Below, piece after piece: positions 1 to 64,000 of a stretch of 64,000 nucleotides of DNA (the stretch's first letter is position 1; each line of letters begins with the position of its first letter). The notes under the pieces were generated by a model that saw only the letters and a program-made list of their open reading frames with translations, made no database searches and was not told the DNA's origin. Origin of the DNA: an uncultured Bacteroidota bacterium. Its GTDB lineage: Bacteria > Bacteroidota > Bacteroidia > Flavobacteriales > Flavobacteriaceae. The stretch lies in NCBI GenBank assembly GCA_902613595.1, contig CACMHY010000001.1, positions 682,001 through 746,000 of the forward strand, written 5' to 3'. The position numbers were made by a program, and so were the translations under genes.

Positions 1-2622
1 AATTAATTTAAATGCCTCTCTATTTTGTCCTTCATAAGATGCACTCACTGTTGGATATTTGGCTTGGATTTTGGGCATTATATTGTATCTAATATCATTC
101 ATAATGTCTGTTGGTGACGATTCTTCTGAATTTTTGAGATCTGCTGACACTTGAATTTCTCTCCTACCATCAAGATGGTTTATTGATACATCTCCTCTTT
201 CTATAGAATAAGTTGCTACCTCTTTTAGAGCGATAAAGTCTTTATTTGGTAAATCAATTTTCATATCCTCTAGTTGAGTAATTGATGACCTATCTTCTTT
301 TTTGTAGCGAACCCAAACCCTAATTTCATCTTGACCCCTTTGGAATCTTTGAGCTTGAACACCAAAAAATCCAGCTCTCACTCTACTCATTAAATATCTA
401 AGATCTAACCCCAAAGAATAAGCATTTTCCTTTAGTTTAAGTTTAATTTCCTTAATTCCCGCTGGATCATTATCTTCAATATCCTTGAGCAGTGCATTAG
501 AAATTAGAGCTTGTTTTAATTCATTTTTTGCACTTTTTAATTCATTTATATTATTTGATAGTAGAGATACTGAAACAGGTTTTCCTCCAAAATTTGAACC
601 GGAGCCAAAAACTATACTCTCAACCCCTACTACAGGTCCTACAAGTTCTGATATTCTAGAAGAGACCATAGAAGCCCTTATTTTATCAGGACGTTGTTCC
701 CCTGGTAAAAGATTAATAATTAGATTAGCTTTTGAAGCACCATTCCCTAGAGTTTTAATAGAATTTACAAAAAGACTTTTCCCTGTTCCCTTGAGATATT
801 TTTCTGTGAATTCTTTATTTACAATTTTAGATGTTTCCTCTATCATAGTAATTATTGAATCTGTTATTCTTTCATTTGTCCCATTAGGCATAACAAGATT
901 TATGGAAATTCTATCTGATGCTATTGAAGGAAAGAAAGAAGTTCTGATTATACCACCTCCAAATGAACCAATCGTAAGAGAAAAAAATGCAATAAACATT
1001 GATATTACTAAAAAACGGTTGTTCAAAGAAAATTTAAGGAAGGGTAAATAAAATTTATCTCTCATAAATTTCATAAGCTTATCTCCTACTTTATTGAAAT
1101 CCCTCAGTTTTTTAAATGCCTTCGAAATTAAAGTCTTTGGTTCTTTTTCAAGTTTTACTAGTGCCTTTGAGTGTGCTAAGTGAGCTGGTAGAATTACTAG
1201 TGCTTCAATTAGTGAAATAAAAAGGGTTAACATAACCACGACTGAAACCTCACTAAAAAATTCTCCAATCCTTCCATCTAGAAATAAAAAAAGTGAGAAA
1301 GCCATCATAGTTGTAATAATAGCTGATACAACTGGAGGAATAACTTCAAGTACCCCATCAATTGCAGCTCTGTAGGGTGTTTTACCTTTTTCATATTGTT
1401 GATAAATATTTTCAGCTATTACAATCCCATCGTCTACGAGTATCCCTATTACGATAATCATACCAAAAGTTGATAATACATTAATCGTAACCCCTACTAG
1501 AGGAGCAAAAATAAACATTCCTAAAAATGAAACCGGGAGGCCAAAAGCTACCCAAAAAGCTAACCTAGAATTTAGAAAAAGTGAAAGGAATATTAGTACT
1601 AAAATCATACCTTGGAAAATATTTTCTATCAATAGCCTATTCCTGCCATTAAGTGTTTCGGAGGCATCAGTTAAAACTTCAAGCCTTGAATTTTCGTTCT
1701 GACTATTAAAATTTTTAATATAATTTCTAACTTTTGCAGAAGATGAAATCACATCTTCAGAATTTGTTGAGCTAACTGAAATTTTAATCAATACATCATC
1801 ACTCAGAAAACTCCTATTTGGAGTCTCTGAAAATCTGTCTTGAATATTGGCAACATCATTCAAATAAATTTTGGTTCCATCAGGTTGTGACAAAACTTCT
1901 ATTTTAGAAAGTTCATTACCATAGTAAAATTTATTATTGGCTCTAATCAAAAATTCTTCTGCTCTTGTTTTTACTCTTCCTCCGGTTATAATGATGTTTG
2001 ATTTTGCCACAGCTTGTGCTACATCATTAAAACTTAAGTCATAAGCTAAAAGCTTATTTCTATCAACCGCGATTTCAATTTCTTCGTCCGGATATCCAGA
2101 GACAGTAATTTGTGAAATTCCTGGAATAGCCCTTAAATCATTTTCAATTTGACGGCCAATTTGTTTGAGTTCAAGAAGCGTCTGATTTTTTGCAGTTAAA
2201 GCAAAATTAATTGTCGATCTAGTTGGTTCTTGTTTATATACAACTAATGGCTCCATACCAGTTGGATAAGTCGGTACTCTATCCACAGCATTTTTTACTT
2301 CAAGTAACATGAAGTTTATATCTAATTCTTCTTCAATTTCAACAGTTATATTCCCACTATTCTCGCTTGAAACTGAAGTGACTCGTTCTACACCCCTTAG
2401 TCCTTTTAAATTATCCTCAATTTTTAAAATTACTCCTTCTTCAATCTCCATTGGAGATGCTCCTGGATAAATAACTGCGATGCGAATGACATGTGATTCA
2501 GTAAGTGGGAAAAATGATGACTTAAGTGACCTTAACCCTAAAATTCCAAACAACAAAAATGCTATGATAACTACATTTACAGCTACATGGTAACGAATAA
2601 AATAATTAATTATATTTTTCAA
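1..2622 (-). CDS. Efflux RND transporter permease, AcrB family (partial, C-terminus outside the window)
   Basis: Inner-membrane proton-driven pump that would work with the adaptor encoded just upstream and an outer-membrane channel not seen here. Reading from 2622 to the left edge gives 874 codons without a stop. AcrB-type full length is usually above 1000 residues, so the C-terminus is missing. Visible features are an N-terminal membrane helix, the porter-domain start (FFPLTESHVIRIAVIYPGAS), and the helix-4 motif GILVDDGIVIAEN near residue 395, whose two Asp residues are the proton-relay pair of the family. A second copy of the porter/helix architecture follows. The start must be TTG at 2622: an in-frame TAG lies directly before it and the first downstream ATG falls inside the porter domain. 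It begins 10 nt after the adaptor stop, so the two form an operon. The substrate cannot be told from the sequence. Confidence 0.93.
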   Translation of the reverse strand, partial: MKNIINYFIRYHVAVNVVIIAFLLFGILGLRSLKSSFFPLTESHVIRIAVIYPGASPMEIEEGVILKIEDNLKGLRGVERVTSVSSENSGNITVEIEEELDINFMLLEVKNAVDRVPTYPTGMEPLVVYKQEPTRSTINFALTAKNQTLLELKQIGRQIENDLRAIPGISQITVSGYPDEEIEIAVDRNKLLAYDLSFNDVAQAVAKSNIIITGGRVKTRAEEFLIRANNKFYYGNELSKIEVLSQPDGTKIYLNDVANIQDRFSETPNRSFLSDDVLIKISVSSTNSEDVISSSAKVRNYIKNFNSQNENSRLEVLTDASETLNGRNRLLIENIFQGMILVLIFLSLFLNSRLAFWVAFGLPVSFLGMFIFAPLVGVTINVLSTFGMIIVIGILVDDGIVIAENIYQQYEKGKTPYRAAIDGVLEVIPPVVSAIITTMMAFSLFLFLDGRIGEFFSEVSVVVMLTLFISLIEALVILPAHLAHSKALVKLEKEPKTLISKAFKKLRDFNKVGDKLMKFMRDKFYLPFLKFSLNNRFLVISMFIAFFSLTIGSFGGGIIRTSFFPSIASDRISINLVMPNGTNERITDSIITMIEETSKIVNKEFTEKYLKGTGKSLFVNSIKTLGNGASKANLIINLLPGEQRPDKIRASMVSSRISELVGPVVGVESIVFGSGSNFGGKPVSVSLLSNNINELKSAKNELKQALISNALLKDIEDNDPAGIKEIKLKLKENAYSLGLDLRYLMSRVRAGFFGVQAQRFQRGQDEIRVWVRYKKEDRSSITQLEDMKIDLPNKDFIALKEVATYSIERGDVSINHLDGRREIQVSADLKNSEESSPTDIMNDIRYNIMPKIQAKYPTVSASYEGQNREAFKLI

Positions 2623-2632
2623 CTAATTCTAT

Positions 2633-3775
2633 TTAATTTGGTTGTTTATCAACTGGATTTATTTCCATTCCATTGTATGCTCCAATTATAGGTTGTGAAA
2701 TGATTTCCTCCCCATCAACTAAACCTTCAACTATTGCTTGAGTTTCTGTATAGTGAATAGGGTTTATTTTAAGTGAAATAAGTTTATTTTCTCTAACTGC
2801 AAATAATTCTTTTGACCCATTTATAAGGCCTCTATCTAATGCAAAAACATTACTAAATTCCATTGCTTCAATCTGTGCTTCCATATACATTCCTTCTTTT
2901 AGATTTTTATCTTTTAATCGAATGTAAACTTCTACTGACTGTGTTTGGCTATTAACTTTTGCATTAATTCGGGAAACCTCCCCGGTAAATGATTGATTTG
3001 TATCAATTGATTTTACATTGACTTCAGCCCCTTTTGAAATATTAGATATATATGATTTTGGTAGAGCAACCATTAACTCGTAATCACCAGGTGCAATAAA
3101 TTCCCCTAATACTTGTCCAGGTCTTATTAATGACCCTTCTGTAATATTTGCCTGTACTAAAACGCCATTAAATGGTGCTTTTATTCTATAAAAAGTAAGC
3201 GTTTTCTCTAAGTTCTGTAAGGAATAATATGATGAAATTATACCCCTTCCAGATACAAATAGCCTGACTTTGTCATCCATTACAGGCAACGGGGGGACTG
3301 GTTTTTCAAGATTAAATACTTTTAAATATGAGTTCCATTTTAAATAGGCTTCAGGAAAATCTAGTTCAAGATCTGGAAGTACTGATGTAATCAAATTATA
3401 TAAAGCTGCACGTTGAGCGATAACATTTGCCCTATACTCTGAGGATTCTATTACTGCTAAATTTTGCCCAGATTTATAATCTTGACCTGATTTAAATAAA
3501 GGTTTTATTGTCTTTAGAATACCTTGAACACGAGCAGTGATTTGAATTCTTTTGTACGCTCTTAAAACACCATCTGATGGAATTTGAACTTGATAGGATC
3601 CATTTTTAACTTTGGTTGTGTAAGCATCCTTGATTGCATTACCCGCTTTTTTCCGAGTCGGAGGATTACTATCAAATATTTTTTTTGTGAGTTGTAAAGA
3701 TAATCCAATAACAAAAAATCCTAAGACAAATAGTATCCATTTTCTAGTATTTTTTAAAGAGGCACTCTTAGACAT
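2633..3775 (-). CDS. RND efflux periplasmic adaptor subunit (HlyD/MFP family)
   Basis: Membrane fusion protein linking the RND pump to an outer-membrane channel. It is 380 residues, normal for the family. There is one N-terminal membrane anchor (about residues 12-32), then the first half of a lipoyl-like domain (about 85-112, containing GILKTIKPLFKSGQ), a short helical hairpin, the second lipoyl half (about 198-226, containing APFNGVLVQANITEGS), a beta-barrel domain and a membrane-proximal domain. It is the first gene of the two-gene efflux operon. It starts with ATG at 3775 and is separated by about 240 bp from the divergent desaturase gene. An 8-bp inverted repeat in that gap is a candidate operator. 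No TetR- or MarR-type regulator gene is adjacent inside the window. Confidence 0.92.
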   Translation of the reverse strand: MSKSASLKNTRKWILFVLGFFVIGLSLQLTKKIFDSNPPTRKKAGNAIKDAYTTKVKNGSYQVQIPSDGVLRAYKRIQITARVQGILKTIKPLFKSGQDYKSGQNLAVIESSEYRANVIAQRAALYNLITSVLPDLELDFPEAYLKWNSYLKVFNLEKPVPPLPVMDDKVRLFVSGRGIISSYYSLQNLEKTLTFYRIKAPFNGVLVQANITEGSLIRPGQVLGEFIAPGDYELMVALPKSYISNISKGAEVNVKSIDTNQSFTGEVSRINAKVNSQTQSVEVYIRLKDKNLKEGMYMEAQIEAMEFSNVFALDRGLINGSKELFAVRENKLISLKINPIHYTETQAIVEGLVDGEEIISQPIIGAYNGMEINPVDKQPN

Positions 3776-3910
3776 TAGTTTAATTATTATATTAAAAATC
3801 TTATATTATTCTTGCAAAAGTTAAACATTTTTAGTTCTAATTATGGTATTATAAAATTTTATAGCCGTTTGTTTAACAATTTTTTTGCGAAACTATAATT
3901 AAATTTTGAA

Positions 3911-3933
3911 ATAACCTATCATAATTAGGTTAT
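3911..3933. promoter_or_regulatory. Operator-like inverted repeat between divergent genes
   Basis: ATAACCTA at 3911-3918 and its exact reverse complement TAGGTTAT at 3926-3933 flank a 7-bp spacer. The site sits 136 bp before the adaptor start codon and about 80 bp before the desaturase start codon, where a dimeric repressor could control either promoter. Regulation is inferred from geometry only; no cognate regulator is visible. Confidence 0.35.
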
Positions 3934-4013
3934 GTTAAAGGGGACAAATTTCAACTTTTATTTAAAAGAAATTTTAATCAAAGTTTAATTAATCATATTT
4001 TGGTAAAAATTAT

Positions 4014-5009
4014 ATGATAATGTCTATCCTAAAATCAATATGGAATGAAATTGAAGGTTTTTTTGGAGTAAGCCGTTTCTTCGATATTTTAGAAAGCCAT
4101 GACTATTCTGCTTTTTTGACTTATGATGGAATAGTAGCGCTTATAATGCCAATTGTGCCACTATTAATTTTTCTAGAACTCTTTTTGGGTTTTATTTATA
4201 AAAAACCGCAAACAAAGGTGTATAAGGTAATTTTCTTGATTTATCTATTTAATAGAGTTATAGGAAGGTTTATAGCTATCGGTATGGTAGCTTTTTGTAT
4301 CGGTTTTCTTGAACCTTATGCACTTGTAGAAACCTCTATGACGTGGTATTGGTTTATATATGGTTACATTGTGTGGGAATTTGCTCATTTTATATATCAT
4401 TTCTTAGCCCACAAGGTTAGACTATTTTGGTGTCTACATGCCACTCACCACAGCCCTGAAGAAATGAATTTGACTGTCTCTCACGCACATTTTTTTCTAG
4501 AAGCACCTTACGCTGATTTTATTAGAACTTCCATTTGCATAATAATGGGGGTGAATCCAGTAATGCTTTTTACAATCATGTTTATTGATGGAACCTATGG
4601 TGCTTTTATCCACGTAGGTGAGAATCTTATAAAAGACGCCCGCTTTGGATTTTTTAACAAAATCATGCTTACACCCTCTCATCACAGGGTTCACCACGCC
4701 AGAAACCCACTTTATCTTGACACTAATTATTGCAACCTTTTAAGCATATGGGATCGAATTTTCGGTACTTATCAAGAAGAGGATATAAATATGGAAATAG
4801 ATTATGGAATTACACGTCAAATTAATTCGGGAAGTTTTATCCAAGTCTATTTTGGCGAAATAATCCATTTGGTAAAAGATGTTACTAGGGCGCCCGGAAT
4901 CCTCAATAAGCTACGTTATATTTTTTATCCCCCTGGGTGGAGTCATGAAAAGGATTATATGACTGCAAAAATGATCCGTGATAAATACCTAAAAAGTAAC
5001 ATGAATTAG
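4014..5009 (+). CDS. Sterol desaturase / fatty acid hydroxylase superfamily membrane protein
   Basis: Predicted membrane-bound di-iron oxygenase of the fatty acid hydroxylase superfamily, 331 residues. The His clusters that bind the two irons are present: H-x3-H-x3-H near residues 124-132, HATHH near 142-146, a further His region near 155-160, and HRVHH near 223-227. Several hydrophobic segments lie between residues 40 and 115 and again around 170-200. Family members hydroxylate or desaturate sterols, fatty acids, carotenoids or alkyl lipids, and the substrate here is unknown. At 331 residues it is much longer than CrtZ carotenoid hydroxylase, so I do not call it crtZ. The start could be ATG 4014 or ATG 4020 (reading MSILKSIW), two codons later. 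It is followed after 86 bp by a PepSY protein with its own promoter. Confidence 0.88.
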   Translation: MIMSILKSIWNEIEGFFGVSRFFDILESHDYSAFLTYDGIVALIMPIVPLLIFLELFLGFIYKKPQTKVYKVIFLIYLFNRVIGRFIAIGMVAFCIGFLEPYALVETSMTWYWFIYGYIVWEFAHFIYHFLAHKVRLFWCLHATHHSPEEMNLTVSHAHFFLEAPYADFIRTSICIIMGVNPVMLFTIMFIDGTYGAFIHVGENLIKDARFGFFNKIMLTPSHHRVHHARNPLYLDTNYCNLLSIWDRIFGTYQEEDINMEIDYGITRQINSGSFIQVYFGEIIHLVKDVTRAPGILNKLRYIFYPPGWSHEKDYMTAKMIRDKYLKSNMN

Positions 5010-5046
5010 TAACTGCTTGTCTTATTTAAATTAATTCTAAATAAAA

Positions 5047-5077
5047 TTGTTTAGTTATTATATTGATTTTACTTTTG
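5047..5077 (+). promoter_or_regulatory. Bacteroidota-type promoter (-33 TTG, -7 TACTTTTG) for the PepSY gene
   Basis: TTG at 5047-5049 and TACTTTTG at 5070-5077 (matching TAnnTTTG) are separated by 20 nt, within the 17-23 nt reported for Flavobacterium promoters. The -7 box ends 18 nt before the ATG at 5096. Confidence 0.55.
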
Positions 5078-5095
5078 AACAAATAATCAATACAA

Positions 5096-5605
5096 ATGGA
5101 AAAAAAAGCAGGTGTTTATTTTAGAATAATTCATCGCTATCTAGGATTCTACCTTGTAGGAATAATGGCTGTTTACTCTGTGAGTGGAATCACCCTTATA
5201 TTTAGAAGGACAGATACTTTTAAAAAAGTAACTGAGGTTAAAACACAGCTAACACCAAACTTAAATGAAAATGAATTGGGTAAAAATCTTAAGATAAGAA
5301 ATCTTAGATTTACAAATTCGCAGGGCGATATTTTTTATTTTAAAGATGGTCAATACAACAAGTTGACTGGAAAAACTACTTATTTAAAAAAGGAAGTCCC
5401 CTATGTTCTGAAAAAAATGCAGAGTCTCCATAAAGCAACAACAAAGAGTCCTGTTTATTGGTTGAATATTTTTTTTGGAGTCTCTTTAATGTTTTTTGTG
5501 ATTTCATCTTTTTGGATGTTTCTTCCAAGTAATTCAGTCTTTAAAAAAGGAATTATATTCTCTTTAGCTGGAGTAATTATGACAATTATTATTCTATTTA
5601 TTTAG
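5096..5605 (+). CDS. PepSY-domain membrane protein
   Basis: Small membrane protein of 169 residues. The N-terminal stretch FRIIHRYLGFYLVGIMAVYS runs into a first membrane helix (about 13-36) and is characteristic of the PepSY-associated helix family. A soluble loop of about 80 residues follows (PepSY-like, with YFKDGQYNKLTGK), then two more helices (about 120-142 and 150-169). Larger relatives accompany iron/siderophore uptake or flavin reductase functions, but this short form has no assigned reaction. It has its own predicted promoter and runs convergently with the lipoprotein gene, with 9 bp between the stop codons. Confidence 0.78.
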   Translation: MEKKAGVYFRIIHRYLGFYLVGIMAVYSVSGITLIFRRTDTFKKVTEVKTQLTPNLNENELGKNLKIRNLRFTNSQGDIFYFKDGQYNKLTGKTTYLKKEVPYVLKKMQSLHKATTKSPVYWLNIFFGVSLMFFVISSFWMFLPSNSVFKKGIIFSLAGVIMTIIILFI

Positions 5606-5614
5606 TTAATAAAA

Positions 5615-6331
5615 TCAATTTGTCCTAAATGCATAAACACCCGAATTAGACTGATTCCCATTTAGATCTATAGAAATAATTTTCCAATAATATTTTGTTT
5701 TGTTTTGGACCTCTATTTCGATTGATGTGTTATCTTCAACATAATCAATAGATTCTATAAGAGTTGAAGCATCATTATCGTCTAAGTAGACTTCAAATTT
5801 TAAAAGATCCCCATCCACATCCGATGTTGTCCAGGAAAGTGTAATTAGGTTGTTAACTCCAGGGGTTACATTTTTACCAGATCTTGGGAAAATTAATTCA
5901 GCAGGAAATGGTGCATAATTTACTATTCCTTCCCCTGCTAGATAAAATTTCCATTGCTCACTTTCTGAAGGAGTTGAACCAACACCTCCAATACTTTTTA
6001 CTTTCCAACTATATGGCTCTGCCTTAATAAGTGTTATTGAAGTTTGGTTTACATTACTTGTAAATGTTTCTTTCGCTTGAGTTAATAAATTTGTTATTAT
6101 TATTTCGTAGGAAAGTGCATTTTGAGCATTGGACCATGAAAAATCAACACTACTTTGAGTATCATTAATAGATGTTCCGTCAAGACAGGTTTCATTATTT
6201 GCTGGGGCCAAAAGGCTTGAAGCGAGAGGATTTAAAATTTGGGCTTCTGGCACTGATTCTGAATCTGAGTCGGTTGAGCAGCTCAAAACCGTCAATATTA
6301 AAATCCAAAAAAATCTTGTAAAGTTTCTCAT
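5615..6331 (-). CDS. Predicted outer-surface lipoprotein with fibronectin type III-like domains
   Basis: A protein of 238 residues. The N-terminal signal sequence ends in LTVLSC followed by Ser/Thr/Asp/Glu-rich residues, a lipobox for acylation at Cys18. Two beta-sandwich units follow, each with the W-x-x-x-x-A/D pattern of fibronectin/Ig-like repeats: residues about 38-130 (with VDFSWSNAQNALSYEIIITN and YSWKVKSIGG) and about 138-236 (with LTLSWTTSDVDGDLLKFEVY and YYWKIISIDLNGN). It starts 2 nt after the stop of the giant T9SS gene and is surely cotranscribed with it. It may anchor or assist that protein on the outer membrane, but this is inference from the pairing. No catalytic motif is visible. 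Confidence 0.8.
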   Translation of the reverse strand: MRNFTRFFWILILTVLSCSTDSDSESVPEAQILNPLASSLLAPANNETCLDGTSINDTQSSVDFSWSNAQNALSYEIIITNLLTQAKETFTSNVNQTSITLIKAEPYSWKVKSIGGVGSTPSESEQWKFYLAGEGIVNYAPFPAELIFPRSGKNVTPGVNNLITLSWTTSDVDGDLLKFEVYLDDNDASTLIESIDYVEDNTSIEIEVQNKTKYYWKIISIDLNGNQSNSGVYAFRTN

Positions 6332-6333
6332 TC

Positions 6334-9300
6334 TTATTTTTTTATAACTTGAATAGATTGGTCTATTGTGGCACCACTCATTTTAATTATGTATACCCCT
6401 TGCTTATAATTTGATGTCTCTAATCTATAGTTTCTTGTGTAGAAAGAGAGATTGATTTTTTTGACATCAATAAGTTGTCCATTTACTGTATAAATACCAA
6501 TTTCAATAAAATCATCATTACCCCCAAAATAAAGATCTAAATAATTATCTATTGGATTTGGTGCATATTTAACTTCAAAAGAATTAAGGTAATTATCTTC
6601 ATATAGCCCTTGGCACTCAATCCCAGTTGATATTTTAATTTTGTTTAGTCCTTTACTCAATGATACGGTATACTTGCTACTTTGTGTTTGGGTTATTTTG
6701 CCATTATGAGAAATATTATAAACATCTCCACCACTTAGATCATAAGTAATCGATTGATTTGATTTATTAAGTATTCCACTAACAACAAGTGGTTTTGGAT
6801 CAGAGATAGTTAATTCAAAACATCTTTCAAATTCTGAATAACTAACCCCATCAATATTTACACATATTGAATAAGTACCTCCAGAGAGTTTATCTAGAGT
6901 CCATGTACTGCCAGCAAAACTCTCAGTCTTGTTCAGAGCTCCACTTACCGAGATATTATAAGTGACTGTGGTATCTAGTACATCTAGCCGAATGGAGTTT
7001 TCGCCAGCACACTTCTCAATTTTAGAGAGGGTGAAATTATTTGAAGGAAGATAATAAATCAAACAACCACTTAAATTTACTACTTCACCTAGTGGTGTAT
7101 CAGGACATGTATCAAATGGGTTCCAAACTCCGTCATGATCAAAGTCATCAGAAACGTCACCAACTCCATCTCCGTCTTCATCAGTCTGGTCTGCATTAGC
7201 TACTAGTGGGCTATTATCATAAATGTCGAAAATACCATCCCCATCGGTATCATCTGTTGGCAGAGCAGGTTTTGCTTGCAACTCTATCGCTTTTTTACCC
7301 CCTTCAGGTACTTGAATATTTGTTTGCGTTACACTGATTGGAACCTCAGGTTCACCATCGGCAGTGTTAATGTATTCAATTTCAACCTCGTAAATGTTAT
7401 CTTGATTTGCATCTCCTGGGGGACTAAACACGGGTGTTTTGATAAATTCTAAAACATCCTCTGTTTCCTCCTCATTATTTTGGCTGTTTTTCTGCTCACC
7501 TTTCGATGTGCTTCTAATTGTGAATTTACTAGCATCTGCTCCACCTTTAATTCTCTTTTTAACTTTCCATTTACCAACGTTTTTATTATGCGGGTTGTAA
7601 TATCTTCTGTGATCAACTTTTGAAGAACTTGAATTATTTGGTAGGCCAAAAATAGAAATAAAGAATTTTTTTGAAGATTTTTGATTTGGTAAATCAATTA
7701 CCTGAAAGCATTCATCAAGGCTGGTAATGTATCTTTCGTCAGACAAATCTTCTTTTGGAGAACCTATAGCTTCAATTTTAAAACAATGCTCTGTTTGGGT
7801 TTCATAATCTAACTTTCTTGTTGTAATTATCTCATTGCCGTTAAACTCAAGGTATCCATCGGTACTTAGGAATTCTAGAGGAATTTTTTCAGTTGGATTA
7901 AGCGGGTCTCTTGATTTTACTTCCGCCACTATAGTTCCGATAGGTGCATTTTCGTCTACATCAAAATAGTCGATTTTTATTTCAGGATGTGTCCTCTTAA
8001 TTATTATTAGAACAGAATGCTCAACTTCGTTCTCACCATCTCTTAAAATAAATTTGAATTCTGCCGCATTATAATCAGAATCATATTTAAGATTTGCACC
8101 TTCAATTACACTTATTTTACCTTGCCCATCTATCTGAAGAATACCGTCAAAAAGGTCACTTTGATTAATAAATGCAAAACTTTCTCCTTCGATATCAAAA
8201 GCTTTAACCTCACCAACAATTTGACCATTTCCTGGTTTTTCTTTAAATCTTATTACCCTTGTAGTTAAAATCGGTGGTGGATTTACCTTAACAGTTGCAC
8301 CTAATCTAAATATGTTGGGGAATGTTGGTATTACTGGATTGATAGTGTTAGGGCTGATATAATTCAATCTTTGTGTCGGTGAAACTTGATTTGCTGATAT
8401 ATCATAAATATTTGCATTTTTTATAAGAACTTGGAAGACTTGTTCTAATGTTGGCCCCGCTATGCTATTAATCACAGTGGTATTACTCACATCTATTGAA
8501 ACTTGATTATTCACTAAAACTCCCCCTGCTAATGTATTACTAGTATCTAGTGACTGAGTTAACGTAGCTCTTATAATATTTTCTCCACCAGTTAGTTGTC
8601 CACCTGATGTATTGGTAATCTGTGAAATTCGTAAAGGAATAATACCTCCTGCAATTTGTGATACGCCAAGACTTGATGCTAAAATTGGAGCATTTGAAGA
8701 AGCATTTCCGTAGACGCCTTCACTAAATTGAATATCTATAAACTCATTTGACCCACCTATTGAAACCCTCGTAATCTCAGGACTTTCTTTATCATTTAAA
8801 GTTATTGTATTGCTTTGAGATAATGATAGATTGACCTGGCCTCCTTTACTGTCAAAAATCGAATTTGAAACAGGGCTGATAGTTAAAATTTCTTGGCCTG
8901 AAGCTAAACCTTGGAAAGAAAGGCCTAATACATAGCTTAACGTTACACTGCTTGTTACCGAGGTAGGTACTGTACTTGAAAGCGTCGCACTTCCTGAGGA
9001 CAAGCTTAATTGAAAATCGCTTGCCTGTAAAGCTCCTGATCCAGATACATTATTGTAAACGGGCTCACTAAAAGTAATTACTGCTTGGGTATTGGCTTCA
9101 TTTATTTCTAAACTAGAAATAACAGGTAGGGTATTATTTAAGTTTATAGTATTAGAGTTCTGAGAGGTCAAAGCATAATTTCCAATAGCATCTTTAACTT
9201 TGTTTGTTTTTGGCGTGATTGTAATAACTTCAAAACCATCTGGTATTCCATTAACATTAATTCCAAATACATATTTGGTATTATTAGTGTCTGCATTATA

Positions 9301-12300
9301 AGTCATGCTGTTTACTGTGATCGTTGCTGTTCCACTTGTAACGCCAATACTAAAATAGTCTGATGTATTAGTAACTGTAAAACTGTTACTTGATTTATCA
9401 TGCAAGGTTGATTGCTCTGAAAAATTGAGAATAAGCTCGTTATTTAAATTATTAATTGACAATGAAACTATCTCTGGTGCTTTGGTGTCAAGATTAAAAG
9501 ATAAACTTTCTCCTCCTGAATAGGAATTTCTAGCCAAATCTGTTCCCGAAACAGTAGCTGACACAACACCATTATATGTAGTTGAAACTACCCATGGATA
9601 AATCCAAACACTCGTCGAAGAAGTTGCCGTCATTACTGCATTTGTAATTACATTAGAAATACTAATTGTTGGAGTGACTGTCATTGGTTCACTAAAAGTT
9701 GCAGTAATGGTAACTTGATTACTGTTTGTAATTATATTGTCCGAATTTGTATCTGAAAGTAACACCGTTGGAAGAGTGTTATCAATTACATAGGTAATAC
9801 TATCTGTTCCAGAATAAGAGTTTCCAGCCAAATCTGTTCCAGTCACCGTTGCAGTTACCTCTCCATTAAATGAATCTGGAACATTCCAATCATAATACCA
9901 AACCGATGTAGTTGAAGATGTCATAGTTAGGTTACTTACCTGCCCACTAATTGAAATTTTTGGACTTGAAGACATGGCTTCATTAAAAGTTGAAATTATT
10001 CTCAAAGTCTCAGAACCATTTATATATTTTGATGAAATGTTATCACTTAATGTAACAGTTGGCGCATTTGTGTCTAGGCCATTTAATTGGGAAGATTCTA
10101 AAACTTTATTATAATATTTAATTGATTGAATATGTCCAAAGAAAAGATTAAGGGGAGAAGCTGTTCCTTTAAAGCTCGCTGCCTCTGAACCTGTACCGAC
10201 ATAACCAAAGCGTGGGGTCTCATTATCGCTACCATTAGAAATTGGAGCAAAAGTACCTGAATGCGTATAAACTAGGTTTCCATCAATATAGTATTTTAAC
10301 CCCCCTGATTCATTAGCTTTGAAAGTAACAGCTACATTATGCCACTGATTATCTCTAAGATCAGAAGTATTTACGGCATGCGTATCGAAGGTAGCATCTG
10401 AATTTGTAAAATGAAAAGCTAACTTTCCTTTAGCTGAAGTGTTCTGGTCCGAGCCAACCGAAAAACGAAAAACAGCAGATCTATCGAAAGAAAGAATTAT
10501 TCTTTCATCATTGTTTGCTCTGTCTGTAGTTGACCTAGAATCAACTTTTATTCTAGCAAAAATTGTTAACTCCTCAATTTTATCTGTACTACCACTAACA
10601 TAATTTAGATTTGATATAGCAATCCCTCCAGTTTTTTGAGTGATACCATTAAAGAACATTGCGTTTTGGTTAGTGTCGTAATAAACATTATCTGTATTTG
10701 TTATTTCTCCATAATTACCATTTCCACTTAAATCATTTACAGTTTTGTTATTATTTGATGTTGCTTGTCCATTGTATGAGTTTGTATTTGAAATATCATA
10801 ATCGAATAATAAGTTGCTGTTTAAACTTATACTTTTAGAAAGAGCAGTAGAATTACCAGCCCTATCGTAAATATTATTTTCAGCTATTGAAATAGTTAAT
10901 GTTTCTGTGCCAATTGCATAACCTGAAAAAGAAATATCTAAATTATAGGTGCTGCTCCCTATCTTTGAAATACTAGAAGGAGTTGCACTTGTTAAACTTA
11001 TTCCTGATCCACCTGATATTGAGAGTGAAAAATCAGCAGTCGTTAAAGTATTGGTAGCTACACCACTTAAAATTTCAGTGAAAACTTCTTCATCAAAAGT
11101 GATACTTACTACTGAATTTTTTTGATTTATTGTAGCCCCTGAAATTTGATAAGCGCTATTGTCAATAGTCAAAGTTAAACTTTCTGTTCCCGAGTAAGGA
11201 TTACCGTATAAATCCGTTCCCGATACTGTAGCTGTAATTGAGGAAGTTGAGGAGCTCGTATTAAAATTATATTTCCATATTTTATTGTCACTTCCAGCTA
11301 ACATAATAATATTTGTTCCTAGACCAGTTAATGATATGGTTGGGGTTTCACTCATTGACTCTGAAAATGTAGCTGTAATTGTAACATTAGAAGAAGGTGA
11401 AAGAATATTATCACTATCAGAACTTATAAGTGATACAGTAGGGGATACGTTATCAAACTGAAAAGTTGTTGATGAGGCCAAATTAGAATTACCTGCAAGG
11501 TCAACTAATACATTTTCAGCGATTGTAAGAGTTACAACTCCAGAATAAAAATCATTTGCCGAAATAAATCCGTTAAATGTTACATTATCTAAAGAAACAT
11601 CTTCTGTTATTGTGAAAATCCCTGATGGTGTTATAGTAACATCAGAAGCTGTAAAACTATTAGCATCAATTGCCTCATTAAAGACAACAGTAATCGTATT
11701 AGTCTCGGTTGCGCTTATGCGTCCTGGACTAAGACTGTTAGATATTGTTGTAGAAATAATATAGGGCTTTTGATTATCTAGGCTATAAGAAAGACTCAAC
11801 GTTCCTGATATTGAATTGCTTGCAAGGTCTGCTCCCGAAACAGTTATTGTAGGGGTACTAGATGTTGATGATACAGTCCAAGAGTATTGCCAATTAGATA
11901 GTTCAGTTTGGTAATTTGGTGATTTAATTACGAAATAGGTTGTCTCCCCTGCACTATATCCAGGCGTATATTCTGGGGTTGTAGCGAAATACCACCAAAA
12001 ATCAGAAGCCGTTTTACTGCCCAATTTTATTTCACTTACTTGATAATCCACTCCATCAATCTCAAGATAATAATTAAGTAAATTTCCTGATTGTACATTT
12101 GCTCCTAATATATCATCCCAATCATTACTTCCAACTGCAATCATATTGTAACCATAATCACTAAGTGTAAGCTGTGCTGCCTTTCTAATTAGAGTATTCG
12201 TTGAGACTAGTGACATCGTAGCATTTGAAATTTGGCCAGAAATAGAAATAGTTGGGGATTCTGTCATTGGCTCACTAAACTGCGCCGTTATTGTGACACT

Positions 12301-14115
12301 ATTTGATTGCGCAACAACAGTACCACTGACTGTAGAGAATAAACTCACTGTGGGTTGAACGTTATCGATGTGTAGTCTTTTATGTTTTAAAGCTGTAACA
12401 TTTTCAATTTGAGCATTGTATGGATTACCTGCTAAATCAATTCCGGTGATTGAAATAGATACAGTTCCTGAAGTAATTGAAGCTGGGGGAGACCATCCAT
12501 AAGTCCAAGTTGAATCTCCATTGCTATTGTTTGTACTTACATAAGTCAATGGAACTACCTGACTATAATTTAGTGGCGAAATTCCAACTATATTTAGCTG
12601 AGGGCTTGATTCCATATCCTCTGAAAATCTTACAGTATAGGTAACTGTTCCAGAGCTTGTCGTAATATAATCTTGGTCAGTAGACGAGAATCCATATACC
12701 AATGGATTTACATTGTCTACGCTTAGAGTTATACTCTCTGTTCCTGAGTAGCTGTTCCCACTTAGATCTTGACCAGATACAGTTGCAGATATTGAATTTA
12801 GAACAGTAGAGGTAGTATAGCTGTAGGTATAGGAATTGGTGCCGGAGATTTGAGTCATGTAAGCATTATTAACTAGAGTTTTACCTTTTAATAAAACATC
12901 TAAATTTCCATTACTCCCAGATGCACCAGGAGTAAATTCAGGAGTAGTAGAAAAATAAACCCAACTCTGCGATTGATTATTTAATGAGGTTAACGTGTAA
13001 CTTACCCCAGAGGAAACCACTTCAAATGTGTAGCCAACAATACTATTTGAATTTCGAGTCAACTGATCAAACCTCCTGTTCTGTACATTAATACCAATCT
13101 GATTACTACTATAATCTGCAATATGAAAAGTGACAGGCTGGTCATTTTCTTTGATAGTTATTGTTGGAGAGGGAGTCATTGTCTCAGAAAAATTGGCTGT
13201 AAATATCACCACATCTGAATTAGCTAGAAGGTTATTATTATCATTTTCTGTTATTAATACAGAAGGAGCTGAATTATCCCCTACTGTGAATGTAATACTA
13301 TCAGTTCCAGAATAAGCATTACCAGCCAAGTCAGATCCAGAAACACTAACAATAGCAGTACTAGAGTTAGTTGAAGATACTATCCAAGGATAAGTCCAAA
13401 CTGCTCTAGTTGAAGAACCATTTTCAACACCAGTCACTACCAGATTTTTAAATCTAAATCCATAAGAACCTGCCCAATATTCTCCCTCATTCAACTGATG
13501 AAGCTCAACTCTAATTTTATTTGCATTATTTGGTATAGATAAACTTGCTTGGTATGTTTGAAGAGTACTGCTAGCTGTGAGTGTCCCTGAATTACTATCA
13601 TTAGCAGAAATATGTGAAGATCCATTATAAAATTTTAAAACAACTTTTCCTGTGTCAGCGGTAAAATTTTTATTGTAATCAACTGTAAGATTCACTGAAG
13701 AAGCTCCAGGTATTATATTAAAGTCTTTATATATATATTGATTGTCTATATAACTAAATTCTAGAGCATTATTAAATAGATATGGATTCGAATTGGTGTT
13801 GAATCTACCTGAAGAACTCACCCAACCATTATTTTGTTTTAAAACAATATCATTGCCTGGCAACATTAATGCATTTGATATCTCACCAGTGATACTTATT
13901 GTTGGAGTGGATGACATTGCTTCGCTGAATGTAGCTGTAATTGTCACAACATTTGAACTGTATACCAAATTGTCCGAATCTGAATCTGTAAGGGATACTG
14001 TTGGAGATGTATTGTCCTGGTTTTGAGAAAACGAAGAAACAGAAATTAGTGTCACTAATGCAACTAATCGCAATAAAAATCTGATTTTTTTTATTTTTTT
14101 TAATTCCAAAACCAA
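6334..14115 (-). CDS. Giant T9SS-secreted Ig-like repeat protein with LamG, cadherin-like and TSP3 segments
   Basis: A 2593-residue surface or secreted protein, probably an adhesin or matrix/glycan-binding protein. Order: signal peptide (1-31); seven Ig-like units beginning near residues 36, 280, 467, 585, 782, 892 and 988, most with the signature TITATFSE-x-M and the ending G-x-DLAGN-x-YSGT-x-S; a LamG/concanavalin-like domain (about 1101-1346); five more units (about 1348-1900); two cadherin-like repeats (about 1951-2142); Asp-rich TSP3-type calcium repeats (about 2288-2330, with DTDGDGIFD and DEDGDGVGD); and a C-terminal T9SS type A sorting domain (about 2515-2593, with YAPNPIDNYLDLYF). 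Units 1, 2 and 4 carry 100-150 residue insertions at the same loop. The start is TTG at 14115: an in-frame TAG lies two codons upstream and no ATG occurs in the signal peptide. The ligand is unknown. Confidence 0.9.
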   Translation of the reverse strand: MVLELKKIKKIRFLLRLVALVTLISVSSFSQNQDNTSPTVSLTDSDSDNLVYSSNVVTITATFSEAMSSTPTISITGEISNALMLPGNDIVLKQNNGWVSSSGRFNTNSNPYLFNNALEFSYIDNQYIYKDFNIIPGASSVNLTVDYNKNFTADTGKVVLKFYNGSSHISANDSNSGTLTASSTLQTYQASLSIPNNANKIRVELHQLNEGEYWAGSYGFRFKNLVVTGVENGSSTRAVWTYPWIVSSTNSSTAIVSVSGSDLAGNAYSGTDSITFTVGDNSAPSVLITENDNNNLLANSDVVIFTANFSETMTPSPTITIKENDQPVTFHIADYSSNQIGINVQNRRFDQLTRNSNSIVGYTFEVVSSGVSYTLTSLNNQSQSWVYFSTTPEFTPGASGSNGNLDVLLKGKTLVNNAYMTQISGTNSYTYSYTTSTVLNSISATVSGQDLSGNSYSGTESITLSVDNVNPLVYGFSSTDQDYITTSSGTVTYTVRFSEDMESSPQLNIVGISPLNYSQVVPLTYVSTNNSNGDSTWTYGWSPPASITSGTVSISITGIDLAGNPYNAQIENVTALKHKRLHIDNVQPTVSLFSTVSGTVVAQSNSVTITAQFSEPMTESPTISISGQISNATMSLVSTNTLIRKAAQLTLSDYGYNMIAVGSNDWDDILGANVQSGNLLNYYLEIDGVDYQVSEIKLGSKTASDFWWYFATTPEYTPGYSAGETTYFVIKSPNYQTELSNWQYSWTVSSTSSTPTITVSGADLASNSISGTLSLSYSLDNQKPYIISTTISNSLSPGRISATETNTITVVFNEAIDANSFTASDVTITPSGIFTITEDVSLDNVTFNGFISANDFYSGVVTLTIAENVLVDLAGNSNLASSTTFQFDNVSPTVSLISSDSDNILSPSSNVTITATFSESMSETPTISLTGLGTNIIMLAGSDNKIWKYNFNTSSSTSSITATVSGTDLYGNPYSGTESLTLTIDNSAYQISGATINQKNSVVSITFDEEVFTEILSGVATNTLTTADFSLSISGGSGISLTSATPSSISKIGSSTYNLDISFSGYAIGTETLTISIAENNIYDRAGNSTALSKSISLNSNLLFDYDISNTNSYNGQATSNNNKTVNDLSGNGNYGEITNTDNVYYDTNQNAMFFNGITQKTGGIAISNLNYVSGSTDKIEELTIFARIKVDSRSTTDRANNDERIILSFDRSAVFRFSVGSDQNTSAKGKLAFHFTNSDATFDTHAVNTSDLRDNQWHNVAVTFKANESGGLKYYIDGNLVYTHSGTFAPISNGSDNETPRFGYVGTGSEAASFKGTASPLNLFFGHIQSIKYYNKVLESSQLNGLDTNAPTVTLSDNISSKYINGSETLRIISTFNEAMSSSPKISISGQVSNLTMTSSTTSVWYYDWNVPDSFNGEVTATVTGTDLAGNSYSGTDSITYVIDNTLPTVLLSDTNSDNIITNSNQVTITATFSEPMTVTPTISISNVITNAVMTATSSTSVWIYPWVVSTTYNGVVSATVSGTDLARNSYSGGESLSFNLDTKAPEIVSLSINNLNNELILNFSEQSTLHDKSSNSFTVTNTSDYFSIGVTSGTATITVNSMTYNADTNNTKYVFGINVNGIPDGFEVITITPKTNKVKDAIGNYALTSQNSNTINLNNTLPVISSLEINEANTQAVITFSEPVYNNVSGSGALQASDFQLSLSSGSATLSSTVPTSVTSSVTLSYVLGLSFQGLASGQEILTISPVSNSIFDSKGGQVNLSLSQSNTITLNDKESPEITRVSIGGSNEFIDIQFSEGVYGNASSNAPILASSLGVSQIAGGIIPLRISQITNTSGGQLTGGENIIRATLTQSLDTSNTLAGGVLVNNQVSIDVSNTTVINSIAGPTLEQVFQVLIKNANIYDISANQVSPTQRLNYISPNTINPVIPTFPNIFRLGATVKVNPPPILTTRVIRFKEKPGNGQIVGEVKAFDIEGESFAFINQSDLFDGILQIDGQGKISVIEGANLKYDSDYNAAEFKFILRDGENEVEHSVLIIIKRTHPEIKIDYFDVDENAPIGTIVAEVKSRDPLNPTEKIPLEFLSTDGYLEFNGNEIITTRKLDYETQTEHCFKIEAIGSPKEDLSDERYITSLDECFQVIDLPNQKSSKKFFISIFGLPNNSSSSKVDHRRYYNPHNKNVGKWKVKKRIKGGADASKFTIRSTSKGEQKNSQNNEEETEDVLEFIKTPVFSPPGDANQDNIYEVEIEYINTADGEPEVPISVTQTNIQVPEGGKKAIELQAKPALPTDDTDGDGIFDIYDNSPLVANADQTDEDGDGVGDVSDDFDHDGVWNPFDTCPDTPLGEVVNLSGCLIYYLPSNNFTLSKIEKCAGENSIRLDVLDTTVTYNISVSGALNKTESFAGSTWTLDKLSGGTYSICVNIDGVSYSEFERCFELTISDPKPLVVSGILNKSNQSITYDLSGGDVYNISHNGKITQTQSSKYTVSLSKGLNKIKISTGIECQGLYEDNYLNSFEVKYAPNPIDNYLDLYFGGNDDFIEIGIYTVNGQLIDVKKINLSFYTRNYRLETSNYKQGVYIIKMSGATIDQSIQVIKK

Positions 14116-14281
14116 TTTCTAGTTAATTCAGACAAAAAAGTCAAAAAAAACTCACAAAATGTCTTAAGTGATGCTAATTTTTTTTGACCCAATTATCACA
14201 AATCATTTCAAACAAAGTAAAATTACGATAATTATCTCTAAATAAGTGATTTGTGAAATATAAATGGATTCATTTGATAAT

Positions 14282-14311
14282 AAAAAAAGCCTCCCAAAAT
14301 ATGGAAAGCTT
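14282..14311 (-). terminator. Rho-independent terminator upstream of the giant gene
   Basis: On the minus strand, arms AAGCTTTCC (14311-14303) and GGGAGGCTT (14295-14287) form a 9-bp stem with two G-U pairs and a 7-nt loop, followed by a run of T (the stem's last two plus five more). No annotated gene ends here. It must close either a short unannotated transcript or an attenuated leader of the giant gene. Confidence 0.65.
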
Positions 14312-14315
14312 CTCA

Positions 14316-14354
14316 CTAGTTGCAAAGGCTATTTAACCTCACAACACACAACAT
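14316..14354 (-). CDS. Possible 12-residue leader peptide (MLCVVRLNSLCN)
   Basis: ATG at 14354 opens a 12-codon frame that stops with TAG at 14316-14318, only 4 nt before the terminator stem. A short ORF placed directly before an intrinsic terminator is the arrangement of a translation-coupled attenuator. The peptide has two Cys and three Leu but no run of one amino acid, and there is no recognisable ribosome binding site, as is normal in this lineage. Chance occurrence of so short an ORF is quite possible, so this is a candidate only. Confidence 0.25.
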   Translation of the reverse strand: MLCVVRLNSLCN

Positions 14355-14542
14355 TTTAAAATATGCAGTTGTTATTTTTATAAATCTAGGAAAAACAAAT
14401 TAAATCTATAGGATTATTCTATTTTATTTTGAATTTTTATGAATCAAATGAAATTTTTTCAAAAGACGGCATAGTAATCCATTATGCAAAAATTTATTTT
14501 CTAGTATCAACAAAACTTTTATTTCGTTTATCTCTAAATAAC

Positions 14543-14568
14543 AAAAACCCCCAAAGGATGGGGGGGGG
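14543..14568 (-). terminator. Rho-independent terminator after tRNA-Asp
   Basis: On the minus strand a run of nine C (14568-14560), loop ATCCTTT, then GGGGG (14552-14548) and TTTTT (14547-14543). It lies 13 nt beyond the tRNA 3' end. Confidence 0.75.
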
Positions 14569-14581
14569 TAAGAAATTTAAG

Positions 14582-14655
14582 CGGTCTGGACGGGACTCGA
14601 ACCCGCGACCCCATGCGTGACAGGCATGTATTCTAACCAGCTGAACTACCAGACC
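14582..14655 (-). tRNA. tRNA-Asp (anticodon GTC)
   Basis: A 74-nt cloverleaf on the minus strand. The 7-bp acceptor stem is GGTCTGG (14655-14649) with CCAGACC (14589-14583), and the discriminator base is G at 14582 as expected for tRNA-Asp. The D-arm has AGTTCAGCTGGTTAGA, the anticodon loop is CTGTCAC with GTC, and the T-arm is CGGGTTCGAGTCCCG. CCA is not encoded. It lies 69 bp downstream of trxA and has its own terminator. Confidence 0.97.
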
Positions 14656-14724
14656 TGTATTCAGGGATGCTAATATACGCTTGATTTTGAATATGCCAAA
14701 CAATAAATTGCTAAAAAGAATGAT

Positions 14725-15042
14725 CTACAAAACAGCGTCTATTGCACCTTGGTAAGTTGTCTTTGGAGATACGCCAACATGTCTGCCAATTAGCTCCCCT
14801 TTATCGAATAACAAAACAGTTGGAATGTTCCTTACTCCATATTTTGCAGCAAACTCTTGGTTTGCATCAACATCAACTTTTCCAACTACCGCCTTACCTG
14901 CATAATCATTACTTAATTCCTCCATAATTGGGCCCACCATTCTACACGGTCCACACCAAGCCGCCCAGAAATCAACTAAAACAGGTTTTTCTGATTTTAA
15001 GACTACGTCTTCAAAAGTTTCATCTGTAATTTCTAATGCCAT
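14725..15042 (-). CDS. trxA: Thioredoxin
   Basis: Cytoplasmic dithiol-disulfide oxidoreductase of 105 residues, the normal size. The active site WCGPC is at residues 29-33 after the conserved strand VLVDFWAAW, and the cis-proline motif is in RNIPTVLLF. It donates electrons to reductases such as ribonucleotide reductase and methionine sulfoxide reductase. It starts with ATG at 15042, 18 nt downstream of a TAAATTTG -7 box, and is followed by tRNA-Asp on the same strand. The dnaE gene upstream ends 97 bp before this start codon. Confidence 0.97.
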   Translation of the reverse strand: MALEITDETFEDVVLKSEKPVLVDFWAAWCGPCRMVGPIMEELSNDYAGKAVVGKVDVDANQEFAAKYGVRNIPTVLLFDKGELIGRHVGVSPKTTYQGAIDAVL

Positions 15043-15060
15043 AATTCAATTTTTAAGTGC

Positions 15061-15068
15061 CAAATTTA
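15061..15068 (-). promoter_or_regulatory. -7 promoter box of trxA
   Basis: TAAATTTG on the minus strand matches TAnnTTTG exactly and ends 18 nt before the trxA ATG. No TTG lies at the expected -33 distance, so the promoter is only partly supported. Confidence 0.4.
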
Positions 15069-15139
15069 ATTGTTTTTTAATCTCATATGCATTAGTTTAA
15101 ATCAAATTTATTTATCACAGAATGTATTTCTATAACAAA

Positions 15140-18100
15140 TTAATTTAGTGTATACGCCCATTTTTGTCCTCTTAGAACATTGAGAAACTCAGAAGTGATT
15201 TTAACTTTCTGTTTTCTACTATTCAAGGTTAGTTTAACTTTTTTTTCTGAGTCATAGAGATTAAAATACAAAGGTTTGTCACCTTTGTAAGATTTTAAAT
15301 AATCATTTAAGGCATCTATTTTTTCTGTTTTTAGCTGTTTTACATCTATATTGAGTGTGATTTTTTTTGCATTATTTTCTATAGTATTTTCAAGCATTTC
15401 AAAATTTAGATATTGTATTCTTGGTGAACCTATTCTGCCCGATTCCTTATTAATCCAACCCTCACGAATTATTAATTTGATTCGAATAAATTGATTTGAA
15501 ACCAAAAAATGTCGGAATTTTAAATAATCCTCTCCAAAAATCCTAAACTCATAAAGATCAGTAAAATCTTCTAATGTAAATCGAGCCCAACTTTTGCCTG
15601 CTCTGCTTTCAAGATGCTCTACCTCATTTACAATTCCCCCAACACTTAGCTCTCTGTTAATATGATTTTCTAAATTACTTAAGTTATTTAATGAAATTGA
15701 TACAAAGTGGTCCATAGCAAGATTAAAATCATCTAATGGATGAGAAGAAATATAAATCCCAACTACTTCTTTTTCTTTCTTTAAACGAATTAAGTTACTC
15801 CACGATTCACATGATGGTATAGTTAAATCCTGATAATAGTTTTTCGTTTCTTCACCAAAAAGACTTGTCTGAGAAGAATTTATATTTTCTTGATATTTAG
15901 CACCAAATCTGATTACCTTTTCTAGAAACATGTTGCCCTCAGAATCTGGGTTAAAATATTGTGCTCGGTGTATAGTTTCAAATGAATCTAAGCCACCAGC
16001 TAGAACTAAATTTTCGAAAGCTTTCTTATTTGCAGCTCTTAAATCAATTCTTTTTACAAGATCAAAAATAGAATTATATTTTTCTTTTTTTCGATTTTTA
16101 ATTATAGTTTCAACAGCACCTTTCCCTAACCCTTTTATAGCTCCCATTCCAAATCTAATAGCTTTATTATCGTTGACTGTAAATTTGTAAAATGATTCAT
16201 TTACATCAGGCCCTAAAACTTTAAGCCCCATTCGACGACACTCTTCCATAAAAAATGTTACTTGTTTGATATCATTCATATTATTTGAAAGGACAGCCGC
16301 CATATATTCCGCTGGATAGTGAGCTTTAAGGTACGCCGTTTGAAATCCAATCCAGGCATAGCATGTTGAATGCGACTTATTAAATGCGTATGCAGCAAAA
16401 GCTTCCCAATCTTTCCAAATTTTTTCCAATATATCTTCAGGATGACCATTTTCCTTTCCTCCATTAATAAATTGGGGCTTGAGTTTTTGAAGCAATTCAA
16501 AAATCTTTTTCCCCATCGCTTTTCTTAAAACATCTGCATCGCCCTTAGAGAAATTGGCCAGCTTTTGAGATAAAAGCATTACTTGTTCCTGATAGACGGT
16601 AATTCCATATGTCTCTTTGAGGTATTCCTCCATAACAGGAAGATCATATGAAATTTTTTCATTTCCATTTTTCCTGTCTACAAAACTTGGAATATATTCA
16701 AGTGGTCCAGGACGATAGAGGGCGTTCATTGCTATCAAGTCTGCAAAAACTGTTGGTTTTAGATCTTTCAAATATTTCTGCATTCCTGCTGACTCATACT
16801 GGAAAATCCCCACTGTTTCTCCCCTTTGAAAAAGCTCATAAGTTTTTTGATCATCTAATGGAAAAGTATCAGGTTTTAGTTCAATATTGTATTTGTATTT
16901 AATTAATTGAACAGTGTCTTTTATAAGAGTCAAAGTTTTGAGACCCAAAAAATCCATTTTTAGAAGACCTGCATCTTCTACTACTGAATTGTCAAATTGT
17001 GTTACATACAATTCCGAGTCTTTTGCTGTTGCAACTGGAACAAATTGTGTAATGTCATCTGGGGTTATGATAACTCCACAAGCATGAATACCTGTATTTC
17101 TTAAAGAGCCCTCAAGAACCATTGCCTGTTGTATTGTTTGCCCAGAAATGGAATTTTCTTTTGCTAAACTTTTGATTTCATTAACTCTCAATATTTCTTC
17201 AGACCGAAGATTTCCTTTTAATTCTTCCTGAGTTGAATTAAAAATTTTTTCTAGTTTTATATTTGGCAAGAGTTTAGCTATTCGATCTGCTTCCCCTAAA
17301 GGTAAATCAAGAACCCTTGCTGTATCGCGTATTGAAGATTTAGCTGCCATGGTACCATAGGTAATGATTTGAGCTACTTGATTTGAACCATATTTTTTTA
17401 TCACATAATCCATGACACGTGACCTTCCTTCATCATCAAAATCAATATCAATATCAGGCATACTAACACGATCAGGATTCAAAAATCGCTCAAATAACAA
17501 ATTGTATTTAATTGGATCAATATTAGTTATTTTTAAGCAATAGGCTACTACTGATCCTGCTGCTGAACCTCTCCCTGGACCTACGGAAACATCCATTTCT
17601 CTGGCTGCACTAATAAAATCCTGAACGATTAAAAAATAGCCAGGATAACCCGTATTTGCAATTACATCCAATTCAAAATCGATTCTATCCTTTATTTCAG
17701 TAGTTAAATCTAAATATCTTTGCTTTGCGCCTTTATAGGTGAGATAACGTAAATAGTTATTCTCACTAACTTTACTATCAATGTCGTCTTTTATTCGATA
17801 CTTTTCTGGAATCTCAAATTTTGGTAACAATACATCTCTAGATAATTTAAATGTCTCAACTTTATCGACTAATTTTTTGATATTTGTAATTGCCTGAGGC
17901 AAGTCACTAAATAACCTCTTCATCTCATTAGTGGACTTAAAATAATATTCTTGGTTTGGAAGACCATACCGAAATCCCCTACCTCTACCAATTGGTGTGG
18001 CTTGCTTTTCTCCTTCCTTTACGCATAATAGAATATCATGTGCGTTTGCTTCATCTTTATTAACATAGTAGGTATTATTGGTAGCAATAACTGGAATTTC

Positions 18101-19459
18101 ATACTTTTCAGAAAAATAGATAAGTTTTTCGTTTGCTCTATCCTCTGCCTCCTCTCCATGCCTCATTAATTCGATATACAAGTCGTCTCCAAATTGAGTG
18201 TGCCACCACTGTAGAGCATCTTCAGCTTGACTATCACCTAAATTGAGGATTTTTGATGGAATTTCTCCATACATATTCCCAGTCAGAACAATTAAATGTT
18301 GTTTATATAATTCAACTAATTTTTTATCAATCCTTGGTACATAATAAAACCCATCAACATAAGACAAAGATGTCAGTTTGGCCAAATTATGATATCCTTT
18401 TTTGTTTTTAGCCAAGAAAATGATTTGGTATCCGTCATTTCTTCTTGATTTATCTCGATGATCATCACAAACATAAAATTCACAACCAACTATGGGTTTT
18501 ATTTTTTTACCATCACTAACATTAGAATTATAATTGCTTATTGCTCTTATAAAATGGAATGCGCCCATTAAGTTTCCATGATCAGTAAGAGCAATGGCTG
18601 GCATATTATCTTTTGCAGCAGCTTCCACTAATTGATTTATTCTTGAAGTAGCTTGCAAAACTGAAAATTGTGAATGATTATGCAAATGAACGAAAGAAGA
18701 ATCAGATAAATTAACATCTAAAATACTTTTACCACTATCTATTTTATCAGTAACTTTTGCCTTTTTAATTGCATTAGAAGCCAATTTTAAGTTTTGATGG
18801 GTTAACCCAATTAATTGAAAAGGATCCCCTTTTTCATGTATTTCAGCTACTTCTAATTTTTGATTTTCAAAAGCTGAAGGGTGCAATTTGTCTAATCTCA
18901 ATAGCTCTAAAAAAACACGTGAGGTTGCCTCCACATCGGCAGCTGCATTATGTGCTTCATCAAAATTTTCTTCGAATACAAAAACATATAGTTCACTAAG
19001 TGTAGGAAGTTTAAATTTTCCCCCCCGGCCACCTTTTAATTTACATAAGTGTGCTGTTTCTTCAGTACAAGTATCAATAAGTTTTTTTTCTACTAACACA
19101 TCATTTAAACCTAAACGTAAGAATTCAGCCCCCAAAATATTACGGTCAAATGAAATATTATGCCCAACGATGTATTCTACTTGGTTTATAGCATCATGAA
19201 ACTCATCCAATACATTTTCTAAACTAGCTCCTTGTTTTTCTGCCAGAGCAGTCGAAATACCGTGTACTTTTTCGGATTCATATGGAATACTAAATCCATT
19301 TGGTTTTATTAAAAAACTTTTTTGAGAGACTAATTCACCATTTTTGTTGTGGATTTGCCACGCTACTTGTACACACCTTGGCCAATTTTCACTGTCGCTT
19401 AAGGGTGCATCCCAGCGTTTTGGCAGTCCTGTAGTTTCGGTATCAAAAATTAAATACAT
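15140..19459 (-). CDS. dnaE: DNA polymerase III alpha subunit with fused N-terminal 3'-5' exonuclease
   Basis: Replicative polymerase of 1439 residues, about 280 longer than E. coli DnaE. Residues about 1-185 form a DEDDh proofreading exonuclease: DTETTG at 6-11, HNISFDRN near 98 and HNAAADVEAT near 168. A PHP domain begins near 255 (HLHNHSQFS, ALTDHGNLMG). The C-family palm carries the metal-binding PDIDIDF near 666. Helix-hairpin-helix and OB-fold regions fill the C-terminus (VGGIVNEVE). Polymerase and editing activity therefore sit on one chain, an architecture I recall as usual for Bacteroidota. It starts with ATG at 19459 and is transcribed divergently from the ligase-associated cluster. 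Confidence 0.96.
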   Translation of the reverse strand: MYLIFDTETTGLPKRWDAPLSDSENWPRCVQVAWQIHNKNGELVSQKSFLIKPNGFSIPYESEKVHGISTALAEKQGASLENVLDEFHDAINQVEYIVGHNISFDRNILGAEFLRLGLNDVLVEKKLIDTCTEETAHLCKLKGGRGGKFKLPTLSELYVFVFEENFDEAHNAAADVEATSRVFLELLRLDKLHPSAFENQKLEVAEIHEKGDPFQLIGLTHQNLKLASNAIKKAKVTDKIDSGKSILDVNLSDSSFVHLHNHSQFSVLQATSRINQLVEAAAKDNMPAIALTDHGNLMGAFHFIRAISNYNSNVSDGKKIKPIVGCEFYVCDDHRDKSRRNDGYQIIFLAKNKKGYHNLAKLTSLSYVDGFYYVPRIDKKLVELYKQHLIVLTGNMYGEIPSKILNLGDSQAEDALQWWHTQFGDDLYIELMRHGEEAEDRANEKLIYFSEKYEIPVIATNNTYYVNKDEANAHDILLCVKEGEKQATPIGRGRGFRYGLPNQEYYFKSTNEMKRLFSDLPQAITNIKKLVDKVETFKLSRDVLLPKFEIPEKYRIKDDIDSKVSENNYLRYLTYKGAKQRYLDLTTEIKDRIDFELDVIANTGYPGYFLIVQDFISAAREMDVSVGPGRGSAAGSVVAYCLKITNIDPIKYNLLFERFLNPDRVSMPDIDIDFDDEGRSRVMDYVIKKYGSNQVAQIITYGTMAAKSSIRDTARVLDLPLGEADRIAKLLPNIKLEKIFNSTQEELKGNLRSEEILRVNEIKSLAKENSISGQTIQQAMVLEGSLRNTGIHACGVIITPDDITQFVPVATAKDSELYVTQFDNSVVEDAGLLKMDFLGLKTLTLIKDTVQLIKYKYNIELKPDTFPLDDQKTYELFQRGETVGIFQYESAGMQKYLKDLKPTVFADLIAMNALYRPGPLEYIPSFVDRKNGNEKISYDLPVMEEYLKETYGITVYQEQVMLLSQKLANFSKGDADVLRKAMGKKIFELLQKLKPQFINGGKENGHPEDILEKIWKDWEAFAAYAFNKSHSTCYAWIGFQTAYLKAHYPAEYMAAVLSNNMNDIKQVTFFMEECRRMGLKVLGPDVNESFYKFTVNDNKAIRFGMGAIKGLGKGAVETIIKNRKKEKYNSIFDLVKRIDLRAANKKAFENLVLAGGLDSFETIHRAQYFNPDSEGNMFLEKVIRFGAKYQENINSSQTSLFGEETKNYYQDLTIPSCESWSNLIRLKKEKEVVGIYISSHPLDDFNLAMDHFVSISLNNLSNLENHINRELSVGGIVNEVEHLESRAGKSWARFTLEDFTDLYEFRIFGEDYLKFRHFLVSNQFIRIKLIIREGWINKESGRIGSPRIQYLNFEMLENTIENNAKKITLNIDVKQLKTEKIDALNDYLKSYKGDKPLYFNLYDSEKKVKLTLNSRKQKVKITSEFLNVLRGQKWAYTLN

Positions 19460-19571
19460 CTAATCTAAAATAAAAAAATATAAAGGTAGACCGAAAGAGA
19501 GTTATTGACATTTATCAACGTTTTTTTTTTTTCCTTTTTCGTAACTTCCAACCGAAAAAGAAAATTTTAAA

Positions 19572-20570
19572 ATGCCGTTACTTGAATTCACAAAAAAAGG
19601 AATTTACTGCAAACAAGCTGATGTTTATTTAGATCCCTGGAGGGGAGTAGACAAAGCAATAATTTCACATGGCCATTCTGATCACGCCAGATGGGGTAGC
19701 AAACGTTATATAACACATGAAATCAATGCCCCAATAATTTCACATAGGCTTGGAAAGATTTTAGTGACAGGTAAAAAATATGGCGAAGCATTTCGAATAA
19801 ATGGTGTGAAATTTTCTTTTCATCCCGCAGGGCATGTTCCAGGATCATCACAAATTAGAGTAGAACATAAAGGAGAGGTATGGGTTTTTACTGGAGATTA
19901 TAAAACTCAAGTTGATGGAATTTCTACTCCCTTTGAACTCATTAGATGTAATACTTTTATAACTGAGTGCACTTTCGGTTTACCTGTCTTTAAATGGGAA
20001 AAACCTCTAAAAGTTCACGAAGACATTAACAGTTGGTGGGCAAATAACAAGTCAAATAAAGTAACAAGCTTGCTAATGGGCTACTCCCTGGGGAAAGTAC
20101 AAAGGCTTTTAAAACATATAGATTATAAAACAGGGAAAATCTTTACCCATGGAGCAACAGAAAAAATGACTAACATATTGAGGCAATTCATTGACTTCCC
20201 GGAAACTGAATTAATAACTCGTGATACTAAAAAAACAGAAATTCAGGGGAATTTGGTTCTGGCTCCACCAGCAGTGATGGGTAGCGCCTGGGCAAAAAAA
20301 CTTGGAGTAGTTTCAACAGGCTATGCGTCAGGATGGATGGCACTTAGAGGAGCTAGGAGAAGACGTGCAGTAGATCGTTCATTTGTATTATCAGATCATG
20401 CAGATTGGGAAGGACTAATGTCTGTGATAAAAGCTACAGGTTGTGAAGATGTAGTTACTACTCATGGATACACGGATATTTTTGCTCATTATCTCAAGGA
20501 AAACGGCTGGAATGCTCGTACTGAAAAAACACAATATGAAGTTGAAACTATTGATTCTGAAGTCATTTAA
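19572..20570 (+). CDS. Ligase-associated DNA exonuclease (metallo-beta-lactamase/beta-CASP fold)
   Basis: Predicted metal-dependent DNA nuclease of 332 residues. The metallo-beta-lactamase motif H-x-H-x-D-H is at residues 33-38 (SHGHSDHA), followed by HPAGHVPGSSQI, FTGDYKTQ (metal-bridging Asp) and C-terminal SDHADW and THGY His motifs. It resembles RNA 3'-processing enzymes of the CPSF/SNM1 group, but its place as first gene of the exonuclease-ligase-helicase-phosphoesterase cluster marks it as the DNA exonuclease of that repair set (TIGR04122-type). The ligase ATG follows its stop codon with no gap, indicating translational coupling. The promoter lies in the 112-bp gap shared with dnaE. Confidence 0.9.
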   Translation: MPLLEFTKKGIYCKQADVYLDPWRGVDKAIISHGHSDHARWGSKRYITHEINAPIISHRLGKILVTGKKYGEAFRINGVKFSFHPAGHVPGSSQIRVEHKGEVWVFTGDYKTQVDGISTPFELIRCNTFITECTFGLPVFKWEKPLKVHEDINSWWANNKSNKVTSLLMGYSLGKVQRLLKHIDYKTGKIFTHGATEKMTNILRQFIDFPETELITRDTKKTEIQGNLVLAPPAVMGSAWAKKLGVVSTGYASGWMALRGARRRRAVDRSFVLSDHADWEGLMSVIKATGCEDVVTTHGYTDIFAHYLKENGWNARTEKTQYEVETIDSEVI

Positions 20571-22157
20571 ATGAGACGTTTTGCAGCCCTAATCGAAGAG
20601 TTAGATAGCACCAATAAAACCAATCAAAAAGTAACAATTCTTACAAATTATTTTAAAGGGACGCCAAAAAAAGACTCTCTTTGGGCAATCGCACTTTTAT
20701 CTCATAGACGTCCTACCCGCCCGATAAATACAACTTTAATGCGGATATGGGCCTCAGAACTAGCAAAGGTTCCAGAATGGCTTTTTGAAGAATCTTATCA
20801 CATCGTAGGAGACCTTGCTGAAACTATTGCTCTTTCAGTTCGTCAAGAAATTCATTCAATACCACCTTCACTATCTGAGTGTATAACTGAAATAATTAAT
20901 TTAAAGTCTAAAGATGAAAAAGAGAAAAAGAGTTACATATTTAAGTGTTGGAAAAGTTTTAATGATTACGAAAAATTTGTCTTCAATAAGATACTAACAG
21001 GAGGATTTCGTATTGGTATAAGTCAAAAACTTATGACTCGTGCTCTTTCAAAAGCAGTAAAAATTGAAGAAAATATTTTAGCACACCGTCTAATGGGACA
21101 ATGGTCACCGATGACTACCACTTTTGAAGAACTGGTCATTAATCCTAATCCTGAAGATCAAATTTCTCAACCCTATCCATTTTTTTTAGCTTATCCAATT
21201 GATCAAGATTTCCAAGATAAAGAGTTGGTTCAAAATTGGTGTTTTGAACACAAATGGGATGGCATGAGATCCCAACTGATAATAAGAAAAGGTAAATATT
21301 TTTTATGGAGTCGTGGAGAGGAATTAATTAGTGATAAATTTCCCGAGCTTAGTTCACTAGTTGGCTTAATTCCAGATGGTACAGTTTTAGACGGAGAGCT
21401 CTTACCCTTTAAAGAAAATAAAGTTGGATATTTTAATGACTTGCAAAAAAGAATTGGACGTAAAACTGTATCGAAAAAATTACGGGATGAAATTCCAATT
21501 GTAATAATGCTTTATGACATATTGGAATGGGAGGGAAAAGACATAAGAAATTACCATTTAACAAAACGAAAAGAAATTTTAGAATCTCTTTATAAAAAAA
21601 TTAAAGTTAATAATGCTCCTGTGCTTTTATCTCAGGTAATGTTTTTTGATAATTGGAATAAGGTTATAGATGAAAGAAAAAAAGCAGATGAAAAATCAAG
21701 CGAAGGCTTAATGATAAAGAAAAAAGATTCAATATATTCCATAGGGAGAAAGAAAGGTTTTTGGTTTAAATGGAAATCAGATCCAAAAACAATTGATGCG
21801 GTATTAACTTATGCAATGCGAGGACATGGTAGACGTACTAACCTTTATACAGATTATACTTTTGCTCTCTGGAAAGATGAAAAACTAGTAACTTTTGCAA
21901 AGGCATACTCTGGACTGACAGACATGGAAATAAGAGAAGTTGATAGGTTCATAAAAAAAAATACTATTGATCGCTTCGGGCCTGTTCGTCAAGTAAAACC
22001 AGAATTAGTTTTTGAAATTGCTTTTGAAGGTATTGCTTCGTCATCTCGTCACAAAAGTGGTTTTGCTGTACGTTTCCCAAGGATTTTACATTGGCGTCAT
22101 GACAAAAAGATAGCAGATGCTAATACTATAAATGATCTTAAACAATTTTTGCGGTGA
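20571..22157 (+). CDS. ATP-dependent DNA ligase (ligase-associated repair cluster type)
   Basis: Seals DNA nicks through a lysine-AMP intermediate; 528 residues. An N-terminal helical DNA-binding domain (about 1-190) precedes the nucleotidyltransferase domain. The adenylated lysine is K228 in EHKWDGMR, followed by WSRGEEL, DGELL, SEGLMIKKKDS and FWFKWK (motifs III to V). The OB-fold follows with FEIAFEGI and HKSGFAVRFPR. This is a separate enzyme from the replicative NAD-dependent ligase expected elsewhere in the genome. It begins directly after the exonuclease stop, and its TGA overlaps the GTG start of the helicase. Confidence 0.95.
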   Translation: MRRFAALIEELDSTNKTNQKVTILTNYFKGTPKKDSLWAIALLSHRRPTRPINTTLMRIWASELAKVPEWLFEESYHIVGDLAETIALSVRQEIHSIPPSLSECITEIINLKSKDEKEKKSYIFKCWKSFNDYEKFVFNKILTGGFRIGISQKLMTRALSKAVKIEENILAHRLMGQWSPMTTTFEELVINPNPEDQISQPYPFFLAYPIDQDFQDKELVQNWCFEHKWDGMRSQLIIRKGKYFLWSRGEELISDKFPELSSLVGLIPDGTVLDGELLPFKENKVGYFNDLQKRIGRKTVSKKLRDEIPIVIMLYDILEWEGKDIRNYHLTKRKEILESLYKKIKVNNAPVLLSQVMFFDNWNKVIDERKKADEKSSEGLMIKKKDSIYSIGRKKGFWFKWKSDPKTIDAVLTYAMRGHGRRTNLYTDYTFALWKDEKLVTFAKAYSGLTDMEIREVDRFIKKNTIDRFGPVRQVKPELVFEIAFEGIASSSRHKSGFAVRFPRILHWRHDKKIADANTINDLKQFLR

Positions 22158-24571
22158 ACAAAGTATTAACATGGTTCAAAAATAAGGGATGGGAAGCACA
22201 AAACTTCCAAAAAGAGTGTTGGAAAGCTTACTCTGAGGGTAAAAATGGAATTCTTCATGCTCCAACTGGAAGTGGAAAAACCTATGCAATATGGGGAGGT
22301 ATTATCGAAGAATCATTAAAAATGAAAAAACATAAAATCGGTATTCAAATAATATGGATAACTCCCTTGCGTGCTCTAGCTGTAGAAATTCAAAAAGCGA
22401 TACAAATGATGACTAATGATTTAAACCCTGATTTAAAAATTGCTCTGCGCACTGGAGACACATCACAAAAAGAAAGAGGAAATCAAAAACGAAAACCTTC
22501 TTTTGGTCTTATAACAACACCTGAGAGTTTGCACCTTTTGTTAAGCACTAAAGACCATAAAAAAACACTCCAGAATCTCAAAGTAATTGTAATAGACGAA
22601 TGGCACGAGCTTCTAGGAACAAAAAGGGGTGTTCAAATTGAGTTAGCTATTGCATACCTAAATTCTTTTCTTCCTAATCTTAAAGTTTGGGGTATATCAG
22701 CGACAATTGGAAATAAAGATTTAGCTAGTAAAATTTTATTGGGATCTTCAAAATCTTTTGTAAGCGTAAATGCAGAAATCCAAAAAAAAATAGAGGTTGA
22801 ATCAATTTTACCAAAAAATATGGAAAGATTCCCTTGGCGTGGTCACCTAGGAATTCATCTTTTATCTCGTGTACTAGAAATAGTCAAAAAAAATAAAACT
22901 ACATTAATCTTTACAAATACGCGTGCTCAATGTGAAATATGGTATCACCATCTTCTAGATAGAAACCCAGAGCTTGCTGGAGATATTGCAATGCATCATG
23001 GCAGCATTGATAAAAAAATTCGATTATGGGTAGAAGACGCCCTTAGAAAAGAAAATATTAAAGTAGTGGTTTGCACTTCGAGTTTAGATTTAGGTGTTGA
23101 TTTTTCACCAGTAGAAAGTTGCATACAAATAGGAAGTCCGAAAGGTGTAGGTCGATTTATTCAAAGAGCAGGTAGAAGTGGGCACCAGCCAAAAGCAAAA
23201 AGCAAAATTTATTTTCTTCCAACTCATGCTATGGAGCTAATTGAGTCATTAGCCCTACAAAAAGGTATCGAAAAGCATAAAATAGAAGATCGTCTCCCTT
23301 ATCTTAATAGTTATGACGTGCTATTTCAATTTTTGATGACACTTGCTGTTGGAAGTGGCTTTGATCAAAAGGACTTGTTCCCTATAATTCAAAAAACATT
23401 TTGTTTTCAAACTATTAAAAAAGAACAATGGCGGTGGATACTAAATTTTTTGGTTAAAGGAAGCCAGACTCTAGAACATTATGACGAATATAAAAAAGTA
23501 ACAATTCTGGAAAATGGAATTTATAAAGTTATAAATAAGGGGATAATAATGCGTCATCGCCTTTCCATTGGAACTATAGTAGGTGATGCTACATTGAAAG
23601 TTAGATATCAAAAAGGAGGCTATTTAGGTTCCGTTGAAGAATGGTTTATTTCGAAATTAATTCCCGGAGATATATTTACTTTCTCCGGTCGTAACTTAGA
23701 ATTAGTTAGAATTCGTAACATGGAAGTGATTGTACGTAAATCCAAATCTAAAAAAACCAGAATCCCTTCCTGGATGGGAGGACGTATGAGCTTCAGTGCT
23801 CATCTTAGTGATTTACTCAAAAATGTACTTTATGAAGAAACAAATAAAAATAGTCCCGAACTTAGGGCATTAATTCCCATTTTTGATGAACAAAAAAAGG
23901 AATCAATTATACCAAAACCTGATGAATTTTTAATTGAACGCTTTAAAACTAGAGAAGGGTTTCATACAATATTCTATCCATTTGAGGGATATGCTATTCA
24001 TGAAGTGATGGCAAGCCTTTTAGCCTACAGGATTAGTCTTTTAAAGCCAATTAGTTTTAGCATGTCATTTAACGATTATGGGTTTGAACTTTTGTCAGAT
24101 CAAGCTTTTTCCAAAGACGACTTTCTAGATAATAATTTTCTAACAACAAACTATTTAAACGACGATCTTGAGAAGAGTATCAATATATCGGAGATGTCTA
24201 GGCGTCGCTTTCGAGACATTGCTGTTATTTCTGGGTTAGTTTTTCAAGGTTTTCCTAATAAACCCATAAAAAGTAAACATCTACAGAGTGGGTCTCAACT
24301 TTTTTATAATGTTTTCAAAGATTACGAACCTGACAATCTATTATACCAGCAAGCTATTGAGGAAACTTTTGAACATGGTATGGAAAGTGGCCGAATGACA
24401 AAAGTATTTGAAAATATTGAGAATCAATCAATCGTATGGCGGGATTGCAGTCAACCTACACCGTTTTCATTTCCTATAATTACAGATCGAATAAGAACTA
24501 AACTTTCTTCTGAAAGTGTAGAAGATCGTATTAGAAAAATGTCTCTTCAACTCGAAAAAGGTACAACATGA
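22154..24571 (+). CDS. Ligase-associated DEXH helicase (Lhr-core type)
   Basis: Predicted 3'-5' single-strand-dependent DNA helicase of the Lhr family, 805 residues, the size of the Lhr core. Walker A is APTGSGKT at about 37-44, Walker B is DEWHE near 148, then SATIG, and the second RecA domain carries FTNTRAQCE and the arginine-finger motif RFIQRAGRSGHQP. The winged-helix and Lhr-specific C-terminal domains follow. The start is GTG at 22154, overlapping the ligase stop as GTGA, and the end overlaps the next ATG as ATGA. Together these define a tightly coupled four-gene operon. Confidence 0.94.
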   Translation: MNKVLTWFKNKGWEAQNFQKECWKAYSEGKNGILHAPTGSGKTYAIWGGIIEESLKMKKHKIGIQIIWITPLRALAVEIQKAIQMMTNDLNPDLKIALRTGDTSQKERGNQKRKPSFGLITTPESLHLLLSTKDHKKTLQNLKVIVIDEWHELLGTKRGVQIELAIAYLNSFLPNLKVWGISATIGNKDLASKILLGSSKSFVSVNAEIQKKIEVESILPKNMERFPWRGHLGIHLLSRVLEIVKKNKTTLIFTNTRAQCEIWYHHLLDRNPELAGDIAMHHGSIDKKIRLWVEDALRKENIKVVVCTSSLDLGVDFSPVESCIQIGSPKGVGRFIQRAGRSGHQPKAKSKIYFLPTHAMELIESLALQKGIEKHKIEDRLPYLNSYDVLFQFLMTLAVGSGFDQKDLFPIIQKTFCFQTIKKEQWRWILNFLVKGSQTLEHYDEYKKVTILENGIYKVINKGIIMRHRLSIGTIVGDATLKVRYQKGGYLGSVEEWFISKLIPGDIFTFSGRNLELVRIRNMEVIVRKSKSKKTRIPSWMGGRMSFSAHLSDLLKNVLYEETNKNSPELRALIPIFDEQKKESIIPKPDEFLIERFKTREGFHTIFYPFEGYAIHEVMASLLAYRISLLKPISFSMSFNDYGFELLSDQAFSKDDFLDNNFLTTNYLNDDLEKSINISEMSRRRFRDIAVISGLVFQGFPNKPIKSKHLQSGSQLFYNVFKDYEPDNLLYQQAIEETFEHGMESGRMTKVFENIENQSIVWRDCSQPTPFSFPIITDRIRTKLSSESVEDRIRKMSLQLEKGTT

Positions 24572-25200
24572 GTTTAGTTAAGATTAATAACCATAGTTTC
24601 ACTTTACACCCTAGCGGAGCAATTTTTTGGGAAAAGAAAAAAACACTTTTTTTAGCAGATATTCACTTGGGTAAAGTTGCTCATTTTAGAAAAAATGGGA
24701 TCGCCGTACCAAGAAAAGCAGAAGGTCTATTCTACAAAAAAATTACAAAACTGTTAAAAGATTTTACTGCTGTCCGTATTATTTTTTTAGGTGATCTTTT
24801 CCATAGTGAGCAAAACAATGAATGGTATTTATTCGAATCATGGGTTAAAAAACAAAATCTTGAAATAATTTTAATTGAAGGCAACCACGATATTATCCCA
24901 AAATTTAAATACAATTCAATAGGTGTAAAAATTTTAGAAAATTTAACTGAAGACAACTTTTATTTTACCCACCTCCCCATACATAAGAAAGATTATTTTG
25001 TTTTTTGTGGACACATCCACCCTGGTGTAAAACTCAAAGGGTCTGGTTTGCAGCAAATGAAAATGCCGTGTTTTTTTAAGTCGAAAAATCAGTTAATACT
25101 CCCGGCTTTTGGAGGATTTACAGGACTACATATATTATCACCAACTAAAGGCGTGAAAGTTTATATTACAACAGGAAAAGAAGTAATGGAAATGTCTTGA
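24568..25200 (+). CDS. pdeM: Ligase-associated DNA damage response metallophosphoesterase PdeM
   Basis: Binuclear metallophosphoesterase of 210 residues, the usual size. All five family motifs are present: DIHLGK (31-36), GDLFHS (near 76), GNHD (near 105), THLP (near 135) and GHIHPG (near 148). Characterised Lhr-associated relatives (MPE) are manganese-dependent DNA endonuclease/phosphodiesterases. It is the last gene of the four-gene set. A promoter for mfd begins at its 3' end. Confidence 0.93.
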   Translation: MSLVKINNHSFTLHPSGAIFWEKKKTLFLADIHLGKVAHFRKNGIAVPRKAEGLFYKKITKLLKDFTAVRIIFLGDLFHSEQNNEWYLFESWVKKQNLEIILIEGNHDIIPKFKYNSIGVKILENLTEDNFYFTHLPIHKKDYFVFCGHIHPGVKLKGSGLQQMKMPCFFKSKNQLILPAFGGFTGLHILSPTKGVKVYITTGKEVMEMS

Positions 25201-25225
25201 TAAAAAATCTAAGAAATTATCTTTG
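25197..25225 (+). promoter_or_regulatory. Promoter of mfd inside the end of pdeM
   Basis: TTG at 25197-25199 and TATCTTTG at 25218-25225 (matching TAnnTTTG) have an 18-nt spacing. The -7 box ends 19 nt before the TTG start of mfd, suggesting that mfd can be transcribed separately from the ligase-associated operon. Confidence 0.5.
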
Positions 25226-25244
25226 GTAAAAAATAATCAATTCA

Positions 25245-28200
25245 TTGCTAGAAAAGTTTGATAAATTAAAATCACAAGAGGAACTGAAATTAGCTTTTTC
25301 AGCAAATCGTTGTACTCATGTAAAAGGACTTGTTGGATCAGGGTTATCATTCAGAATAGCAGCAGCTTTCAAAAATTTAAATCAATCTATTTTATTTATT
25401 CATGATAGTGCAGAAAAGGCTGCCTACTTTTTAAATGATTTTGAATATCTAGTTGGTTCCTCTAAGGTTAATTATTTCCCTTCTAGTTTTAGACAGCCCT
25501 ATGCTCCTGAAACGACTGACAATTCAAACATACTGATAAGATCCGAAACCTTAAAAAAACTTATCAATTCAAATAAAACAAAAATAATTGTAACCTATAC
25601 CCAAGCCATTTTTGAGAAGATTATTTCACAAAAAAAATTGAAAAAAATTTCTTTGAGACTCAAAAAAAATAACAATTTCTCATTTGGGATTCTTAATGAA
25701 CGTCTTTTTGAAATGGGATTTGATCGTGTGGATTTTGTAAGTAGTCCTGGAGAATTTGCTGTTCGAGGTGGTATAATTGATGTTTTTTCTTTTGCTTACC
25801 AACATCCTTATAGAATTGAGTTTTTTGATGAAACAATAGAACGTTTATCATGTTTTGATGTTGTCTCTCAAAGATCCATTTCAAATTTTGAAGAAGTTGA
25901 ATTACTACCGAATATTTCAGACCATCATAATACCGACGAACGTAAAATTTTTACTTCTTTTTTCAGAGAAAATACTTGCTTTATTTATTCGGATTTTGAT
26001 AAGATTATATCTGATTTAGATCAAATGTTTAAAAATGCAAACAGTGTATACGATAAGATTAAGACAAACAAACAATATCCCCCCGAAAATTTATTTGTTA
26101 ATTCTACTGATTGGATAAAAAGTTGTCAAAAAAAATCGATCATAGTTCTAGAAAAAACAGATAAGTTAAAAGCCTATAATCAGATTTTTATTAAACAAAC
26201 TCCACAACCATCTTTCAACAAAAAATTTGATTTATTGGTTAATCACTTAAATGAAAATAAAAAAAGTGGTTACACTAATACTCTTTTTTGCAATAATGAA
26301 AATCAGGCAAAAAGATTTCGTGACATTTTTGAAGAAATGAAAAAAACAGTTCATTACAATATTAATGTTAATTCCATTTATGAAGGCTTCGAGGATTTAG
26401 AGGCCAAATGGTGTTGTTTCACTGATCATCAAATTTTTGAGCGCTATCACAAATATCGCCTTAAATCTGATCTCAGAAAAAAAGATGCATTGAGCCTTAA
26501 GGAGTTAACACAGATGGATGTTGGTGATTATGTGACTCATATAGATCATGGGATTGGAACTTTTGGTGGGTTGCAATATTTAGATGTGGAGGGAAAGTTA
26601 CAAGAGTCTATCAAACTGATTTATGCAGATAGAGATGTTCTTTATTTAAGTGTTCACTCTCTTCATAAAATAAGCCGATATGCAGGTAAAGACGGTAAAG
26701 TACCCAAAATTTATAAGCTTGGATCTAAGGCATGGAAAGTATTAAAACAAAAGACAAAGAAAAGGGTAAAAGAAATTGCATTTGATCTTATTGAACTATA
26801 CGCAAAAAGGAAGCAAAAAATTGGTTTTGCTTACAGCCCAGATAGCTATTTACAATGGGAATTGGAATCCTCTTTTTTATTTGAGGATACACCTGATCAA
26901 GAAAAAGCAACTAAAGCCATAAAAAAAGATATGGAATCGAATTTCCCAATGGATCGTCTTATATGTGGAGATGTAGGGTTTGGGAAAACGGAAGTTGCTA
27001 TTAGAGCCGCTTTTAAAGCTGTAGATAACAGTAAACAGGTTGTAGTATTGGTTCCTACAACTATTTTAGCCTTTCAACATTTCAAAACATTTTCAAAAAG
27101 ATTAGAGGAATTACCAGTTAAAGTGGACTATCTAAATCGTTTTCGATCAATAAAGGATAAAACAAAAATTTTGAGTGATTTGAGCTTAGGGAAGATTGAT
27201 ATTTTAATTGGTACTCATCAATTGGTAAACAAGAATATTTTATATAAAGATTTAGGACTTTTAATTGTAGATGAGGAGCAGAAATTTGGAGTTTCTGTTA
27301 AAGAAAAAATAAGATCAATTAGAGAAAATATTGATGTGCTAACTCTAACTGCTACTCCAATTCCTAGAACACTCCAGTTTAGTCTAATGTCGGCACGTGA
27401 TTTGTCAGTTATTAATACCCCTCCTCCAAACCGATATCCTATTGAAAGTGAGGTTATTCGATTTAATACGAATTTAATAAAAGATGCTATTTTTTATGAA
27501 CTTCAAAGAAAGGGACAGGTATTTTTTATTCACAATCGAGTTGAGAACATATTGGAAGTTTCGAGCTTGTTGCAGCGTCTTGTTCCAGATGCAAGGATTG
27601 CAATTGGTCATGGTAGAATGGAAGGTAGAAAATTAGAACAAGTATTATTAAACTTTATGAACGGTAATTACGATATCCTTATAGCTACAACCATAATTGA
27701 AAATGGATTAGATGTACCTAATGCTAATACCATGTTTATAAATAATGCACATAATTTTGGACTAAGTGATTTGCATCAAATGAGAGGGAGAGTCGGCAGG
27801 AGTAACAAAAAGGCTTTTTGTTATTTCATAACCCCTCCATTATCTACTATGAGCTCCGATTCACAAAAAAGAATAAAGACTGTAGAGCAATTTTCAAACC
27901 TTGGTTCTGGGATTCAAATTGCTATGAAAGATTTAGAAATAAGGGGGGCTGGAGATCTGTTAGGAGGTGAACAAAGTGGATTTATTAATGAGATGGGGTT
28001 TGATACTTATCAAAAAATCTTACAACAAGCAATTGAAGAATTAAAAGAAAATGAATTTAATACTGTTTATTCGAATGATGAAAATGATAAAATTGGCCAA
28101 TATGTTGATGAAATTCAGATTGATACTGATCTAGAAATTTACATACCAGACTATTATATAAATATAGTTAGAGAGCGATTAGCACTCTACCAAGAATTGA

Positions 28201-28574
28201 GTGAAATTAGTAATGATAGTACCTTAGAAGAGTTTAAAGATAAACTTAAGGATCGATTTGGTCCTCTTCCAAATGAAACGAAAGAATTATTAGAAACTGT
28301 ACGATTAAAAAGAATAGCATCCAAAATTGGTATTGAAAGAATTGTACTTAAAAAAGGTAAGTGCCTTTGCTATTTTATAGCAGATCAAAAAAGTAAATTC
28401 TATAGCAGTGAAAATTTTGGATACTTGTTAAATCAAATTAAAAAAGAATCTGGTAATATTGAAATAAAACAGAAAAAAATATCCGGTGATACTAGGCTCG
28501 TCCTTTCAATAAACAATGTGAAAAATATAAAAGTAATAACTATTTTGCTCGAAAATCTTGTTAAAGAGAATTAA
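25245..28574 (+). CDS. mfd: Transcription-repair coupling factor Mfd
   Basis: Removes RNA polymerase stalled at DNA lesions and recruits UvrA. It is 1109 residues, in the family range. The N-terminal UvrB-like region has VSSPGEFAVRGGIIDVFSF near residues 164-182. The RNA polymerase interaction domain starts near 425 (VGDYVTHIDHGIGTFGGL). The translocase has GDVGFGKTE near 574, VDEEQKFG near 675, TATPIPRT, and the second RecA domain IENGLDVPN and MRGRVGRS. A D7-type C-terminal domain ends the protein (about 950-1109). The start is TTG at 25245: an in-frame TAA lies just upstream at 25227, and no ATG occurs before the UvrB-like domain. Its position 44 bp after the ligase-associated repair genes groups two repair pathways together. 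Confidence 0.96.
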   Translation: MLEKFDKLKSQEELKLAFSANRCTHVKGLVGSGLSFRIAAAFKNLNQSILFIHDSAEKAAYFLNDFEYLVGSSKVNYFPSSFRQPYAPETTDNSNILIRSETLKKLINSNKTKIIVTYTQAIFEKIISQKKLKKISLRLKKNNNFSFGILNERLFEMGFDRVDFVSSPGEFAVRGGIIDVFSFAYQHPYRIEFFDETIERLSCFDVVSQRSISNFEEVELLPNISDHHNTDERKIFTSFFRENTCFIYSDFDKIISDLDQMFKNANSVYDKIKTNKQYPPENLFVNSTDWIKSCQKKSIIVLEKTDKLKAYNQIFIKQTPQPSFNKKFDLLVNHLNENKKSGYTNTLFCNNENQAKRFRDIFEEMKKTVHYNINVNSIYEGFEDLEAKWCCFTDHQIFERYHKYRLKSDLRKKDALSLKELTQMDVGDYVTHIDHGIGTFGGLQYLDVEGKLQESIKLIYADRDVLYLSVHSLHKISRYAGKDGKVPKIYKLGSKAWKVLKQKTKKRVKEIAFDLIELYAKRKQKIGFAYSPDSYLQWELESSFLFEDTPDQEKATKAIKKDMESNFPMDRLICGDVGFGKTEVAIRAAFKAVDNSKQVVVLVPTTILAFQHFKTFSKRLEELPVKVDYLNRFRSIKDKTKILSDLSLGKIDILIGTHQLVNKNILYKDLGLLIVDEEQKFGVSVKEKIRSIRENIDVLTLTATPIPRTLQFSLMSARDLSVINTPPPNRYPIESEVIRFNTNLIKDAIFYELQRKGQVFFIHNRVENILEVSSLLQRLVPDARIAIGHGRMEGRKLEQVLLNFMNGNYDILIATTIIENGLDVPNANTMFINNAHNFGLSDLHQMRGRVGRSNKKAFCYFITPPLSTMSSDSQKRIKTVEQFSNLGSGIQIAMKDLEIRGAGDLLGGEQSGFINEMGFDTYQKILQQAIEELKENEFNTVYSNDENDKIGQYVDEIQIDTDLEIYIPDYYINIVRERLALYQELSEISNDSTLEEFKDKLKDRFGPLPNETKELLETVRLKRIASKIGIERIVLKKGKCLCYFIADQKSKFYSSENFGYLLNQIKKESGNIEIKQKKISGDTRLVLSINNVKNIKVITILLENLVKEN

Positions 28575-29230
28575 AGTTTTTTTAAATTTTTAATTACTTT
28601 GAATGCAATATCTACATCATCCTCATTCATTAAAATTGTAAATTCATTTGAAGTTGATATTACCTCCCTTATATTTACCCCCTCCCATGATAATCTTTGA
28701 AAAATAAAATAATAAATCCCTGGAATTTTTACATTATCAACTGGAAGCTTGATAGTTATAGATGATAAATTTTCCACTTTTGAATGGCATACTTCATTTT
28801 TAAAAAGATCGTCAACTAATGAAATAATATTCTGGCTAACAACTATGTTTGATTCAGAAACACCTCTTGAGGAAGTGTAAAAAATATTTTTTTTATTTTC
28901 TATTTCTTTAAGAAGCTTTGCTTGTGTGATCAATAGAGTTTCTGAAAGTAAAAAACCATAATCTACTAAATAGGAACGAACAGTTATATCTCCAACATTT
29001 TTTAAAACTCTAATAATTTTTTTTGTGACTGAAAACGTCGCATCATCGGAAACCCTTTTTAATGACATAACAATAGCTCCTTGATTTACCTTTTTCCTCA
29101 TCAAACTTTCAATATCATTGTGAATATTTCTAGCCAGTGATGTCAAATTGATTATACCTTCGTTAAGTGCTGAAGCCAAGTATGGTTTTGTTTTAATATA
29201 TTCTGTTACGGTAGCAGCAATGGTTTTCAT
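28571..29230 (-). CDS. ACT-domain-like protein of unknown function
   Basis: 219 residues from ATG 29230; an upstream TTG at 29239 is less likely because the homology-like start is MKTIAATV. The first 75 residues are helical and contain LTSLARNIHNDIESLMRKKV. The C-terminal half (about 130-219) looks like ACT-type ligand-binding beta-alpha-beta units (SSITIKLPVD, NIREVISTSNEFTILMNEDD). Similar Bacteroidota proteins are sometimes labelled aspartate kinase, but no kinase domain is present here. It may be an amino-acid-sensing regulatory protein; this is a guess. Its stop overlaps the mfd stop convergently and its start faces metG. Confidence 0.6.
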   Translation of the reverse strand: MKTIAATVTEYIKTKPYLASALNEGIINLTSLARNIHNDIESLMRKKVNQGAIVMSLKRVSDDATFSVTKKIIRVLKNVGDITVRSYLVDYGFLLSETLLITQAKLLKEIENKKNIFYTSSRGVSESNIVVSQNIISLVDDLFKNEVCHSKVENLSSITIKLPVDNVKIPGIYYFIFQRLSWEGVNIREVISTSNEFTILMNEDDVDIAFKVIKNLKKL

Positions 29231-29400
29231 TTGGATCAAAATCTAAAATTTGTTTAGCAAAATTACTTTATTCTAACAAAACGTTACATGTTAAACAAAT
29301 ACATTTAAATCAATGCTATCAAAACTGATTACAACAAACTTTGAATCTAAAGACTTTTGAATTTATAGTTACTTTTTATTTACAATGATTTTTCGGTTAC

Positions 29401-29433
29401 TTGAGAAAAGCTTTTTTCTTTTAATTACTTTTG
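29401..29433 (+). promoter_or_regulatory. Promoter of metG
   Basis: TTG at 29401-29403 and TACTTTTG at 29426-29433 (matching TAnnTTTG) are 22 nt apart. The -7 box ends 19 nt before the metG ATG. Confidence 0.45.
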
Positions 29434-29452
29434 AGAGAAATTAGCTAAAATA

Positions 29453-31144
29453 ATGTCTAAACGCTATACAATAACTGCTGCACTACCCTATACAAACGGA
29501 CCTATACATATTGGTCACCTTGCTGGTGTGTATATTCCCGCTGATATTTATGCTCGTTATTTAAGAAATAGAGGTAAAAATGTCGCTTTTATATGTGGGA
29601 GTGATGAACATGGAGTTGCAATTGCATTAAAGGCAAAGATGGAAAATAAAACGCCTCAGGAGATAATTGATTACTATGATAAATTAATAAGAGATTCATT
29701 TAATTCATTTGGAATAAGCTTTGATAATTATTCTCGTACCTCTAGAAAAATTCATTATCAAACTTCTCAAGAAATTTTCAAAGATCTAAACAAAAAAAAG
29801 GTTTTTCAGGAAATCGTATCTGAACAACTCTATGATTCAGAAGCAAAACAATTTTTAGCTGATCGATATGTTGTCGGTATATGCCCTATATGTAAAAACG
29901 GTGAAGCATATGGTGATCAATGTGAAAGTTGTGGAAGTAGTCTAAGTGCTACTGAACTCATTAATCCCCAATCAACTTTGAGCGGATCTAAACCAAAAAT
30001 GCGTAATACAAAACATTGGTACCTTCCACTTGACAAATTTGAAAGCTTTATAAGTGAATGGATAATTAAAAGTCATAAATCCGACTGGAAACAAAATGTT
30101 TACGGACAAGTTAAATCCTGGATTGATAATGGCTTAAAACCCAGAGCAGTAACTCGTGATTTGGACTGGGGTATACCTGTACCTATTGATGGAGCAGAGG
30201 GAAAAGTTCTTTATGTTTGGTTTGACGCCCCAATTGGTTATATATCTTCTACCAAAGAGTGGGCATATAATAATGGGATTGATTGGGAGCCATACTGGAA
30301 GGATAAAGAGACTGAATTGATACATTTTATAGGTAAGGATAATATTGTTTTTCATTGTATTATTTTCCCAATTATGCTTCATGCGTCAGGCTCTTATATT
30401 TTGCCTAAGAATGTTCCTGCAAATGAATTTTTAAACTTAGAAGGCGAAAAAATTTCTACTTCAAAAAATTGGGCAGTTTGGTTACACGATTATCTAGAAG
30501 AATTCCCAAATCAGCAAGATGTACTTCGCTATGTACTGACATCAAATGCTCCTGAAACAAAAGACAATGACTTTACTTGGGAGGAATTTCAGTCTAGAAA
30601 TAATAACGAGTTAGTCGCAATCTATGGAAACTTTATAAACCGTGTAGTCGTTTTAACTAATAAATACTATGAGGGAATTATTCCTGAAATTAAATCTAGA
30701 TCGCCAGAAGATGAAAAAATAATAGGCCAAATAGGAATAATTACAAAAAAAATTGGATCATCAATTGAAAAATATAAGTTTCGCAAAGCAAGTCAAAACC
30801 TAATGCGAATTGCTAGAATTGGAAATAAATATTTAGCAGAAAATGAACCCTGGAAATTAATTGATAAAGACCCTAAACGTGTTTCAGAAATTATCAATAC
30901 TGCCTTACAAATAACAGCTTGCCTGGCTCTAGTTAGTGAGCCATTTTTACCATTCACATACGAAAAATTAATTTCAATTTTAAATATTAAATCACTCAAA
31001 TTAACTTGGAGTGATGCGTTTATGAAAAATGAGTTGATTCCATCTGGTCATCAAATTAATGAAGCAAAGCTTCTTTTCAAGAAAGTTGAGGATATTGAAA
31101 TTGAGAACCAACGCTTAAAATTGGCCAATAATAAAAAAAGATAA
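29453..31144 (+). CDS. metG: Methionyl-tRNA synthetase, short form without C-terminal tRNA-binding domain
   Basis: Charges tRNA-Met with methionine. Class I signatures are present: HIGH at 19-22, and KISTS near 332-336 as the KMSKS loop. One zinc knuckle is present (C144-x2-C147 and C157-x2-C160). An anticodon-binding helical domain follows. The protein ends at residue 563, soon after [18 protein letters not shown]. Many flavobacterial MetG proteins continue for about 110 more residues into an OB-fold tRNA-binding domain, absent here; the next gene starts within 14 nt, so there is no room for a frameshifted remnant. Class I core length is otherwise normal, so the enzyme should be active. Confidence 0.95.
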
Positions 31145-31157
31145 AGTTAATTACAAT

Positions 31158-32069
31158 TTGAGTTCAATTATACCAATTGCTTTCCACAATTCATTCCGAC
31201 TCGCATTGAACGAAAAGCATAGATTCCCTATGGAAAAGTATGAGTTACTTCCACAACAATTAATTTTAGAAGGAACTAGTAAAATAGAGGACTTTTTTAA
31301 TCCCAAACCAGCTTCATTAAAGCATGTGCTGAGGGTACACGAAAAAAATTATGTTAATCGTTTATTAAAATTATCATTAACAAAAAATGAAATCCGAAGC
31401 ATTGGTTTTCCTTTAAGTAATGATCTTATAACTAGAGAGTTTTTGATTGCTGGAGGAACAATTAGTGGTGCTGATAAAGCATTAAAAACAGGTATTGCTA
31501 TGAATATAGCAGGAGGAACACACCATGCTTATCCAAATAAGGGAGAGGCCTTTTGTCTACTAAATGATCAAGCTATCGCTGCTCAATATTTATTAGACTC
31601 AGGCCAGGTGAAAAAAATATTAATCTTAGATTTAGATGTTCACCAAGGAAATGGAACAGCTGTAATATTTAAAAATAATCCAAATGTATTTACTTGTTCT
31701 GTTCATGGAGAGAAAAACTACCCATTTCGTAAAGAAAAAAGTGATTTTGATCTTCCCTTAAAAGATGATTGCACTGATAGTTTTTACTTAAAACAAATAA
31801 AAATTCTTCTTCCTAAGCTGTATAACAAAGTAAAACCTGATTTTATTTTTTACCTATGTGGTGTTGACGTTTTGAAAACAGATAGATTAGGACGTTTGAG
31901 TATGACTATTGCTGGTTGTAAAAAAAGAGATGAGATTGTTTTATCTTTTTGTAAAGAAAATAATATTCCTGTTCAATGCAGTATGGGTGGTGGCTATTCA
32001 AGAGAAATAAAAACAATAATTGAATCACATGCAAATACATTTAGAGTTGCAAAAGAAATTTTCACTTAG
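31158..32069 (+). CDS. Histone deacetylase family protein (zinc amidohydrolase)
   Basis: Predicted zinc-dependent deacetylase of 303 residues acting on acetyl-lysine, acetylpolyamines or similar amides. Family motifs are VLRVHEKNYV (near 70), GGTHHA with the catalytic His pair (near 120), LDLDVHQGNGT with the zinc Asp and His (near 158), GVDVLKTDRLG with the second zinc Asp (near 237) and GGGYS (near 278). The start is TTG at 31158: metG ends 14 nt earlier and the first internal ATG lies within the domain (PMEKY). It is probably cotranscribed with metG and overlaps the convergent CBS gene by 8 nt. The substrate is unknown. Confidence 0.9.
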   Translation: MSSIIPIAFHNSFRLALNEKHRFPMEKYELLPQQLILEGTSKIEDFFNPKPASLKHVLRVHEKNYVNRLLKLSLTKNEIRSIGFPLSNDLITREFLIAGGTISGADKALKTGIAMNIAGGTHHAYPNKGEAFCLLNDQAIAAQYLLDSGQVKKILILDLDVHQGNGTAVIFKNNPNVFTCSVHGEKNYPFRKEKSDFDLPLKDDCTDSFYLKQIKILLPKLYNKVKPDFIFYLCGVDVLKTDRLGRLSMTIAGCKKRDEIVLSFCKENNIPVQCSMGGGYSREIKTIIESHANTFRVAKEIFT

Positions 32070-32532
32070 AATTCCAAGTTTGGCTTTTCATATTTAATGC
32101 TGCTATAACAATATCTTTTCTGCTAACCTGTCCGACCAAGGATCCTTTCTCAAGAACAGGATATCTTCTTCTGGTAGATTTTGAGAATTTTGCTGCAGCA
32201 TCAAAAACACTTGTATTTGATTCAATTGTGTCAACCTGCTGAGTCATAAAATGACCAACTGATTTGTCAAGTATTGGCATATTAAAATAACGGCTGTCAG
32301 AAATCTCTTTCATACAATCAGCTTCAGAAATTATACCGACTAATAGTCCTTCTTTGCTGACAACAGGTCCACCTGAGATACGGTATTTTATGAAAGCTCT
32401 CATTACTTCATGAATACTTTGCTCAGGACTGAATAAAACTAATTGTCTTGTCATTATATCAGAAACAATTAATTTACTTGGCGTGACTCTTTTTATCTGA
32501 GCCCGCTCTCCTTGAAAACTTTTTACGGGCAT
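32062..32532 (-). CDS. CBS-pair domain protein
   Basis: 156 residues forming a stand-alone pair of CBS modules, which usually bind adenine nucleotides and sense energy state. Module 1 covers about 24-85 (SDIMTRQLVLFSPEQSIHEV, VSKEGLLVGIISEADCM) and module 2 covers about 95-150 (VGHFMTQQVDTIESNTSVFD, LEKGSLVGQVSRKDIV). No effector domain is attached. It is convergent with the HDAC gene. ATG start at 32532. Confidence 0.88.
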   Translation of the reverse strand: MPVKSFQGERAQIKRVTPSKLIVSDIMTRQLVLFSPEQSIHEVMRAFIKYRISGGPVVSKEGLLVGIISEADCMKEISDSRYFNMPILDKSVGHFMTQQVDTIESNTSVFDAAAKFSKSTRRRYPVLEKGSLVGQVSRKDIVIAALNMKSQTWNSK

Positions 32533-32646
32533 AATTAATTATATTTATTAATTGAATATAAATTTTTTTGAGAAATTGTCAAAATTTTTTTATTTGACTA
32601 TTATTTTCTCAATATTTTAATTGATTTATTATAAAAAGTTTATTTT

Positions 32647-33441
32647 ATGCGTTCAATCGGTATTTTAGGTTGCGGTTGGCTGGGTATTTCACTCGCAATA
32701 AATTTCAAAAAATTAGAATACCATGTTCGTGGCTCTAAAACCTCATTGGAAGGTTTGTCTAAAATTGAAAAAATTGGAATTGAAGGTTATTTAGTGGTTT
32801 TAAAAAAAAATAAATCGGAGGGTATTTTGCCTTTTATAAAAAATATTGAAACGTTAATAGTTTCTGTTCCACCCCAAAAAAAAATTTCTGATTTTAATTT
32901 TACTGAAAAAATTCAAACTTTAATAAATTCAATAAAATCAAGTTCTTTAAAAAAATTAATATTCCTAAGTAGTACATCTGTTTATGGTTCAAAAGGTGGA
33001 GTTTTTGATGAAAATCAAAAATGTTCACCAGATAGCCTGTCAGCATTAGAATTATATGATTGTGAAAAGTTAATTAAAGAATTGAGTATTCCTTATGTAA
33101 TTGTTCGTTTAGGAGGTCTTATAGGTGAAGACCGAAATCCAATTTATCATTTGCAAAATAAAATTATCAAAAATCCAAATGGAAGAATAAATTTTGTTCA
33201 CAGAGATGATGCAGTGAAAGGAATTTCATCATTAGTAACCAATAAAAAAATAAAAGGCATATTCAATCTTGTTTCTCCTCATCATCCTACTAGAAAGTTA
33301 TACTATAAACATGTCTCCAAAAAATATAACCTTAATGAGCCCAGATTTGAAAATAGTGAAAAAATAGTAAGAATAATAAATGGAGATAAAATCACTAAAA
33401 TGACTGAATTTAATTATTCTGTAGACAACTTGTTAATATAA
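32647..33441 (+). CDS. NAD(P)-dependent epimerase/dehydratase-like protein (YeeZ type)
   Basis: 264 residues with a Rossmann fold. The nucleotide motif is GILGCGWLG at 4-12, then the strand LIFLSSTSVYG, and a YxxxK pair in LYDCEKLI that fits the extended SDR active site. It resembles YeeZ-type proteins that lack a long substrate domain. Substrate and pathway are unknown. It is followed after 61 bp by the small helical protein gene on the same strand. Confidence 0.75.
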   Translation: MRSIGILGCGWLGISLAINFKKLEYHVRGSKTSLEGLSKIEKIGIEGYLVVLKKNKSEGILPFIKNIETLIVSVPPQKKISDFNFTEKIQTLINSIKSSSLKKLIFLSSTSVYGSKGGVFDENQKCSPDSLSALELYDCEKLIKELSIPYVIVRLGGLIGEDRNPIYHLQNKIIKNPNGRINFVHRDDAVKGISSLVTNKKIKGIFNLVSPHHPTRKLYYKHVSKKYNLNEPRFENSEKIVRIINGDKITKMTEFNYSVDNLLI

Positions 33442-33502
33442 ATTTAGAATTCTCTAGAAAAGAGACGCATCTATTATTTAAATTGAAAACTATAAATTAA
33501 TA

Positions 33503-33955
33503 ATGTCCAAAAATAGTAAGTATATTATTTTACTCGAAAGGTTATTAACGCATCACAGAAATGCAAAGCTTGATTATTTGAAAGCTGCTGACCATGCTGA
33601 TAAATCGGAAAAAAAGAGATACTTTAACAAACAAGCCATGTTGAGAAACCGATTTTTTCAAGAAATACTAAGTGAACTACAAAACCTTGGAATGCATTAT
33701 GATGATTTTGTGTCAAGTCGTTTTAATTTTGACCAACTATTAATCTCTTCAATTGATAAGTTAAGATCTAACGCTCTTAACAAATGTTTAGTGTCAGACA
33801 GGTTTTTATTAGAAACCTACCGTTCATTACAAGATAGCGAATTCCAAAATGAAAAGTTTCTTCAACATACCTCAAGCATTGAGATTGCAATTGAGCAAAA
33901 CCAATCCCTTGCTTCAAATTATAAAATTGAAAATAAAATAAGTTCTAATATCTAG
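33503..33955 (+). CDS. Small four-helix protein, DUF2383/PA2169-like
   Basis: 150 residues, nearly all predicted helix. The opening ILLERLLTHHRNAKLDYLKA followed by KRYFNKQAMLRNRFFQEILS resembles the ferritin-like DUF2383 bundle seen in stress-associated proteins of Bacteroidota. There is no signal peptide. I cannot assign a reaction, and the metal-binding Glu/His spacing of true ferritins is not obvious. It ends convergently with the lipoprotein gene, sharing the palindromic CTAG of the two stop codons. Confidence 0.55.
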   Translation: MSKNSKYIILLERLLTHHRNAKLDYLKAADHADKSEKKRYFNKQAMLRNRFFQEILSELQNLGMHYDDFVSSRFNFDQLLISSIDKLRSNALNKCLVSDRFLLETYRSLQDSEFQNEKFLQHTSSIEIAIEQNQSLASNYKIENKISSNI

Positions 33956-34479
33956 TCTTCAGTTTTTCCAAAGTCAAACTCTTGGAATTCATCCTCTAAA
34001 TTATTCATCCTTGAAATCATCGAATTATAACTTTTATACAGATCTTCTAGAGAAGATATTAATGAATCTTCCTTGAAATGCTTAGTGAAGTAATAAGACT
34101 TTTGTGATTGCATAAAAACTACTTTAAGGCGACTCCTTATCTGTGGCTTTTCAAACTTCTCGGGTAATTTTTTTGAGAGTAGATTTTTCAAAATTTTATT
34201 TAGTTTTAAAATCTCTAAATCTACGTTTCTAAAATCTAGTATTCTAAGCTGATTTAATAAATCGTGCAAGTTCTTAAATTCATCCCAATTCTCTATTTCG
34301 TAATTTTTTATAATTTCTTCTGGATAATCGGATAGTTTAAAATCAATATTAGAATTAGATGTTTTTTGGTTATGACTTTCGAAAATTTCTTTGGAATTAT
34401 TAGAGTTTTGTGTACTATGGTTTTTACATGATAAAAATAAAATAACACATAAGAATATGTTGAAAATGTAAAAATGCAT
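33952..34479 (-). CDS. Predicted lipoprotein at the end of the carotenoid operon, function unknown
   Basis: 175 residues from ATG 34479; a TTG at 34500 would add seven residues and overlap cruF. The signal sequence MHFYIFNIFLCVILFLSC ends in a lipobox Cys followed by a low-complexity Asn/Ser/His linker. The rest is helical and charged (with FKNLHDLLNQLRILDFRNVD and a C-terminal acidic end). I do not recognise the family. It begins 10 nt after the cruF stop, so it is likely transcribed with the carotenoid genes. Confidence 0.6.
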   Translation of the reverse strand: MHFYIFNIFLCVILFLSCKNHSTQNSNNSKEIFESHNQKTSNSNIDFKLSDYPEEIIKNYEIENWDEFKNLHDLLNQLRILDFRNVDLEILKLNKILKNLLSKKLPEKFEKPQIRSRLKVVFMQSQKSYYFTKHFKEDSLISSLEDLYKSYNSMISRMNNLEDEFQEFDFGKTED

Positions 34480-34489
34480 AGAAGTAAAT

Positions 34490-35143
34490 TTAAGTATCAA
34501 AAGAATTAATTTTTATTAGAAGTATTGTAAAAAACAGAAACTGAAGTATAAATAAATGAAAAGGAAACGGACCGCTTATTTTAGGACTTAACTTTTGATA
34601 AAAAAAATGCAGTGGAAATGAGACTAGTGACCAGCCCAAATAGTTTTGAAATGTAGCCAAGCCTGATTTGAAAGTCCAGAAATCTAGAACTGGAGCAACA
34701 GGTTCCATAACTAAATCTAATGAGATCATCAAAAATATTCCCAATAGGATTTTTTGCCAAAAATTATGAAAAAATGTATCAGCGATAAACCCTGTAATAA
34801 ACACTAAAATACACCAGTTAATTCCTATAAGAATGGGAACACCAAAAACTTTTGTTCCCAAGGCATTACCATAGCTATATTCTCCAAAAATAAATCCTTT
34901 ATTAACTCCAATAATTTCTGCTATCATACCAACTGTAAAACATAGAATAAAAAGAAAAACTGTTTTTTTTGAGATCTCAGTATTAATTAATACTAATAAA
35001 AAGCTCAAAGCTAAATTTAAAGGAGTGGCTTTTACAAACCATGAAGAATTACTATAAATAATACCTATTAGTCCTGAGATATGGAAAAGCCAAATTGTAG
35101 CAATTGATATGTTTTGTTTATTAAATACTTCTTTCTGTATCAC
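34490..35143 (-). CDS. cruF: Carotenoid 1,2-hydratase-like membrane protein (CruF / DUF422 family)
   Basis: Integral membrane protein of 217 residues with about seven hydrophobic segments. The family motif region includes EIIGVNKGFIFGEYSYG and the segment after VFGVPILIGINWCILVF. CruF adds water across the terminal psi-end double bond of carotenoids to give the 1-hydroxy end group of myxol and saproxanthin. Genomic context supports this: it overlaps crtD by 4 nt. The start is GTG at 35143, with GTGA overlapping the crtD TGA. Confidence 0.85.
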   Translation of the reverse strand: MIQKEVFNKQNISIATIWLFHISGLIGIIYSNSSWFVKATPLNLALSFLLVLINTEISKKTVFLFILCFTVGMIAEIIGVNKGFIFGEYSYGNALGTKVFGVPILIGINWCILVFITGFIADTFFHNFWQKILLGIFLMISLDLVMEPVAPVLDFWTFKSGLATFQNYLGWSLVSFPLHFFYQKLSPKISGPFPFHLFILQFLFFTILLIKINSFDT

Positions 35144-36612
35144 TTTGTATTATCAGGAATAATCTCAGAAACAATTTTTGCAGATAGTAAACATAAAGGA
35201 ATTCCACCTCCAGGATGAACACTGCCACCACAAAAATAAAGATTCTTGATTTTATTAGAGAAATTTGGATGCCTCAAAAATGCAGCAATTTTTTTATTGC
35301 TCGAAGAACCATATAAAGCTCCCATGTGTGACTGTGTTTTGGATTCAATAGTTGGCGGTGTTAAAATTTCTTCACATTCAATCTTATCTTCAAGAGAAAT
35401 ACCCAATTTTTCAGATAGGTTATTGATTACTATTTCCCTTAAATTTTTAACTAATTTATTCCAATCCTGTCCATGATTTGAAGGAGTATTAACCATCACA
35501 AACCAATTCTCACATCCTTCAGGTGCATCATTATAAACATCCTTAGAAGTTATATTTACATAAATAGTTGGATCTGTGCTTATAGTTTTATTCTTAAAAA
35601 TTGATTCAAACTCTTTAGAATAATTTTTTGAAAAAAATATGTTATGTAAATCAAGTTGTTTAAATGAGTGTTTAATTCCCCAATAAAAAATTATTGCAGA
35701 ACTTGAACGTTCTTGATTTAGAACTTTTAAAGGTGGTTTTGATTTAGGAATTAATTTTTTATAGGTATAAAATACATCCATATTAGAAATAACATAATCA
35801 GATTCGAAAAAGTCATCACTTACCATTATTCCTTTTACACTTTTTTTATTAAGGACTATCTGATTTACCAAAGAACCAAAATGAAATTTTACACCTAATC
35901 TTTTTGCCAAAGCAACTAAGGCTTCAGTAATCGAAACCATTCCTTTAGTGGGAATAAATGTCCCATATGAATTTTCAAAATGTTGAATTAAGCTCATAAT
36001 GCCAGGGGTTTGGTATGGATCTGATCCATTATATGTGGCATATCTATCAAAAAGTTGAATTAAGTAAGGAGATGAAAATGCACTTGAGTTTACTTGATGA
36101 AGTGATTTTTGAATCTCAAAAACGTGAAGTTGCAAGATTGCTTTTATTGTAGAGGCCGTAAAAAACGTTCCAATTTTGTGTAATGATTTTTCTAAAAATA
36201 AAGTTCCTGTGAGGTCATATTTCTTTTTTGCCTTTTTTAGATATCTGATTACTCTTTCTCTAGGTTCGTTGAATCTCAATTCAACTTCATCTAAAAACTT
36301 TTCTTGATTACCAAAAGCTGTAAATGTCTTTCCGTCTTGCCAAAAATATTTACAGGACACATCTTTTTTCTTGAAATGAAAATGATCACTAGTATTTTCT
36401 CCAGCCAACTCAAAGAGTTCTGAAATAAAATGTGGCATGGTAAACAAAGAGGGCCCTGCATCAAAACGATAACCTTTAAGTTTAAAAGATGACAACTTTC
36501 CTCCTGGATATTTATTTTGTTCAAAAATGTGTACCTTATAACCTTTCAATGCTAATCTCACTCCAGAAGCTAATCCTGCAACCCCCGATCCTATAATTGC
36601 AATTTTTTTCAT
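35140..36612 (-). CDS. crtD: CrtD-like carotenoid 3,4-desaturase (phytoene desaturase superfamily)
   Basis: FAD-dependent carotenoid desaturase of 490 residues. The N-terminal dinucleotide motif is IIGSGVAGLASGVRLA, followed by GGKLSSFKLKGYRFDAGPSL, and the C-terminal flavin motif FCGGSVHPGGGIPLCLLSAK ends the protein. It is a paralogue of the crtI gene at 39130. Assignment as 1-hydroxycarotenoid 3,4-desaturase rests on the C-terminal HPGGGIP form and on the adjacent cruF and crtA genes rather than on a diagnostic residue. It overlaps crtA by ATGA and cruF by GTGA. Confidence 0.82.
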   Translation of the reverse strand: MKKIAIIGSGVAGLASGVRLALKGYKVHIFEQNKYPGGKLSSFKLKGYRFDAGPSLFTMPHFISELFELAGENTSDHFHFKKKDVSCKYFWQDGKTFTAFGNQEKFLDEVELRFNEPRERVIRYLKKAKKKYDLTGTLFLEKSLHKIGTFFTASTIKAILQLHVFEIQKSLHQVNSSAFSSPYLIQLFDRYATYNGSDPYQTPGIMSLIQHFENSYGTFIPTKGMVSITEALVALAKRLGVKFHFGSLVNQIVLNKKSVKGIMVSDDFFESDYVISNMDVFYTYKKLIPKSKPPLKVLNQERSSSAIIFYWGIKHSFKQLDLHNIFFSKNYSKEFESIFKNKTISTDPTIYVNITSKDVYNDAPEGCENWFVMVNTPSNHGQDWNKLVKNLREIVINNLSEKLGISLEDKIECEEILTPPTIESKTQSHMGALYGSSSNKKIAAFLRHPNFSNKIKNLYFCGGSVHPGGGIPLCLLSAKIVSEIIPDNTK

Positions 36613-37295
36613 AATCGCAATTTTTTAGTTGTGTCTGATATAAGATTGAATCTTGAGAAAAGATCTTCTTTGTACCACTTTTTTTTTCTTGTAACTTTCA
36701 CAATATCTGAATGAATTTTGTCTTTGTAAGCAAATTCATTTATTGATTTGAAGTTATCCCAAATACTAATTGTAGCTTGCTGAATGAAAGGCCACTCTCC
36801 TATACCCTTGTAGTAGATGACTCCTTTAGCATTTTTTATTGCCTTGCTAGCATTAGGAACTGCATTCCAAAAAGAAGGTAATCTATTCCAACTCAAAGTT
36901 GCACGGGTAATAACAACAACTTTTTCGTGTGCTTTATTTTTCGAATTGTCAGAATCTAATTTAAAAGGGTTTATCCCATCCCAAGATCCATGACTATTTA
37001 TATTTTTTAAAACTAAATCACGTTGAGTATCTGCCTTTCTTTGGTAATTAATGAATATAGGGTGTTGAGTCAAACATTTATTATATGACTCATAATTATC
37101 CCACACACCTAAAAATGCATAAGTTGAAAAATCAGGGTAAAGACTAAAACCTTGACCCCCACCAGTTCCAAGAAATTTATAAAATGACAACCCTTTCACA
37201 TTACTAACTTTCTTTGGAGCTACTCCCATCTGTGAAAATGCCCAAAACTTGTTTTTGACAAACGAAAAAATTGTGACTGAAGTAATCGAATTCAT
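36609..37295 (-). CDS. crtA: CrtA-like carotenoid oxygenase (spheroidene monooxygenase family)
   Basis: 228 residues. The family signature LGTGGGQGFSLYPDFSTYAF lies near residues 42-62, followed by LGVWDNYESY and, in the second half, YYKGIGEWPFIQQATISIWD, showing two related dimeric-barrel halves. In purple bacteria CrtA introduces a 2-keto group next to a 1-methoxy end. Here it leads an operon with crtD and cruF, so it probably oxidises C-2' of a 1'-hydroxy end group (giving a keto or hydroxy group), which would suit myxol-type products. This is inference. ATG start at 37295; a long inverted repeat lies 58-118 bp upstream. Confidence 0.82.
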   Translation of the reverse strand: MNSITSVTIFSFVKNKFWAFSQMGVAPKKVSNVKGLSFYKFLGTGGGQGFSLYPDFSTYAFLGVWDNYESYNKCLTQHPIFINYQRKADTQRDLVLKNINSHGSWDGINPFKLDSDNSKNKAHEKVVVITRATLSWNRLPSFWNAVPNASKAIKNAKGVIYYKGIGEWPFIQQATISIWDNFKSINEFAYKDKIHSDIVKVTRKKKWYKEDLFSRFNLISDTTKKLRL

Positions 37296-37632
37296 TAATT
37301 TGAGGGTATAGCAACTTTTTACCTTTGTAAATTTATGAAAAGAAAGAAAGAAAAAACGTCTCTGTTTAGGATTTTAGAATTTGACTAATGGAAGTAATCA
37401 GCAGAGACGTTTTGAAACCAAATTGAATTTAAACTTGTTTAAAATTAAATAAAAAAAGTTATACAAAAAAAGGTTTTGTTTATTTTTTTTATTTTTTTTT
37501 GAAACGTTAAATATTAAATCTGGCTTTTTTGTAGCAATAGATTTATTATCAATAGATTATTAAACAGATAAAAAATATCTTTAATAAATTAAATTATTGA
37601 AAAAAATGTTTTTTTGATCTAAAATATATTTT
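37296..37632. other. 337-bp AT-rich divergent intergenic region
   Basis: This separates crtA (minus) from the potassium channel gene (plus) and must contain both promoters. It holds the 12-bp inverted repeat at 37353-37413 and long A and T runs around 37440-37500 and 37600-37620. No exact TAnnTTTG box was found on either strand and no ORF is convincing. Confidence 0.6.
37353..37413. repeat. 12-bp inverted repeat upstream of crtA
   Basis: AAAACGTCTCTG (37353-37364) and its exact reverse complement CAGAGACGTTTT (37402-37413) flank a 37-nt spacer. It could be a pair of operator half-sites, a hairpin in the crtA leader, or a remnant of a REP-like element. I saw no second copy in the window. Confidence 0.45.
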
Positions 37633-38331
37633 ATGAAAAAATTTAATCGATTTGATATTTTCATTTACGTCCTAATCATTGCAAATATTATCGCGATGAT
37701 TCTAGAGTCGCATGAATTTATTAAATATAGATTTGAAAAAAGCTTTAATTATTTTGAACTCATCTCTATCATAATATTCACATTAGAGTACTTCTATCGA
37801 ATATATATTAGTTATAATAAATCAAAATGGAAGGGAGTCAGATCGTATGTATTTAGTTTTTTTGGATTAGTTGATTTCGTTTCGATATTACCATTTTACA
37901 TTAAACAATTTGTGTTAATTGATGGCCGATTCTTTAGAATTTTAAGACTATTCCGTTTATCAAGGATATTTAAGCTAGGTCGAGATAGCAAGTCTTTAAA
38001 ACTTTTTATAAAAGCTATATCTGCAGTCCAAAATGAATTAAAATTTACATTTTTCTTATCATTACTATGTATTCTTTTTTCAGCTTCAGCTATTTATTTT
38101 TTAGAAAATGAAGCGCAACCAGAAATATTTTCAAGTATTACAGCTTCATTGTGGTGGGCTACCGTATCACTCGCAACTGTAGGTTATGGAGATGTAGTTC
38201 CAATTACCACTTGGGGGAAAATATTTGCTGGCTTTATCTCCTTAATAGGAATTGGAATTGTAGCAATCCCAACAGGAATAATAAGTGCTTCGTTTGTTGA
38301 AGAAATTCATCATTTTAGAAAAAAAAGATAA
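37633..38331 (+). CDS. Voltage-gated potassium channel (six-helix Kv type)
   Basis: Inner-membrane ion channel of 232 residues. Helices S1-S3 span about 7-85. S4 carries regularly spaced Arg residues (GRFFRILRLFRLSRIFK, near 97-115). The pore has the selectivity filter TVGYGD near 182-187, and S6 runs from about 195 to 222. There is almost no cytoplasmic C-terminal regulatory domain. It sets or senses membrane potential. The ThuA-like gene follows after 9 nt. No neighbour explains a specific role. Confidence 0.92.
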   Translation: MKKFNRFDIFIYVLIIANIIAMILESHEFIKYRFEKSFNYFELISIIIFTLEYFYRIYISYNKSKWKGVRSYVFSFFGLVDFVSILPFYIKQFVLIDGRFFRILRLFRLSRIFKLGRDSKSLKLFIKAISAVQNELKFTFFLSLLCILFSASAIYFLENEAQPEIFSSITASLWWATVSLATVGYGDVVPITTWGKIFAGFISLIGIGIVAIPTGIISASFVEEIHHFRKKR

Positions 38332-38340
38332 TTATTAAAG

Positions 38341-39069
38341 ATGTCAAAATTTAAATATTTTATCTATTTAGTTATTATTACAAAAAGCTTCACAAGTGCT
38401 CAGATAATGGATAAGGATCTAAAAGATAAAAATATTCTTGTAGTTTATGGCGGATGGGAAGGTCACAAACCTAAACTTTTTGCTGAGAAAATATCCTCTT
38501 GGTTGAAAGAAAAAAAAGCTAATGTTTACGTTTCGGATACTACTTCCATATATGATAATACCAAGCTTATGAAAAAATTAGATTTAATTATTCAGCATAT
38601 AACAATGAGTGAGATTTCAGAGAGTCAAATAAAAAATTTAACAAAAACTATCAAAAATGGAGCAGGGCTTGCTGGATGTCATGGCGGTCTAGGGGATTCA
38701 TTTAGGAATGATGAAGATTTTCAATATATGGTTGGAGGGCAGTTTGTTCAGCACCCTGGAAATGATATAAATTATACAGTAAATATTAATACAAAAAAAG
38801 ATCCTATTACCAAAGATATCAACGATTTCAGTCTGACCTCTGAACAGTACTATATGCACGTAGACCCTGCTTTGGAAGTACTAGCAACAACAAAATTTAG
38901 TGGCAAACATGATCCGTGGATTCAAGGAGTTGTTGTCCCTGTAGTTTGGAAAAAATATTATGGTAAAGGACGAGTTTTTTATAATTCTATTGGCCACTCA
39001 ATAGAAAATTTTGAAATTCCCGAGGTATGGGAAATGACCACAAGAGGTATTATCTGGGCCTGCAGGTAA
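38341..39069 (+). CDS. Secreted ThuA-domain protein
   Basis: 242 residues with a signal peptide (about 1-20, ending FTSAQ). The ThuA fold, a class I glutamine amidotransferase-like domain, follows with ILVVYGGWEGHKPKLF, GAGLAGCHGGLGDSF near 112-126, YYMHVDP and GKGRVFYNSIGHS. ThuA proteins are linked to trehalose and other sugar utilisation, often as periplasmic enzymes of uncertain reaction. It lies between the channel and crtI genes and is probably cotranscribed with the channel. Confidence 0.82.
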   Translation: MSKFKYFIYLVIITKSFTSAQIMDKDLKDKNILVVYGGWEGHKPKLFAEKISSWLKEKKANVYVSDTTSIYDNTKLMKKLDLIIQHITMSEISESQIKNLTKTIKNGAGLAGCHGGLGDSFRNDEDFQYMVGGQFVQHPGNDINYTVNINTKKDPITKDINDFSLTSEQYYMHVDPALEVLATTKFSGKHDPWIQGVVVPVVWKKYYGKGRVFYNSIGHSIENFEIPEVWEMTTRGIIWACR

Positions 39070-39094
39070 GAGACCTCTTTATTAGGTTAGAGTT

Positions 39095-39122
39095 TTTGTG
39101 CCCCTTTTTTATGATATCTTTG
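39095..39122 (+). promoter_or_regulatory. Promoter of crtI, implying a nearly leaderless transcript
   Basis: TTTG at 39095-39098 and TATCTTTG at 39115-39122 (matching TAnnTTTG) have a 16-nt spacing, slightly short. The -7 box ends only 7 nt before the crtI ATG, so transcription would start at or very near the start codon. Confidence 0.45.
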
Positions 39123-39129
39123 TAAAGCT

Positions 39130-40596
39130 ATGAGTAAAAAAATTGCGATTATAGGCTCTGGATTTTCATCCATGTCTGCTGCTTCCTATCTGGCGAGGAG
39201 TGGTTTTGAAGTAAACGTTTATGAAAAAAATAAAACTCTTGGAGGAAGGGCACGTCAACTAAAAAAGGATGGTTTTACTTTTGATATGGGCCCTTCTTGG
39301 TATTGGATGCCTGATGTTTTTGAATCATTTTTTAATGATTTTGGAAAAAAAACAGCTGACTTTTATAAGCTTGAAAGATTAGATCCTGGTTACCAAGTTT
39401 TTTTTGGAGAAAACGAAAGTATATGCATAGGTGATTCTCTTGAAAAAATTTATGATGTTTTTGAAAAAGAGGAAAAAGGTAGTAGTGAAAAGCTTAAGAA
39501 ATTTATCAAAACTGCAAATGAAAACTATAATATAGCAATTAAAGATCTTGTCTATCGCCCAGGAATTAGCCCGTTAGAACTTATTACACCAACAACAATA
39601 AAAAAGATAAAATACTTTTTAAGTAATATAAAAAGAGACGTGTGTAAAGATTTTGTAAGCCCTAAGCTTAGACAAATACTTCAGTTCCCCGTTCTTTTCC
39701 TCGGTGCAAAACCCTCTGAAACTCCTTCTTTCTACAATTTTATGAATTATGCAGATTTTGGATTAGGAACATGGCACCCAGAAAAAGGAATGTATAGTAT
39801 AGTTGAAGCAATGTCTTCATTAGCTAAATCTCTTGGTGTAAAATTCCATACAGAATCTAATGTCGAAAAAATACTAGTTAATGACTCTAGAAATATAGCT
39901 GGTATAAAAATAAATGGGGATATTTTAGAAGTGGATGTTGTATTATCAGGTGCAGACTACCACCATTCAGAAAGCCTTTTAGATAAAAAATATAGAAGGT
40001 ATAGCAACGCATACTGGGATAAAAAAGTTTTTGCTCCCTCCTCACTATTATTTTATATCGGCTTAAATAAAAAAGTTGAAAATGTATCCCATCATTCTCT
40101 TTTTTTTGACGTTGACTTTGACAAACATGCTAGTACTATTTATGACTCTCCTTCATGGCCAGAAAATCCACTTTTTTATGCAAACTTCCCATCAATTTCA
40201 GACTCTTCGATGGCTCCAAAAGGAAAAGAAGCTTGCTTCATACTAGTTCCAATTGCTCCCGGATTAGAGGATACCAAAAAAATTAGAGATCATTATCTTG
40301 ATTTAGTTATCAATAGGCTAGAAAAATTGACTCATCAGCCAATAAAAAAAGAAATTCTTTTTTGCGAGTCATTTTGTATTAATGACTTTGTTAGTGAATA
40401 TAATTCCTACAAAGGCAACGCGTATGGGTTAGCTAACACACTTTTTCAAACAGCATTTTTGCGTCCAAAACTAAAAAGTAAAAGAGTGAAAAATTTGTAC
40501 TTTACAGGACAACTAACTGTTCCTGGTCCTGGGGTTCCACCAGCAATAATCTCTGGTAAATTAGTTTCAGATTTAATTTCAAAGACTAATCCTTAG
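39130..40596 (+). CDS. crtI: Phytoene desaturase
   Basis: FAD-dependent desaturase of 488 residues that converts colourless phytoene to lycopene-type polyenes. The N-terminal flavin motif is IIGSGFSSMSAASYLA, then GGRARQLKKDGFTFDMGPSWYW. The C-terminal motif LYFTGQLTVPGPGVPPAIIS is typical of CrtI, unlike the CrtD-like paralogue at 35140. In many flavobacteria crtI is followed directly by crtB (phytoene synthase); here the next gene is on the opposite strand and overlaps the crtI end by 11 nt, so crtB must lie elsewhere. ATG start at 39130. Confidence 0.92.
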   Translation: MSKKIAIIGSGFSSMSAASYLARSGFEVNVYEKNKTLGGRARQLKKDGFTFDMGPSWYWMPDVFESFFNDFGKKTADFYKLERLDPGYQVFFGENESICIGDSLEKIYDVFEKEEKGSSEKLKKFIKTANENYNIAIKDLVYRPGISPLELITPTTIKKIKYFLSNIKRDVCKDFVSPKLRQILQFPVLFLGAKPSETPSFYNFMNYADFGLGTWHPEKGMYSIVEAMSSLAKSLGVKFHTESNVEKILVNDSRNIAGIKINGDILEVDVVLSGADYHHSESLLDKKYRRYSNAYWDKKVFAPSSLLFYIGLNKKVENVSHHSLFFDVDFDKHASTIYDSPSWPENPLFYANFPSISDSSMAPKGKEACFILVPIAPGLEDTKKIRDHYLDLVINRLEKLTHQPIKKEILFCESFCINDFVSEYNSYKGNAYGLANTLFQTAFLRPKLKSKRVKNLYFTGQLTVPGPGVPPAIISGKLVSDLISKTNP

Positions 40597-41524
40597 GGTT
40601 AAGTACCCACCAAATAAATTCAAACTCACTATCCCTTACAGCAATTACAGAATCTAACATTTTAGTACTTTCAGTCAATGAGTTTCGATATTCTTGTAGT
40701 TGATCTTTTACTGACCACTGCCATAAATCTAATCTTTTGAATAAGTTGTATTTCATGAATTTATCGTTTTGAATATACTTTCTGTTTTCTATCCAAAATT
40801 CATTGTAATCTAAATTTACCCAAGGTAAATCAAAAACCCATCTATTTGCAACCCTATCAATAAATTGATTAACATAACGCTCCTCTTTTACTCCAGTATT
40901 TTCGATCAAATACTTAAGCTCAGTCCCATCATAAATTTCAGTCATTTTTAAGCCTACATTTCTTGGGAGTAAACGAAATGTTCCGTCTAGTTTAATAGCA
41001 TCAAAATTTACTCTTGGAGGGTCAAATGGGTTTCTGTTGTTATACATGCCCATCGGAGAAAAGTAATATTTCCCATCTGGCTCATCTTCATCTAACTGCC
41101 AGTATATAAATACGCTATCGTTATCTTTTTCCCACTTATCATATTGTTTTTGATACATGTCTGTAACCCAATCAATTTGTTCAATATACTCGTCAGTATA
41201 TGCAATGATTTCATCTACTTCCTGTCTCAAATTTTGTAGATTTTCTATTCCATCATGGCGGTTGTCAGACTCTCCTCCTTGTTGCTCTATTCCAAAAGAA
41301 ACGGTAACACCAAAAACAAGAATAACAAATTCTACAATAGATTTTTTGACTCTATCCCAAAAGTCCTTTATATCAAAACGATCTCCAAGAGTGATTAGTC
41401 TTAGAAACCAATTAAGCTTTTCTCTTTCAACACCAGCTGACTGGTCTGCTGCATCAAATTCTTCTCTTGAAATAAACCCGTCTTTGTTAGTGTCTATTTT
41501 ATCAAAATCGTCCTTCTTAGCCAT
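40586..41524 (-). CDS. EF-hand membrane protein of unknown function (DUF6090-like)
   Basis: 312 residues with an unusual layout. Residues 1-25 hold one canonical calcium-binding EF-hand (D11, N13, D15, G16, I18, E22 in DTNKDGFISREEFD). One membrane helix lies at about 64-84 (FVILVFGVTVSFGIEQ), followed by a helical region starting with ENLQNLRQEVDEIIAYTDEY and a long extracytoplasmic domain rich in Trp, Tyr and Asn. The helix plus coiled region resembles Bacteroidota DUF6090 proteins; attaching an EF-hand to it is not something I recall. It starts 82 bp after the AddB-like stop and may be cotranscribed. Its end overlaps the crtI end. Confidence 0.6.
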   Translation of the reverse strand: MAKKDDFDKIDTNKDGFISREEFDAADQSAGVEREKLNWFLRLITLGDRFDIKDFWDRVKKSIVEFVILVFGVTVSFGIEQQGGESDNRHDGIENLQNLRQEVDEIIAYTDEYIEQIDWVTDMYQKQYDKWEKDNDSVFIYWQLDEDEPDGKYYFSPMGMYNNRNPFDPPRVNFDAIKLDGTFRLLPRNVGLKMTEIYDGTELKYLIENTGVKEERYVNQFIDRVANRWVFDLPWVNLDYNEFWIENRKYIQNDKFMKYNLFKRLDLWQWSVKDQLQEYRNSLTESTKMLDSVIAVRDSEFEFIWWVLNPKD

Positions 41525-41606
41525 CTCTAATTATAAACCAACAAATATTAATTGTATAAAATTAATAAAAATGAGTAAAAGTGATTCTAAATGTCATTTT
41601 AGAAAA

Positions 41607-44318
41607 TTAAATCGTCTTCTCTACAATAGGGATCGAGGGATCAAAAATTTCAAGTATTAAATTGAAAAGTTCTTTCTCAAAGTTATTTAAAGTACTTGGT
41701 TTTATTTCCGAGGCATCCTTTTCTCTACTATTTATTTTTATTGATGCAGGGATAAAATCATTTTTAAATGTTCTAAGTGGTATGACACCTGCTTTAACAT
41801 TATCATAATTGAAGTCATTTTTTAAAAAATAGGTATATGAAAGTACTTGGAAGAGAGCATTTTTCTTTGCATTAGTGGTTAAATGTTCCCATTTACTTAA
41901 CGTCATATCAGATGAGTTTAAATTCCCTGTCTTATAATCTACAAATCTTAACACTCCATTTACTAAATCAACTCTATCAACGGTTCCTTTAAAATTTTGA
42001 TTTTCAACCGATGAATTAATATATATAGTTTTTTTAAAGTCGTACTCTAAAGCAAGTATTTGAAGTTTTAACCCCTTTTTTACAAGATTCCTTTCAGAAA
42101 GTACAAATTTTGATATAATTTTTTCTAATATGCTATAAATCAATGCATTTTTCCCTGTTTTAATATCACTATTGTTAGTCAACAAATTAAATTTTATATC
42201 TAATTTTTCTGGAATAATTTTAAGCATTTCATCATAATAATCAGTTTTCATAGTCATTGTAAGATAAGGTGAATATAAATCTTCAAGTACCTGATGTACT
42301 ATAACACCTTTATCTATTGCGCTTAAATATTTACTAGAATCTTCAGTCTCAGGTATTTTAAGAATCCTCTTTTCATAAAATGAGTATGGATCTCTTATAT
42401 ATTGACATAATGATGAGGGTGAAAATCCATCTTTTCCTATTTTTTTTAAATCAACTAAAATTTTCTTTGTCTTTTCAACAATTTTATTTTTTGTTCTTAG
42501 CTCGGGGAAAGGCAATTGTATTGTCTTTTGAATCAATTTATGGTTTGGCTCTTTGAAATATTCTAATTGCATTAAAAATCTACTTGGTTCTGAAGAAATG
42601 AAATCTTCGGAAGAAGCATTATATAAGAGGAATACTTTTTTTGCTCTTTGTAAAAGCCTAAAAAAATGATATGCATAGAGATGGTCCTTTTCTAGGAATG
42701 TATTCATTTCGAATTTTTTCCTAACATCAAATGGAAAAAACGAAAATGAATTTTCTGCTTTGGGTAAAATCCCCTCATTTAAATTTGTAATTACAACATT
42801 TTCAAAATCCAAAAGCCTTGTCTCTAGTAATCCCATAACTTGAATTCCACTTAATGGATCTCCGTCAAAATTTAATGTTTCTTCAGATAAAATAGTCTCA
42901 AAAACTATCCTTAAATCTGAGACTGATTTTATGAAATTGTAATCTTGACAATATTGATTTAGCTTTTCAAAAAACCCAAGGAAAATATCACAAACCTGAA
43001 TGTGATAGGGCTCATCTTCTTCGGCAACAAAATTGTTTCTAGTAATTTTAATAATCTGTTCTATCTGCTTTAAAAATTGTTTTGAATTTTTAAATGGAGT
43101 GTAAAATAGTGCCCCTGTTTTATCATTTTTACAAAGGTCGTGTGCATGAATGTAGTTAAGGTTTTTCTTAAATAGTAGATTACTACCTGAATTTGTTTTT
43201 TTTAAAATCCTTTTAACAAAGATTAAAATTGAAAATTCTTTTAATTTTCTGTGAGGGAATCCTTTTTGACAATGACTTTCATGTAATTCAAAATATAATC
43301 TAAGAAATCCTGTTAATAATGTATTTTTTAATGGATAGCCCATTGTAACATTCCATGGTAATTTTTCAGGCAATACAGAAAGTGAAGGATTAAGAAGGTT
43401 TTCATCTCCAAGAACTATTACTGTTGATTCTTGAGGTAGTTCTTTATATAATTTACATGCAATTTTCACAGCTGTTTTAGCCTGTGTATTATTATTAAAC
43501 GTTTTAATAATTTCAATTTTTTTTTGGTGTGAAAAAAAGTTTTGAAACTCTTGTTTTGTGTTTTTTTTAAGAACTTTCCATTCTTTATAATATTTCCTTA
43601 TAAAATGTCCAGCACTATGATAAGAGTCTTCAAAGAATTTAATGTCAATATCCCATAAGATTTCTGCTTTTTGTGCTGAAATCATCTCTTGAATCAAAAT
43701 TGCTTCAGATTTTGTTAACGCGTTAAATCCTATAAAAAAATGATATGGGATTTCCTCTTCAATGTAAAATGGTAAATTTTTTATGGCTTCTCTAATCCGT
43801 AATCCATAATAACCATTTTGACTATTTAAAAGTTTTTTATAAAGTTTGTTGTAATAAATAAATACTCTTCCTTGCAGATTATAATGAATTTTACTTAGCT
43901 CTCTCTTTTTCTCAGGTATCCAATTTTCTAAATTCTTAATAGCGGTCATATAATTGAAAAGTTCTTTACTATCTATTAGCTGACTATCTATCTCGTTAAA
44001 TTCTTCAACTAAATTGGAGGCCCATCCAGAAAAATGACTAAATGATTCTAATTCCTTATTAGGAGTATTTTCCTTATAAATCTCATAAAAATTGAAAAGT
44101 ATTTCTGATTTTGATATAGGGTTGATCCCCGACAGATCTTTAATAAAGTCCTCAATAGTGAAAATTTTTGGGGAAATAATTGGACGCTCAATAACTTTTT
44201 TAAAACATTCTTTCAAAAAAATTATAGCCCTATTATTTGGTACAATTATTTTGATATTATCCCACTTATGAGTTGAAGAAGCAATTTTTTCGGCAACATA
44301 ATCTAAAAATGTTTGCAT
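41607..44318 (-). CDS. AddB-like PD-(D/E)XK nuclease and inactive-helicase subunit
   Basis: 903 residues. This is the predicted second subunit of a RecBCD/AddAB-type double-strand-break resection enzyme. The N-terminal helicase-like part lacks a clear Walker A (IIVPNNRAIIFLKECF). The C-terminal nuclease carries FKGTVDRVDLV and the catalytic VDYKTGNL near residues 775-800. AddB proteins of Firmicutes use four Cys for an iron-sulfur cluster around this nuclease; here only one Cys (SLCQYIRDPYSFYE) is at the expected place and none follows the nuclease motif. It begins 64 bp after the AddA-like gene. Confidence 0.85.
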   Translation of the reverse strand: MQTFLDYVAEKIASSTHKWDNIKIIVPNNRAIIFLKECFKKVIERPIISPKIFTIEDFIKDLSGINPISKSEILFNFYEIYKENTPNKELESFSHFSGWASNLVEEFNEIDSQLIDSKELFNYMTAIKNLENWIPEKKRELSKIHYNLQGRVFIYYNKLYKKLLNSQNGYYGLRIREAIKNLPFYIEEEIPYHFFIGFNALTKSEAILIQEMISAQKAEILWDIDIKFFEDSYHSAGHFIRKYYKEWKVLKKNTKQEFQNFFSHQKKIEIIKTFNNNTQAKTAVKIACKLYKELPQESTVIVLGDENLLNPSLSVLPEKLPWNVTMGYPLKNTLLTGFLRLYFELHESHCQKGFPHRKLKEFSILIFVKRILKKTNSGSNLLFKKNLNYIHAHDLCKNDKTGALFYTPFKNSKQFLKQIEQIIKITRNNFVAEEDEPYHIQVCDIFLGFFEKLNQYCQDYNFIKSVSDLRIVFETILSEETLNFDGDPLSGIQVMGLLETRLLDFENVVITNLNEGILPKAENSFSFFPFDVRKKFEMNTFLEKDHLYAYHFFRLLQRAKKVFLLYNASSEDFISSEPSRFLMQLEYFKEPNHKLIQKTIQLPFPELRTKNKIVEKTKKILVDLKKIGKDGFSPSSLCQYIRDPYSFYEKRILKIPETEDSSKYLSAIDKGVIVHQVLEDLYSPYLTMTMKTDYYDEMLKIIPEKLDIKFNLLTNNSDIKTGKNALIYSILEKIISKFVLSERNLVKKGLKLQILALEYDFKKTIYINSSVENQNFKGTVDRVDLVNGVLRFVDYKTGNLNSSDMTLSKWEHLTTNAKKNALFQVLSYTYFLKNDFNYDNVKAGVIPLRTFKNDFIPASIKINSREKDASEIKPSTLNNFEKELFNLILEIFDPSIPIVEKTI

Positions 44319-44382
44319 ATTTAAATGTAAATAATCAGATTTGAAATTATTAGCTGTGAACTTAAAGAGTTCAAGTTTATTT

Positions 44383-47300
44383 CTAAATTTTTAAAATTTG
44401 TACTTTATCATTGATATAAACCAAAATATTTTCTATATCAAAATATCCCATATTATTTAAAACTGTTGAGTAAGATAAGATTTGTGATTGATCTGTTTTT
44501 TTCGGAGTTCCTGTTTTGTAATCAATTACACATACTGCACCGGATTTTTTGATATTTATTCGATCTGGTCTTAGAGTAGGTCCATTTGGAACAAGTAGAT
44601 CTTCCTCACACAAAACTTTATCTTCACCATTATATAGAGACTTCAATTCCACATGTGTAACAACTTTTCTTATACTCTTTTCAACAAAATCTTTAATTTT
44701 AATTGGAAGAATTTTTTGATCAATGGCCTTTTGAAGAACATCAGCTACCATATCTGAAGTAATTATTTGAGCTAACAAATCATGTATTAAAGCACCCTTT
44801 TCTTGGGGGCTTTTAAAATTTTTCTTTTTTATTGAATCTAATACAAAGTGTTTCTTCCAACCTAAATTTAGTTGTAAAGAATAATGATCCTTTATCTCAG
44901 AATTTTCAATTAATTCTCGATTTTTATTTGCTTTAATTAATAATTCTCCCCTAATAAATGGAGTTTTTGAATTAAAACTATCTCCCTGGCTTATAATATA
45001 TTTTTTTAGTAGATGAGCATATGTGTTTTCTCCTTCGTCTACTTCCTTTGTAATTATAAACATTGCCTCTACGGCACGGGTTAATGCTACGTAAAGAACA
45101 TTAAGAGCATCTAATTTTTGACTAAGGCGATATGACTTATGTAGCTCATTGCCTTCTCTGCCATAATGTTGAATTTCATTTGAGAAATTAAACCATCCCC
45201 ATCCAATATTTTTTAAGTTTTTATCTTTGAAGGGATACCATATTTTTTCAATAATATTGGGATATATTGGAGAATCCATAAATGGAAGAATAACAACTGA
45301 AAACTCAAGGCCCTTTGCTTTGTGTATAGTCATAAGTTTAATAGATTCATTGGTCTCTGATGTTGCTATTCTTAACCTAGCAGATTGTAATTCCCAGTGA
45401 CTTAGATAGGAGTCTATTGAAGCTGCAAATGATTTTGAAAACTCTAATACGTCTTCCAAAAATGATGATAAGTATATATCATATGTATCAAAATTTGATA
45501 AACTAATTAAAATGTAATCTACAGCATCTAAAATTGTTTTAGATTTAATTTTTTCTAGATCTAATTTTAATCCAAAATTACTTTCAAGTTGACTGAAAAA
45601 AATAGATGTTTTGACATTTAAATTGTTTACTGCAAATTGATGATAATCTTCAATCTTACTATCGCTTAATTCATATAAAATGTCAAATATAGTTTTATGT
45701 TGTCGAGATGAATTTGGATTTGAAGATAAATACAGAATGGCAATTATTAATTGTACTTTAATAGAATGATTCACTAACATGGATTCTGATGAAGATATAT
45801 TAAATCCCTTTTTTATTAGTTCATTACCAATTTCTGTAGCTTGTTCTTTTTTTCGAACCAAAATTGCTATATCAGTTTGATCATATCCATCTTTGACAAG
45901 TTTTTTTATAATCTCAACTGTTTTAGAAATATATTGAGGAGTTGTTGTTCCTTTTATACCTTCTTTACTAATAGCTTGAACATTTACATATCCACCTTCA
46001 TAAATATGTTTTTGCCAACTTGACTCACCATAAAGCCTCCTGTAATACTTATTTTCAAAACTATTTGATATAATTTGGAAAAGACCTTTATTAAAATCTA
46101 CAATTTCTTTAAATGACCTGTAATTTGTTTTTAATGTTTCTTGGCTAACAGAAATTTGAAAAGGGTTTTTAATATTATTAACCAAGTCAATAAATTGGTT
46201 CATATCTCCTCCTCTCCACCTGTAGATAGACTGTTTTGGATCACCCACTAAAAAAAGAGATCCTTTTTTCCCAGATAAACTTTCGCCCTCAACTGAATTA
46301 GAAATTAAGGGAATTAAATTATTCCACTGTAAAGTAGATGTATCTTGAAATTCATCTAAAAAATAATGTTGGTACCTCACACCTAACCGTTCATAGATAA
46401 ATGGCGTAGGTTCATCTTTGACTAAAAGGTTAATTTTTTTATTAAAGTCTGAGTTAATCCTAATTTTTTTGTCATTCTGAATCCTTTCTGATCGGTCTTC
46501 CATCAATTGCAAAAGTAATCTTGGGGTCCAAGATGCTAGGGTTCGTTGAATTAATAATATTTGGCTTATACTTTTTTTAACACTAAAAAAATAATGCTCA
46601 ATCTTATCTTTATTCTTATCAATCAAAACTTTTTTCTCTTCAGATAAAGAAAGATTATATAAAGGTTTTTCACCTGATAAAGAAAATTCTAATTGTTCAA
46701 AATATTTTGTAGTGAATGATCCCTTACTAATATTTTCAAAATACTTGTGAACTCTTTTTTGAGTGAAATCATTAGCTTTTAAATCTAAACTCTCTAGAAA
46801 ATTTAATGCCTTCCTTGCATTTTTTAAAACTTTTAATTTCTCATTTTTTAAAAGCTTACTTAATAAAATTTTATCCGCTTCTAATATTTTAATATTTCTT
46901 TTTCTTATATAATTTAACGGGATTCTATCATTCTCATTAAAAAGTAAATGAACGAATTCTTTTAAATCTATCTCTACATCCCAATTTTTATCATTATTTA
47001 TTTTTTGCAAACTAAAATCCAAAAGATATTTTGATATTAATCTATCTATTCCTATCTCATCTAAAATTGAGTCTATTGTCTCCTCGATTAAACTTTCTGA
47101 ATCTAACGATACTTCAAAACCAAATGGTAAATTAAATTCACGATAAAATGTTCGGACCAATCTATGGGTAAATTTGTCAAGTGTAATAACACTGAAAGCT
47201 CCATATTCTAAAAAAATTTTTTTTAAAATGAGCATTGACCTAAGAGCCAATTCTTTTTTCGAAATATTAAAAAATTTACAAAAATCGTCAGAGTAGGATT

Positions 47301-47517
47301 TTGAATCATTTGATTCAATGGAAAGTAAAAATAATGTCTCGAGTATTCTACTTTTCATTGAATTAACTGATTTATTAGTAAATGTTAATGCTAAAGTATG
47401 TTTGAAAGTATTATCTGAGGGATCTTCTAATAAAATTTTTAAATATTCATGTACCAGATTATACGTTTTCCCAGAACCTGCCGATGCGTTTATAATTTTA
47501 AAATGATTTTTACCCAA
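44383..47517 (-). CDS. AddA-like UvrD-family helicase with C-terminal nuclease
   Basis: 1044 residues. An ATP-dependent 3'-5' DNA helicase/exonuclease that would resect double-strand breaks with the downstream AddB-like subunit. Walker A is ASAGSGKT at residues 11-18, then FTNKSVNSMKSR, ITLDKFTHRL, LDEFQDTS (Walker B), GDPKQSIYRWRGGD, and IHKAKGLEFSVV with VALTRA. The C-terminal nuclease has LRPDRINI and VIDYKTG near residue 1005. The start is TTG at 47517: the frame is closed by TAG five codons upstream and offers no ATG before the Walker A motif. Divergent from sod. Confidence 0.9.
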   Translation of the reverse strand: MGKNHFKIINASAGSGKTYNLVHEYLKILLEDPSDNTFKHTLALTFTNKSVNSMKSRILETLFLLSIESNDSKSYSDDFCKFFNISKKELALRSMLILKKIFLEYGAFSVITLDKFTHRLVRTFYREFNLPFGFEVSLDSESLIEETIDSILDEIGIDRLISKYLLDFSLQKINNDKNWDVEIDLKEFVHLLFNENDRIPLNYIRKRNIKILEADKILLSKLLKNEKLKVLKNARKALNFLESLDLKANDFTQKRVHKYFENISKGSFTTKYFEQLEFSLSGEKPLYNLSLSEEKKVLIDKNKDKIEHYFFSVKKSISQILLIQRTLASWTPRLLLQLMEDRSERIQNDKKIRINSDFNKKINLLVKDEPTPFIYERLGVRYQHYFLDEFQDTSTLQWNNLIPLISNSVEGESLSGKKGSLFLVGDPKQSIYRWRGGDMNQFIDLVNNIKNPFQISVSQETLKTNYRSFKEIVDFNKGLFQIISNSFENKYYRRLYGESSWQKHIYEGGYVNVQAISKEGIKGTTTPQYISKTVEIIKKLVKDGYDQTDIAILVRKKEQATEIGNELIKKGFNISSSESMLVNHSIKVQLIIAILYLSSNPNSSRQHKTIFDILYELSDSKIEDYHQFAVNNLNVKTSIFFSQLESNFGLKLDLEKIKSKTILDAVDYILISLSNFDTYDIYLSSFLEDVLEFSKSFAASIDSYLSHWELQSARLRIATSETNESIKLMTIHKAKGLEFSVVILPFMDSPIYPNIIEKIWYPFKDKNLKNIGWGWFNFSNEIQHYGREGNELHKSYRLSQKLDALNVLYVALTRAVEAMFIITKEVDEGENTYAHLLKKYIISQGDSFNSKTPFIRGELLIKANKNRELIENSEIKDHYSLQLNLGWKKHFVLDSIKKKNFKSPQEKGALIHDLLAQIITSDMVADVLQKAIDQKILPIKIKDFVEKSIRKVVTHVELKSLYNGEDKVLCEEDLLVPNGPTLRPDRINIKKSGAVCVIDYKTGTPKKTDQSQILSYSTVLNNMGYFDIENILVYINDKVQILKI

Positions 47518-47557
47518 AATGTTAAAATTCTAATTTAAATTTAATGCTTTTACAATC

Positions 47558-47592
47558 TTTGTCTTTTATTGCAAAAAGAAATTTTAATTTTG
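47558..47592 (+). promoter_or_regulatory. Promoter of the superoxide dismutase gene
   Basis: TTTG at 47558-47561 and TAATTTTG at 47585-47592 (matching TAnnTTTG) are separated by 23 nt. The -7 box ends 21 nt before the ATG at 47614. Confidence 0.4.
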
Positions 47593-47613
47593 TCTAATCT
47601 TAAAAAATAAAAC

Positions 47614-48222
47614 ATGGCTTTCGAATTACCCTCCTTATCATATGACTACAACGAATTAGAACCGCACATTGATGCTAGGACCATGGAAATCCATCATTCT
47701 AAACATCATAATGGTTACACCACTAATCTAAACAATGCTATTGCTGACACTCCACTTGCAGATCTTTCGATTGAAGAAATATTAAATGGGCTAGATCTAA
47801 ACAATAAAGCTCTAAGAAACAATGGCGGAGGCTTCTATAATCATTCTTTGTTTTGGGAAATAATGTCTCCTAACGGAGGGGGCCTGCCTGTGGGTATCTT
47901 AATTGACGCAATAGATAATAAATTTGGCTCTTTTGAGAATTTTAAAACTAAATTTTCCAAGGCAGCTGCTACACAATTTGGTTCAGGTTGGGCTTGGCTT
48001 TGTGCTAATAAAGATGGTTCTGTTGAGGTATGTTCAACTGCTAATCAGGACAATCCTTTGATGCCTGGAATTAGCTGCTCGGGAACTCCTATTTTAGGAA
48101 TTGATGTTTGGGAACATGCATATTATCTAAACTATCAAAACAGAAGACCAGATTACATTAATGCATTTTTTAATGTAATTAATTGGGAAAAAGTTACGAG
48201 CTTATATAACGATGTAACATAA
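47614..48222 (+). CDS. sodA: Superoxide dismutase (Fe/Mn family, probably Mn type)
   Basis: Disproportionates superoxide; 202 residues. The metal ligands are H27 (EIHHSKHH), the His in FYNHSLFW near 77, and the Asp and His in [20 protein letters not shown] Gly in NNGGGFYNH and a Gln in TANQDNP match the pattern of Mn enzymes, while Fe enzymes carry the Gln in the first position. No signal peptide, so cytoplasmic. It is divergently transcribed from the AddAB-like genes and convergent with the purF-like gene. Confidence 0.95.
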
Positions 48223-48277
48223 TTCTATTTCATAAACAAGTTGCTTTATCGGTTGATAAGTTCTGTAAGAGAAAAAA

Positions 48278-50176
48278 CTAATAAGCTCTTTTGTTTTTTT
48301 TCTCTACGAAATTCACAAAAGCATTGTTCACAACCCTACAACCACCTGGTGTTGGATAATTCCCTGAAAAATACCAATCTCCCTGGTTTTTGGGACAAGC
48401 TTTATTCAATCCATCAATCGTTTGGAAAATAACCTCTATCTCCGCATTTATGTCATTTGTTTTTAAAATTTCTGAAATCTTATATGAAATTTCCTCATCA
48501 GAAAAGGGTTTATATATCTCTTTCACATAATTTACTGGAGATTCTATTGCCTTTTCTATAGCATTTAAACAATTTTGATACACATCTTTCACTATTGCTT
48601 CTTTAGTTCCACGATCCGCATGAAGTTCCAAAGCGGCGCGAAATGCTATAAATTCTTCTAATTTGGCCATATCAATTCCGTAACAATCCGGATACCTTAT
48701 TTGTGGAGCACTTGAAACAATAATAATTTTTTTAGGCTCCAAACGATCTAACATTCTTAATATGCTTTTCTGTAAAGTAGTACCCCTAACAATACTGTCA
48801 TCGATAATTACCAGATTATCACTAGTTTTAACAACACCGTAAGTTATGTCATAAACATGGGCTACTAGATCATCTCGGTCACTATCTTCAGTGATAAATG
48901 TTCTTAGTTTTGCATCTTTTATGGCAATTTTTTCAATTCTTGGTTTTAAGTTTAACATCCTAGTTAGCTTATCGATGTTGAGTTTTTTTTCTTTATTCAA
49001 CTCTTTCTTAAAAAAATCTCTTAGGTGATCTTGAACTGCACCAATCATACCATAAAAGGAGGTCTCAGCTGTATTCGGTATAAAAGAAAAAACTGTGTTT
49101 TCTAAATCTCCTTTTATAGATTTATATACTTGAGGAAATAAAGCTTTACCTAATTTTTTTCTTTCCTGATAAATTTCAGAATCTCCTCCTCGAGAAAAAT
49201 ATATTCTTTCGAATGAGCATGCTTTTTTCTCTTTAGGCTCTAAAATTTCTTTAATATATGTGTTGCCATTTTTTTTAGTAATTATTGCATAACCTGGGCT
49301 CAATTCCTCTACCTTAGAAAAAGGTACGTCGAATACTGTTTGTATTGCAGGCCGTTCAGATGCTACTACAACAATCTCATTATCTGAATAATAATAAACT
49401 GGTCGAATTCCAACTGGGTCTCTAAGAACGAAAGAATCTCCGTGGCCTAATAGGCCTGCCATTGCATATCCTCCATCCCAATTTTTTGATGCTTTTCGTA
49501 AAATCTTTGAAAGTTTCAAGCGTTCCGCTATTAATGGAGAAGCTTCTGATTTAGAATATCCTTCGTTACGCAAGTTTTTGTATATCTTGGCTACAGCATC
49601 GTCAAGGAAATGACCAATTTTTTCCATTACAGTAACAGTGTCAGCTCTCTCCTTAGGATGCTGCCCGAGTTCAACAAGATTATCAAAAAGTTGATTTACG
49701 TTTGTAAGATTAAAATTTCCCGCTAAAATTAGATTCCGGTGCATCCAATTGTTTTGCCTTAAAAAGGGATGAACACTTTCGATATTATTTTTCCCAAAGG
49801 TTCCATAACGTACATGTCCAAGCATCAACTCGCCTATATATGGAACTTCTTTTTTTAATTTTTCTGCATCAGATAGTAGGTCTGGTGAAATTTTAATTTG
49901 CTTTCTAACACGCTCCTTAATGGTTTTAAAAATATTTTGAATTGGTTGTGGTTTAGCAGATCTAACTCTACTTATATAACGCTCCCCAGGGGACATGTCA
50001 AATTTAATACTCGCAAAGCCAGCACCATCTTGCCCCCGATTGTGCTGTTTTTCCATCAATAAATACATTTTATTTATCCCATATAATGCACTACCATATT
50101 TTTGTTTATAATATAATAATGGTTTTTTTAATTGTAAAAGGGCAATGCCGCACTCATGTTTAATGATATCGCTCAT
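48278..50176 (-). CDS. Amidophosphoribosyltransferase-like protein (long PurF variant)
   Basis: 632 residues versus about 500 for ordinary PurF. An N-terminal Ntn-type glutamine amidotransferase domain precedes a phosphoribosyltransferase domain with the PRPP-binding motif VIIDDSIVRGTTLQ near residue 450. The nucleophile candidate is C9 (HECGIALL), so an 8-residue propeptide would have to be removed, as known for some PurF proteins. The HxRYxTxG loop is kept (HVRYGTFG), but the oxyanion segment usually reading HNGNLTN is GNFNLTN. Its operon partner purN supports a role in purine synthesis, though these changes leave room for another substrate. It is the last gene of purN-rnhA-pfkB-purF-like, 24 nt after pfkB. 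Confidence 0.85.
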   Translation of the reverse strand: MSDIIKHECGIALLQLKKPLLYYKQKYGSALYGINKMYLLMEKQHNRGQDGAGFASIKFDMSPGERYISRVRSAKPQPIQNIFKTIKERVRKQIKISPDLLSDAEKLKKEVPYIGELMLGHVRYGTFGKNNIESVHPFLRQNNWMHRNLILAGNFNLTNVNQLFDNLVELGQHPKERADTVTVMEKIGHFLDDAVAKIYKNLRNEGYSKSEASPLIAERLKLSKILRKASKNWDGGYAMAGLLGHGDSFVLRDPVGIRPVYYYSDNEIVVVASERPAIQTVFDVPFSKVEELSPGYAIITKKNGNTYIKEILEPKEKKACSFERIYFSRGGDSEIYQERKKLGKALFPQVYKSIKGDLENTVFSFIPNTAETSFYGMIGAVQDHLRDFFKKELNKEKKLNIDKLTRMLNLKPRIEKIAIKDAKLRTFITEDSDRDDLVAHVYDITYGVVKTSDNLVIIDDSIVRGTTLQKSILRMLDRLEPKKIIIVSSAPQIRYPDCYGIDMAKLEEFIAFRAALELHADRGTKEAIVKDVYQNCLNAIEKAIESPVNYVKEIYKPFSDEEISYKISEILKTNDINAEIEVIFQTIDGLNKACPKNQGDWYFSGNYPTPGGCRVVNNAFVNFVEKKNKRAY

Positions 50177-50200
50177 TTGAATAAATTGATATTGGGTTAT

Positions 50201-51118
50201 TTAAATTTCAAAATCAGTTAACGATTTAAATTCCTTTATTCTTTTATTTAATTTTCGAAATGTCAAGTTTTCTAATTCTTTAGTGCCAAATTGTTGTACA
50301 GTATACGAAGCAATAGCTGAACCAGCCACAGCAGCTGTTTTCATTGCTTGAAAAGAAAGTTGTTTTTTTTCAGATAAACTCCCAGCAAAACCTCCTATAA
50401 AACTATCGCCAGCACCTGTGGGATCAAAAATTTTTTTCAATGGAAATGCAGGCACTTGAAAAATTTTTTTGTCACTAAAAAGGATTGCACCATGCTCTCC
50501 TTTTTTTATGATAACGTTTTTTGGTCCCATCGCTTGGAGTTTACAGGCTGATTCAATTAGTGACATTGAATCCGTCAACTGTCTTGCCTCCTCTTCATTT
50601 ACAGAAATTAAATCAACTTTACTTATTATTTCATCTAATTTTGTTCTATACCCCTCTATCCAAAAATTCATAGTATCCATAATTATAAATTTTGGATTTT
50701 TCATTTGATTTAAAACATCTAATTGCAGATTAGGATCTAGATTTCCCAACAACACAATACTTGCATCTAGGAACTTATTTGGAACAACAGGTTTAAATTT
50801 AGTTAAAACATTCAATTGAGTGTCTATGGTTATTCTATCATTAAAATTATCTAGATATCTACCGCTCCAAAAAAATGTTTTATCATCCGGTACAAAATCG
50901 ACTCCTGATATATCTAATCCATTCAATTCTAACAATTTAAAATAAGAGTTTTCAAAATCTTCTCCTACTATTGAAACTAAACAACAAGATGTTTTGAACT
51001 TTGATGCAGATAAACCAATATAGGTGGCACACCCTCCTAAAATTTTTTTTACACTCCCTGAAGGTGATTCTATTGAGTCGTAGGCGATAGTGCCTAAAAC
51101 CAAAAGTTTATTATTCAT
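50201..51118 (-). CDS. PfkB-family sugar/nucleoside kinase
   Basis: Ribokinase-fold kinase of 305 residues. The N-terminal substrate motif is GGCATYIGLSAS near residues 28-39. The C-terminal ATP/anion-hole motif is DPTGAGDSFIGGFAGSL near 237-253, with the catalytic Asp in GAGD. Family members phosphorylate ribose, fructose, adenosine and related compounds. Its place in an operon with purN and a purF-like gene suggests a nucleoside or ribose substrate, but specificity cannot be read from the sequence. Confidence 0.9.
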   Translation of the reverse strand: MNNKLLVLGTIAYDSIESPSGSVKKILGGCATYIGLSASKFKTSCCLVSIVGEDFENSYFKLLELNGLDISGVDFVPDDKTFFWSGRYLDNFNDRITIDTQLNVLTKFKPVVPNKFLDASIVLLGNLDPNLQLDVLNQMKNPKFIIMDTMNFWIEGYRTKLDEIISKVDLISVNEEEARQLTDSMSLIESACKLQAMGPKNVIIKKGEHGAILFSDKKIFQVPAFPLKKIFDPTGAGDSFIGGFAGSLSEKKQLSFQAMKTAAVAGSAIASYTVQQFGTKELENLTFRKLNKRIKEFKSLTDFEI

Positions 51119-51182
51119 TTTGTAAAATTAATAAAGTCTATTGCCATCTTAATCTTTTTGAAAGATTTATCTGCATCAAAGT

Positions 51183-51665
51183 TCAAAACATCTTTTTGTT
51201 ATTAGTTTCAAAAACAATATCTCTAACTAAATTTTTCTTTTTTGCAGCCATACCTGCCATGGAATCACATCTCTCATTTTGTGGATGATTGTTATGTCCC
51301 TTAATCCATTGAAAAGAAACTTTATGTTTTTTGTAAACTTTTATAAACCGTAGCCAAAGATCGCTATTCTTTTTACCTTTAAAATTAATTTTCTCCCAAT
51401 TAAATAGCCATTTTTTTTCCACAGCGTCAACAACGTATTTTGAATCGCTGTAAACAGTTACTTCAATGCCTGATTCCTTTAGCATCTCTAATCCAACAAT
51501 AACTGCTAATAATTCCATCCTATTGTTAGTTGTAAGAAAGTAACCTTCCGAAAACTCCTTCTTATATGATGTGCCAACCCATTCTAATATTATACCATAA
51601 CCTCCAGGACCAGGGTTGCCCTGGGAAGATCCATCGGTATATAAGTGAACAGATTTAGCCCTCAT
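51183..51665 (-). CDS. rnhA: Ribonuclease HI
   Basis: Degrades the RNA strand of RNA-DNA hybrids; 160 residues. The catalytic acidic residues are visible in order: YTDGSSQGNPGPGGYG (Asp near 11), NNRMELLAV (Glu near 51), VYSDSKYVVDAV (Asp near 73) and the C-terminal NERCDSMAG Asp. A basic handle region (GKKNSD) lies between. It overlaps purN by 11 nt, with ATG at 51665. Confidence 0.95.
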   Translation of the reverse strand: MRAKSVHLYTDGSSQGNPGPGGYGIILEWVGTSYKKEFSEGYFLTTNNRMELLAVIVGLEMLKESGIEVTVYSDSKYVVDAVEKKWLFNWEKINFKGKKNSDLWLRFIKVYKKHKVSFQWIKGHNNHPQNERCDSMAGMAAKKKNLVRDIVFETNNKKMF

Positions 51666-52236
51666 TAACTTGATTTGTTAAAAATTTTTTAATGACTTTT
51701 GGAAAATAAACATACTCCAATCGATGAATTTTGAAAGCAATTTCCTCAATTGTATCATCAGGATCTATTTTGACTTTCTTCTGAAATAAAATTTTACCCT
51801 CATCAAAGTCTTCATTTACATAATGAATAGTAATCCCAGTTTCTTTTTCTTTATTATCCTTGACTGCTTGATGAACATAATTCCCAAACATTCCCTTACC
51901 ACCATATTTTGGTAAAAGGGCTGGATGAATATTAAGTATCTTATCTGGAAAAGCACGAATCCAGTCTGGTCCCAATTTTAATAAAAAACCAGCCAAAATA
52001 ATTAAATCTGGATTTAGAGAACATATCGTTTTAAGTAGATCCCCTTTGTAAAAAGAAATTTTATCAAAAACCTCCGCTTTAATTCCATATTCTTTAACTC
52101 GTTCTATAACTCTAGCTAAGGGATTATTGGTGAAAACCGATATTATGGCAACTTTATTATCCCTATGAAAAAAACGGCAAATATTTGCAGTATTTGTTCC
52201 ATTCCCCGATGCTAATATGACAACTTTTTTTGGCAT
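51655..52236 (-). CDS. purN: Phosphoribosylglycinamide formyltransferase
   Basis: Third step of purine synthesis, transferring formyl from 10-formyl-tetrahydrofolate to GAR; 193 residues. Motifs are VILASGNGTNTANI at the N-terminus, LAGFLLKLGP, the catalytic NIHPALLPKYGGKG (Asn and His), and the C-terminal catalytic Asp region HYVNEDFDEGKIL. It is the first gene of the minus-strand purN-rnhA-pfkB-purF-like operon and diverges from acpP across a 151-bp gap. Confidence 0.95.
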   Translation of the reverse strand: MPKKVVILASGNGTNTANICRFFHRDNKVAIISVFTNNPLARVIERVKEYGIKAEVFDKISFYKGDLLKTICSLNPDLIILAGFLLKLGPDWIRAFPDKILNIHPALLPKYGGKGMFGNYVHQAVKDNKEKETGITIHYVNEDFDEGKILFQKKVKIDPDDTIEEIAFKIHRLEYVYFPKVIKKFLTNQVNEG

Positions 52237-52350
52237 TTAAATCATAAAAAAGGATGAGGATTGAATTATTTTTAAGAACATATTATATAACTTTAAATAA
52301 AATTAAGGCTAATATTCAATCACAATCCATAGAATTCTTTTAAAGTTTTA

Positions 52351-52358
52351 TATTTTTG
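52351..52358 (+). promoter_or_regulatory. -7 promoter box of the acpP operon
   Basis: TATTTTTG matches TAnnTTTG and ends 29 nt before the acpP ATG. No TTG lies at a suitable -33 distance, so support is partial. Confidence 0.35.
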
Positions 52359-52387
52359 TTGACACTTAATTTAAACAAAGATTAATT

Positions 52388-52621
52388 ATGTCAGACATTT
52401 CCTCAAGAGTAAAAGCCATTATAGTTGATAAACTAGGTGTGGACGAAAACGAAGTTGTTGATGGAGCAAGCTTTACCAATGACTTAGGTGCAGACTCATT
52501 GGATACCGTAGAATTAATTATGGAATTCGAAAAAGAATTTGACATCCAAATTCCCGATGACCAAGCGGAAAATATTGCAACCGTTGGTCAAGCTATCAAA
52601 TTTATTGAACAATCCGATTAA
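52388..52621 (+). CDS. acpP: Acyl carrier protein
   Basis: Carries growing fatty acids on a phosphopantetheine arm; 77 acidic residues. The prosthetic group site is S37 in [10 protein letters not shown]. Helices I to IV are of normal length. The fabF gene follows after 9 nt, the usual acpP-fabF pairing. It leads the operon acpP-fabF-rnc-IPExxxVDY-pyk. Confidence 0.98.
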
Positions 52622-52630
52622 AAAAGTATA

Positions 52631-53881
52631 ATGAAACCAAGACGCGTAGTAGTTACCGGATTGGGAGCACTTACACCAATTGGAAACACCCTCTCTGAAT
52701 ACTGGGAGGGTTTAATAGCTGGTACCAGTGGTGCTGACAAAATAACTTATTTTGATCCTAAATTATTTAAAACACAATTTGCTTGTGAACTCAAGAATTT
52801 TGACCCTTTAGATTTTTTCGATCGTAAGGAATCAAGAAAGTATGACCGTTTCGCACAATACGCTTTAGTAACAGTTGAAGAAGCAATAAAAAATTCTGGT
52901 CTTTTATTAGAAAAAATTGATAAGGAACGTGTTGGTGTAATTTGGGGCGCAGGAATTGGAGGCTTGGAAACGTTTCAAAATGAAGTATTAAATTTTGCTT
53001 CGGGAAATGAAAATCCAAGATTCAATCCATTCTTTATTCCTAAAATGATAGCTGATATTGCACCTGGTTTGATCTCTATCAAATATGGCTTTAGGGGACC
53101 AAATTTCGCAACTGTGTCTGCTTGTGCTTCAGCTTCGAATGCAATGATCGATAGCTTAAATTATATTCGATTAGGATATGCAGATATAATTGTGACTGGA
53201 GGCTCTGAAGCTGCTGTGACAAAAGCAGGTATCGGAGGATTCAATGCTATGCATGCCCTTTCAAAGAGAAACGATGACCCAAAAAGTGCCTCTCGCCCTT
53301 TTGATAAAAATAGAGATGGTTTTGTCTTAGGTGAAGGTTCGGGTGCATTGATTTTGGAATCTTATGAACACGCAATTGCCCGCGGAGCGAAAGTTTATGC
53401 TGAATTTTTGGGAGGAGGTCTTTCTGCTGATGCCTATCATATGACAGCACCTCACCCTGACGGTCTAGGTGCTACTAAAGTAATGGAAAATTGTCTCAAA
53501 GATGCTAATATTCGTTTAGACGAAGTTGATATTATTAATATGCACGGTACATCAACCCCATTGGGAGATATTGCAGAATCGAATGCAATCGTAAGTTTAT
53601 TTAAAGGCCATGCTTATAAAATGAATATAAATTCTACAAAATCAATGACAGGACATCTTCTTGGAGCTGCAGGAGCAATTGAAGCAATAGCTTCAATTAT
53701 GGCTATAGAAAACAGTATAGTACCCCCTACAATTAACCATAAAACACCAGACGAAAAAATAGATCAAAAAATCAATTTTACTTTTGGTAAAGCTCAAAAA
53801 AGAGAGGTTAATGTAGCCCTTTCAAACACATTTGGATTTGGTGGGCACAATGCTTGTGTTTTATTCAAAAAGATTAGTTAA
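52631..53881 (+). CDS. fabF: 3-oxoacyl-[acyl-carrier-protein] synthase II
   Basis: Elongating condensing enzyme of fatty acid synthesis; 416 residues. The catalytic Cys is C165 in TVSACASASNAM, with catalytic His residues in MHGTSTPLGD and MTGHLLGAAGAIEA, and the C-terminal glycine-rich NTFGFGGHNACV. ATG start 9 nt after acpP. Confidence 0.98.
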   Translation: MKPRRVVVTGLGALTPIGNTLSEYWEGLIAGTSGADKITYFDPKLFKTQFACELKNFDPLDFFDRKESRKYDRFAQYALVTVEEAIKNSGLLLEKIDKERVGVIWGAGIGGLETFQNEVLNFASGNENPRFNPFFIPKMIADIAPGLISIKYGFRGPNFATVSACASASNAMIDSLNYIRLGYADIIVTGGSEAAVTKAGIGGFNAMHALSKRNDDPKSASRPFDKNRDGFVLGEGSGALILESYEHAIARGAKVYAEFLGGGLSADAYHMTAPHPDGLGATKVMENCLKDANIRLDEVDIINMHGTSTPLGDIAESNAIVSLFKGHAYKMNINSTKSMTGHLLGAAGAIEAIASIMAIENSIVPPTINHKTPDEKIDQKINFTFGKAQKREVNVALSNTFGFGGHNACVLFKKIS

Positions 53882-53890
53882 TATTATTGT

Positions 53891-54628
53891 GTGAAACTAT
53901 TAAAATTTCTAGGGGTCCCAAGATTTTCATCATCAAAAAAATCTACCCAAAAAATTCAACGAAAACTAAATATAAGGTTTTCTAAAAAACAAATATATCA
54001 AGAGGCTTTTACTCATAGTTCTGTAAATTTAAAAAATTCAAATGGCCAAACTATAAATTTTGAACGCCTTGAGTTTTTGGGAGACGCCTTGTTGGCAAGT
54101 ATTGTTGCAGAGTATTTATTTGAATATTACCCTAATGCTAAAGAAGGTGAATTAACTAAATTAAGAGCGAAAATAGTAAGCAGATCAAAGCTCAATGAAA
54201 TCGGAAAACAAATGGATCTTTTTAAATTTGCAAAAATTTCTAATCCTCATAAAAATTTTGGAGAAGATATACATGGTAATCTTCTTGAATCTCTAATTGG
54301 TGCAATTTTTGTCGATAAAGGGTATATCAAAACAAAGAAATATATAGTAAATGAGATAATTCTACCATATGTTGACATTGAGAACTTAGATAAAATAGTT
54401 TTAAGTCACAAGGCGTATCTAATCGAATGGGGACAAAAAGAAAAAAAAGAAATTGAATTTATAACTCAAGAATCTGGTAAAATCGGTTTAAAAAGTAATT
54501 ACTTGGCAGAAATTTTTCTAGATAAGCAACTTTTAACAAAGTCCAAGGACACATCAAAAAAAAGAGCTGAAGAAAAAGCAGCCAAGATTGCAGTGAGTAT
54601 ACTAAAAATTAGGCCTGAAAGATTATAA
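53891..54628 (+). CDS. rnc: Ribonuclease III
   Basis: Double-stranded RNA endonuclease for rRNA and mRNA processing; 245 residues. The signature ERLEFLGDALL is near 57-67 and the second acidic motif HGNLLESLIGAIFVDKG is near 128-144. A double-stranded RNA-binding domain (about 170-240) ends with KDTSKKRAEEKAAKIAV. The start is GTG at 53891, 9 nt after the fabF stop. Confidence 0.96.
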   Translation: MKLLKFLGVPRFSSSKKSTQKIQRKLNIRFSKKQIYQEAFTHSSVNLKNSNGQTINFERLEFLGDALLASIVAEYLFEYYPNAKEGELTKLRAKIVSRSKLNEIGKQMDLFKFAKISNPHKNFGEDIHGNLLESLIGAIFVDKGYIKTKKYIVNEIILPYVDIENLDKIVLSHKAYLIEWGQKEKKEIEFITQESGKIGLKSNYLAEIFLDKQLLTKSKDTSKKRAEEKAAKIAVSILKIRPERL

Positions 54629-54635
54629 AATAAAT

Positions 54636-55106
54636 ATGGCTAAAAAAATACACTACATAGAGATTGATGACGAAAATGACAAAGAATATTGGATTGCTTT
54701 ACATACTACATGTGAAGGGTTTCAACTCGCATATTTTATAAATAAAAATGAGTTAGTAAAGCTAAAAAGATCGGATAATGATATTAAGAATTATTTAGAT
54801 AAAGGAGTTTTTAATATTTTTGAATTTACCGATAAAATAAATCACAAATATTGCCATTTGATTTCTAACAAATGTGTCTCAGAGAATTTTTCAAATTCAA
54901 GAAATAATAATTCACTATTCGATGTACCAGAAAGAAATGAGTTATATTTATTGAAAGAATATAGAGAAGTAGATTTCTTTATAAAAACAAACGACAAAAA
55001 TTTACACTATACAATATATAAAGAACTTCTGGCACTGCCTATGGTCTCTCTGGCTTATGTTATAACCGAAAGTAAAATTTTAAATAAAAATCTAATGCTT
55101 CGCTGA
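54636..55106 (+). CDS. IPExxxVDY family protein
   Basis: 156 residues. A Bacteroidota-specific protein of unknown function, recognised by its place between rnc and pyk and by its motif, here in the form VPERNELYLLKEYREVDFFI, followed by a C-terminal segment ending ALPMVSLAYVITE. There is no signal peptide and no membrane helix. It starts 7 nt after rnc, and its TGA overlaps the pyk ATG by one base. Confidence 0.85.
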   Translation: MAKKIHYIEIDDENDKEYWIALHTTCEGFQLAYFINKNELVKLKRSDNDIKNYLDKGVFNIFEFTDKINHKYCHLISNKCVSENFSNSRNNNSLFDVPERNELYLLKEYREVDFFIKTNDKNLHYTIYKELLALPMVSLAYVITESKILNKNLMLR

Positions 55107-56533
55107 TGAGTTTTATTAAAAAAACAAAAATAGTTGCCACACTTGGTCCTGCAACTTCTTCAGAAGAAATTATTAAAAAAATGATTCTAGCTGGTGTAAA
55201 TGTTTTTCGTATTAATTTTTCTCATGCAAATTATGATGAAATAAAGGAAAGTATTCAATTAATTCGAAAAGTTGATCAAGACCTTAATACTAACACAGCT
55301 ATTTTAGGTGATCTTCAAGGTCCCAAATTAAGAATAGGAAAGATTAAAGAAAATACTGAGATAAAAGAAGGAGATAAAATAATTTTTTCTACTGATTCAT
55401 CATTCGAAGGTGACAATAATAGAGTCTATATGAATTATCAAAACTTTCCTAAAGATGTTTCTGTGGGTGAAAAAATTTTACTTGATGATGGAAAACTTAT
55501 TTTTAAAGTTCTGTCATCAAATAAAGTTAATGAGGTAAAGGCGAAAGTTATACAAGGAGGACGTTTAAAATCAAATAAGGGGGTTAATCTTCCAAATACA
55601 AAAATATCACTCCCTGCTCTAACAAAAAAAGATATTAAAGATGCTGAATTTATATTTAACCAAGATATTGATTGGATAGCTCTATCATTCGTTAGGCAAA
55701 GCCAAGATATTATTGATCTTCAAGAACTGATGAAAAGACACATTGATCAAAAAATCCCTATAATATCAAAAATTGAAAAGCCAGAAGCCTTAGAAAATAT
55801 TGATAAAATTATAGCTTACTCAGATGGTATTATGGTAGCTCGCGGAGATTTGGGTGTAGAAGTTCCAGCGCAAGAGGTTCCGCTCCTTCAAAAGCAACTA
55901 GTTCATTTGGCAAAAAAAGCTCGGATTCCAATTATAATTGCTACTCAGATGATGGAAACTATGATTGATAGTCTTACTCCAACACGTGCAGAAGTAAATG
56001 ATGTAGCTAATTCTGTTATTGATGGGGCTGATGCAGTGATGCTATCGGCTGAAACTTCTGTAGGTAAATATCCTGTTGATGTAATAAATAATATGGCTGA
56101 TATTTTAATTTCTGTCGAAAATTCACCCCTCATTGAAGTTCCCCAAAGCCCTCCTAAGATTCGAACAAAAAGATTTATTACTAAATCAATATGTTATCAT
56201 GCAGCTAAATTAGCAAATGATATAACTGCAAAAGCAATTTGTACTCTTACCAATAGCGGTTACACTGCATTTCAGATATCAGCTTGGAGACCAAAATCAC
56301 TTGTCTTGGTATTCACATCAAATAGAAGAATTCTAAATCAACTTAACTTACTTTGGGGGGTAAAAACATTTTACTACAATAACCTAAATAGTACAGATAA
56401 AACAGTAGAAGAAATTAATAGGCTTGCATTAGAAAAAGGATATGTAGAAAAAGAAGATTTTGTTGTAAACCTAACAGCAATGCCTATAGAATCTCGAGGT
56501 ATGGTTAACACACTTAGGGTATCTACTATTTAA
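55106..56533 (+). CDS. pyk: Pyruvate kinase
   Basis: Last ATP-forming step of glycolysis; 475 residues. Motifs are TKIVATLGPA at the start, FRINFSHA, GDLQGPKLRIG, the catalytic-lysine signature IISKIEKPEAL, and MVARGDLGVEVP with ATQMMETMI. It ends with a C-terminal allosteric-type domain. It is translationally coupled to the gene before it, and its TAA shares the TTAA palindrome with the dinB stop on the other strand. Confidence 0.97.
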   Translation: MSFIKKTKIVATLGPATSSEEIIKKMILAGVNVFRINFSHANYDEIKESIQLIRKVDQDLNTNTAILGDLQGPKLRIGKIKENTEIKEGDKIIFSTDSSFEGDNNRVYMNYQNFPKDVSVGEKILLDDGKLIFKVLSSNKVNEVKAKVIQGGRLKSNKGVNLPNTKISLPALTKKDIKDAEFIFNQDIDWIALSFVRQSQDIIDLQELMKRHIDQKIPIISKIEKPEALENIDKIIAYSDGIMVARGDLGVEVPAQEVPLLQKQLVHLAKKARIPIIIATQMMETMIDSLTPTRAEVNDVANSVIDGADAVMLSAETSVGKYPVDVINNMADILISVENSPLIEVPQSPPKIRTKRFITKSICYHAAKLANDITAKAICTLTNSGYTAFQISAWRPKSLVLVFTSNRRILNQLNLLWGVKTFYYNNLNSTDKTVEEINRLALEKGYVEKEDFVVNLTAMPIESRGMVNTLRVSTI

Positions 56534-57627
56534 AATGGTAAGCTCAGCTGAGATACTTCCAAGACTTTTTCATTTTTTCTATTATTTTCTGCGATATTAA
56601 AGTTTGAAATTGTAATCCCAACCAATCGAACTGATTCAGATAGCTTATCTTTGTAAAGTAGTTTTTTTGCTTGTTCAAAAATCAGTTCTTTAGAAGATAA
56701 ATATAGGTTTCCTGTTTTACTTCTTGTTTGCTGATTAAAGTCACTATATTTAATTTTTAAAGTAACTGTTTTCCCTGCTATTTTATGTTCTGATAGTCTC
56801 TTCTCTATTAAAGTTGATATATTTTTTAATTTTTCTTCTAAATAAATTTCACTACTTAAATTTTTTTCAAATGTACTTTCAGATCCAATAGATTTTGGGA
56901 TTCTAAAAGCCCTAATTGGGCTATTATGAACCCCTCTTACTATTTCGTAATAATATTTCCCCACCTTGCCAAAATGAGAAATCAGAAAATCTTTTGAATA
57001 TAGCTTTAAATCTTTTCCTGAAAATATGCCTAATTGATACATTTTTTCTTTAGTTTTTTTCCCTATCCCATGAAATTTTTTAATATCTAGATTATCTAAA
57101 AAAGAGTTGATTTCTTCTGGAGGTAGAGTCTTTTGACCATTTGGTTTGTTCCAATCACTAGCTATTTTTGCCAAAAATTTATTGATTGAAATTCCAGCAG
57201 ATGCATTAAGACCAGTTTCTTTTTTAATTTTCGCCCTAATTTCTTTGGCAAGAATTGTAGCAGACGGATAGTTAGAAACGTCCAAAAAAGCTTCATCCAG
57301 TGAAAGTGGTTCAACTAGTGAGGTGTATTCTCTAAAAATAGATTGAATTTTATTAGATATTTCTTTATATCTCTCAAAACGTGGTTTTACAAAGATTAAA
57401 TTTGGACAAAGCTTTTTAGCTATTATACCACTCATTGCACTTTTTACACCAAAGTTTCGTGCTTCATAACTCGCAGCTGAAACTACACCCCTAGAATTTT
57501 CTCCGCCTACTGCAATGGCTAAACCACGAAGCTCAGGACGATCAAGCTGTTCTACAGATGCATAAAATGCATCCATATCTATATGAATAATTTTTCTTGC
57601 TTTATCTACCTGAAGTTCATCATCCAT
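56530..57627 (-). CDS. dinB: DNA polymerase IV (Y-family translesion polymerase)
   Basis: 365 residues. The catalytic carboxylates are in HIDMDAFYASVEQ near residues 15-27 and SLDEAFLDVS near 105. The steric-filter and fingers region is VVSAASYEARNFGVKSAM. The thumb helix-hairpin-helix segment is KKFHGIGKKTKEKMYQLGI, followed by a little-finger domain. The C-terminal QLSLPF resembles a beta-clamp-binding peptide. ATG start at 57627; probably monocistronic. Confidence 0.95.
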   Translation of the reverse strand: MDDELQVDKARKIIHIDMDAFYASVEQLDRPELRGLAIAVGGENSRGVVSAASYEARNFGVKSAMSGIIAKKLCPNLIFVKPRFERYKEISNKIQSIFREYTSLVEPLSLDEAFLDVSNYPSATILAKEIRAKIKKETGLNASAGISINKFLAKIASDWNKPNGQKTLPPEEINSFLDNLDIKKFHGIGKKTKEKMYQLGIFSGKDLKLYSKDFLISHFGKVGKYYYEIVRGVHNSPIRAFRIPKSIGSESTFEKNLSSEIYLEEKLKNISTLIEKRLSEHKIAGKTVTLKIKYSDFNQQTRSKTGNLYLSSKELIFEQAKKLLYKDKLSESVRLVGITISNFNIAENNRKNEKVLEVSQLSLPF

Positions 57628-57716
57628 TAAAGATTAGGTTTATTACTTCCTGTAAAGAATTTTGTTGATAACCACATTTGGCTTTATAATTGATTTGAAA
57701 CGGAATTACTTCAAAA

Positions 57717-58742
57717 TTATTCGTCTTTATATATTTTGACATCAAATTGACCTTCCTGGTTCATATGAGCTCTATACATTCCTGAAGTATTCATCTCCAT
57801 AGCAATATTCCCATTATTGTCAATTCCAATAATACCGCCATTGCCCCCTAATACCCCGACTTTATTGTGAATTACCTCGTATGCGGCTTCTTGAATAGAT
57901 AAACCCTTATATTCCATAATCGCAGAAATATCATGAGCGACTACAGCACGTATAAAATACTCACCCCATCCTGTAGCAGAAATAGCGCATGTCAAGTTAT
58001 TAGCATAAGTTCCTGCTCCTATTATTGGAGCATCTCCTATACGATTCCATTTTTTATTTGTCATTCCACCGGTTGAAGTTCCTGCTGCAAGATTCCCAAA
58101 CCTATCTAAAGCAACACAACCAACTGTCCCGTATCGTTGATTTTCTAAATAACTCCTTTCGTTTTGATTTTTATAAACCCCTTTTAATTTTTCAGCCTTT
58201 TGTACTCTTTTTAAACCATTAATTCTTCTTTCGGTAAAAAAATAATCCTGATCTACAATTTCTAAACCTTGGATTTGGGAAAATAGGTCAGCCCCTTGAC
58301 CAGATAACATTACATGAGGAGATTCCTCCATAACTTTAATAGCAGCAGAAATAGGATTTTTTACTCTTTTAACCCCTGAAACTGCACCTGCATTAAGTGT
58401 TTTACCATCCATAAATGAAGCATCTAATTCAATGGTACCCTCGGATGTTAGCACACCTCCTTTACCTGCATTAAACAAAGGTGAATCCTCCATAAAATTA
58501 ATTGTTTTTTCTACAGCCTCTTTACTAGAGCCGCCATTCTTTAATACATCATATCCAATTTTAATCGCACTGCTTAGGGCGCTTCGATAGTCGTTTTCTT
58601 TTTCTTTTGTCATATTTTTCTTTAAAATAGTACCTGCTCCACCATGGATAACTATACCGAAGGATTGTTTTTCGAATTTATTTTTTGATTTTTTAGAACA
58701 TCCTAAGAAAATAAAAGCCAGAAGAAGAATTAGTTTTTTCAT
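57717..58742 (-). CDS. Isoaspartyl peptidase / L-asparaginase, predicted lipoprotein
   Basis: Ntn-hydrolase of 341 residues from ATG 58742 (MKKLILLLAF); an ATG at 58766 would add eight residues before the signal sequence. The signal ends FIFLGC, a lipobox, so the enzyme is probably exported and lipid-anchored. The autocleavage Thr is in RYGTVGCVALDR, with substrate residues in STGGMTNK, RIGDAPIIGAGTYA and ISATGWGEYF. It hydrolyses beta-aspartyl dipeptides and asparagine. It stands alone between dinB and a divergent membrane protein gene. Confidence 0.93.
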   Translation of the reverse strand: MKKLILLLAFIFLGCSKKSKNKFEKQSFGIVIHGGAGTILKKNMTKEKENDYRSALSSAIKIGYDVLKNGGSSKEAVEKTINFMEDSPLFNAGKGGVLTSEGTIELDASFMDGKTLNAGAVSGVKRVKNPISAAIKVMEESPHVMLSGQGADLFSQIQGLEIVDQDYFFTERRINGLKRVQKAEKLKGVYKNQNERSYLENQRYGTVGCVALDRFGNLAAGTSTGGMTNKKWNRIGDAPIIGAGTYANNLTCAISATGWGEYFIRAVVAHDISAIMEYKGLSIQEAAYEVIHNKVGVLGGNGGIIGIDNNGNIAMEMNTSGMYRAHMNQEGQFDVKIYKDE

Positions 58743-58867
58743 AGAGAAGCAAGTATTTAATAACAATATAAAATTTTAAGTTGATTTTGAAAAGGAATGA
58801 TAATTTACCTTTTTTATTGATTATTAAATTCAGTATCTCAAAAAAGATTAATTTTAGGTTATTTCAT

Positions 58868-59311
58868 ATGTCTGCTTTAATTGAAAATCTTCATTATAAC
58901 TGGACCGTCTTGTTGCACTTAATACTTTTTACAAATGTGTTAAATTCTATTTTTGGTAGGATTTCAGGAAAAAAATTTTCTACACTAGATCTAAGAATTT
59001 GTCTTTTTGGTATTATTTTCTCATACTTTCATCTTTTAATAAGTTTAACATTATACTTTGTTTCGTCATCATTTGATCAATGGTTTGAAAACGGTCTTAA
59101 AAATATAATGATGAACAATGAATTAAGAAGTAACCTAATTATAAATCCACTTATTAATCTATTTGCAGTATGTTTTGTAAATCTTGGATGGAAACTTAAA
59201 AAAAAACATTTTAAATCATCTAAAAAGTATTTAAGAATTGCTATATGTTATGGCTTGGGTTTGATTTTATTTGTAATTACTTCACGCAACAGCATTTTAC
59301 CATCCAATTAA
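58868..59311 (+). CDS. Small four-helix membrane protein
   Basis: 147 residues from ATG 58868 (MSALIENLHYNWTVLLHLIL); an in-frame ATG at 58781 gives an unlikely extra 29 residues. Four hydrophobic helices are visible, with the first containing the H-x-x-W-x-x-L-L pattern and later FSYFHLLISLTLYFVSS and KYLRIAICYGLGLILFV. It resembles a family of short Bacteroidota membrane proteins sometimes labelled cytochrome B, although no paired haem-ligand set is clear. Function unknown. Confidence 0.6.
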   Translation: MSALIENLHYNWTVLLHLILFTNVLNSIFGRISGKKFSTLDLRICLFGIIFSYFHLLISLTLYFVSSSFDQWFENGLKNIMMNNELRSNLIINPLINLFAVCFVNLGWKLKKKHFKSSKKYLRIAICYGLGLILFVITSRNSILPSN

Positions 59312-59346
59312 TATAGAATTGTGTTTTAAAAACTATATAAATAAAA

Positions 59347-60363
59347 TCAAATAGTTGTTTTGAACTGTTCAAGAAAGCGAATGTCATTCTCAAAAAATAA
59401 ACGTATATCGCTTATCTGATATAAAAGCATCGCTATTCGTTCAATCCCCATACCAAAAGCAAAGCCAGAATAGTTTTCTGGATTAATACCGCAATTTTCG
59501 AGCACGTTGGGATCTACCATTCCACAGCCCATTATCTCTAACCATCCTGTACCTTTTGTTATTCGATGATCTTTCTCTGTTTCAAGACCCCAATAAATAT
59601 CAACCTCCGCACTTGGCTCTGTAAATGGAAAAAATGATGGCCTCAGTCTCATTTTTTTATTCCCAAATAGCGACTTGATGAAATAGTTTAATGTTTGTTT
59701 CAAATCAGCAAAAGAAACATCCTCGGCAACATATAAACCTTCAATTTGGTGAAATATACAGTGAGATCTCGATGAAATTGCTTCATTCCTAAAAACACGA
59801 CCAGGTGAAATTGTTCTAATTGGTGGCTTATTGTTTTCCATATACCTTACTTGTACAGATGAAGTATGAGTTCTTAAAAGTATATCCGGATTTGTTTCTA
59901 TAAAAAAGGTGTCCTGCATATCTCTTGCCGGATGATGGTGAGGTAGATTAAGTGCTGTAAAATTGTGCCAATCGTCTTCAATTTCAGGTCCATCTGATAC
60001 ACTAAACCCAATTTGAGTGAAAATATCAATAATTCTATTTTTTACAATCGAAAGAGGGTGTCTACTTCCTGTATTTATTTTAAATGCTGAACGTGTTGGA
60101 TCGCTTATTTTGCTAGATCCTAATTTTTTTTTGGAGACTTCTTTTAGGAGTCTCACTTTTTCTGTGACAGCAGTTTTTAATTTGTTTAGCTCAATACCAA
60201 ATGATTTTTTTTCATTAGAAGGTACTTTCCTAAAATCAGAAAAAAGACCATTTAAAATTCCTTTTTTTCCTAAAAAATTTATTCTAAAGGCCTCAATTTT
60301 TTCAAGATCATAACTTTTAAAAGCTTTTACTTGATCAAAGTATTTTTTTACATCATCAACCAT
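59347..60363 (-). CDS. pheS: Phenylalanyl-tRNA synthetase alpha subunit
   Basis: Catalytic alpha chain of 338 residues. The N-terminal coiled coil (about 1-85) has [16 protein letters not shown]. Class II motif 2 is around TSSVQVRYM and [19 protein letters not shown], and motif 3 is [31 protein letters not shown] is the Phe-site signature. pheT is not adjacent inside the window. It diverges from cvpA across a gap of about 95 bp. Confidence 0.97.
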
Positions 60364-60457
60364 AAAGTAAAATTAAAATATCTTTTTTAAATCCATTTTG
60401 TAATTATCCTAAATATTTAATTTTTGAGAGAATCTTGAAAAAATGTACTTTAGATTG

Positions 60458-60967
60458 ATGAATGTAATTGATGTTGTCGCATTTATAATTCTTACATATG
60501 GTGTTTTAAGAGGACTTAATAAAGGCTTAATAATTGAAATTTCTGGTATAATAGCCTTCGCTTTAGGTTTAATGGGTGCATTTAAATTTTCTAGTCTTAC
60601 AAGTGAAATTTTTAGCAACTTGGTTGATTGGAACCCGAAAGCTATTCAATTGGCATGCTTTATAGCTCTTTTTTTTATCATTATATATTTGATATCCTTA
60701 ATGGCAAAAATGATTACTAAAACCTTGAAATTAATTGCATTGGGTTGGTTAAACAGAATCTTTGGGGCATTATTTGGTTTTATTAAATGGAGTATTGTTA
60801 TAAGTGCGCTATTTATAGTCGTAAATGAAATGAATACTTTTATAAGTGTATTTCCAAATTCAATTTTTGAGAATTCAAAAATTTATCCTTTTTTGGCTGA
60901 TTTTGGTAGTTTTTTATTTGACTGGGTTACAGAATCAAAAGTTATAGAAGAAAATCAAATTATTTAA
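60458..60967 (+). CDS. CvpA family membrane protein
   Basis: 169 residues from ATG 60458 (MNVIDVVAFIIL, the usual family start); an ATG at 60443 would add five residues. Four membrane helices are visible. Family residues include YGVLRGLNKGLIIEISGI near 15-32 and RIFGALFGFIKWSIV near 105-120. CvpA is needed for colicin V production in E. coli and its general role is uncertain. It is convergent with batE, with 4 bp between the stops. Confidence 0.85.
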   Translation: MNVIDVVAFIILTYGVLRGLNKGLIIEISGIIAFALGLMGAFKFSSLTSEIFSNLVDWNPKAIQLACFIALFFIIIYLISLMAKMITKTLKLIALGWLNRIFGALFGFIKWSIVISALFIVVNEMNTFISVFPNSIFENSKIYPFLADFGSFLFDWVTESKVIEENQII

Positions 60968-60971
60968 AGAA

Positions 60972-61757
60972 TTAATTAATCTTCTTGAATGAAGCGTCTT
61001 TTATCCAACCTTCAGAGCCATTTGCAATTCTTATCTTTTGCCATTCTTCAAGACTATCTAAGAGTTGCATTTTAGTACCTTCATGTAGAACAAATAAACG
61101 TTCCGCTTGTTGATTTGGTTCTGACCAAATATCAGTTTGTTTTGAGAATAGTATTGCGAATTTCTTATTTTTTTCGTTTTGATCAATTGAATAAGTAATT
61201 GAGAAGGATAAAATAAATAATAAAAGAATACTAAGTGAGCTAAAGAAAAATATTCTTTTAAGCCTTGCCCGAATAAAAAATAAATAAGCTAAAAAAAGGA
61301 TGGTGAATATCCATAATAAAATTGTAGTGAAATATGTCCATATCTCAAAACTAAATGTTTCAATGATTGAATTTCTTATCTGATCAATTTGTGATACTGG
61401 TATTTTTTCAATGGCATCAATGGTCATGTTATTTGCAAAAGCGCTATTTGTAATAATATCTCTATCTTTTGGCCTCATCAACTTGGCCTTTTCAAAATAA
61501 TAAACACTTTCGGCAACTTTATTTAATCTATAATTTGCATTTCCAAGATTATAATATACATCTGCGCTGTGTTTACCCATTTTTAGGGTTTGCTCGTACA
61601 AACTAATCGCATTTTCATAGTTCCCTGCATTGTATGCTTTATTGCCTTCATTAAATAAAAATTCAGGGGTAGTCTGGCCAAAAGAAATTCCTAAAACAGA
61701 AAATATGACTAAAAATATAAGCTTCTTGACTATATTAAATTTTCTTCTTTTTCTCAT
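60972..61757 (-). CDS. batE: BatE-like protein: TPR domain plus SH3 domain
   Basis: 261 residues. A signal sequence or membrane helix (about 10-27, ending GISFGQ) precedes TPR repeats (EFLFNEGNKAYNAGNYENAI and ADVYYNLGNANYRLNKVAES, about 30-105), two membrane helices (about 140-190) and a C-terminal bacterial SH3 domain (about 200-260, with WSEPNQQAERLFVLHEGTK). It is the last gene of the Bat (Bacteroides aerotolerance) set seen here. It overlaps batD by ATGA. Confidence 0.87.
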   Translation of the reverse strand: MRKRRKFNIVKKLIFLVIFSVLGISFGQTTPEFLFNEGNKAYNAGNYENAISLYEQTLKMGKHSADVYYNLGNANYRLNKVAESVYYFEKAKLMRPKDRDIITNSAFANNMTIDAIEKIPVSQIDQIRNSIIETFSFEIWTYFTTILLWIFTILFLAYLFFIRARLKRIFFFSSLSILLLFILSFSITYSIDQNEKNKKFAILFSKQTDIWSEPNQQAERLFVLHEGTKMQLLDSLEEWQKIRIANGSEGWIKDASFKKIN

Positions 61758-63529
61758 ATCTGCCTATCGATTTTCCCAATTAAACTACTTGCATTTTTGA
61801 AATCATCCTTCATGTTTACAAGTGACTCAGGAGAATACCTTGCTCTTTCACAACTTTCAATAACTTCTACATATTCTAATGCTGTTTTTTTGTCAACATT
61901 ATTTTGATGTAATAAATTTTTAATTTTTGATTTACTAAGCTCTGTCGTTTCAATTTTAAGCTTTGCTTTTAGGTAATTATGAAGTGCCCTTTCTAAAACC
62001 TCATAAAATTGAGCTTGATCATCAAAATGTTTTTTTGCTGAGCTTAAATATTTTTTTGTTAGTTGTTCAGCCCGTCTTTGTTTCTGTTTGGTGACATCTT
62101 CATTCCTCCCATAAAAAATACGTTTTAACAAAAAAGATATTGACAAAATAAAAACTGGAAAAATAACTAAAGTCCAAAAAAGTTGGCTCCTCCAAAATGA
62201 TTTCTTGTCAATTGACTCAAATTTAGTCTCCAATTTTATATATCGAAAGGCATTATCTACGGCTGGAATAGAAGTTTTAGGGGCTATTGATTTTAAATTC
62301 CGATTTGTGTTTACTGCTGCTGGCCCTTCAAAAACATCAACTATTAGATCTTGAGATTTTAATATTTTATATGATTTAGATTTTGGGTCAAAATATGAAA
62401 ATTGAATTGATGGTATGGGATATTTGCCTTGAAATTGAGGAACAATTGTATAATTATCTTCAATTGTTCCCTGCATCCCAGAAATTGTAATTTTAACTTT
62501 TTCATCATGCTCTGGTTCATAAACTTCAAGAGTATTTGGAACATTAATGGCAGGAAGATTGAAAAGCTTTAAATTACCTTTCCCCTTAACTTTTATTTTT
62601 GCCTGAAATGATTCTGAAGCTTTCAACAAATCTTTATTTAATATCACATCAAAATCAAATTGCCCTACTGCCCCAGAAAAATTTTTAGGTTTATTATTTT
62701 GTGGTAAGTCTTTTACTACTATAACTTTTTCTCCGGTTGTAATTGTTTTTTGAGTCTGGGTCATAATGCGTCTTCCAAATAGATCTCGCCTATTACTGGG
62801 TATGCTCAAACTAAGATTTAAAGTTAGCGGCTCAAGAACTAACTTTCCTATTTTTTGCGGATACAAAACCGCTTTTCTCCAAACCACCTCATTATAAGAT
62901 TCCCCCTTATATGAGCCGCGCATGTTGATTTCTGCTCTTCCAATTTTAATTAAATGACTCCAAAAGTCTCCGTATGAGGGTGACTCTAATTCTGAAACAT
63001 CTGAAACCGAAATAGGATTTCTAAAATAGAGTTTATAAATTACTGTTATTCCCTCATTTAGATAAGGAGTTGATTTGGAAACTTCTGCCACAAGATGAAT
63101 GTTCCCTTCTACAATGTTGTCAACATTATTTGGATCATTTGGCTTTTTGACTGAGTTGGTTACTTCAATTTCAACTGGAGTAGTTTTGTATATCTCGCCC
63201 CCAATAGTGACAATAGCCTGTCCTATGGTCACTTTGCCCTTCATTTTTGGAGTTAAAAAGTAAGTGTATGTTTTTGAAAAACTTTGAACACCATTAACCC
63301 AAGAACGACTTACAGCTTGCTGTGGACCACTTACTACCTGAAAATTTGAAAAAGAAGGTGGATTGAAATTATCTCCATTTTCATTCATTTCAAAATCAAC
63401 TCTTAACCTTTCATTAAGACCCAATCTCCTCTTACTAACTTTAGCTTCAAAAGTTACTTGTGCCTCCATTAGGAAATTAAACCCCAATAGAAAGCACAAC
63501 AAATATCGGACTGAGAACTTCAACGACAT
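61754..63529 (-). CDS. batD: BatD family protein
   Basis: 591 residues from ATG 63529; a TTG at 63538 would add three residues. A signal peptide (MSLKFSVRYLLCFLLGFNFL, ending MEAQ) is followed by several beta-sandwich domains (about 25-400, starting VTFEAKVSKRRLGLNERLRV), one membrane helix (about 435-458) and a cytoplasmic helical tail. BatD proteins work with MoxR-type ATPases and VWA proteins BatA/B at the envelope; the exact role is unknown. It starts 2 nt after the batC stop. Confidence 0.9.
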   Translation of the reverse strand: MSLKFSVRYLLCFLLGFNFLMEAQVTFEAKVSKRRLGLNERLRVDFEMNENGDNFNPPSFSNFQVVSGPQQAVSRSWVNGVQSFSKTYTYFLTPKMKGKVTIGQAIVTIGGEIYKTTPVEIEVTNSVKKPNDPNNVDNIVEGNIHLVAEVSKSTPYLNEGITVIYKLYFRNPISVSDVSELESPSYGDFWSHLIKIGRAEINMRGSYKGESYNEVVWRKAVLYPQKIGKLVLEPLTLNLSLSIPSNRRDLFGRRIMTQTQKTITTGEKVIVVKDLPQNNKPKNFSGAVGQFDFDVILNKDLLKASESFQAKIKVKGKGNLKLFNLPAINVPNTLEVYEPEHDEKVKITISGMQGTIEDNYTIVPQFQGKYPIPSIQFSYFDPKSKSYKILKSQDLIVDVFEGPAAVNTNRNLKSIAPKTSIPAVDNAFRYIKLETKFESIDKKSFWRSQLFWTLVIFPVFILSISFLLKRIFYGRNEDVTKQKQRRAEQLTKKYLSSAKKHFDDQAQFYEVLERALHNYLKAKLKIETTELSKSKIKNLLHQNNVDKKTALEYVEVIESCERARYSPESLVNMKDDFKNASSLIGKIDRQI

Positions 63530-63531
63530 AT

Positions 63532-64000
63532 TTACCAATCTTTTTCCCCTTTTATGGGAACTCCTTTTAATTTTTTTGCGTTTATTTTATCCTGAACTTT
63601 TTCCTCTTGGTTATTCATTGCATCTAACAAGCTCTGTACCTGTTGAGGAGAAAGTTGTCCTTGTCTTGGCATCTGTTTTTTGTCCTCAGGTTTTTCCTGT
63701 TTTTGATCCTTGTTTTTATCTTTTTTTTGATCTCCTTCATTTTTAGGTTCATTTTCTTTATTAGATTCTTCCCCATCATCTCCATCATTTTTTTGGTCCT
63801 CGTTCTTCTGATCTTGATTCCCCTTGTCTTCTTCTTTTTCATTTTGATCCTCTTTTTTTTCTTGATCTTTTTTATCTTGATCTTGCTCTTGTTCTTCTGG
63901 AGGTTTATCTTTCTCTAGAAGCTCCTTGGCAAGAGCGTAATTATACCTTGTTTCTTCATCCGAGGGATCATTTCTCAATGCATTTTTATATGCTTCAACT
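63532..64000 (-). CDS. batC: BatC-like TPR protein (partial, N-terminus outside the window)
   Basis: The frame is open to the right edge (reading VEAYKNALRNDPSDEETRYN, a TPR unit), so the true start lies beyond 64000; a TTG at 63978 is not the start. After the TPR comes a very low-complexity segment of about 85 residues made almost only of Glu, Asp, Lys, Gln and Asn, then LSPQQVQSLLDAMNNQEEKV and a basic end. This layout and its place before batD identify it. The MoxR and BatA/BatB genes are expected further right. Confidence 0.85.
   Translation of the reverse strand, partial: VEAYKNALRNDPSDEETRYNYALAKELLEKDKPPEEQEQDQDKKDQEKKEDQNEKEEDKGNQDQKNEDQKNDGDDGEESNKENEPKNEGDQKKDKNKDQKQEKPEDKKQMPRQGQLSPQQVQSLLDAMNNQEEKVQDKINAKKLKGVPIKGEKDW

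Follow-up and report, generated by a model that had tools for sequence, protein, structure and literature searches.

Our comparative analysis points to three genes on the minus strand of the window (the whole stretch of 64,000 nucleotides analysed here) as coding for the psi-end enzymes of myxol biosynthesis, in which the CrtA homologue would act as the C-2' hydroxylase; judged from sequence, we give this reading a probability of about 0.85. The operon itself is ordinary, and the enzyme type is already known from related bacteria. While the crtA-crtD-cruF operon alone alters no existing picture, a likely pigment, the orange carotenoid myxol, is now assigned to an uncultured group of marine flavobacteria that bear rhodopsins.

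Operon structure and protein families

The genes concerned are listed in Table 1. A crtA-crtD-cruF operon had been claimed in the preliminary description of this DNA, and the claim stands: the three genes share the minus strand, their products match the corresponding families, and the overlaps crtA/crtD and crtD/cruF amount to exactly 4 nt each in the ORF list of the window. The statement that such overlaps run throughout holds for these genes and fails for a fourth one, whose in-frame ATG at 34479 lies 10 nt past the cruF stop. Similarly, the span 33952-37295 given for the operon includes the three named genes, but its start belongs to this fourth, lipoprotein-like ORF. Family searches with the latter gave no match; its product starts MHFYIFNIFLCVILFLSC if the in-frame ATG is used and resembles a lipoprotein by eye, and the gene occupies the same place in relatives and is fast-evolving.

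Table 1. Features of the carotenoid locus in window coordinates.
Feature	Position	Strand	Remarks
crtA-OH-like, predicted carotenoid psi-end 2-hydroxylase, 228 aa, ATG start	36609..37295	-	NF045923 match
crtD, 1-hydroxycarotenoid 3,4-desaturase, 490 aa, ATG start	35140..36612	-	NF042421 match
cruF-like carotenoid 1,2-hydratase, 217 aa, GTG start	34490..35143	-	PF04240 match
Fourth gene, lipoprotein-like	33952..34479	-	No family; ORF 33952-34500 with TTG start
crtI, phytoene desaturase	39130..40596	+	Nearby, divergent from operon; NF058655 716.1 bits, cut-off 640 reached
Conserved small-RNA candidate	37351..37443	-	Constant 5' segment; stem of 11 bp with covariation; T-run

The crtA product matches the NF045923 profile over residues 5-222 (191.5 bits, E 1.3e-56), so that its homology to the CrtA family is full-length, and does not reach the curated cut-off of 300. 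The crtD product (NF042421, 670.5 bits) exceeds its curated cut-off of 500, and the cruF product exceeds that of PF04240 (Caroten_synth; 87.7 bits, cut-off 25). The cruF product stays below the CruF equivalog cut-offs of TIGR03460 (65.5 vs 154.7 bits), NF041333 (38.5 vs 300) and NF045693 (29.7 vs 400), which weakens the cruF name and leaves the predicted reaction likely.

Proposed pathway

In the proposed pathway, CruF would act at the 1',2' double bond to hydrate gamma-carotene, supplied by a CrtY homologue encoded elsewhere in the genome, after which CrtD would perform the 3',4' desaturation. The CrtA homologue, a putative heme monooxygenase that depends on O2, is predicted to fold like aldoxime dehydratase and probably binds the iron through the invariant His195, would then carry out a presumably single C-2' hydroxylation, not two, and addition of the ring 3-hydroxyl by CrtZ would yield myxol. 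We infer the reaction order and the product from homology with the tested Nonlabens enzymes, and the presence of heme is suggested by the report on purple-bacterial CrtA.

For the remaining steps, homologues identified at the family level were found in the own genome above Pfam cut-offs: crtB (PF00494), a crtZ-like gene (PF04116) and crtY (PF05834), the last with a polyprenyl synthase gene beside it. The crtB and crtY products fall below the NCBIfam equivalog cut-offs, and the crtZ-like product matches no NCBIfam model. Since crtB/crtZ and crtY are located away from the operon, that they share a pathway with it is something we infer. CrtY of the PF05834 type occurs in 36 of 38 same-genus genomes, two of these 36 (G002 and G006) having only short matches below cut-off, and the cyclase family PF18916 in only one of the 38.

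The genome, 85% complete, yielded no recognisable CrtW-like protein. Its two proteins of PF00487 (344 and 372 aa), the family that includes CrtW, do not match a curated ketolase model, and the 344-aa one bears AlkB-type histidine motifs. A PF01593 search of the same genome returned crtI, crtD and an N-terminal match to a protein of 495 aa, by eye a glutamate synthase small subunit, and no CrtO-type ketolase was seen. With these results from an 85%-complete genome, it is unlikely that the end product is 2'-hydroxyflexixanthin, for which a 4-ketolase would have to introduce a keto group into the ring of the myxol skeleton, even though this product had been proposed from the sequence earlier and (3S,2'S)-2'-hydroxyflexixanthin figures in the literature as a reported carotenoid. 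Among the products offered in the preliminary description, myxol with its 2'-hydroxy group is favoured over the 2'-ketone and 2'-hydroxyflexixanthin, because no CrtW-like protein was recognised and the CrtA homologue falls outside the curated ketolase equivalog NF045923.

Relation to described carotenoid hydroxylases

The gene of the 2' step, for which no certain name in this phylum had been offered, does have one: crtA-OH, from Flavobacterium P99-3 and Nonlabens spongiae (PMC11855829). The former is the organism for which crtA-OH was described, as cited from Rahlert et al. 2009. In Flavobacteriaceae, CrtA-OH, a relative of CrtA, has been published as the carotenoid 2-hydroxylase of the myxol pathway, and the N. 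spongiae enzyme expressed in E. coli converts 1'-hydroxytorulene to deoxymyxol (PMC11855829). The earlier suggestion of a monocyclic carotenoid that receives its C-2' oxygen from the CrtA homologue after the action of CruF and CrtD agrees with this activity and with the co-occurrence of the genes in 149 relatives (see below). The window enzyme belongs to the same family, from related bacteria, and crtD, cruF, crtB, crtI, crtY and crtZ are shared as partner genes. The layout differs: crtA of the window heads the crtA-crtD-cruF operon with crtI, crtY and crtB-crtZ elsewhere, whereas in Nonlabens crtA-OH lies in one cluster with crtI, crtY, crtB and crtZ, reversed (PMC11855829). A relative that shows the gene order published for Nonlabens (L046) carries a crtA homologue whose product is 34% identical to the window CrtA; our genome-contig scan, which finds close relatives only, returned no record named Nonlabens or P99-3.

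The same gene complement, crtBDEIYZA plus cruF, had been read as myxol genes in Schleiferia thermophila as early as 2014 (PMC4148732). HPLC pigment data exist for that strain, whereas myxol is here predicted from genes. For Rhodothermus marinus, another study describes 2'-hydroxylated carotenoids, yet no crtA gene was found (PMC5822342); therefore another enzyme can perform the 2' step in some bacteria.

Hydroxylase or ketolase

In phylogenetic trees all 52 crtA rows of the operon type fall into a single clade (support 100/100), drawn beside L039, L043 and L046. This clade grouped as sister to the Nonlabens-order CrtAs at weak support (81/79 in one tree, 55/67.8 in another). Joining it instead with the CrtAs of photosynthesis clusters was disfavoured (p-AU 0.024), in a test whose group was named after the tree had been seen and which involves long branches of unlike composition.

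These data bear on the question whether the CrtA homologue acts as a 2'-ketolase like its purple-bacterial counterpart, in which case two C-2' hydroxylations and loss of water would give a 2'-keto monocyclic carotenoid. The family is the same (NF045923), the homology to the purple-bacterial spheroidene monooxygenase (2-ketolase) is full-length, and H195, R131, W105, G103 and other residues are identical between the two; H195, R131, W105 and others are common to all 72 aligned rows, photosynthesis-cluster CrtAs included. Moreover, a published report says that Rhodobacter and Flavobacterium CrtAs are 2-ketolases and -hydroxylases (PMC5822342). We nevertheless consider a ketolase unlikely. Identity to the purple-bacterial enzyme is only about 29-31%, the score of 191.5 bits lies under the ketolase equivalog cut-off of 300, and the Bacteroidota enzymes so far tested are hydroxylases. 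No photosynthesis genes were found beside the window crtA among the window ORFs and in family searches, unlike at L096, L098, L099 and L101, where bch genes adjoin crtA, and the pathway is cyclic (crtY present), as opposed to acyclic in purple bacteria. At 13 columns, positions 190, 202, 208 and 213 being among the class-specific ones, one residue occupies all four photosynthesis-cluster rows and a different one is found in 90% or more of the 55 Bacteroidota rows of operon or cluster type, although at some of these columns other Bacteroidota share the photosynthesis-cluster residue.

Concerning the mechanism of the favoured hydroxylase, the predicted CrtA fold resembles that of aldoxime dehydratase, a heme enzyme (OxdRE/OxdB), along its entire length (Z 14.1 and 3.8 A for 219 residues, against Z 8.6 for the next unrelated row), so the window CrtA models as a heme-enzyme fold. 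With 9% identity this is a comparison of folds only and gives no reason to expect the reaction of aldoxime dehydratase; a search for solved structures related to the CrtA protein by sequence returned none up to E 1. Purple-bacterial CrtA has been described as carrying a 5-coordinate heme and requiring O2 and reduced ferredoxin (PMC10604819).

Gene order and co-occurrence in relatives

In the same genus, crtA adjoins crtD in all 29 other crtA loci examined (L005-L033), and this recurring adjacency argues against a chance order. CruF follows next in eight of nine other same-genus genomes with longer loci; the ninth case, a second crtA-crtD copy of G005 (L092), shows no cruF within its 9.1-kb contig. 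The order crtA-crtD-cruF is kept down to about 47% crtA identity (L072, L074, L075), and at L070 crtA-crtD is present with no cruF match. One scan of viral contigs revealed no viral relatives.

Among 149 relatives, crtA was detected in 49 genomes and cruF in 61, the same 61 that hold crtD, scored at E <= 1e-60. At this threshold crtI itself barely passes as a second crtD match in 4 genomes, and the crtD calls of G083 (33% identity) and G131 (a fragment) are weak. All 49 crtA genomes are within these 61, and crtA occurs in none of the 88 others, an association inflated by the presence of 35 congeneric genomes and by the physical linkage that most of these show. Counted by genus (13 with crtA, 21 with cruF and 21 with crtD, of 87), the hypergeometric probability is 2e-10, uncorrected for relatedness. 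Eight of the 49 genomes carry crtA at a distance from crtD and cruF and nonetheless have both of these genes.

These unlinked homologues stand beside non-carotenoid genes, and a further homologue is located on a Deinococcus plasmid, as might be expected if the enzyme oxidised a non-carotenoid substrate and had come to its operon position by chance. The presence of cruF and crtD in every crtA genome, the eight unlinked ones included, the 4-nt coupling of crtA to crtD and the action of the tested Nonlabens homologue on a carotenoid (PMC11855829) render such a substrate extremely improbable. The nested distribution, together with the unlinked crtA copies, provides targets for testing hydroxylase against ketolase activity.

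A small-RNA candidate upstream of crtA

The region 55 nt upstream of crtA holds a covarying small-RNA candidate unmatched in Rfam, with a TATCTTTAAAC-type box by its expected 5' end and the T-run at its expected 3' end. Tentatively, it might represent an undescribed small-RNA family of marine Flavobacteriaceae, transcribed from a promoter of its own and ending in a terminator hairpin that covaries. Such an RNA would be kept beside crtA, potassium-channel and crtI genes and contribute in trans to the control of pigment or light-related genes. As a general reading, a leader or attenuator of crtA was rejected: at L130 and L131 the element sits between the channel gene and a convergent gene that looks nupC-like, and the 3-kb locus contains no match to crtA. 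A part of the channel gene was likewise rejected, since L011, L012 and L135 have the element and crtA with no channel gene in the examined locus. Usually both crtA and the channel gene flank the element, which may thus act in cis in most genomes.

The element had no match in 7 of 35 same-genus crtA genomes (G001, G004, G005, G008, G015, G025, G030) and was not found in the Arcticimaribacter loci L063, L067 and L068. Single-sequence folding of four sequences was only moderately better than that of shuffles (z -2.8, -3.8, -1.7, -3.6). A palindromic operator for a regulator was also considered: the 16-nt palindrome, searched with up to 2 mismatches, gave two window matches (the same site on both strands) vs 1.04 by chance. 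Scans for sigma-70 promoters and terminators gave no excess over shuffles; flavobacterial promoters differ from the sigma-70 type scanned, and the terminator scan takes loops of 3-8 nt only and is blind to the long-looped hairpin before crtA. Three viral contigs share a 17-nt part of the element with no RNA-model match at E <= 0.1, and viral copies were dismissed as chance. No literature on a small RNA at this place was found, judged by title.

Rhodopsin context

The own genome carries a proteorhodopsin gene adjoining blh; among rhodopsins of solved structure, the proteorhodopsins 9jou/9jov come closest in sequence (about 390 bits vs 182 for the next). As rhodopsins of marine Bacteroidota bind carotenoids according to the title of a 2025 paper, a monocyclic carotenoid with hydroxyl groups may be relevant to light use in these bacteria.

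The crtA-crtD-cruF operon

The crtA-crtD-cruF operon of the window (G000:C1:682001-746000, in an assembly of 1.90 Mb and 24 contigs that is 85% complete) is of a kind already known, since the reaction of the Nonlabens spongiae carotenoid 2-hydroxylase, crtA-OH, was demonstrated in E. coli along with the entire myxol pathway (PMC11855829) and crtBDEIYZA plus cruF were interpreted as myxol genes (PMC4148732). For Rhodothermus marinus, 2'-hydroxylation was reported without a crtA gene (PMC5822342); further context comes from PMC10784355 and PMC10892129. The preliminary description had the three genes joined by 4-nt overlaps, and our analysis placed them on the minus strand with two such overlaps. 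Close relatives that carry a name are assemblies of uncultured Bacteroidetes or Flavobacteriaceae.

Features of the carotenoid region
Feature	Position	Strand	Remarks
crtI	39130-40596	+	divergent from operon; NF058655
small-RNA candidate	37351-37443	-	crtA strand; 55 nt before crtA
crtA	36609-37295	-	ORF
crtD	35140-36612	-	ORF; NF042421
cruF	34490-35143	-	ORF; PF04240
fourth ORF	33952-34500	-	after cruF; lipoprotein-like; no family match

The crtD and crtI products scored above the curated cut-offs of their models (670.5 vs 500 and 716.1 vs 640, respectively), and the cruF product exceeded the Pfam cut-off (87.7 vs 25) and fell short of every CruF equivalog cut-off. The purple-bacterial spheroidene monooxygenase model matched the crtA product along its length with a score of 191.5, below the cut-off of 300. 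The label of the crtI model is bifunctional phytoene/3,4-desaturase, although this genome has a separate crtD. Between crtA and crtI lie a potassium-channel-like and a ThuA-like gene. With an in-frame ATG at 34479, the fourth ORF starts 10 nt past cruF and its product has a lipoprotein appearance; a family search of this product gave no match. Its place directly after cruF is kept in relatives within the genus, and the product is fast-evolving, with identities from 93% down to about 25% among relatives.

Phylogeny and predicted mechanism of CrtA

Phylogenetic analysis of 72 CrtA proteins (82 minus 10 exact duplicates) placed all 52 proteins from crtA-crtD operons like that of the window in a single clade with support of 100/100. 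The neighbouring fork held the proteins of loci L039, L043 and L046, with support of 81/79 in the 72-row tree and 55/67.8 in a set thinned to 36 rows. Four CrtAs encoded beside bch genes (L096, L098, L099, L101) were placed with Flavobacterium, Chryseobacterium-labelled and Saprospiraceae rows in the 72-row tree. Constraining the operon rows to group with these photosynthesis-cluster rows was 10.2 log units worse (p-AU 0.024, 36-row set), for groups chosen after the tree had been seen and with a photosynthesis-cluster branch that is long (1.38) and has three of four rows of unlike composition. As judged from sequence, the CrtA of the window probably stands outside the ketolase lineage, and the tree does not place it securely with the Nonlabens type. 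The purple-bacterial ketolase crtA has been described as derived by transfer from Bacteroidetes hydroxylases (PMC2889829, PMC10604819), and our tree is consistent with such a transfer without proving it.

The AlphaFold model of CrtA was confident (mean pLDDT 85.4, pTM 0.85). Over 219 residues it resembled the heme enzyme aldoxime dehydratase (Z 14.1, 9% identity; next unrelated structures 8.6). H195 is the sole invariant histidine in the 72 rows, in which R131, W105, W179, W207 and M23 are invariant as well. Purple-bacterial CrtA is reported to contain a 5-coordinate heme, to require O2 and reduced ferredoxin and to form its ketone via two hydroxylations (PMC10604819). The CrtA of the window would carry out one heme-iron hydroxylation at C-2', with H195 as the likely heme ligand.

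Distribution of crtA, cruF and crtD

Searches of the same 149 relatives with crtA, cruF and crtD (the last at E <= 1e-60) revealed matches in 49, 61 and 61 genomes, respectively, two of the 61 crtD matches (G083 and G131) being weak, and in 13, 21 and 21 of 87 genera. The cruF and crtD genome sets were identical and included all 49 crtA genomes; cruF and crtD occurred without crtA in 12 genomes, and crtA was found in none of the 88 genomes without them. Hypergeometric co-occurrence amounted to 2.6e-28 for genomes and 2.0e-10 for genera, both uncorrected for relatedness, with 35 of the 49 crtA genomes belonging to a single genus and incomplete assemblies dropping linked genes jointly. A stronger argument than these statistics is provided by eight genomes (G142, G119, G102, G113, G127, G046, G108, G135) that contain both crtD and cruF even though crtA is remote from them, which is best explained by a step that needs the products of CruF and CrtD. 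Because cruF and crtD were located elsewhere in the eight searched genomes, the remote crtA homologues (L040, L041, L042, L044, L045, L047, L048, L095; also L077, L078) appear to serve this same step from unlinked positions.

Proteins of the CrtA family with about 30% identity were also encountered on a plasmid of Deinococcus taeanensis (L097) and in a stretch of Nonomuraea gerenzanensis (L100). The Deinococcus protein is annotated as hypothetical, and the annotated genes around it include none for carotenoids; the Nonomuraea stretch bears no annotation.

Gene order in relatives

Within the genus, crtA adjoins crtD in each of the 29 other crtA loci examined (L005-L033). Nine other genomes of the genus have longer loci, and cruF comes next in eight of them, the exception being locus L092 of G005. 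The order crtI, ThuA-like gene (sometimes absent), channel gene, crtA, crtD, cruF is retained in further loci, some labelled Candidatus Arcticimaribacter. L039 has crtD-cruF-crtY-crtA on one strand, while L043 and L046 have MerR-crtI-crtB-crtZ-crtD-cruF with crtA reversed; in L046 crtY additionally precedes crtA, and its gene order is that published for Nonlabens (PMC11855829). Two assemblies, G021 (C23, C37) and G005 (C202, C228), carry two copies each of crtA and crtD, possibly through contamination, strain mixture or duplication; the second crtA-crtD copy of G005 (L092) is on a contig without cruF.

Small-RNA candidate upstream of crtA

The element between the channel gene and crtA, composed of a near-constant 5' part, an 11-bp stem, a conserved loop and a T-run, is best read as a putative independent small-RNA gene, since it occurs without downstream crtA in loci L130 and L131 and without a nearby channel gene in L011, L012 and L135. 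Among 28 aligned sequences (27 distinct), two-sided changes with the pair kept were observed in 6 of 10 pairs, 98.1% of cells pair and the covariation score was reached by none of 500 shuffles; 5 of 11 pairs were compensated in a wider sampling of 18 sequences (0/500 shuffles), the stem being taken from the consensus for the former count and from the window sequence for the latter, so that slid controls are biased towards these stems. Single-sequence folding was moderately better than that of shuffles (z -1.7 to -3.8). At the gathering score Rfam gave no match in this region, the one match of the window being a tRNA, and below that score a single chance-level match on the opposite strand (E 9.3).

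A covariance model matched 28 of the 149 relatives, all from the genus of the window (28 of 38), and each of the 29 matches precedes a same-strand crtA by 45-76 nt; this search applied strict filters and scored 28 candidates per genome, and could have overlooked further copies at other places. A 19-nt pattern of the element was detected in 9 of 397 family genomes from five genera (reversed control, 0), L130 and L131 being loci of two of these nine. The candidate was located at L069, L072, L074, L080 and L130-L135, and in several other genera by pattern or model.

Other pathway genes in the genome

Contig C9 carries a row in which a gene for a MerR protein bearing a B12-binding domain is followed by crtB and a crtZ-like gene. 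The regulator heading this row (L035 102-1040, G000:C9) is CarH-like, yet below the CarH cut-off, and light control of the carotenoid pathway is possible. Two FA_desaturase proteins of 344 and 372 aa are encoded in the genome, neither matching curated NCBIfam models at E <= 1e-5. A crtY homologue (C1:781092-782300) adjoins a polyprenyl synthase gene; among the 38 same-genus genomes, a PF05834 cyclase exceeded its cut-off in 34 and an alternative cyclase type was present in one. On C13 (L104 4523-6230) a proteorhodopsin gene adjoins the Blh dioxygenase gene blh, and the nearest solved structures by sequence are the proteorhodopsins 9jou and 9jov, at about 390 bits, with the next at 182.
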